Part shown: positions 1 through 26,229 of the stretch, in pieces
Layout of the letters: every line of letters begins with the position of its first letter
Position numbering within the stretch: the stretch's first letter is position 1
IMG/VR virus record: IMGVR_UViG_3300044970_001252
Location: 1-26,229 of that record
Strand: one strand, 5' to 3'
DNA length: 26,229 bases
Source of the DNA: a virus
Notes under the pieces: generated by a model
Told to the model about the DNA's origin: nothing
What the model saw: only the letters and a program-made list of their open reading frames with translations
Databases searched by the model: none
Program-made: the position numbers and the translations under genes

Positions 1-205
1 TTTGTGGCTACAGCGATCCTGCAATGCTGGCTTGGATGGTGTCATCGGCCCCAAGACCATTGCTGCCGCCAATGCCGCCGACTGGCAGGATCTGAAGATG
101 AAGTATCTGTCTCAGCGACTGCGGTTTATGACTGAACTCAAGAACTGGCCTAGTTTCTCCAGAGGCTGGACACGGCGCATCTGCGACCTGATGGAATCCA
201 AATGA
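1..205 (+). CDS. Endolysin, GH108-type, C-terminal part only (5' truncated by window)
   Basis: This is the last ~67 residues of a peptidoglycan-degrading enzyme; the start and catalytic domain lie left of the window. The visible part matches the C-terminal peptidoglycan-binding-3 region of the GH108 (zliS/secretion-activator-like) lysozyme family. It has a DGVIGPKTIAAAN segment typical of the binding repeat, followed by a conserved 'FSRGWTRRI' stretch. The family cuts the glycan backbone during phage release. The stop overlaps the start of the holin gene as ATGA, so the two form one lysis unit. The family is recognised from the C-terminus only; the catalytic Glu cannot be checked here. Confidence 0.75.
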   Translation, partial: LWLQRSCNAGLDGVIGPKTIAAANAADWQDLKMKYLSQRLRFMTELKNWPSFSRGWTRRICDLMESK

Positions 206-606
206 ATCCACTCCTGATCGGCACTGTGCTTGAGGTCGGCAAGACCATTCTGGATCGCTTTGTGCCTGATCCAGAGGCCAAGCGCCAGGCCGAGATGGAA
301 ATGATCCGCATGGCTGCTGATGGCGAGTTGAAACAAGTCATCGCGCAACTGGAGATCAATGCCAAGGAAGCCACTCATCCAAGCGTCTGGGTGGCTGGTT
401 GGCGTCCTGCGTTTGGATGGTGCGGCGCAGCAGGGTTCGTCTATGCGACGATGGTTCAGCCCCTGCTGGCCTGGGGCGCTGCGATCAAAGGATGGCCTGA
501 GCCTCCGTCCCTCAACCTCGATTTGTTGTGGGTTGTGATTACCGGGATGTTGGGGATTGGTGGCTTAAGAACAGTTGAGAAGATGAGGGGTGTTGCTTCG
601 CGCTGA
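202..606 (+). CDS. Holin, 3-TM family (GTA_holin_3TM-like)
   Basis: The 134-residue protein starts at the ATG inside the endolysin stop (ATGA, 202-205). It probably forms inner-membrane lesions that let the endolysin reach the wall. Residues ~1-60 are a charged helical segment (VPDPEAKRQAEMEM). There follow the family hallmark 'VAGWRPAFGWCGAAGF' (~66-81), a second hydrophobic stretch (~83-95) and a last one (~108-124) ending in 'GMLGIGGLRTVEKMRG'. This order matches the 'holin of 3TMs, for gene-transfer release' family. The last 68 bp overlap a convergent small ORF on the minus strand. The family call is confident; the exact number of membrane passes is less certain. Confidence 0.85.
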   Translation: MNPLLIGTVLEVGKTILDRFVPDPEAKRQAEMEMIRMAADGELKQVIAQLEINAKEATHPSVWVAGWRPAFGWCGAAGFVYATMVQPLLAWGAAIKGWPEPPSLNLDLLWVVITGMLGIGGLRTVEKMRGVASR

Positions 607-709
607 TACGCGCCAGCAGCCTCGCCTTCCTAAACGTCCTGCGGATGTCGGTCTTGTGTGAAGGGACGTACTTGAACCGGGGATCTAGGATCGAGAGAGT
701 CGGTTTCAT
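539..709 (-). CDS. Small conserved-looking phage protein downstream of the SNF2 helicase (56 aa)
   Basis: I cannot give this protein a function. It starts at an ATG (707-709) that overlaps the SNF2 helicase stop as ATGA, the coupling used throughout this operon, so translation is likely. The N-terminal ~30 residues (MKPTLSILDPRFKY, then VPSHKTDIRRTFRKAR) look like the short proteins often found after SNF2 genes in phages. They contain an aromatic-Val-Pro-Ser segment, Thr-Asp, then a basic helix. The final ~22 residues are Ser/Gln-rich and lie antisense to the holin 3' end (539-606), which suggests a read-through tail. The ORF occupies what would otherwise be an empty 99-bp gap between convergent genes. 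Confidence 0.55.
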   Translation of the reverse strand: MKPTLSILDPRFKYVPSHKTDIRRTFRKARLLARISAKQHPSSSQLFLSHQSPTSR

Positions 710-2115
710 TGTCTGCCTTTCTGTTGTCGATATTGTTTGACAGCGTTTCTCAGCGCCGTCTGGGTACTAGCCTTCTCATCGAGGGCTAGGGCTTGAGCCT
801 GATCAAGAGTGTCTTGCATCAGGATTCGGTGGCACATCACAGGTGCGCCCTGCCCTTGTCGTCTGACTCGGGCGTTAAACTGCTCATACAGATCCAGTGA
901 CCAGTTAAGCCCGTACCACACAAGGATGTGGCCGTTCTTCTGTAGTCCGTCGATCCCGTGACCCATAGACGCAGGGTGGCCGATCATCAGCGGACACTCA
1001 CCGCTCTGCCACCTACGCATCGCTTCGACCAGTGACCCTTCGCTCTTGCAGTCGGTCAGGTTGATCGGGTTCAGCTTCTTGAACCGCTCCATGATGCGCT
1101 GCGCATCAGACCGATAAGCGTAGGCGCACAGCACCGGGGAGCCTTGAGCCTCATCGAGAATCTCCTCCAGCGCATCGAGTTTCAACTCATGCACCGGCTC
1201 CCACAGCGGCAGGCCAGCAATCGGGTACATCGCGCCGTTGGAGAACTGGAGGCACTTGTTGGTCAGTGCTGCTTGATTGAACACCTCGATCTCTTTACCA
1301 CTGTCGAGCACCAGGAAGAACTCCTTTTCCAGTTGCTCGTATCTATCGCGCAGATCGTCAGGCATGTCGATCTCGACGTTGTTGATGATCAGATCCGGTA
1401 GCGGGTTGTAGTCCTCGGCGCTCATCTCTAGCGTGATGTCGCTGATCAACTGCTTGATGATCGTCTCGGTATCATCGAACGGCACTTCTTTGTATGGCCC
1501 GACCTTCTTGTAGAACCGGGTGCGGAACGCTGTCTTACTGGTGCCCAGGCGCTTGCCAGAGTCCACTACCAAGAACTGACCATGCAGATCCTTGTAGCCG
1601 TTGGAGGCGGGGGTGCCGGTCAACCCAGTTGTCCAGTCGAACTGATTTGCAATCTTCATGAACGAACGCACCCGATCCGTGGTGCTGTTCTTCATCTTGC
1701 TTACCTCGTCCCACACGATGCCGTTGAAGGGCAGCGGGCGGTTCTTGCTGACGAAGTAAGTCTGTAGCGTCTCGGCCAGCCAGCCCAGTACATCGTAGTT
1801 CATCAGGTACACATCGGCAGGGCGCAGCAGAGCACGGGTGCGCTGATCCTTGGTGCCCGCGACCATACTGAACCGCAGATGCTTGGTGTGCTGCCACTTG
1901 AGCGCCTCCTGACGCCAGACCAGTCGGATCACACGAATCGGGGCGACGATGATCACACCGCGCAGGAAGCCAGTGCCCAACAGGTGCGCGAGGCTGGTGA
2001 GCGTGATGACCGTTTTACCCAGACCCATGTCGAGCCAAAGCATCGACTGCGGGTGACTACACTGGTGGTTGACTGCCCGCTTCTGATAGTCGTGCAGTAA
2101 GTTTGGAGTCAGCAT
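706..2115 (-). CDS. SNF2-family DNA helicase/ATPase
   Basis: This 469-residue superfamily 2 ATPase probably moves on or remodels DNA in phage replication and recombination. Both RecA-like lobes are complete. Motif I is DMGLGKT (29-35), motif II WDEVSK (135-140) and motif III LTGTP (165-169). The C-terminal lobe holds GHPASMGHGIDGLQ (motif V) and QFNARVRRQGQ (motif VI, arginine finger). Length is normal for the stand-alone phage SNF2 proteins, which lack DNA-targeting domains. The ATG overlaps the end of the VRR-NUC gene by 7 bp, and a small ORF follows by ATGA overlap. SNF2 plus VRR-NUC is a standard phage pair, often placed with a polymerase, DUF2800 and DUF2815 as here. Confidence 0.93.
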   Translation of the reverse strand: MLTPNLLHDYQKRAVNHQCSHPQSMLWLDMGLGKTVITLTSLAHLLGTGFLRGVIIVAPIRVIRLVWRQEALKWQHTKHLRFSMVAGTKDQRTRALLRPADVYLMNYDVLGWLAETLQTYFVSKNRPLPFNGIVWDEVSKMKNSTTDRVRSFMKIANQFDWTTGLTGTPASNGYKDLHGQFLVVDSGKRLGTSKTAFRTRFYKKVGPYKEVPFDDTETIIKQLISDITLEMSAEDYNPLPDLIINNVEIDMPDDLRDRYEQLEKEFFLVLDSGKEIEVFNQAALTNKCLQFSNGAMYPIAGLPLWEPVHELKLDALEEILDEAQGSPVLCAYAYRSDAQRIMERFKKLNPINLTDCKSEGSLVEAMRRWQSGECPLMIGHPASMGHGIDGLQKNGHILVWYGLNWSLDLYEQFNARVRRQGQGAPVMCHRILMQDTLDQAQALALDEKASTQTALRNAVKQYRQQKGRQ

Positions 2116-2393
2116 CCCAGCACCATCGTATCCACCATCACGCGCCCATCCTCCACGTTGTCGATGACGAACACCATGACCTTGTGGCCGCGCAGCCTGT
2201 GATGCTCGCGCTCCTGGGAGTCAGTGGGCTTTTGTCCCGTGCGTTTAAACTCGCAGAAGAACATGCGCCCATTGGGTAGGATGAACAGACGATCGGGCAC
2301 AGCGGCTCGCGCTGGACTGGTGAACTTGTAGACCAGCAGTCCTTTGGACTTGGCGTAGTCGCAGACCTTGGCTTCAATCTGTTTTTCGAGCAC
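2109..2393 (-). CDS. VRR-NUC domain nuclease
   Basis: The 94-residue protein is a single PD-(D/E)XK nuclease domain of the VRR-NUC family, whose members are structure-selective or Holliday-junction nucleases. Visible residues are the VPDR motif with Asp34, the EFK motif with Glu48 and Lys50, and the downstream Gln60 of the 'DSQEREHHRLRGH' helix. The start is GTG at 2393 and is supported by a GGAG sequence about 8 bases upstream. It overlaps the 3' end of the DUF3310 gene by 20 bp and the SNF2 gene by 7 bp, so it sits in the middle of a coupled operon. It probably processes branched intermediates with the adjacent helicase; this is inferred from context. Confidence 0.92.
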   Translation of the reverse strand: MLEKQIEAKVCDYAKSKGLLVYKFTSPARAAVPDRLFILPNGRMFFCEFKRTGQKPTDSQEREHHRLRGHKVMVFVIDNVEDGRVMVDTMVLGC

Positions 2394-2598
2394 CGTTTGT
2401 CTCCAGTTCGATCAGTAAGTCGATGTAGTGTTTGGCTTTTTCCAAGTCAGCGATACCGTTCTTCTTGCGCCAACGACTGACGTACTTGATCACATTTCCC
2501 TCCATGTACCCGATGTTGTTGGCGTGAATGTATTCAACTGGTTGAATCGGTAGGTCTTTGTAGTGGTTGCCCAAAATCTGAATATTCAACGCTGACAT
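2374..2598 (-). CDS. DUF3310 family protein
   Basis: The 74-residue protein belongs to DUF3310, a small helical family common in phages and sometimes annotated as related to nucleotide kinases. The diagnostic core is HYKDLPIQPVEYIHANN (12-28), then GNVIKYVSRWRKKNGIADLEKAKHYI. I chose the ATG at 2598, not the longer reading frame back to 2664, because AAGAGGAG lies 8-12 bases upstream and the family begins just before HYKD. Its first 65 bp are overlapped by the HNH endonuclease ORF, which reads through this ribosome-binding site in another frame. The biochemical role is not established. Position implies a link to replication or nucleotide metabolism. Confidence 0.88.
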   Translation of the reverse strand: MSALNIQILGNHYKDLPIQPVEYIHANNIGYMEGNVIKYVSRWRKKNGIADLEKAKHYIDLLIELETNGARKTD

Positions 2599-3097
2599 GT
2601 TTCCAACTCCTCTTGTTGCGAATGTGCCAAATTGCTCCAACAGATACGTTGAACTTTCTAGCAAGTTCCGAATGGCTTGTTGATGTAGTCAATGCTTCAA
2701 TTACTTGGTTTTCCGTAAGTTTGCATGTATTCACCTTACGACCATGAACCCAAGTGTTGTGCAGCTTTGAGTCGTGGCTGTTTTCTGCGGGTGTTCCCCA
2801 TTTCAAATTTGAAGCATTGTCGTTATGGTTATTACCATCAAGGTGTCTTACAACCTGACCTTTTGTTGGCGCACCGTGCCACATTTCGGCAACAAGTCTG
2901 CACACTCTGAACGTTTTCGTTTTTCCGTTATTAAGACGTATCGTAACTTTGGCATACCCGTCTTTATCTCTATTAGGTGTAAGAAGTCGTCGGTCTGTTG
3001 GTATTGGTGCGTAATTTCTATATGGTTTCCATGACGCAACTTGTCCATCTGATGAAACTTCGTAACTATCCGCAAAAGGTAATCTTTTCCAATTCAT
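2534..3097 (-). CDS. HNH homing endonuclease (NUMOD4 + HNH_3)
   Basis: The 187-residue protein is a free-standing homing endonuclease, which would spread itself by cutting genomes that lack it. Residues 1-25 (WKRLPFADSYEVSSDGQVAS) are a NUMOD4 module. Residues ~60-115 are an HNH_3 nuclease with VVRHLDGNNHNDNASNLKWG and a downstream ENSHD. Residues ~125-170 form an HTH-like DNA-binding segment ending in RNKRSWKHV. It starts at an ATGA overlap with the polymerase stop and runs 65 bp into DUF3310. The DNA is visibly more AT-rich than both neighbours, a sign of recent arrival. The last ~20 residues after WKHV have no family likeness and derive from the DUF3310 leader in another frame. Confidence 0.93.
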   Translation of the reverse strand: MNWKRLPFADSYEVSSDGQVASWKPYRNYAPIPTDRRLLTPNRDKDGYAKVTIRLNNGKTKTFRVCRLVAEMWHGAPTKGQVVRHLDGNNHNDNASNLKWGTPAENSHDSKLHNTWVHGRKVNTCKLTENQVIEALTTSTSHSELARKFNVSVGAIWHIRNKRSWKHVSVEYSDFGQPLQRPTDSTS

Positions 3098-4926
3098 GCC
3101 AGTCTCAATGTCAGTTTCTCAATCTCTCGAACATAGAAGTCAAACTCCACAGGCAGCACGGCGTCCTTGATGTTGTTGCACACCTGGACACCCCAGCCGC
3201 TCTGAACTCCGATGCCTCGCCACTCGGTTTTACCCTTGAGTGGAGGCATCCACTTCCTAAGCGGCTTGCCACCCTTGGCGACGTAGTAGCGCGAGGTGTT
3301 CTGCACACGCTCCTCGCCCCACTGCAAGTAACTCGAACGAGGTACCTTGGCCCGCAGCATGAAATCCATGCGATCCGGCCACCGTTCCACCGTCTCGCGG
3401 ATCGGCACACCTTCGAGTAGCACCTTCTCGGCCACCTTTGGGATCACCAGCGCCGAGGCGTCCTGATGCCACAGCGCACCCCACTCATAAGCACCCTTGC
3501 GCTTGACTGCGCCGCTGGTGTACTGGGCCAGATAGTTATTCACATCCCGAATCATCATGACCCGGTAGACCGCTTCCTCAAGAGTCAGCCCGGTGCGCTG
3601 CTCCCAGTCAGCGCGAACCATGTCCAGGCTCATTTTTTGAGCCTTGGGTACGCGCACCGTGATGCCGTCAGTGTTGATCTGCACGATCGACAGACCAGGG
3701 ATCTTCATCAGGTTCTCGGCCAGCAGGCACAACAGCAGTTGCCCGTTGAGCGTGATGCTCATGGTGAACAGCGGGTCGTAGAACACACTGAACTGGTTGT
3801 TGCTGTCCCCGTATACGCCGTTCAGGGCCAGCTTGAGCATGGCGCTCTCGCTGGACTTCTTTGGGTACTTCTTACGCTGCTCAAACAGGGACTTGTAGAT
3901 CGCGCAGAACTCTTTACCAAGGTGCGCCGGGTAGAACCCGTTTGTGATCGCCAGGTTCGGGTAGTACGAGGTCACATCCAGATCAACAACGATGTGCTCA
4001 TCGTCTGACTCGATGACGGCGTTCTCCACTGAACCGTGGATGCCGCCGAGTCCAAAGACAAACGTGAACCCGTCGATCGTGGCGGTGAGGTCGGTAAAGA
4101 CACCCTTTGTCTCGCTGATCGTCTGCTCTTTGAGCCACGCCAGCACCCGGTTGAACTCGGGCTGCTCAAACGTAATCCAGGGCAGGATGGCCTCGCGCAG
4201 CGCGATTACTGGGCGCTTGGTCTGCCGGGGTGTGCGGCCATCAGCGCCGAAGTCGTAGCAGGCAATCCCAGCCTTCTCCAACTCCAGCGTGAAGAACTCC
4301 TTGCCGATCTTGGTATCGTTGAAGTTGATCCAGTCGCGGCCTGGGTACTTGACGCACAGATCCTCGCGGAACCGGATCATGTCTGCTGTGTGGTCATAGA
4401 ACCGCTTGGTCATCACGACATCGTGCGCGTTGTACTGCTTGAGCACCTCGACCTGCTCGCGAGTCAGCACAGTACCCACAGGGAACGGCAGATCCTCGAT
4501 GCTGTCGGCTCGCATGTTGAACTCCAGCGCTTTGAGACTGGTGCTGCGAGCCTTGTTGTCGAAGTGATGGATCTTGAACAGATCGACCTGATCGACATAG
4601 CGATCAGTCGGGTTAACCTGATGCGCCCACCGATCCCCGTCTTGCGCGTCGATGATCGCCTGCGCCTTGGCGTACAGGGTCTTGGCGTCCGACTGACCCA
4701 TCTTCATAAGTTGGTGCAGGATCGGATAGTCGAACCCAATCGAGTTGAACCCGACCATCCGAGCCTTGTTGTCAGCGAGCCAGCGCATGAACTCCACGAT
4801 GCTCCGCGAGTCGTTGCGCCAGTCGCTCACCTCGAAGCACCACCGAAGCGGTGCCTGAGCGTGTTCGACCGTGAGCGTGAACACATTCGGATATGTCTCG
4901 CAGTCGAACACGAAGTCACGCATCAC
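3094..4926 (-). CDS. DNA polymerase, family B, with 3'-5' exonuclease
   Basis: This 610-residue replicative polymerase has a proofreading exonuclease. The exonuclease motifs are DCE (8-10), NSIGFD (61-66) and YNAHD (165-169, the DEDDy type). The palm carries family B motif A, DVTSYYP (317-323), motif B, K365-xxx-N369-xx-YG, and motif C, INTDG (417-421), where Asn replaces the usual first Asp of DTD but the catalytic Asp420 remains. A VKRKGAY segment (~474-480) resembles the KKRY motif. It begins with GTG then ATG; GTG gives a 4-bp and ATG (4923) a 1-bp overlap with the DUF2815 stop, so the start is uncertain by one codon. At 610 aa it is compact for family B. Confidence 0.9.
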   Translation of the reverse strand: MMRDFVFDCETYPNVFTLTVEHAQAPLRWCFEVSDWRNDSRSIVEFMRWLADNKARMVGFNSIGFDYPILHQLMKMGQSDAKTLYAKAQAIIDAQDGDRWAHQVNPTDRYVDQVDLFKIHHFDNKARSTSLKALEFNMRADSIEDLPFPVGTVLTREQVEVLKQYNAHDVVMTKRFYDHTADMIRFREDLCVKYPGRDWINFNDTKIGKEFFTLELEKAGIACYDFGADGRTPRQTKRPVIALREAILPWITFEQPEFNRVLAWLKEQTISETKGVFTDLTATIDGFTFVFGLGGIHGSVENAVIESDDEHIVVDLDVTSYYPNLAITNGFYPAHLGKEFCAIYKSLFEQRKKYPKKSSESAMLKLALNGVYGDSNNQFSVFYDPLFTMSITLNGQLLLCLLAENLMKIPGLSIVQINTDGITVRVPKAQKMSLDMVRADWEQRTGLTLEEAVYRVMMIRDVNNYLAQYTSGAVKRKGAYEWGALWHQDASALVIPKVAEKVLLEGVPIRETVERWPDRMDFMLRAKVPRSSYLQWGEERVQNTSRYYVAKGGKPLRKWMPPLKGKTEWRGIGVQSGWGVQVCNNIKDAVLPVEFDFYVREIEKLTLRLA

Positions 4927-5585
4927 TGACCCATCATGAAGGGCGGCAAGCCCATCGGTGCAGCCTGTGCAGCAGGTTGAGCAGTGAACCCAGCGGGAGC
5001 GGCCTGCACCGCACCAAACATGGCAGACGCATCAACTGCTCCTTCACCAAACGGCTTGTCGTCACCAGCGAACTGGATGGCGACCAGATCAGCCCGGATA
5101 CCGCGACCGTGCTTGTTCTCCTGCAACCACGGCTTCACGGCCACATTGACCCGGCACCCGCCGTACATGGCACGGGTAAGCGCCTGGTACTGCATCGTGT
5201 TGGTCGGATCGATCGGTGAACCGTCAGCTTGGATGATCTGCGGCGGGCTGTCACGGCCAGCAGTGACGTACAGATTGCCAGCGTACCCATCGTAGGGCTG
5301 GAAGGTCTTGCTGTTGACCTTCTGGTTACCGTCACCAAAGCAGCGCAGCTTGCGATCCCCGTTGATCATCTGCATGACCTGGGTAGCGTGCTCTTTCCAC
5401 TTCGCAAGGGCCATCTCATTAACCTTGGTCATGAAGGCTTTGAAGCCAGCATGGTCGGCGGGCATGATGAAGTCGGCGCTGTAGGAGACACGCTCCTTAC
5501 CCGTCTCAGGGCTGACCTTGCGCTGGGGTTCAGCGAGGTGGGGGAATGACAGGCGAACGTTCGAGAGAAATACGATGTCAGACAT
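4923..5585 (-). CDS. DUF2815 / Enc34-type single-stranded DNA-binding protein
   Basis: The 220-residue protein matches DUF2815, the phage ssDNA-binding family related to Enc34 SSB. It would coat single strands made during replication and strand exchange. Recognisable segments are the opening VRLSFPHLAEPQ, a YSADFIMP strand, GNLYVTAGRDSPP in the middle, and MYGGCRVNVAVKPWLQENKHGRGIRADLVAIQF near residue 170. The last ~45 residues are an Ala/Pro/Gln/Met-rich flexible tail, as in many SSBs where the tail recruits partners. An AAAGG sequence 9 bases before the ATG supports the start. It sits 12 bp after the DUF2800 nuclease and overlaps the polymerase, consistent with a shared replication or recombination role. 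Confidence 0.92.
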   Translation of the reverse strand: MSDIVFLSNVRLSFPHLAEPQRKVSPETGKERVSYSADFIMPADHAGFKAFMTKVNEMALAKWKEHATQVMQMINGDRKLRCFGDGNQKVNSKTFQPYDGYAGNLYVTAGRDSPPQIIQADGSPIDPTNTMQYQALTRAMYGGCRVNVAVKPWLQENKHGRGIRADLVAIQFAGDDKPFGEGAVDASAMFGAVQAAPAGFTAQPAAQAAPMGLPPFMMGQ

Positions 5586-5597
5586 TACGATTACCTT

Positions 5598-6893
5598 TCA
5601 AGAGAGCCACGAGGGCAGGGGTTCGGCAGCGGGTGCTGCCTCAACAGCGCCAAACAGCGGCGCAGCGTTCAGTTCGACAGCCGGACGGTTGTCGGATTCA
5701 AGGGCTACAGTGAGAGTCCCGGCGAGCTTGGTGATGTACTCAGTCTCCATGCGCTTCAATTGACGCTCTGACAGACTGACCTTCTCGCCTTTCTTCTCCC
5801 AGGTCAGCTTCTCGGCCTTGGCTGGAGAGACGAGCTTCGTCTCATAGATCGCGGTCTTGGGGATGCCCATCGCCACCAGCTTCTCGGCCATCTCAGCCTC
5901 GGGCAGCGCCCACACCCGAGAACCTCGACCATTGACCAGCTTCAACCCAGCGACGGGTTGACCGGCCTTCAGGCGGCGCAGTGCCTCCTTCTCCACACCT
6001 TCGAGGAGTTGGCGGACAAGGGGTGCTGCCTCCATGATCTGAGTGATCTGCTGATCGCTCATCGTTGTGGGATCTTTGTCAGCAGACTGCTGCGCGAGAT
6101 CCATCGCTTGCGGCTTAAACATTACGCTTACCTCTGACAGTGCCTTTTCAGCGAGGGCAGGGCACGCCCCTTTCGCGGCACAGTATTGACACTGCTTTTC
6201 GCCGGGCAAAAGGGGAGCCTGCGGATCGTCGGTTGCTCTGGCCTCACGGTTCAGAACTTCGATGCGATCTAACAGGTACTTTACACTAACCTCCCAAGTC
6301 GCAACGGGTGACATACCCTTGAGCGCAAGTTTCGGCTGCACGATCGTCATGCGAACCGTGTGCCAGGGATACTGCTCGGGAACGTTGTAGCCGAGCTTGC
6401 ACCCAGCCAGCACACCGATGGCGTACTGCTCCAGTTGCAGGTTGCCCTCAGCCTCAACGACACCCATGCCGTCTTTGTAGTCGATCAACTCCAGGATGCC
6501 GCTGCCGATGATCTGAACGTCCACGGTGCCCGACAGATCATCGCGCCCGGTGAACCATTGAGGATCAACCCGCGTCTCGGAGATCACCTCGCACAGACCA
6601 TTGAACTCAGCGACCCTTGAAGTGATGTAGTCCACAGCGACCTTCACCCGTGCGGCACGCTCACGATCGACACTGAACTCCCCTTCATGATCCTTGAGGA
6701 CGTAGCCCTCGCGGTCGTGCGGGTTCGCCAGACCGTTCTTGATCGACCACTCCAGCAGCGTGTGACTATGGGTGCCGTCGATGGCAGCCGGGCCAGAGGC
6801 AGGCTCGGGATACTTCGCCTCCTCGCGGACACTACCAGGACAGGGTGCCCATCGGTGCCGCTTCGAGGGTGACAGAGCGGCGTGGGCGCTCAT
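5598..6893 (-). CDS. DUF2800 exonuclease (Cas4/AddB-like PD-(D/E)XK, probable Fe-S cluster)
   Basis: The 431-residue protein belongs to DUF2800, a RecB/Cas4-like nuclease family found next to phage SSBs. It would resect DNA ends for recombination. The catalytic region shows HSHTLLEW (~42-49), SGTVDVQ with Asp125, LELIDYKDG with Asp138 and Lys140, and NLQLEQYA (151-158). Cys18 near the N-terminus and C235-xx-C238-x5-C244 have the spacing of the 4Fe-4S cluster in Cas4/AddB, so a cluster is likely (inference). The last ~25 residues (AAPLFGAVEAAPAAEPLPSW) resemble the SSB tail. The start overlaps the upstream gene's stop as ATGA. Confidence 0.9.
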   Translation of the reverse strand: MSAHAALSPSKRHRWAPCPGSVREEAKYPEPASGPAAIDGTHSHTLLEWSIKNGLANPHDREGYVLKDHEGEFSVDRERAARVKVAVDYITSRVAEFNGLCEVISETRVDPQWFTGRDDLSGTVDVQIIGSGILELIDYKDGMGVVEAEGNLQLEQYAIGVLAGCKLGYNVPEQYPWHTVRMTIVQPKLALKGMSPVATWEVSVKYLLDRIEVLNREARATDDPQAPLLPGEKQCQYCAAKGACPALAEKALSEVSVMFKPQAMDLAQQSADKDPTTMSDQQITQIMEAAPLVRQLLEGVEKEALRRLKAGQPVAGLKLVNGRGSRVWALPEAEMAEKLVAMGIPKTAIYETKLVSPAKAEKLTWEKKGEKVSLSERQLKRMETEYITKLAGTLTVALESDNRPAVELNAAPLFGAVEAAPAAEPLPSWLS

Positions 6894-7267
6894 GCCTTGA
6901 GCGCCTCGATGCCAGCGTACAGGGCAGCGTAGTGCTCGGGCTTGACATCATTGATGTTCTGGTAGCCCAGACCCACCAGGACGCCCTGCATCTGCGCACC
7001 CTTCTGCGGCCCGAGAACCTTGTAGGACGACATGACGTAATCAATCAGCCCCTTGCCGTCAGTAAACGGAGCACCAGCGGCAGGAGCAGCAGCGGGTGCC
7101 TCGAACTTGGGAGGCGGGGGCATAACAGGAGCCGGTTCAACGGCGGGAGGTGCGACGGGGGCAGGGGCAACCACGGGTGCGGGAGCAACCACCGGGGCAG
7201 CATCGAGTTTGGCAGTCAGTGCGACAACTGCGGCGGTGAGGGCTTCGATCTTTGCTTCGAGGGACAT
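6890..7267 (-). CDS. Unknown protein with coiled-coil start, Ala/Pro linker and helical C-terminal domain
   Basis: I do not recognise a named family for this 125-residue protein. Residues 1-23 form a short amphipathic helix (EAKIEALTAAVVALTAKL) suited to oligomerisation. Residues ~24-65 are an Ala/Pro/Val repeat linker with APVVAPAPVVAPAPVAPP. Residues ~68-125 are a compact helical domain containing VLGPQKGAQMQGVLVGLGYQ and KPEHYAALYAGIEAL. Similar C-terminal domains occur at the ends of phage recombination proteins, which suggests a helper for the nuclease and SSB (inference). It starts 1 bp after the RHH gene and ends in an ATGA overlap with the DUF2800 nuclease, firmly inside the operon. 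Confidence 0.8.
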   Translation of the reverse strand: MSLEAKIEALTAAVVALTAKLDAAPVVAPAPVVAPAPVAPPAVEPAPVMPPPPKFEAPAAAPAAGAPFTDGKGLIDYVMSSYKVLGPQKGAQMQGVLVGLGYQNINDVKPEHYAALYAGIEALKA

Positions 7268-7268
7268 C

Positions 7269-7457
7269 TCAAGACTCCAAGGGTTTACGTTTTACACGGG
7301 GGCGGAAGTCGATTCGATCTTCGATGAACGCATCGACAAGCACACGAAGCACCTCAGACGGCCACATCTCCATCGACGCCGCCCGGTTGTTGAACGCCTC
7401 CCTTGTTTTAGGGGTGACTCTGACAGCGAGCAGTGCGGTTTTGGTAGGTGGTTTCAT
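7269..7457 (-). CDS. Ribbon-helix-helix DNA-binding protein (probable regulator)
   Basis: The 62-residue protein has the shape of a ribbon-helix-helix repressor. A short strand TALLAVRVTP (6-15) is followed by helix TREAFNNRAASM, a turn and helix WPSEVLRVLVDAFIEDRI, with the typical P/S-E-V-L-R pattern. The ATG at 7457 is preferred over the longer frame to 7511 because the longer one would start upstream of the promoter's -10 element and cross the whole divergent promoter region. It is the first gene of the leftward replication operon and faces the rightward operon starting at 7530. It may bind the promoter region 7477-7511 and control both; this is inferred from position and fold. Confidence 0.78.
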   Translation of the reverse strand: MKPPTKTALLAVRVTPKTREAFNNRAASMEMWPSEVLRVLVDAFIEDRIDFRPRVKRKPLES

Positions 7458-7476
7458 GATCTTTCGGTGAGTCGAG

Positions 7477-7505
7477 TTGCAAAGGTTACACAGGTGTTGT
7501 ACGCT
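7477..7505 (+). promoter_or_regulatory. Rightward sigma70-type promoter for the small-gene operon
   Basis: TTGCAA (7477-7482), a 17-bp spacer and TACGCT (7500-7505) form a fair sigma70 promoter. The start would fall near 7512, 18 bases before the ATG at 7530, with CAGGAG (7521-7526) as the ribosome-binding site in that leader. The centre contains ACAC-AG-GTGT (7488-7497), a small palindrome that could be an operator. Confidence 0.6.
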
Positions 7506-7511
7506 TGTCAA
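7483..7511 (-). promoter_or_regulatory. Leftward sigma70-type promoter for the replication operon
   Basis: Read on the minus strand there is a perfect TTGACA -35 (7506-7511), a 17-bp spacer and TAACCT as -10 (7483-7488). Transcription would begin near 7476, about 19 bases before the RHH start codon. The promoter overlaps almost completely with a rightward one at 7477-7505. Confidence 0.7.
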
Positions 7512-7529
7512 ACACTTTCACAGGAGCGC

Positions 7530-7736
7530 ATGATGAGAATCCGCCGGGGTGACTGGGTAAAGCACCCGAAAATCGAGCAGGCACTGTACGTCGAAAAGAT
7601 TGATGACACAGGGCAGGCGTGGCTGAGATCACCAGCAGCCGACGGGTTCCCTTTCCCGGTACATTTCTCACTTCCTGCGAAAGATCTTCGCAAAATCGAT
7701 AACCCGTACGAACCGTTTGAGGAAGCACCGTGGTGA
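7530..7736 (+). CDS. Small unknown protein, possibly SH3-like (68 aa)
   Basis: This is the first gene of the rightward operon; its function is unknown. It begins MMRIRRGDWVKHPK, and the pattern GDWVxHP...YVEKIDDTGQAWLRSP resembles short SH3/KOW-like beta-barrels, which is only a weak structural guess. The start at 7530 is set by CAGGAG nine bases upstream and by the promoter just before it; the longer open frame to 7053 runs antisense through the RHH gene and is not real. The second ATG (7533) is an equally acceptable start. The stop overlaps the next gene's GTG as GTGA. Confidence 0.72.
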   Translation: MMRIRRGDWVKHPKIEQALYVEKIDDTGQAWLRSPAADGFPFPVHFSLPAKDLRKIDNPYEPFEEAPW

Positions 7737-7906
7737 GCGACAGTCCACTGAACACAAAGATTTATCGACACTGCGACACGCGCTGCCTGAAGTGCCGACA
7801 GTGCAGAGAGTTTGAGAAGCTGATCGACCAGATTGACTTGGAAAACAAGAGCGAAATTGACCGTAAACGTGAATCAGACAAGCTGACAAGGTGGAACGAG
7901 CGATGA
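7733..7906 (+). CDS. Small Cys-rich zinc-ribbon-like protein (57 aa)
   Basis: This 57-residue ORF is too small to be found by length alone. It is supported by a GTGA overlap with the gene before and an ATGA overlap with the gene after. Residues 13-24 read HCDTRCLKCRQC, giving Cys14, Cys18, Cys21 and Cys24, which could bind one zinc ion. The remainder is a highly charged helix (EFEKLIDQIDLENKSEIDRK), probably coiled coil. No function can be assigned. Similar short Cys-cluster proteins are common in early phage operons and often act by binding a host protein or nucleic acid; that is a general expectation, not evidence. Confidence 0.75.
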   Translation: MSDSPLNTKIYRHCDTRCLKCRQCREFEKLIDQIDLENKSEIDRKRESDKLTRWNER

Positions 7907-8208
7907 ATTTTGAAGAACTTGAGCGCAAGGTGCTGTACTGGTCGCAGGAGCGCCGGATCATCCCCAACGCAACGCCTGTGAGTCAGTTGCTCAAGGCTGT
8001 GAGCGAGATGGGCGAGTTGTGCGATGCCGAGGGTAAGAAGGATCGCAAAGCATCCGAGGATGCTGTGGGAGACATCCTCGTTTGCCTGATCAATTACTGC
8101 GCCTTGAGAAACATGGACATGGTGAAGTGCCTGGCCGGAGCCTATGACGAGATTAAGGATCGCAAAGGCTGGCTGATGCCTGATGGAACCTTCGTCAAAG
8201 CGCCATGA
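7903..8208 (+). CDS. MazG-like nucleotide pyrophosphohydrolase
   Basis: The 101-residue protein matches the all-alpha NTP-pyrophosphatase (MazG-like) fold, which hydrolyses nucleoside triphosphates to monophosphates. Key segments are AVSEMGELCDAEGK with Glu35 and Glu38, and EDAVGDILVCLI with Asp53 and Asp57, forming the metal site. The C-terminal YDEIKDRKGWLMPDGTFVK is conserved in phage members. The start is the ATG at 7903 in the ATGA overlap with the zinc-ribbon gene, four codons inside the longest open frame. It may clean up modified nucleotides or lower host alarmone levels during infection, as proposed for other phage MazG proteins; this is inference here. Confidence 0.9.
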   Translation: MNFEELERKVLYWSQERRIIPNATPVSQLLKAVSEMGELCDAEGKKDRKASEDAVGDILVCLINYCALRNMDMVKCLAGAYDEIKDRKGWLMPDGTFVKAP

Positions 8209-8369
8209 ACTGTCTTGAGTGCAACGAACAGGATTCCAAGGTGCTGGACACCAGGCCACACCCGAATGGCTTCTGGCTACGCAGGCGCAGGCAGTGCGCA
8301 TGCGGTGCTAGATGGTGGACGGTTGAGATCAACGAAGTTGATGTGACTGAAAAGAGGAGCGAGGAGTGA
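8205..8369 (+). CDS. Stand-alone NrdR-like zinc ribbon protein (54 aa)
   Basis: The 54-residue protein strongly resembles the N-terminal zinc ribbon of NrdR, the repressor of ribonucleotide reductase genes. It has C3-xx-C6, the SKVLDTR segment, LRRRRQC (residues 25-31) and RWWTVE in place of NrdR's RFTTYE. The second knuckle is C31-x-C33, one residue shorter than the usual CxxC. The ATP-cone that senses nucleotides in NrdR is absent. ATGA and GTGA overlaps on both sides fix its limits. It could bind NrdR boxes or simply be a phage zinc ribbon with another target. Its location beside the MazG gene fits a nucleotide-pool role (inference). Confidence 0.8.
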   Translation: MNCLECNEQDSKVLDTRPHPNGFWLRRRRQCACGARWWTVEINEVDVTEKRSEE

Positions 8370-8575
8370 ACAGAGACGACATCATCCGCATGGCGCGGGA
8401 GGCTGGGGGTGGCACAACTTGGTGGCCCTTGCATACAGACACACTTGAACGCTTCGCCGCCCTTGTCGCCGAGAACGAGCGTGAGGCGTGTGCGAAGGCA
8501 GTGGAGATTTTTGACAAAACATTTCAAACAGGTGGCGGTATTGCAGGCTCCATCCGCGCAAGGGGAGAGAAATGA
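8366..8575 (+). CDS. Small unknown phage protein (69 aa)
   Basis: The function is unknown. The protein begins NRDDIIRMAREAGG and contains WPLHTDTLERFAALVAENEREACAKAVE, a pattern seen in many short accessory proteins of phages of Gram-negative bacteria. It is mostly helical, with the conserved LERFAALV core. It starts with GTG in a GTGA overlap and its stop overlaps the next ATG as ATGA, so it is part of the coupled chain of small genes. No metal site or membrane segment is visible. Confidence 0.78.
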   Translation: MNRDDIIRMAREAGGGTTWWPLHTDTLERFAALVAENEREACAKAVEIFDKTFQTGGGIAGSIRARGEK

Positions 8576-8760
8576 AGGGCACCAAAACCTTTCGCACTGA
8601 TGTCAATGTCATACATGTTGTCCCACTCAACGATCTGCGCGAGCACGAGGCCAGCAAAGATTGCTGGTGTAAACCGACTGAGGATGCTGTTGATGATGTC
8701 TGGGTGCATCACTCGATGGACAAGCGAGAAGAATACGAAGAAGGAAGGGATCTGACATGA
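8572..8760 (+). CDS. Small unknown phage protein with CWC motif (62 aa)
   Basis: This 62-residue protein has a recognisable but uncharacterised pattern: VIHVVPLNDLREHE (residues 13-26), CWCKPTED, then VWVHHSMDKREEYEEG. The same order (VPxxDxxxH...CWCxP...HxxxxxRE) occurs in many phage accessory proteins. The His, Cys and Asp residues could form a metal site. ATGA overlaps occur at both ends. No biochemical role is known to me. Confidence 0.8.
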   Translation: MKGTKTFRTDVNVIHVVPLNDLREHEASKDCWCKPTEDAVDDVWVHHSMDKREEYEEGRDLT

Positions 8761-8951
8761 CCGAGCTACAGCAAGCCGCCCAGCAGGCGCTGGATGAATG
8801 GCGCACAGATCCCGGAAGCGTCAGGATGGCAAGCCTGATGATGAATTTGGGAAACGCGCTGGCAGAGCCATTGACCGACGAGGACATCTCCGTCCTCTGG
8901 CATCAGTCAGGCGAGCAACCGTTCAAGTTTGCAAGGATGTTACTGAAATGA
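8757..8951 (+). CDS. Small unknown helical protein (64 aa)
   Basis: The function is unknown. The 64-residue sequence is predicted helical, with MTELQQAAQQALDEWR at the start and LTDEDISVLWHQSGEQPFKFARMLLK at the end. That ending resembles the 'LTdeEi' segments of other short phage proteins. It is held in the operon by ATGA overlaps on both sides (8757-8760 and 8948-8951). No cysteine cluster, signal peptide or membrane segment is present. Confidence 0.72.
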   Translation: MTELQQAAQQALDEWRTDPGSVRMASLMMNLGNALAEPLTDEDISVLWHQSGEQPFKFARMLLK

Positions 8952-9616
8952 CACCCCTAATCCAGAAAGCCGTCCGCATGGCCCCGGAGCCTGAGACCGC
9001 AATGTGGTTCGATGTCGGCCAGATGGAGCGGTGGCAAGGCGGCACAGTCGCCAATGACATCGTGTTGAACCTGCCATTTCCGCGCACCGGTATCGTAGGC
9101 CTTGACCAGTCTGGCAAAGACTTTGCCCTGTGGCTGACGCAAGGCTCGGATTCGGTTGCGGTCGGTGGCGCATCGATGTGGCATGGCAAATACATGGAGC
9201 CGTTCGCCTACCTGCTGACCGATGAGGGCATTCGGTACTACCGGAAGGATCGCGCCATTACGCAGGAAGATGTGCGGCCTGTGTTCCGCATGGTCTGCGC
9301 CGTCCTGTTGAAACTGGCCGAGCAATCGCAGACCGCCTACAAACCGATCCCGACCAATTCATTCGTCAACCGCAAGCGAGCCGCAAAGGGCAAGAGTCCG
9401 ATTAGCTTCGACTGGCACACCGTCGAGATCGGCCCCAAGCAGGCCAAAAACGCGCCGCAAGGTGGCACCCATGCCAGTCCCAGGCTGCATGATCGTCGCG
9501 GCCACTGGCGCAACTGTCACGGCAAGCAGGTCTGGGTAAAAGCCTGCAAGGTCGGCGATGCGAGCCGGGGTGTAGTGTTCAAAGACTACAAAGTTGTCAC
9601 GGAGACTGTTCATTGA
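8948..9616 (+). CDS. Unknown phage protein with conserved HDRRGHWR C-terminus (222 aa)
   Basis: The start is the ATG at 8948 in an ATGA overlap; the longer open frame to 8798 lies on top of the previous gene. The 222-residue protein has an N-terminal part (~1-140) with MWFDVGQMERWQGG, then FPRTGIVGLDQSGKDFALW, and a C-terminal part with THASPRLHDRRGHWRNCHGK followed by VWVKACKVGDASRGVVFKDY. The basic, His-rich ending recurs in phage accessory proteins and looks like a compact nucleic-acid-binding or metal-binding unit, but no activity is established. Its stop overlaps a TTG start (TTGA) of the next gene. Confidence 0.78.
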   Translation: MTPLIQKAVRMAPEPETAMWFDVGQMERWQGGTVANDIVLNLPFPRTGIVGLDQSGKDFALWLTQGSDSVAVGGASMWHGKYMEPFAYLLTDEGIRYYRKDRAITQEDVRPVFRMVCAVLLKLAEQSQTAYKPIPTNSFVNRKRAAKGKSPISFDWHTVEIGPKQAKNAPQGGTHASPRLHDRRGHWRNCHGKQVWVKACKVGDASRGVVFKDYKVVTETVH

Positions 9617-9834
9617 GATCCAACATCGAGGCCATGAAGAAGGATCTGCTGGCAGCGCTGACTGCTGTGCGTGACCGGCTTGATCCTGACTTGGAGGATG
9701 AGTGGGCACAGATTGAGACCTTCTGCGCCATCGCCCTGCGCGTCATGGCGAAAACTAACCCATCGAAACTGAGAGACGCTGCAATGATCGAGGAAATCAA
9801 AGCACGACTAGACGGCAGGGAGGTTCTGGAATGA
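9613..9834 (+). CDS. Small unknown helical protein, TTG start (73 aa)
   Basis: This is an unknown protein of 73 residues. The TTG start at 9613 is favoured because GGAGA lies 7 bases upstream and a TTGA overlap continues the operon's coupling. The alternative ATG at 9634 has a GAGG too close to it. The sequence is almost all helix, with LLAALTAVRDRLDPDLEDEW and AQIETFCAIALRVMAK. It ends in an ATGA overlap with the winged-helix gene. Nothing visible indicates a role. Confidence 0.72.
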   Translation: MRSNIEAMKKDLLAALTAVRDRLDPDLEDEWAQIETFCAIALRVMAKTNPSKLRDAAMIEEIKARLDGREVLE

Positions 9835-10166
9835 ACGACCGTATCCTGCGCCTGTTGAAGAAAAGGCCACACACCACTGATGAGTTGTGCTGGGAGCTAC
9901 GCGCTGCCCGCTCTACGCTCATGGTCGCCATCACACGCATGAGGGCCGAGGGTATCGTCTGCATCTCTGCCTGGAAATACACAGGCTCATCGCCTGCGAA
10001 GTTGTGGGGTCTGGGGTCAGTTGACGCTCCTCGACCGGCGGTGCAGACTAAAGAAGAACGGTACGAGAGGCGCAACGCGCTGCGACGCAAGGTTAAACAA
10101 GAAGAACGCGTCCACCTGCTAAAGAAGTCCACAGCGCGACGCGATGTCGCAGCGTCATGGTTTTGA
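9831..10166 (+). CDS. Winged helix-turn-helix DNA-binding protein
   Basis: Residues 1-55 of this 111-residue protein look like a winged HTH. They read NDRILRLLKKRPHTTDELCW, then a turn, a recognition helix AARSTLMVAITRMRAEG, and a wing IVCISAWKY. The remainder (~75-111) is very basic (EERYERRNALRRKVKQEERV) and could contact DNA or RNA. It is the last gene in the coupled small-gene chain, 125 bp before the primase-helicase. It is probably a phage regulator or a replication accessory; no target is evident. The start is fixed by an ATGA overlap. Confidence 0.75.
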   Translation: MNDRILRLLKKRPHTTDELCWELRAARSTLMVAITRMRAEGIVCISAWKYTGSSPAKLWGLGSVDAPRPAVQTKEERYERRNALRRKVKQEERVHLLKKSTARRDVAASWF

Positions 10167-10246
10167 TGCTTGGCCCGCAAGCTCACCGTGCGTTAACGGA
10201 AGCAGTCAGAGGGGCTGCGTCTCCTTTGTCCTGATCTGACCGTCGA

Positions 10247-10269
10247 GCCTGGGGACGTTAAACCCAGGC
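10247..10269 (+). promoter_or_regulatory. Inverted repeat in the leader of the primase-helicase gene
   Basis: The intergenic stretch 10167-10291 holds a perfect 7-bp inverted repeat, GCCTGGG (10247-10253) and CCCAGGC (10263-10269), with a 9-base loop. It ends 22 bases before the ATG. It has no T-run, so it is not an ordinary terminator. It could be an operator or an RNA hairpin that limits translation. I found no convincing promoter in this stretch. Confidence 0.45.
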
Positions 10270-10291
10270 GTTCACTTCTTGAGACGATCCA

Positions 10292-12778
10292 ATGGCCGTG
10301 CAACCACACCCTGCTTCCATCGACGCTTACATCCGCCACGGCTTCGCCTTGGTGCCCATCCCACCTGGACGCAAGGGGCCGCTGGACGCTGGCTGGCAGC
10401 ATCGAGGTGCTGCCCTGCGCTCGCAGTCCGATCTGCCCGCAGGCTACGGGATCGGCCTGGCCCACGCCTACAGCGGCACGATGGCCCTGGACATCGACAA
10501 CTGGGACATGACGGCGGCGGCGCTCGCGCAACACGGCATCGACCTGTCCGCGCTTTATCTGGCCCCCGACGCCGTGGTCATTGACAGTGGGCGTCCTGGG
10601 CATGGGAAGCTGCTCTACGCGATGCCGATGGGGCTGGCGCTGCCGTCCAAACGGGTCAAGGTGGGCAGCACTGTAGTCTATGAGCTACGCTGCTCGACGG
10701 CTGACGGTCTGACGGTGCAGGATGTGCTGCCGCCCACCATACACCCGCAGACGCAGCAGCCCTACCGCTGGGCAGGCAACGGCCACTGGACACGGCTGCC
10801 CCTGCTGCCTGCGGCGCTGCTGGATCACTGGCAGACCCTGCTGACCACGATCGAGCCTGCCAAACCCACGCCGACCGACGAGCCGATCACGGTCAACTGG
10901 GAGGAGATCGAGTCGGCTCTGCTGGCGATCCCCGCCGACTGCTCACGCGATGACTGGGTGAACGTCGGCATGGCCCTGCACTGGGCCGCAGCGCACACTG
11001 ACTCGATGGACAAGGGTCTGGAGGTCTGGAACCGATGGAGCGCCCGATCAGCGGCTAAGTACCCAGGCGAGCGCGAGATCGCCGTGCAGTGGCGATCGTT
11101 CCGTATCGACAAGGGTAACAGGGTCAAGCTGGGCACGCTGTACCATCTGGCCCGCGCTCATGGGTGGGTCAAGCCCGCCCCGGACGTCTCTGCCCTGTTC
11201 AGTGCGAATCCGATGCGAGCGCCCGAGGTGCTGATCGAGGATGGTCGGGTGCCCATCCCCGTGATCAATCTGGAGCACTGGCCTGCACCGCTGGCGCAGC
11301 GAGCGCAGGAGATCGCCGATCACGTCGGCTGTGACCCCCTGGTGCCCCTGCTGGCGGGGCTGTGTACCGTCGCCGGTGCGATGGACGTCCGCTCTAGGCT
11401 CGAACTGATGCCCGGTTATCAGGTGCCGCCTGTTGTCTGGTGTATGACGATCGGCTCGCCTGCCGACAAGAAGTCCCCAGGCTCTGCCCCGATGGTCGAG
11501 CCGCTGCACGCCCTGGAGCGCGAGGATCTGCCGCACTACAAGCAGCGCCTGCTCGACTGGGAGGGCCGCGAGGCCGCATACACTGCGGCAAAGAAACATT
11601 TCCTCGAAGTGAGCGCCTCACCCGACGCGCTGCTGGGCGCACCGCTGCCCCATGTGCCGGATCTGCCCGATCAGCCGCAGCCGCTGCGCCTGAAGGTGTC
11701 GGACACCTCCAGTCAGAAGCTGGTGCGCATGTGTGCCGCGCACCCGAGGGGGCTGCTCTGTTACCTCGACGAGATGGCTTCGTTCTTCAAAAAATTATCG
11801 AGCACCCAGTCGATCGAGGATCGCTCATCGTGGGTGCAGTCCTATGAGGCCCGACGGTATGAGATGGATCGAGTAGGTGCGGGCACGATCATTGCCGAGA
11901 ACTTCGGAGTCTCAATCTACGGTAACACGCAGCCCAAGGTGCTGAGTGCAGCCCTTGAGGCGCTCGCCACCGATGGTCTGCTCCAGCGGTTCATACCGGG
12001 CATCCTGAACCCCCGATTGTCTAAACGGGGGGAGCCGGATCTGTCCGGGGGTGCTACCCGATGGGAGCAGACTGTGCGTCTGGTGTACGCCCTACCCGCG
12101 CAGACCTATACGCTGTCCGACGATGCGCTGCGCCTGTTCCGCGACTATCAGGCGTGGTATGAGCGGGCGAAGCTGTCCGAGGTGCTCTTAGAGGCCGACA
12201 GTGTGCTACTGACCGCCTTTGGTAAGCTGGAGGGGACAACGGCTCGTCTGGCCCTGCTGTTCCACGCGATCGAGGCCCCCTTCAGTCCGACCGTATCAGC
12301 GCAGACCCTGCAACGTGCGATCAGTCTAGTGCGAGAGTACATCATGCCCGCCTGGAGGTATCTCGTCGGCGAGATGACTGGGGGCGCATCGTTCGATCGA
12401 TGGGTGCAGCAGTGGATCCTGTATCACTGTGGCGAGGGGAAACAGACTGTCACCCTGTCCGAGATTAAACGGGGAGCGAGACGTCCGATGGAGCGCATCG
12501 GCAACCCTTACCTACAGGACAGAATGATCATCGATGCGATGGGTCTGCTAGTCGAAGCCGGGTGGGCGATCAGAACCGACGATGGATCGGGCGAGGTGCG
12601 CCACCGGGCAGAGTGGGCACTGAATCCGAAACTGAATCAGGCGTTCCCCCGACAGCGCAAGGAGATTATCAAGGCCCGACAGTTCCAGGAAGATGAGCGC
12701 CGACGGATCGCAGGGATCGAGAGGCGCATCGTGCCAGGATACGATCCGTCCTGGGACGATGAGCGCATGAGCGCATAA
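10292..12778 (+). CDS. Prim-pol primase / DUF3987 helicase-like replication protein
   Basis: The 828-residue protein has three regions. Residues ~5-180 are a prim-pol domain of the archaeo-eukaryotic primase type, with DID (67-69), SGRPGHGK (99-106, His104) and YELR (130-133). Residues ~203-295 match PriCT-2, with WEEIESALLAIPAD and DDWVNVGMALHW. Residues ~310-800 match DUF3987, a RecA-like helicase-associated domain, with Walker-B-like CYLDEM (490-495). The Walker A equivalent, G388-SPAD-K-K-S395, has Lys where the last Gly of GxxxxGKS is expected, so ATP use should be tested. It likely primes and unwinds the phage origin. The ribosome-binding site is weak (GAGA about 10 bases before the ATG). 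It converges on the regulator gene through a shared terminator. Confidence 0.88.
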   Translation: MAVQPHPASIDAYIRHGFALVPIPPGRKGPLDAGWQHRGAALRSQSDLPAGYGIGLAHAYSGTMALDIDNWDMTAAALAQHGIDLSALYLAPDAVVIDSGRPGHGKLLYAMPMGLALPSKRVKVGSTVVYELRCSTADGLTVQDVLPPTIHPQTQQPYRWAGNGHWTRLPLLPAALLDHWQTLLTTIEPAKPTPTDEPITVNWEEIESALLAIPADCSRDDWVNVGMALHWAAAHTDSMDKGLEVWNRWSARSAAKYPGEREIAVQWRSFRIDKGNRVKLGTLYHLARAHGWVKPAPDVSALFSANPMRAPEVLIEDGRVPIPVINLEHWPAPLAQRAQEIADHVGCDPLVPLLAGLCTVAGAMDVRSRLELMPGYQVPPVVWCMTIGSPADKKSPGSAPMVEPLHALEREDLPHYKQRLLDWEGREAAYTAAKKHFLEVSASPDALLGAPLPHVPDLPDQPQPLRLKVSDTSSQKLVRMCAAHPRGLLCYLDEMASFFKKLSSTQSIEDRSSWVQSYEARRYEMDRVGAGTIIAENFGVSIYGNTQPKVLSAALEALATDGLLQRFIPGILNPRLSKRGEPDLSGGATRWEQTVRLVYALPAQTYTLSDDALRLFRDYQAWYERAKLSEVLLEADSVLLTAFGKLEGTTARLALLFHAIEAPFSPTVSAQTLQRAISLVREYIMPAWRYLVGEMTGGASFDRWVQQWILYHCGEGKQTVTLSEIKRGARRPMERIGNPYLQDRMIIDAMGLLVEAGWAIRTDDGSGEVRHRAEWALNPKLNQAFPRQRKEIIKARQFQEDERRRIAGIERRIVPGYDPSWDDERMSA

Positions 12779-12781
12779 AAA

Positions 12782-12803
12782 AAGGGGGCCATCTGGCCCC
12801 CTT
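12782..12803. terminator. Bidirectional intrinsic terminator
   Basis: The perfect stem GGGGGCC (12784-12790) / GGCCCCC (12795-12801) has a 4-base loop and is extended two pairs by flanking AA/TT. On the minus strand it is followed by a run of seven Ts, an excellent terminator for the regulator operon. On the plus strand TTGTTGT follows, weaker but adequate to end the primase gene four bases upstream. Confidence 0.88.
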
Positions 12804-12823
12804 GTTGTCTACAGGGTTGACGA

Positions 12824-13093
12824 TCAGCGAGCACTCTCGATTAGCTGCGAGTGTATCTCCGGGGCCATGACTTCGAGCGCCCCCAGGACATCGAGCAGGC
12901 GAGTCAGGACAGCCCCCGGCTCACGCTGCCCGTCTACCCATGAGCGATAGGTACTAACCGATACCCCGAGGTACCGTGCAGCGTGAGCCGTGGACAGCCC
13001 GAGACGGGCCTGTAGTGCTGCGATACGTTCACCCGTGGGGGTGCTTTGTATCGGGCGCACCCTGGGGCGTCCGGGTGAGGGTTTATCGGTCAT
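12824..13093 (-). CDS. XRE/Cro-like HTH transcription regulator
   Basis: The 89-residue protein has an HTH of the Cro/C1 type at residues ~24-60. It reads ERIAALQARLGLSTAHAARY, then LGVSVSTYRSWVDGQREPG, with the usual Q/A...LGV...TYRxW...R..P pattern. A basic, Pro-rich N-terminal arm (KPSPGRPRVRPIQ) precedes it. It is the last gene of the leftward accessory operon, overlapping the 24-aa membrane ORF by 11 bp and ending just before the shared terminator. The small size without a C-terminal oligomerisation domain is more like Cro than CI. It may bind the repeated sites at 14665-14981 and shut off its own promoter; this is inference. Confidence 0.83.
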   Translation of the reverse strand: MTDKPSPGRPRVRPIQSTPTGERIAALQARLGLSTAHAARYLGVSVSTYRSWVDGQREPGAVLTRLLDVLGALEVMAPEIHSQLIESAR

Positions 13094-13157
13094 CGTTGAA
13101 CCCCATGAAATACAGGATCAGCGCTGCCACTAGGGCAGCGAGTAGCGCGAGGATCAC
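13083..13157 (-). CDS. Putative 24-aa single-pass membrane microprotein
   Basis: This very small ORF begins with GTG (13155-13157) inside a GTGA overlap with the upstream gene's stop, behind GGGGGTG as a possible ribosome-binding site. It ends 11 bp inside the HTH gene. The predicted peptide is VILALLAALVAALILYF followed by MGFNDDR, an almost uninterrupted hydrophobic helix with a short charged end. Its tight coupling on both sides argues for translation. A role in membrane modification or regulation is possible, but nothing in the sequence identifies one. It is too short for homology to be reliable. Confidence 0.5.
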   Translation of the reverse strand: MILALLAALVAALILYFMGFNDDR

Positions 13158-13447
13158 TTGATCACCCCCGCAGCGCGAAACGCAAGGTGCCAGTATCGGG
13201 CGTGTCGATCCGGCTGCGTGATGACATAATGAACCGATTCCTCCACTAGGCCCCCAGTCTGATAGTCTGGCTCGCTGGAGACTGTGACCCATTCGAAGGG
13301 TTCACCCCGAGCGGGGTAGCACGATGGCACCCCGTACCGGATGGCGTCGACTAGCTCTCGAAACGATAGGTGCTCGGTGTCTGACCAATCGTCGATCAAT
13401 TCCCCTTCGTCATCATAGGTTGCAAATACGCGATTAATGGTGATCAT
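13154..13447 (-). CDS. Unknown phage protein (97 aa)
   Basis: The start is the ATG at 13447, chosen because AAAGG lies 6 bases upstream; the longer frame to 13627 overlaps the previous gene entirely. The protein reads MITINRVFATYDDEGE, then LSFRELVDAIRYGVPSCYP, WVTVSSEPDYQTG, SVHYVI, and ends HARYWHLAFRAAGVIK. This SFRELV...S.P..G...W.....DY.TG....HY...RYW pattern is familiar from uncharacterised phage proteins. No catalytic motif is clear. It is followed by the microprotein through a GTGA overlap. Confidence 0.8.
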   Translation of the reverse strand: MITINRVFATYDDEGELIDDWSDTEHLSFRELVDAIRYGVPSCYPARGEPFEWVTVSSEPDYQTGGLVEESVHYVITQPDRHARYWHLAFRAAGVIK

Positions 13448-13458
13448 TTTTCGACCTT

Positions 13459-13776
13459 TCATGAGCTGTAGGGGATGACATGCTCGGAGAGCATTTCCGG
13501 CCCGGTAGGCTTGCGCCAAAGGGTCGCCGATGCGGGGCCACGCATTACCCCGTCGAGCTTGCTCACGCTGACGTAGTGCGTGGGACTTTGCCACGTTTGA
13601 CGTGGGCATGATCGCGGGAAATGCCACACAATCGGAGCGGCCGCAGGGTGATGCGGATCGTTAGTAAACGCGAGCACGAGCTTGCGCGCAATTTCCTGCG
13701 CGAGCTTTTGCGTGGGGACGATTAGGTTTTCCGTGTGCGCGCCACCGCGCACGCCAAATTCGATGACGTATTTCAT
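13459..13776 (-). CDS. Unknown protein (105 aa)
   Basis: This unknown protein opens MKYVIEFGVRGGAHTENLIV, an alternating pattern suggesting a beta-strand start, then TQKLAQEIARKLVLAFTND as a helix. It then contains WHFPRSCPRQTWQSPTHYVS and a Trp/Pro-rich end. The overall arrangement of strand, helix and basic loops recalls small phage proteins that pair with the DUF7227-like gene upstream. It starts 2 bp after that gene's stop and is 11 bp ahead of the next start. No function can be assigned. Confidence 0.74.
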   Translation of the reverse strand: MKYVIEFGVRGGAHTENLIVPTQKLAQEIARKLVLAFTNDPHHPAAAPIVWHFPRSCPRQTWQSPTHYVSVSKLDGVMRGPASATLWRKPTGPEMLSEHVIPYSS

Positions 13777-13778
13777 GA

Positions 13779-14459
13779 TTACCCTTTCAGAATAGGAACA
13801 ACGCGACGGGCTTTCGCATCGGTCACGCGGGCACGCGTGCCATGCGCACGGAATCCGATGATCACGCGACGATCAGCGCGAGCGCACAGCCCACAATCGG
13901 CACATGTGATCTCATCGCGAGTCTGCGCTGGGCAAACGATGATCGTCCGGCCGGCGGGCGTGTAGGTTTTCTCGGGGCAGTCGATCGGCACGATGGCGGT
14001 CACGGGCAAGCCGGTATCGGCCAGGGTATCAGCCTCTCCAGCATCGTCGGCCGATAGATTGACGGTAAAGCCCCAGTCGATCGCATGGCGCGCCCATTTG
14101 ATCGCGTCCGCGCTTTTCTTATGGGTGTAGGTGAATCCGCGCTTGCCAATGTTCGCATGGACAATATGCCCGAGCGCGACCGGATCGACTGATTCACCCG
14201 AGCCAGGGAGATCACCAGCGACATTGAAGCGCCACAGCTGCCCGGCGGGCAGAGCCTGGACGCTAGCGCAGAGCGCATCGATCGAACCACCACGGGCGGG
14301 CACCTTATCCCACGTCATGCGGGTATAGAAGTCTTCGGCATAGCAGTCTGCCCGATAGTGCGGGCAGCTGGGCGGGCATGTATCGCGCTCGGAATAAACG
14401 ACGGGGATAGGACCGGTTTTCCGGTTTCCTGATTCAGGGATGAAATGGTAGGCGGGCAT
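13779..14459 (-). CDS. Cys-rich phage protein, DUF7227-like (226 aa)
   Basis: The 226-residue protein has an N-terminal cluster CPPSCPHYRADCYAED (28-43) and a C-terminal cluster CADCGLCARADRR, which together could bind a metal or Fe-S centre. Between them are GQLWRFNVAGDLPGSGE, RGFTYTHKKSADAIKWA and FTVNLSADDAGEAD, conserved in a widespread phage family that I know as DUF7227 (name from memory). The pattern of a CxxxC-type start followed by alternating strands and helices resembles radical-SAM-like barrels of phage Gp37/Gp68 proteins, but a classic CxxxCxxC is not present. Function is unknown. GGAG nine bases upstream supports the ATG at 14459. Confidence 0.75.
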   Translation of the reverse strand: MPAYHFIPESGNRKTGPIPVVYSERDTCPPSCPHYRADCYAEDFYTRMTWDKVPARGGSIDALCASVQALPAGQLWRFNVAGDLPGSGESVDPVALGHIVHANIGKRGFTYTHKKSADAIKWARHAIDWGFTVNLSADDAGEADTLADTGLPVTAIVPIDCPEKTYTPAGRTIIVCPAQTRDEITCADCGLCARADRRVIIGFRAHGTRARVTDAKARRVVPILKG

Positions 14460-14481
14460 GACGTTAGTCTCCAGGGTGGGG

Positions 14482-14604
14482 TTAGATAAACGCAGCGAAG
14501 ATCAGACCGAGCAGCGCACCGAGTGCAACGCACACAGCGATATCGGTGCGCCCCTCGGGGCGGGTGTTTTCGAGGTGTTTCAGTAAGTGATTGTCGGGGC
14601 GCAT
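14482..14604 (-). CDS. Putative 40-aa single-pass membrane microprotein
   Basis: This ORF is first after the leftward promoter and has a good ribosome-binding site (CTGGAG, 6 bases before the ATG at 14602-14604). The peptide has a charged N-terminal half, MRPDNHLLKHLENTRPEGRT, then DIAVCVALGALLGLIFAAFI, a single membrane helix that ends the protein. The likely topology is N-terminus in the cytoplasm. It is the first product of the operon, so it may be made in quantity early in infection. Its function is unknown; membrane microproteins of this size in phages include exclusion and lysis-control proteins. Confidence 0.65.
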   Translation of the reverse strand: MRPDNHLLKHLENTRPEGRTDIAVCVALGALLGLIFAAFI

Positions 14605-14623
14605 GGTGGTCTCCAGGGTTAGC

Positions 14624-14642
14624 GCGCTGCGTTGTGCAGCGC
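14624..14642 (-). promoter_or_regulatory. Inverted repeat at the start of the leftward transcript
   Basis: GCGCTGC (14624-14630) and GCAGCGC (14636-14642) are perfect complements with a 5-base loop. The site lies directly downstream of the -10 element, at about +2 to +20 of the predicted transcript. It could be an operator, or a 5' hairpin that stabilises the mRNA. Confidence 0.55.
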
Positions 14643-14650
14643 ATGGATGA

Positions 14651-14679
14651 ATCGTAGGGTACTAGGCGCAGTGTGTCAA
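14651..14679 (-). promoter_or_regulatory. Strong leftward sigma70 promoter of the accessory operon
   Basis: On the minus strand a perfect TTGACA (14674-14679), a 17-bp spacer and TACGAT (14651-14656) form the best promoter in the window. Transcription would begin near 14644, about 40 bases before the first ATG (14604). One copy of the repeated GACACACTGCGCC motif (14665-14677) covers the -35 and half of the spacer, so a protein bound there would block polymerase. Confidence 0.82.
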
Positions 14680-14860
14680 TACGATTATTGTGAATTGATT
14701 GTGTCAGTGTATCTATGGTGATCGGGGTAGATTGTCTTACGATTGCCTGCGACACTGTGACTCGGGATGCGGGGGGTGGTTTTGTCCATGTTTTAAAAAA
14801 AGATGACTCGAACGGGTTTTTCTGTCAGTCAAAAGTCACCCTGTCGCACCCGTTCCCCCG

Positions 14861-14981
14861 GACACACTGCGCCATTGTTCCCCCGTCTCATGCGTACACA
14901 CTGCGCCATCGCACCCGATGCACCCCGATGCGCTGCGCCAATGGGCGCAGGGTGCTAGATACGCTGCGCCTATGGGTGCGC
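14861..14981 (+). repeat. Four directly repeated CTGCGCC iterons, about 31-34 bp apart
   Basis: CTGCGCC cores begin at 14867, 14901, 14933 and 14964, spaced 34, 32 and 31 bp, close to three helical turns. Copies 1 and 2 share a 14-bp identity (ACACACTGCGCCAT). Copies 3 and 4 share CGCTGCGCC-A/T-ATGGG. Copy 3 also forms a perfect palindrome, CTGCGCC-AATG-GGCGCAG (14933-14950). An inverted copy sits on the leftward promoter (14665-14677). Confidence 0.75.
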
Positions 14982-15060
14982 TGTCGCCCTGGGGGCGGGG
15001 GTGTAGGGGTGCCCCATCGACGCGAGCGGCGCAGGTAACGAAAACGCATACCCCGCATCA

Positions 15061-15099
15061 AATTTTTCATTTTTTCTGTAAACCCTTAAACCCTTAAAC
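15061..15099. other. AT-rich tract with tandem AAACCCTT units
   Basis: AATTTTTCATTTTTTCTG is followed by AAACCCTT twice plus AAAC (15080-15099). It is the most AT-rich and T-tract-rich piece of this control region, next to the iteron-like repeats. An easily melted element beside iterons is typical of replication origins; here that is inference. Confidence 0.5.
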
Positions 15100-15102
15100 G
15101 CA

Positions 15103-15147
15103 TTGCACCATCTACCCCTATCACTCTCCCCTTGCACCATCTACCCC
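15103..15147 (+). repeat. 16-bp direct repeat upstream of the small terminase
   Basis: TTGCACCATCTACCCC occurs at 15103-15118 and exactly again at 15132-15147, 29 bp apart. The second copy ends 20 bp before the small-terminase ATG. Its TGCACCATC part resembles the TGCGCCATC of the upstream iterons. Binding sites for the small terminase are often near its gene, so this may be part of a packaging site (inference). Confidence 0.8.
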
Positions 15148-15167
15148 CTTCCTCTTAAACTCGAACT

Positions 15168-15719
15168 ATGAGCATTGCCCATACTCCTTCAGTCGTGCAG
15201 TCGTCATTACCAGACTGGCTCACTCCCTCGTCTGACCAACCTATCGTTGATCAGTCAAAACGTCGCAAGTTGACCAGAGAGCTTCAAGAGGCAACGTTCA
15301 ACGCCATGTTTGAGCGAGTCCTCGATGAGGTCGTCAAGGGCCGAACGCTCAAGTCAATCGTGGCCGATGACGTACGCCCCGTTGACTACAGTGCTTTTTA
15401 TTCGTGGATCAAAAAGGATCCGCAGCGCCTGGAGCGTTACAAGGAAGCCAAGGAACTCAGGACGGAGTGGTGGGCAGGGCGCGTCATCGAGATCGCCGAG
15501 GGTGATGATCTGGAGGATGTGCAGCGCAGCAAACTCAAGATCGACACTTATAAGTGGCTCATGGGTGCCGACAACCGTAAGACATACGGCGACACCAAGC
15601 AGGTTGAGATCAACCAGTCGATCAGTGTCCTGTCGGCGCTGGAGGCAGCGCAGGCGCGGATCACACTCGATATGGTCGATGACGCCCCCTACCCTGCCCT
15701 ACCCAACGACGAGGGCTGA
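15168..15719 (+). CDS. Terminase small subunit (Sf6/P22-type)
   Basis: The 183-residue protein recognises the phage genome and starts packaging with the large subunit. Residues ~35-90 hold a helix-turn-helix-like region (EATFNAMFERVLDEVVKGRT, then SIVADDVRPVDYSAFYSWIK). Residues ~100-145 carry the Sf6-type oligomerisation segment RVIEIAEGDD...VQRSKLKIDTYKWLMGAD...YGDTKQV. There is no clear Shine-Dalgarno before the ATG at 15168; the leader is CT-rich, which is odd for a first gene, so a different or leaderless start is possible. It lies 2 bp ahead of the large subunit. Confidence 0.9.
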   Translation: MSIAHTPSVVQSSLPDWLTPSSDQPIVDQSKRRKLTRELQEATFNAMFERVLDEVVKGRTLKSIVADDVRPVDYSAFYSWIKKDPQRLERYKEAKELRTEWWAGRVIEIAEGDDLEDVQRSKLKIDTYKWLMGADNRKTYGDTKQVEINQSISVLSALEAAQARITLDMVDDAPYPALPNDEG

Positions 15720-15721
15720 CC

Positions 15722-17302
15722 GTGCCTGCACAGCGTCCGCGCTACAGCGCCGAGGAGGAGGAGCTGCTGATGACCCAGATGTGGTCATCGCACATCGCCG
15801 ATGACCCGGAGACGTTTGTCATGTTTGCGTTTCCGTGGGGGCAGAAGAACACACCCCTCGAACACTTCAGCGGGCCGCGCAGATGGCAGCGTGAGGTGTT
15901 GCGTGACATCGCGGCGCACATCAGAGCCAACAGGTCTGCGCCACTTAATCTAAAGGCGCTGCGTGAAGCCGTCTCGTCAGGCCGGGGGATCGGTAAGAGC
16001 GCACTGGTCAGTTGGCTAATCCTTTGGATGCTGACCACTCGGATCGGCTCGTCTGTCATCGTGAGTGCCAACAGCGAGCCACAGCTTCGGTCGGTCACTT
16101 GGGGTGAGTTGACTAAGTGGGCCACCATGACCATCAACGCCCACTGGTGGGAGGTCAGTGCTACGAAGCTCATCCCCGCAGCGTGGCTGACCGCACTGGT
16201 CGAGAGGGATCTTCAGAAGGGCACCCGGTACTGGGGTGCTGAGGGGAAGCTGTGGAGCGAGGAGAACCCGGACGCCTATGCCGGGGTGCACAATCACGAC
16301 GGCATGATGGTCATCTTCGACGAGGCCAGCGGCATCCCGGACAGTATCTGGTCAGTTGCCTCGGGGTTCTTTACCGAGCCGATCGTCGATCGGTACTGGT
16401 TCGCGTTTAGTAACCCGCGCCGCCCGAGCGGGTACTTCTATGAGTGTTTCCACTCGCGCCGTGAGTTCTGGCACACCCGGCAGATCGACAGTCGCTCGGT
16501 CGAGGGGACGGACAAGGGGATTTATGACCAGATCATCGCCGAGCACGGCGAGGACAGTCGGGAGGCTCGCGTAGAGGTCTACGGTCAGTTTCCGACAACC
16601 GGGGACGACCAGTTCATCGACTTGACTCGAGTAGACGAGGCCATGCGCCGTGAGCCGGTCAAAGACCCGTCTGCGCCGATCGTCATCGGTGTTGACCCGG
16701 CACGCAGCGGCACCGATAGCACCGTGATCGCGGTACGTCAGGGGCGCACACTGCTCGCGCTGCGGCGGTACCAGGGCGACGACACTATGACGGTCGTCGG
16801 GCACGTTATCCGTGCGATCGACGAGTACCGGCCAGCACTGACCGTCATCGACGAGGGTGGGCTGGGCGCTGGTGTACTTGACCGTCTCAAAGAGCAGCGT
16901 TACAAGGTCAGAGGGGTGAACTTCGCGTGGCGGTCAAGTAGACCCGTGATGTATGGGAACAAGCGGGCTGAGATATGGGGTGCGCTCAAGGAGTGGCTGC
17001 TGACCGCCTCGCTGCCCGAGGACAAGACGCTGCGTGATGATCTGACCGGGCCACGGGTCAAGCCGAACAGCGCGGGGGCAATCTTCCTGGAGAGTAAGAA
17101 AGAGATGAAGTCCAGGGGGCTGGCCTCGCCCGACGCAGCCGATGCAATTGCTGTGACCTTTGCGTTTCCCATCGCAACGGATATGATGGGTCACTTGGCA
17201 GCACCGGGTTACGGTGCCACAATGCCGTCGCATTACGCTACGCCGGTGGTTAACTACTGGAACGCGGCACCGCAAAAGGCCCAATATGGCACGAATTTCT
17301 AA
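15722..17302 (+). CDS. Terminase large subunit (packaging ATPase and nuclease)
   Basis: The 526-residue motor pumps DNA into the head and cuts it. The ATPase domain has Walker A SGRGIGKS (86-93), Walker B MMVIFDEAS (195-203, Glu201 catalytic) and a coupling motif FSNP (229-232). The RNase-H-like nuclease shows VDPARSG with Asp325, VIDEGG with Asp377 and SPDAADAIAV with a third Asp near residue 473. The GTG start at 15722 follows CGAGGG with good spacing. The last 17 bp overlap the portal start. Length and motif order match P22/Sf6-like and related headful terminases; the strategy itself (cos or pac) cannot be read from this. Confidence 0.95.
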   Translation: MPAQRPRYSAEEEELLMTQMWSSHIADDPETFVMFAFPWGQKNTPLEHFSGPRRWQREVLRDIAAHIRANRSAPLNLKALREAVSSGRGIGKSALVSWLILWMLTTRIGSSVIVSANSEPQLRSVTWGELTKWATMTINAHWWEVSATKLIPAAWLTALVERDLQKGTRYWGAEGKLWSEENPDAYAGVHNHDGMMVIFDEASGIPDSIWSVASGFFTEPIVDRYWFAFSNPRRPSGYFYECFHSRREFWHTRQIDSRSVEGTDKGIYDQIIAEHGEDSREARVEVYGQFPTTGDDQFIDLTRVDEAMRREPVKDPSAPIVIGVDPARSGTDSTVIAVRQGRTLLALRRYQGDDTMTVVGHVIRAIDEYRPALTVIDEGGLGAGVLDRLKEQRYKVRGVNFAWRSSRPVMYGNKRAEIWGALKEWLLTASLPEDKTLRDDLTGPRVKPNSAGAIFLESKKEMKSRGLASPDAADAIAVTFAFPIATDMMGHLAAPGYGATMPSHYATPVVNYWNAAPQKAQYGTNF

Positions 17303-19664
17303 TAGCGAAAGATTGACGAATCTGCACGCGGAAGCACTCGCGCAGTTCGACAAGATTCAATCTGCGCTGCGCGATGAACGCTTGCAGTGCCTGCAAGACC
17401 GTCGGTTCTATAGCCTCGCCGGTGCTCAGTGGGAAGGGCCGCTGTGGTATCAGTACGAGAATAAGCCGCGCCTAGAGGTCAACAAGATCGCGCTGGCCGT
17501 GCAGCGGATCTTCAGCGAGTATCGCAATAACCGTATCACTGTTGACTTCATCGACAAAGACGGCAGTAAAAACAAGACCATCTCGGACATCTGCGACAAG
17601 CTGTATCGCGCCGATGAGCAGGACTCTTGCGCTGAAGAAGCGTATGACAACGCCTTCGAGGAGGGTGTCGGAGGTGGGTTTGGCGCGTGGCGTCTGCGTA
17701 CTGAGTACGAGGACGAGGAAGATCCAGACAACGAGTATCAGCGCATCAAGATCGAACCGATTTTCGATGCTGACTCAAGTGTGTACTTCGACCTAAACGC
17801 CAAGCGTCAGGACAAGTCGGATGCAAAATACTGTTTTGTACTGAGTTCAATGACTCGGGAATCGTACATCAGTGAATGGAACGATGACCCGACGACTTGG
17901 CCCAAGGTGGTTCATCAGTACGAGTTTGACTGGTGTACGCCCGATGTTGTGTTTGTGGCGGAAATGTATCGCGTTGAGAGTGTGAAGGAAACGCTTCACA
18001 TTTTCCAAACCATCGACGGGCAAGAGGAGAAGTACCTCGATAGCGAGCTTGATGGTGAGACTGCCGAGCTTTTGAACGCAGTCGGTACTGTCAAGGTACG
18101 CGAGCGCAAAATTACCAGGCGCAAAATCCACAAGTACATCATGAGTGGTGGTAAGGTACTTGAGGACTGCGGGTACATCGCTGGTAAAAATATCCCCATC
18201 GTGCCGTTCTACGGTAAACGTTGGTTTGTGGATAACGTCGAGCGTTGTTCCGGGCACGTTAGGCTTGCCAAAGACGCCCAGCGTCTGAAGAACATGCAGT
18301 TGTCGAAGTTGGCTGAAATCAGTGCGCTATCCAGCGTTGAGAAGCCGATTTTGACTCCCGAGCAGGTTGCGGGGCATCAGGTGATGTGGTCAGAGGACAA
18401 CATCAAGAACTACCCGTATCTGCTGATCAACCCGATCACGGCTGCGGACGGTAGCACCCAGGTCGGTGGGCCGGTGGCCTACACCAAGAGTGCAGCGGTG
18501 CCTCCTGCGCTGGCGGGGCTGCTTCAGATCACCGAGCAGGACATCCGGGACGTTCTTGGTAACCAGGAGCAGGGTGACAAGATTGTTAGCAACATCTCGG
18601 GTAAAGCCGTCGAGATGGTGCAGCAGCGCCTGGACATGCAGAGTTACATCTACATCTCCAACATGGCGAAGGCGATCCGGCGTTGCGGTGAGATTTGGCT
18701 CTCGATGGCGCAGGACGTTTACGTTGAGGACAAGCGCCGGATGAAGGGCATCGCCGAGCAGGGTGAGGTCGAGATGATCGAACTCATGAAGCCCACGATC
18801 GACGATACAGGCGCGATGGTTTACGAGGGTGACTTGTCTAATGCTCACCTTGATGTTGCCGTCAATGTCGGCCCATCGTTCCGTAGTCAGCGTCAGGCGA
18901 TCGTGCAGTCACTGACCAACTTGGTCGCTATTACTCAAGATCCGCAGACGCAGGCTGTCTTGCAGGCCATGATCATCACGAACATGGAGGGTGAGGGGCT
19001 GTCGGATGCGCAGGAGTTCTTCCGTAAGAAGCTGGTCGAGATGGGTGTGATTGACCCGACCGAGGAAGATATGAAGCGGATGCAGGAAGCTGCTGCCAAC
19101 GCACAACCTGATCCGAACGCCGTGTTTGTTCAAGCTGCTGCCGAGAAGGCTATGGCCGACGCTGAGAAGTCTCGCGCTGACGCCGTGCTTACGATGGCTA
19201 AGACTGAGGAAACTCAAGCCAAGACCATCAAAACTCTTGAGAGTGTTGGTCAATCGGGTGGGGCATCGACAGGTGCAGCCACTACGCCTGCCGCGTCTCC
19301 CGTTGATGAGTATGAGGCGGTCAAGCGCGAGTTTGAAATCGAGAAGATGCGCATCGAGATGGCTGAGAAACTGATGAAACTGCGCCAGATGGAGCAGGAG
19401 TCGGTTAAGGCTGAAGTCGAGACGCAGAGTCAAATTGATGCGCAGAGTGCGATTGCCGATCTTCGGGAAAACGTTACCGAAACGGTCAAGGATGTGCAGG
19501 AAGTGGTGCAGGGTCTGGTCGAAAGTTTTAAGAACTTTGAGGATTCTGTGAAAATGCTCTCTGACAGCAGCAAGGAAGCGTCCGAGAAGGCTATCGAGGC
19601 AATCAAGCGTCCGAAACGGGTCATCCGTGAGAACGGCAAGATCGTCGGCATCGAAACCCAATAG
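17286..19664 (+). CDS. Portal protein (P22-like)
   Basis: The 792-residue protein would form the dodecameric ring through which DNA enters and leaves. It matches the P22 portal family: DRRFYSLAGAQWEG early, then FRSQRQAIVQSLTNLVAITQD in the stem region, and a long C-terminal helical barrel. The last ~170 residues are highly charged coiled coil (VKREFEIEKMRIEMAEK, then VKDVQEVVQGLVESFK). P22's own portal is 725 residues, so this one has a longer barrel. The ATG at 17286, with AAAGG 6 bases upstream, is preferred over the upstream frame start at 17214, which lies inside the terminase gene. Confidence 0.93.
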   Translation: MARISNSERLTNLHAEALAQFDKIQSALRDERLQCLQDRRFYSLAGAQWEGPLWYQYENKPRLEVNKIALAVQRIFSEYRNNRITVDFIDKDGSKNKTISDICDKLYRADEQDSCAEEAYDNAFEEGVGGGFGAWRLRTEYEDEEDPDNEYQRIKIEPIFDADSSVYFDLNAKRQDKSDAKYCFVLSSMTRESYISEWNDDPTTWPKVVHQYEFDWCTPDVVFVAEMYRVESVKETLHIFQTIDGQEEKYLDSELDGETAELLNAVGTVKVRERKITRRKIHKYIMSGGKVLEDCGYIAGKNIPIVPFYGKRWFVDNVERCSGHVRLAKDAQRLKNMQLSKLAEISALSSVEKPILTPEQVAGHQVMWSEDNIKNYPYLLINPITAADGSTQVGGPVAYTKSAAVPPALAGLLQITEQDIRDVLGNQEQGDKIVSNISGKAVEMVQQRLDMQSYIYISNMAKAIRRCGEIWLSMAQDVYVEDKRRMKGIAEQGEVEMIELMKPTIDDTGAMVYEGDLSNAHLDVAVNVGPSFRSQRQAIVQSLTNLVAITQDPQTQAVLQAMIITNMEGEGLSDAQEFFRKKLVEMGVIDPTEEDMKRMQEAAANAQPDPNAVFVQAAAEKAMADAEKSRADAVLTMAKTEETQAKTIKTLESVGQSGGASTGAATTPAASPVDEYEAVKREFEIEKMRIEMAEKLMKLRQMEQESVKAEVETQSQIDAQSAIADLRENVTETVKDVQEVVQGLVESFKNFEDSVKMLSDSSKEASEKAIEAIKRPKRVIRENGKIVGIETQ

Positions 19665-19674
19665 GTGAGTCAAC

Positions 19675-20073
19675 ATGGCAAATGCCATTTATCCCAAGTA
19701 CAAGCAGGCGTTGCTCGATGCGTCAGCAGACGTTGATCTGAACGATGGCACCGTTAAGGTCGCGCTTAGTACCGCTGCGTACAACTCGGCGCATGACTTC
19801 TACGATGATGTCAGCGCCTCAACGGTCGGCACGCCGCAGACGATTGCCAACACAACCGTCACTGACGGCCTGTTTGACGGCGACAACGTGACCTACACCG
19901 CAGTGCCTAGTGGTAGCACTGTGACTGCGCTGATCATCTACATCGACACCGGCACGCCTGGTACCTCAAGACTTGTGGCGTTTATCGACACTGGGGTGAC
20001 GGGGTTCCCGCTGTCCACCAACGGTGGTGATGTGACCGTCTCCTGGAACGCCAGCGGAATCTTCCAACTGTGA
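19675..20073 (+). CDS. Probable virion structural protein (132 aa)
   Basis: This protein is probably part of the head. It starts MANAIYPKYKQALLDASADV, a pattern common to small phage structural proteins, then alternates beta strands (TVKVALSTAAYN, VTYTAVPSGSTVTALIIY) and ends GGDVTVSWNASGIFQL. A strong ribosome-binding site (AGGTGAG, 6 bases before ATG) suggests high expression. Its place right after the portal and before scaffold and coat suggests decoration or head-fibre attachment. The exact role is unknown. The stop overlaps the next GTG as GTGA. Confidence 0.78.
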   Translation: MANAIYPKYKQALLDASADVDLNDGTVKVALSTAAYNSAHDFYDDVSASTVGTPQTIANTTVTDGLFDGDNVTYTAVPSGSTVTALIIYIDTGTPGTSRLVAFIDTGVTGFPLSTNGGDVTVSWNASGIFQL

Positions 20074-20288
20074 ACCAGATCGTTTCTGCGTCATACGTCA
20101 TTGACGGCCATGAGCAGCAGGACGGCTCGCGGTGGGTCAAGGAGTCTTATGTGGACTCCAATGGCGCAACACAAACGTGCCTTTACAAGTTGCCTGCTGG
20201 GCAGGGAGATGTTCAGGCTCAAGCGAACATGGATGCGCGAGTCATTGAGATCAATCGACAGATTGCGGGGTTGACAACAGATGGCTGA
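20070..20288 (+). CDS. Small unknown protein in the structural operon (72 aa)
   Basis: I do not recognise a family. The 72-residue protein begins MNQIVSASYVIDGHEQQDGS and contains RWVKESYVDSNGATQTCLYKLPAGQGD, beta-rich in character, then a helix ARVIEINRQIAGLT. It has a GTG start in a GTGA overlap and itself overlaps the next ATG by 8 bp. Its coupling to both structural neighbours makes a virion or assembly role probable. Confidence 0.7.
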   Translation: MNQIVSASYVIDGHEQQDGSRWVKESYVDSNGATQTCLYKLPAGQGDVQAQANMDARVIEINRQIAGLTTDG

Positions 20289-21645
20289 CATTTTTGTTGA
20301 CAGCGCAGCCACAGGGGCAGCAAATGGCACAAACTGGGCCAATGCGTACACGACGCTTGCTGCTGCGATTACTGCTTCAACCAACGCAGACACGATCTAC
20401 GTTGCCAACACGCACAACGCCTCGCAGACAACAGCAAAAACATTCACTTGTCCGACTTCCCCTGGCTTACGGGTTCTTGTTGTAACTCCATCTGGTGCAT
20501 CTGGTAACAGTGGACTGGCAACGGGCGCGATTGAGGCAATTGGCGCTGGCAGTGCGACGTTTACGATCAACGGATTTGCCTACTTTTATGGGTTGTCAAT
20601 TTACGGAGCAACAACTAATAACCCAGCCTCTTTGATTTCTCTTGCTGTGGCGAATGGCGCGTCTGCTGCGCTGTACTTTGAAAATTGCGTTTTCCAACTA
20701 CGCACAGCCTCAACCACTGCTGGCGTTGGGTATAACCTCGGATCAGTCAGAGGCGCTACCAGTCAAGATAACTTGCTGGACTTCAAAGACACTTCATTCA
20801 GGTTTGGGTCCACTAGTCAGGGGTTTATTTGTGGCAATGCCAGAGTGAGAGCGCAAAACATTTCTTTTGACTCTGCTGGATCTGCCCCAACAACCCTGAT
20901 TCAAAATCGTCCTGGTTCGGGTAATTTTCTTATTGAAGCAAGCGATTTATCGGGTGAGTCTTGGTCGAATCTTGTCAGTGTCGCTTGGCTGTCAATCTAT
21001 GATATTTTGCTGAGGAACTGCAAACTACCATCCGGCACCGCACTGACGACTGGCACTTATTCCGGTCCAGGTGGTGTTTCCATTCGGATGGAAAACTGCG
21101 ACTCTGGCGATACACAGTACAACGTGGCGCTCGGTTCGTACACTGGCACGGTTGTCGATGAGACAACTATTGTCAGGACTGGTGGTGGAGAGACTTCTCT
21201 ACGACTGGACACCAGCGCAAACACTAAATTTCCGTATTCGACGCTGACCGTTGAGGGCGCTCGATACAACAGCGTTGTGGGCACATCTCAAACGCTGACG
21301 ATTGAGTTCATTCACGATACAAGCACGGCAGCCGGACAAGGCAGCGGGACTAGTTTTGCCTACACCAATGCAGAGTTGTGGGTTGAGTTGCAGTATCAGG
21401 GCACAAGCGGTTTCCCGCTGGCTTTGATTGATCTTGACGACCGTGCTGCAAACGTACTGAGCACGCCCGCCGATCAGCCATCATCGTCGGCAACGTGGAC
21501 GACGACCGGCATGACGACGCCTGTCAAGGGTAAGATGGAGTGTACCTTCACGGCGCAAGAGGCTGGATATCTGTTGTTCAAGGTCTGCTTTGCCGCACCG
21601 TCAAAGGTGGTCTATGTTGACCTGCTGGGTGTGACGGTCGCCTGA
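20281..21645 (+). CDS. Beta-helix-like virion protein (454 aa)
   Basis: The sequence reads MADIFVDSAATGAANGTNWA, then repeated short strands of the type ASLISLAVANGASAALYFEN and FKDTSFRFGSTSQGFICGN, typical of right-handed beta-helices that occur in phage fibres, spikes and pectate-lyase-like domains. The last ~140 residues change to longer strands (LWVELQYQGTSGFPLALID, then KVVYVDLLGVTVA), probably a compact cap. There are no obvious acidic catalytic pairs. Between portal and scaffold a head-attached fibre or decoration role is more likely than a receptor-binding tail spike. The 20.56-20.96 kb section looks AT-richer than its neighbours. I saw no strong ribosome-binding site. Confidence 0.65.
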   Translation: MADIFVDSAATGAANGTNWANAYTTLAAAITASTNADTIYVANTHNASQTTAKTFTCPTSPGLRVLVVTPSGASGNSGLATGAIEAIGAGSATFTINGFAYFYGLSIYGATTNNPASLISLAVANGASAALYFENCVFQLRTASTTAGVGYNLGSVRGATSQDNLLDFKDTSFRFGSTSQGFICGNARVRAQNISFDSAGSAPTTLIQNRPGSGNFLIEASDLSGESWSNLVSVAWLSIYDILLRNCKLPSGTALTTGTYSGPGGVSIRMENCDSGDTQYNVALGSYTGTVVDETTIVRTGGGETSLRLDTSANTKFPYSTLTVEGARYNSVVGTSQTLTIEFIHDTSTAAGQGSGTSFAYTNAELWVELQYQGTSGFPLALIDLDDRAANVLSTPADQPSSSATWTTTGMTTPVKGKMECTFTAQEAGYLLFKVCFAAPSKVVYVDLLGVTVA

Positions 21646-21646
21646 T

Positions 21647-22498
21647 ATGGCTACAGGCCGTCTGATTCCAGGAGATGGGTTTGTCGTTGAGACAACGACA
21701 GCCGGACGGCTGATTCCGGGTTACGGGTTTGTCGTTGAGACAGAATCGACTGGGCAGACGCTCACCCCGAGCCTTTATACCAACAATCAGACTTTTTACA
21801 GTCCGACTGTTACCTCGACGGTCACACTCAGTCCGTCGCTGTACACGAACCAGCAGACGTTCTACGGGCCGACCGTCACGCTTGGGCCTGCGCCACAGAC
21901 TCTTTCTCCGAGTCTGTACATCAACACGCAGACATTCTATGGCCCGACAGTCATCAGGCAGCAGTTTCTTGAGCCTGGGCTGTACACGAATCAGCAAATC
22001 TTCTACGGCCCAATCGTTACTCAGGTTGCGCCGCAGACCGTTTTCCCGGATCTGTTCGTCAATCAGAACCAGTTCTTTGGGGTCACAATCCTCGGCGCTG
22101 GTGGTGGAGCGACAGCAAAAGGCGGCTGGGCCACAGAGCGCCGCAGGCTTGAACTGTCGATTCAGCAGCGCCAGGCTCAACAGACGCTGGCTCAGTCCAA
22201 GAACAAAGTTGCCAAGAAGATCGCAAAACGCATTGAGCGTTTTGTGGAGGCAGACTTCCAGGACGAGATTGACGAAATCGTTGCGCTGCAAAAAGAGTTT
22301 GCAAAACTCGAAGCGCGGTACAATAATTCGCAACAGTTGTCCACAGACCTTCGTGATGCCACGAAGGTGCTACAAGAATTTATCCAGGATGAGCAGGACG
22401 CAATTGACCTGTTGATGCTGGTGCAGGAATTTGACGCGAGATGCGTCATTGAGGCAACCGCCAGCCCTAATGTGGCGAGTTTGATGGGATCAGCATGA
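21647..22498 (+). CDS. Virion protein with five tandem PSLYxNxQTFYGPTV repeats and a coiled-coil tail
   Basis: The 283-residue protein is modular. Residues 4-32 are two copies of GRLIPGxGFVVET. Residues 41-148 contain five units: PSLYTNNQTFYSPTV (41-55), PSLYTNQQTFYGPTV (63-77), PSLYINTQTFYGPTV (88-102), PGLYTNQQIFYGPIV (110-124) and a degenerate PDLFVNQNQFFGVTI (134-148), at 22-25-residue steps. A Gly-rich hinge (150-160) leads to a charged helical region (165-270) with QQRQAQQTLAQSKNKV and ALQKEFAKLEARYNN. It starts one base after the preceding stop and overlaps the scaffold start as ATGA. It is probably a head-surface or fibre component; this is inferred from location and the repeat form. 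Confidence 0.8.
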   Translation: MATGRLIPGDGFVVETTTAGRLIPGYGFVVETESTGQTLTPSLYTNNQTFYSPTVTSTVTLSPSLYTNQQTFYGPTVTLGPAPQTLSPSLYINTQTFYGPTVIRQQFLEPGLYTNQQIFYGPIVTQVAPQTVFPDLFVNQNQFFGVTILGAGGGATAKGGWATERRRLELSIQQRQAQQTLAQSKNKVAKKIAKRIERFVEADFQDEIDEIVALQKEFAKLEARYNNSQQLSTDLRDATKVLQEFIQDEQDAIDLLMLVQEFDARCVIEATASPNVASLMGSA

Positions 22499-23343
22499 GC
22501 GAAACGGCAGATATTGAGGAAATCGTCACGGAAGAACCGCAGGAGCAGCAAGAGGTTGAGCAGGTGCTTGAGCAGGATGAGCAAGAACCTGAGCAACAGC
22601 AAGATGAGCCTGATGAGTCTGAAGTGGTTGTTTCCATCGGTGAGGAGTCGCCACCTCAAGAGGAAACGCGGGCACCTGATTGGGTGCGCGAGTTGCGGAA
22701 ATCACACCGCGAGTTGCAGCGCAAGAATCGTGAGCTTGAAGCCAAACTGACAACCCAAGCGCCTGTAGTGCAGCCGCTGGGTAAGAAGCCGACGCTGGAG
22801 GATCACGACTACGACGCCGAGAAGTTTGAGACTTCGTTGGCAGAGTGGTACGAGCGCAAGCGAAAAGCGGATGAAGTGGCAGCGCAGGCCAGACTCGCTG
22901 AGGAGCAGCAACAGCGGCAATGGCAGGCAAAACTGGATTCCTACGGCAAGGCGAAAGCCTCGCTCAAGGTGCGCGATTTTGATGATGCTGAAGAAGTCAC
23001 TCAGCAAGCATTGGACATCACGCAGCAGGGAATCGTGCTTCAGGGTGCAGAGAATCCTGCACTGTTGGTCTACGCACTTGGCAAGAACCCCAAGAAGGCC
23101 GCTGAACTCGGCTCAATCAAAGATCCTGTGAAATTCGCTTTTGCGGTAGCGAAACTGGAGAAAGATTTGAAGGTTACGCAACGCAAAGCGGCACCGCCGC
23201 CTGAGAAAGTCGTGCAGGGTAACGCAGGCGTTTCTGGCGCGGTTGATTCAACACTCGACCGGCTGCGTGCTGAGGCTGAGAAGTCCGGTGACTACACCAA
23301 GGTCTTTAAGTACAAGCAGCAGCAGAAACTCAAACAGAAATGA
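22495..23343 (+). CDS. Scaffolding protein
   Basis: The 282-residue protein would form the temporary core on which the coat assembles, like P22 gp8. The first ~60 residues are highly acidic and Gln-rich (EEIVTEEPQEQQEVEQV, then EQQQDEPDESEVVVS). The middle is charged coiled coil (LRKSHRELQRKNRELEAKL), and the C-terminus is basic (residues ~265-282: GDYTKVFKYKQQQKLKQK), which in P22 scaffolds binds the coat. There is no membrane segment and only few aromatic residues. It directly precedes the coat gene, the same order as in P22. Family likeness is by composition, position and the basic C-terminus rather than by strict motif. Confidence 0.85.
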   Translation: MSETADIEEIVTEEPQEQQEVEQVLEQDEQEPEQQQDEPDESEVVVSIGEESPPQEETRAPDWVRELRKSHRELQRKNRELEAKLTTQAPVVQPLGKKPTLEDHDYDAEKFETSLAEWYERKRKADEVAAQARLAEEQQQRQWQAKLDSYGKAKASLKVRDFDDAEEVTQQALDITQQGIVLQGAENPALLVYALGKNPKKAAELGSIKDPVKFAFAVAKLEKDLKVTQRKAAPPPEKVVQGNAGVSGAVDSTLDRLRAEAEKSGDYTKVFKYKQQQKLKQK

Positions 23344-23351
23344 GGTAAATC

Positions 23352-24626
23352 ATGGCAAACGCATTTAACAAAGAAGAGCGCGTCGCTTTCGAGAACATTC
23401 TGGAAGGCTTCCAGGATGCGCTGGTGCTGTCGCGCAACGTCTCGATCTACAACACCGATCAGACGATGATGGAGCGCACCAACAACGTCATCTGGCGTCC
23501 GCAGCCCTACATCGCTGAGTCGATCACTGCCGCTCCTGGCACTGACATCTCCTCGTCCTACAAGGATATGACTCAGTTGGCCGTGCCTGCGACCATCGGT
23601 TTCAGCAAGTCTGTGCCTTGGACGCTGAACGCGCTGGAACTGCGTGATGCGCTGCAAGAGGGTCGCCTGGGCGATGCCGCCAAGCAGAAACTGGCCTCGG
23701 ACATCAACGTTGCCATCATGAACGTTGCTGCCACCCAGGGCACTCTGGTCGTCAAGCGTACCGCTGCTGCCTCGGGTTTTGATGATGTCGCTCAGTGCGA
23801 CGCCATCATGAACGAGCAGGGCGTGCCGTCTTATGACCGCTATCTGGCTCTGAGCACCCGCGACTACAACGGCATGGCGAACAACCTGTCGGCTCTGTCG
23901 CGTTCGTTTGGCAACCAGAAGTCGGATTCGGCCTACGAGCGTGCCTATGTCGGCATGGTCGCTTCGTTCGACACCTTCAAACTGGACTACGCCAATCGCA
24001 AGGCTGCCGCTGCTGGCTCGGGCATCACCATTGATACCCGCACCGCTGCAAACAACTACTTCACTCCTCGTGCGACCAGCACCGCTGTTGGTGGTCAGAT
24101 CAACGTTGACAACCGCTATCAGACCGTGACCGTCTCCTCGACCACCAACGTGGCCGCTGGCGACTGCTTCACGATCTCTGGCGTCAACGCCTGCCATCAC
24201 ATCACCAAAGGTGACACTGGCGTGCTGAAAACCTTCCGGGTAATCAGCGTGACCAACTCCACCACGATGGTGATTTCGCCTCCGATCATCTCCGATCAGG
24301 GCGCGACCGATGCTGAGGCTCAGTATCAGAACGTGATCGTTACGCCTGCTGCTACGGCTAACATCGTGTTTCTGAACACTGCCGCTGCCTACCTGAACCC
24401 GTTTTGGCAGAAAGACTCGCTGGAGATCCTGCCTGGCCGTTACGCTGTGCCTGCTGATGCTGGCGTGGCTGTGATGCGTGCTGCTACGGATCAGGGCATC
24501 GAACTGGTGATGCAGAAGTTCTACGACATCAACACCATGAAAACCAAGTATCGTCTCGATACCTTGTTTGGTGTGGTGAACAAACAGCCCGAGATGTCCG
24601 GGATTATTCTGTTCTCGCAGACCTGA
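23352..24626 (+). CDS. Major capsid protein (P22 gp5-like coat)
   Basis: The 424-residue protein has nearly the length of P22 gp5 (430). It starts MANAFNKEERVAFENILEGF and has the typical RNVSIYNTDQTMMERTNNV region with IWRPQPYIAESI. An insertion domain around residues 220-340 has VTVSSTTNVAAGDCFTISGV and VLKTFRVISVTNSTTMVI, the I-domain of P22-like coats. The end is KTKYRLDTLFGVVNKQPEM. It would have the HK97 fold. GAGG (23342-23345) is 6 bases before the ATG. A UUCG-loop terminator follows. This should be the most abundant virion protein. Confidence 0.93.
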   Translation: MANAFNKEERVAFENILEGFQDALVLSRNVSIYNTDQTMMERTNNVIWRPQPYIAESITAAPGTDISSSYKDMTQLAVPATIGFSKSVPWTLNALELRDALQEGRLGDAAKQKLASDINVAIMNVAATQGTLVVKRTAAASGFDDVAQCDAIMNEQGVPSYDRYLALSTRDYNGMANNLSALSRSFGNQKSDSAYERAYVGMVASFDTFKLDYANRKAAAAGSGITIDTRTAANNYFTPRATSTAVGGQINVDNRYQTVTVSSTTNVAAGDCFTISGVNACHHITKGDTGVLKTFRVISVTNSTTMVISPPIISDQGATDAEAQYQNVIVTPAATANIVFLNTAAAYLNPFWQKDSLEILPGRYAVPADAGVAVMRAATDQGIELVMQKFYDINTMKTKYRLDTLFGVVNKQPEMSGIILFSQT

Positions 24627-24642
24627 TCGCAGACTGGTAGTA

Positions 24643-24668
24643 CAGGCAGGGGCTTCGGCCCCTGTCTG
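24643..24668 (+). terminator. Intrinsic terminator after the coat gene (UUCG tetraloop)
   Basis: CAGGGGC (24647-24653), loop TTCG and GCCCCTG (24658-24664) are extended outward by a G-U pair and three more pairs to an 11-bp stem. A short ATTTA follows in place of a long T-run. Termination may therefore be partial, letting some transcripts continue into the tail genes. Confidence 0.75.
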
Positions 24669-24684
24669 ATTTAAGGGGTGCAAG

Positions 24685-24849
24685 ATGCCGCTGAAAAAAG
24701 GTTACTCGCAGAAGTCCATCTCCTCGAACATTTCGAAAGAGATGAAGGCTGGCAAACCGCAGAAGCAAGCGGTGGCGATTGCTCTGAGTACGGCACGCAC
24801 TGCCGCCATGAAAGCAGGAAAGCCTAGCAAAGCGCCGAGGAAGAAATGA
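24685..24849 (+). CDS. Small basic phage protein, DUF6496-like (54 aa)
   Basis: The peptide is [20 protein letters not shown], then [20 protein letters not shown] and [12 protein letters not shown]: very basic, and lacking Cys and Trp. The [31 protein letters not shown] pattern occurs in many phages as small proteins (I know it as DUF6496; name from memory). Basic, Lys-rich proteins next to the coat gene might bind packaged DNA, but this is not shown. AAGGGG (24673-24678) is a good ribosome-binding site. The stop overlaps the next ATG as ATGA. Confidence 0.82.
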
Positions 24850-25001
24850 AAGCCAAACCTCCTGGCCTTTACGCCAACATTGCTGCTAAACGTGAGCGCA
24901 TCGAGGCTGGCAGTAAGGAGCGCATGCGTAAGCCTGGGAGCAAAGGTGCTCCGACTGCTGCTGCGTTTCGTGCCGCTGCCAAGACTGCAAAGAAGAAATG
25001 A
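24846..25001 (+). CDS. Small basic phage protein (51 aa)
   Basis: The 51-residue protein reads [20 protein letters not shown], then [20 protein letters not shown] and [11 protein letters not shown]. The [47 protein letters not shown] pattern is a recognised but uncharacterised phage family. It lies in ATGA overlaps with both neighbours and resembles the preceding 54-aa gene in size, charge and Lys-rich end, so they may act as a pair. DNA or capsid binding is a guess. Confidence 0.82.
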
Positions 25002-25303
25002 CTGAATTCCCGACGCTGGTTTACCGATCCCCAGGCCCGCATCACGGCCCAGGCTCAACGACTTACGACTACCGTGGTGTGACCAACGAGGATGAGTTGA
25101 GTGTGCGCCAAGCAGAAGGGTGGACGCTGAGTTTTGACGAGGCGATCAACGGTAAGCCAGAAGCACCTGAGCCTGTGGACAACTCGCCGCCGACTCGGGC
25201 TGAGATGGAGCAAAAGGCGCGGGAACTGAAGATCAAGTTTGACGGTCGCACGACGGATCGGAAACTGTTAGGATTGATCGAGTCCGCAATGGGGGCGCGT
25301 TAA
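24998..25303 (+). CDS. Unknown phage protein with C-terminal LEM/HeH-like helix pair (101 aa)
   Basis: The N-terminal part is a short recurrent phage domain: FPTLVYRSPGPHHGPGSTTY, DYRGVTNEDELSVRQAEGW, then TLSFDEAI. The C-terminal ~35 residues (TRAEMEQKARELKIKFDGRT, then DRKLLGLIESAM) match the HeH/LEM-like helix-extended-helix fold, usually a nucleic-acid-binding unit. A Pro-rich linker separates them. ATGA overlap on the left and a one-base TAATG overlap with gp4 on the right place it among the head-to-tail genes. Confidence 0.8.
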   Translation: MTEFPTLVYRSPGPHHGPGSTTYDYRGVTNEDELSVRQAEGWTLSFDEAINGKPEAPEPVDNSPPTRAEMEQKARELKIKFDGRTTDRKLLGLIESAMGAR

Positions 25304-25785
25304 TGTCTTTTACGAAACGCCAGTTTGTTGAGGCCGCCTTCGAGGAAATCGGACTGGCGGCGTATGTGTTTGATCTGTCCCCTCAGCAGATGGAGTCTGC
25401 GGTGCGCCGTCTGGATACCATGATGGCCGAGTGGAACGCCAAGGGCATCCGTCTGGCATATCCGCTGCCGTCCAGTCCGCAGGACAGTGACATTGACGCT
25501 GAAACGACGGTGCCTGACAGCGCCAACGAAGCGATCATCTGCAATCTTGGTATCAGGCTGGCTCCGTCCTATGGCAAGCAAGTGATGCCTGAGACGAAGG
25601 TGACGGCAAAGATGGCTTACAACACGCTGCTTGCGCGTGCGACAATGCCGATGGAGCAGCAATTTCCCGCTGCGATGCCTTCTGGTGCTGGCAACAAGCC
25701 TTGGCGCGTCTACGACGATCCGTTCTTGCGTCCGCCTTACTTCCCGGTGGACTCTGGGCCTGAAGGCCCGCTGGAGTACAACTGA
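25303..25785 (+). CDS. Head completion / tail accessory factor (P22 gp4-like)
   Basis: The 160-residue protein matches the P22 tail accessory factor gp4, the first of the tail plugs that bind beneath the portal and close the packaged head. Visible features are FTKRQFVEAAFEEIGLAAYV, RRLDTMMAEWNAKGIRLAYP, ANEAIICNLGIRLAPSYGK and a C-terminal Pro-rich tail RPPYFPVDSGPEGPLEYN. P22 gp4 is 166 residues. The start overlaps the previous stop as TAATG. P22 gp4 also has muramidase activity; nothing here lets me confirm that. Confidence 0.9.
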   Translation: MSFTKRQFVEAAFEEIGLAAYVFDLSPQQMESAVRRLDTMMAEWNAKGIRLAYPLPSSPQDSDIDAETTVPDSANEAIICNLGIRLAPSYGKQVMPETKVTAKMAYNTLLARATMPMEQQFPAAMPSGAGNKPWRVYDDPFLRPPYFPVDSGPEGPLEYN

Positions 25786-26229
25786 TGCCTACGATCAATC
25801 AACTGCCGACTCTGGCGACGGTTTCATCCGGCGATCAGTTGCCGGTCTACACGCCTAGCAACGGCGATGCTCGCAAGATGAGCATTGGCTCGCTGCTGAC
25901 GTTCTTCCAGTCATCGTTCGCCTCGCCTACGATGTCGGTGCAGTATGCGACGCCTGGGACTGGCTTTAACGTCACTGTGGCGACCAACAGCACGCAGGCA
26001 TGGCTGCTGATTCAGCCTGCTGGCACGCTGGCGACTGGCACTGTGACGCTGCCGCTGAACACCAGCGTTGCTGATGGTCAGGAGGTGCTGGTGACGACAA
26101 CGCAGCAAATAACATCGTTCACGCTCGGCCTGAACGGTGCTGCGGCTGCGTTTGGTGATCCGACGACGCTGGCGGCTGAGGACTTCTTCCGTATGCGTTA
26201 CTACGGGCCTACAAATTCTTGGTACAGGA
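25785..26229 (+). CDS. Virion/tail protein, N-terminal part (3' truncated by window)
   Basis: The gene starts at ATG 25785 in a one-base TGATG overlap with gp4 and runs past the window end; 148 codons are visible. It begins MPTINQLPTLATVSSGDQLP and VYTPSNGDARKMSIGSLLTF, a start seen in tail, tail-fibre or structural proteins of podoviruses. It continues with a beta-rich region including GTVTLPLNTSVADGQEVLVT. The opening looks like an adaptor followed by a repetitive beta domain. The exact role in the tail is not determined; P22's next genes (gp10, gp26) have a different appearance. Confidence 0.75.
   Translation, partial: MPTINQLPTLATVSSGDQLPVYTPSNGDARKMSIGSLLTFFQSSFASPTMSVQYATPGTGFNVTVATNSTQAWLLIQPAGTLATGTVTLPLNTSVADGQEVLVTTTQQITSFTLGLNGAAAAFGDPTTLAAEDFFRMRYYGPTNSWYR

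Follow-up and report, generated by a model that had tools for sequence, protein, structure and literature searches.

Clade-specific repeated sites as candidate operators of an XRE-like autoregulator in a family of uncultivated Sf6/P22-like podoviruses

Aca autorepressors use an inverted-repeat site located inside the core promoter of their operon (PMC9410906). In the E. coli antitoxin MqsA, the residues Asn97 and Arg101 were reported to contact the sequence ACCT(N)3AGGT (PMC4901048). Repressors of the mycobacteriophage L5 type have stoperators, many asymmetric sites of ~13 bp (PMC9283540). The locus described here is on an IMG/VR virus contig of 26.2 kb that comes from an uncultivated family of Sf6/P22-like podoviruses; the whole stretch of 26,229 nt is called the window below. 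The nearest named genome is that of DSL-LC05, a metagenome-assembled phage placed in a proposed family, 'Luchaoviridae' (PMC10611076). Repeated sites between two divergent operons of the window are, in our judgement, likely to be operators of an 89-aa XRE-like protein, which would repress its own leftward promoter (P_left) and influence the terminase promoter.

The rightward operon starts with the gene of an Sf6-like terminase small subunit (TerS, 15168-15719, plus strand; PF20901, phrog_1482), followed by that of the large subunit (TerL, 15722-17302, plus strand), and a P22-like portal is also encoded among the rightward genes from 15168. The leftward operon, read on the minus strand from 14459 to 12824, comprises a DUF7227 gene (13779-14459), the largest of its 13083-14459 portion, then small ORFs, and finally the XRE-like gene (12824-13093); a primase-polymerase/DUF3987 gene is its convergent partner. 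The content of this operon differs among relatives, apart from the helix-turn-helix (HTH) gene, which is constant. The DUF7227 protein shares 76% identity with its counterpart in DSL-LC05 and is common to about two dozen relatives, other genes being found elsewhere; it is a possible anti-defence or takeover protein. PADLOC returned no match on the leftward operon, nor did blastn of the 1-kb region against GenBank phages, and Rfam gave nothing meaningful (a single sub-threshold match, 19.8 bits vs 44). A strong hairpin (AAGGGGGCCAGATGGCCCCCTT) at 12782-12803 separates the primase gene from the regulator gene that converges on it, and is probably a terminator, perhaps for both directions.

Re-checking the sequence placed every site at the coordinates given in the original prediction, which had been made from this sequence alone. 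Six copies of the (G)ACACACTGCGCC-type site lie within 14665-14970. One of them, the exact 13-mer GACACACTGCGCC at 14665-14677 (minus strand), covers the -35 and the spacer of P_left, a sigma-70-like promoter (TTGACA-17-TACGAT, 14651-14679, minus strand, 10/12 matches), and is a candidate operator. Four others form an array on the plus strand, with the exact 13-mer GACACACTGCGCC at 14861-14873, TACACACTGCGCC at 14895-14907 with one change from it, GATGCGCTGCGCC at 14927-14950 (core CTGCGCC at 14933-14939), and GATACGCTGCGCC at 14958-14970 (core at 14964-14970). The third of these includes CTGCGCC-AATG-GGCGCAG at 14933-14950, a palindrome that is perfect, as had been claimed. An extra CTGCGCC core absent from the original prediction was found at 15028-15034 on the minus strand, and a weak, degenerate operator-like sequence (AACGCATTGCACC, 9/13 match) lies at 15097-15109 on the plus strand, upstream of a putative TerS promoter (TTGCAC-18-TAAACT, 15132-15161, plus strand) that is below the scanner threshold and was deduced from the relatives. 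The predicted leftward promoter was the sole promoter-like match that the scanner returned in 12700-15250. Since shuffles gave a mean of 1.5 promoter-like matches, the P_left call leans on conservation in the relative L004 (TerS 72% and HTH protein 84% identical), which keeps the same promoter, the same site and the same overlap between them.

CTGCGCC occurs 26 times in the whole window vs 7.8 expected, mostly within genes, and because the word itself is so frequent, clustering is the meaningful statistic. Six copies of the 10-mer with at most one mismatch fall within 720 bp, giving a score of 18.2 vs a maximum of 8.4 in 40 dinucleotide shuffles. The five best matches in the window to a position weight matrix, built from those same five best-scoring sites, are all located within 14665-14970, and the next ones (16.4 and 14.3 bits) are single copies within genes. 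The exact repeat of the 13-mer alone was dropped as evidence, such pairs being expected by chance in 26 kb according to our own estimate. De novo motif discovery by EM returned 20-27 sites of low information in each locus, which was too permissive, and k-mer enrichment against shuffles was used instead.

Relatives were collected as 78 loci found by a TerS search and 78 found with an alignment of the HTH protein; after merging, they gave 80 distinct TerS-upstream regions, 58 of them with the HTH gene, and included one near-identical contig (L003/L086). The same layout recurs across the 80 regions while the repeated word differs by clade, being CCCANTGGG, CCCATTGA, GCCAATG, GCACCAAT, GGACCAAT, CACTGCGCC or TGTACCCC. 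Three loci (L013, L017, L061) carry 13-16 copies of AACCCATTGA; further clade words are GCACCAAT, TGCGCCAATG and GGACCAAT, and the DSL-LC05 group has the palindrome ACCCANTGGGT. In the complete DSL-LC05 genome, 8 of the 11 near-operators and all 4 perfect ones fall within about 0.5 kb. Simple tandem repeats (CACCCTGG, GGGGCCA) replace a clear operator array upstream of TerS in L009/L010, L044, L058 and L065, suggesting repeat slippage there. Such repeats, together with the excess of CTGCGCC over the whole window, are what could be expected if the sites had arisen by chance or as low-complexity repeats of GC-rich DNA. However, the best repeated word exceeded all 40 shuffles in 72 of the 80 regions, and the site is found again at the P_left of L004, which makes this explanation exceedingly improbable.

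The four array sites were originally described as an iteron array. Their start-to-start spacing is indeed 34, 32 and 31 bp in the window, but it is irregular in the relatives, and iterons of fixed spacing were rejected. This irregularity also weighs on the possibility that the array is a replication origin, in which iterons, a G-run and an A/T-tract (about 15060-15080) would be bound by the HTH protein or the primase-polymerase. Iteron-like repeats do stand beside a conserved G-rich then A/T-rich element in this family. Nevertheless, the extremes of cumulative GC skew lie off the array in both the window and DSL-LC05, and the sites overlap promoters, so that we regard an origin as unlikely.

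The 89-aa regulator matches Pfam HTH_31 with 31.6 bits vs a cut-off of 27. Its AlphaFold2 model is a five-helix domain of mean pLDDT 87, preceded by an N-terminal tail of low confidence, and its fold matches, all of modest score, include HigA2, RsaL, MqsA, Aca2, Aca10 and P22 C2 (best VIA Z 8.0); no Foldseek match of this model reaches an E-value of 0.001. Both sequence family and fold place the protein among the XRE/Cro-C1-type HTH proteins. Helix 3 corresponds to residues 46-53 (12935-12958), with S51 (12941-12943) as the key residue. Ahead of the HTH domain, most window-side relatives have an AT-hook-like GRPR at residues 8-11, missing from that position in L013, L017 and L061; on the DSL side, several of the proteins instead carry a motif of GRP type close to the C-terminus.

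The search for co-conservation of motif and HTH gene that the original prediction had called for returned the gene in 32/32 loci that were found through TerS alone and span TerS to the primase, always between these two genes and on the opposite strand; none of these 32 loci keeps the motif and lacks the HTH gene. A search with the HTH profile found exactly one copy per record in 14/14 long records. This constancy bears on whether another protein, either another product of the operon or a host factor, binds the array. The binding of the array by the regulator is itself something that we infer, which leaves room for another binder, but the other operon genes vary between relatives, and the sites diverge from clade to clade more than binding by a conserved host factor would allow. 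We consider such a binder very unlikely.

Sites and helix 3 of the regulator diversify together by clade. With word classes set after the data had been viewed, the variable centre of helix 3 (R-x-W) follows the word: RKW occurs with CCCANTGGG in 26/26 loci (L123 included), compared with 0/32 loci without RKW; RHW occurs with GCACCAAT in 5/5 loci (5-6 copies each), and RSW with CACTGCGCC in 2/2 loci, the window and L004 (4 copies each). GNW (L121) is found with TGTACCCC, and RNW with the CCCATTGA/GCCAATG types in TWRNW loci; two QSW loci (L010, L018) and five TFRNW loci are without a clear dominant word. The loci are related and not independent, and because the RKW loci are essentially one TerS-defined group, the link between RKW and CCCANTGGG may rest on few evolutionary changes. 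Using the same classes, residue 51 is the HTH column best associated with the word (NMI 0.87; 68 columns, 23 representatives), and four of the five top columns are in helix 3 (residues 51, 49, 53 and 47). HMMER aligns residue 51 to Arg101 of MqsA and residue 47 to its Asn97, the MqsA numbering being assigned by us from the published residues.

TerS, encoded next to the array, was used as a control. In locus-level Mantel tests, the motif correlates with the helix (r=0.55; 0.415 given TerS) better than with TerS given the helix (0.165). At clade level, the values are 0.33 (p=0.03) for TerS given the HTH protein and 0.20 (p=0.10) for the HTH protein given TerS, and TerS has columns associated with the word as strongly as those of the HTH protein. 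For these two reasons, covariation alone leaves TerS in play. The array, which directly precedes TerS/TerL, could then be a packaging initiation site (pac) bound by TerS, its overlap with a promoter being incidental. At locus level, however, the HTH helix accounts for the word better than TerS. The TerS of the window is Sf6-like, a headful packaging type. In Sf6-like phages pac lies within the TerS gene, which also speaks against a pac upstream of it. The position of the sites relative to promoters adds to these objections: several clades have clade-type sites over the leftward promoter, and relatives of the DSL-LC05 group have one next to the late promoter as well. We therefore hold a pac site to be improbable, and what argues for the HTH protein is the combination of its constant presence, the position of the associated residues in helix 3 and the promoter overlap, not covariation alone.

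The overlap takes several forms. P_left of the window and of L004 carries the site on its -35 and spacer, whereas in DSL-LC05, L150, L155 and L158 the site is in the spacer beside the -10 (TTGACA-ATnnnn-ACCCANTGGGT-TAnnnT), and in the CCCATTGA clade it lies over the -35 or the -10 of the leftward promoter. In a held-out analysis, words learned only from the middle of the array scored higher in the P_left region of their own genome than in at least 90% of the foreign ones; this held for 16 of 50 loci, where 10% would be expected (p=1.7e-5, a value that is optimistic because the loci are related), and for the window no foreign region reached the score of its own P_left; on the TerS-proximal side, the analysis was not significant. 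In 14 of 37 loci, vs 8.2 expected, a downstream-learned word falls on a strong leftward promoter (p=0.019), and over all predicted promoters the comparison is not significant (14 vs 12.5 expected), so that this result is fragile, being significant only after restriction to strong promoters and downstream-learned words. The recurrence of mid-array words at the P_left of the same locus is a pattern that fits autorepression. The originally predicted repression of the operon by its own regulator is made more plausible by the constant HTH gene, the covarying helix 3 and the overlap of sites with leftward promoters in several clades.

The original prediction also had the regulator steering the rightward operon. 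In most genomes of the DSL-LC05 group, a AACCCANTGGGT site precedes the TerS -35 by a few to about 20 bp, where a bound protein could either activate or repress, and such a ACCCANTGGGT site upstream of the TerS promoter supports the idea in that clade. In the window, late control is suggested by position, since the sequence at 15097-15109, where relatives have a clear operator, is only a 9/13 match.

In our best reading, the regulator is an Aca/Cro-like autoregulator that would repress P_left and probably also control the terminase/late operon. The target of the protein, probably a dimer, would be a pseudo-palindrome (GRCRCA-N-TGYGYC in this phage), of which ACCCANTGGGT in the relatives is an ancestral-looking form, and helix 3 of the protein would enter the major groove. 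Once bound at 14665-14677, the regulator would mask the -35 and spacer of P_left and so turn off its own operon of variable and probably early accessory genes, as with Aca and Cro-type regulators. The four array sites may add binding sites between both promoters, for cooperativity, bridging or titration. Through an operator upstream of the terminase promoter, the same protein could influence late transcription, most likely as an early repressor and/or a late activator.

Other elements surround these sites. Between P_left and the array, inverted arms (TGCGACACTGTGACT at 14748-14762, AGTCACCCTGTCGCA at 14834-14848) lie about 70 nt apart; the window's own pair is weak (score 9 vs 6-8 in the null), and in L012, L019, L024, L033 and L148 the arms reach 24-29 bp and are clade-specific yet complementary. 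A hairpin at 14624-14642 (GCGCTGC-GTTGT-GCAGCGC in plus-strand reading; z -3.4) would form at the extreme 5' end of the leftward transcript. At the same place, many window-side relatives have different stems (GGGTCAA...TTGACCC, GGATCA...TGATCC), and the changes look compensatory. Ahead of the TerS promoter, most relatives share a conserved element (about 14990-15080 in the window) made up of a G-run, CCCATCGAC...CAAAACG...CCCGC and then AAATTTTTCATTTTTT. Another word, ACCATCTACCCC, is also repeated and lies by the TerS promoter at 15107-15118 and 15136-15147, and near P_left at 14724-14735, inverted and with one change.

Comparison between relatives makes the regulatory reading appear well supported, and the interest of the locus is the family-wide co-diversification, which is beyond the reach of single-sequence reading. 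A repressor and its operator must change together, and the usual study material for this is a handful of phages or engineered mutants. With about 58 genomes having the regulator and a candidate array, some seven site types, and residue 51 and its neighbours as predicted determinants, this family offers a natural experiment. It also opens a way into gene regulation in a group of freshwater phages of which we found no cultured, studied member, and the promoter sites offer a route to accessory, possibly anti-defence, operons. We propose tentatively, and with more doubt than for the operators themselves, that throughout this family of podoviruses, which apparently do not integrate, a single autoregulator acting at up to about 16 operators couples the shut-off of the accessory operon to the start of late/packaging transcription, and that at least 7 operator types arose largely through residue 51 and its helix-3 neighbours. 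If so, a possibly anti-defence accessory operon would be shut off by an autoregulator, and nature would have provided, within one family, a series of orthogonal repressor-operator pairs that perhaps define superinfection-exclusion groups in the absence of lysogeny.

Among known systems, the immunity regions of lambda and P22 (CI/C2, Cro) share with this locus divergent promoters, several operators and an XRE-type regulator. Relatives here differ in operator and recognition helix as heteroimmune phages do, and P22 C2 is a Foldseek match. In contrast to these regions, we found no tyrosine integrase, and the rightward operon carries terminase/late genes and not early ones. The HTH profile finds one such regulator per record, although an unrelated second regulator may exist (in DSL-LC05, 10718-11107 bears the annotation of a putative regulator), so that two opposed regulators competing for shared operators remain conceivable. 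A search limited to tyrosine integrases (PF00589) returned none in 14 family records, several of them genome-sized, and was positive in all 14 known genomes used as control. At the sensitivity of the tool, no relative of the regulator was detected in 84,980 bacterial and archaeal genomes. The original idea of a compact switch is, on these two grounds, unsupported in the sense of a lysogeny switch.

MqsA is the best sequence match of the regulator among solved structures (E about 7e-5), and its Asn97 and Arg101 align with residues 47 and 51 of the regulator, both of them variable. The regulator differs from it in having only 89 aa, without a zinc domain and without an MqsR toxin partner; membership of the MqsA family was rejected (NCBIfam score 16.9 vs a cut-off of 61.8). 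With the L5 stoperators, the array shares the many asymmetric repressor sites of ~13 bp, but the sites here are confined to one intergenic region and not spread over the genome. The likeness to Aca systems is twofold: a small HTH gene ends an operon of small variable genes, and a site lies in the core promoter; Aca2 and Aca10 are also among the fold matches of the regulator (VIA Z 6.7 and 6.6). The locus differs from Aca systems in being without a recognised acr gene (the searches included no anti-CRISPR library), in its four further array sites, to which relatives add an operator beside the divergent late promoter, and in a site sequence that varies by clade within one family.
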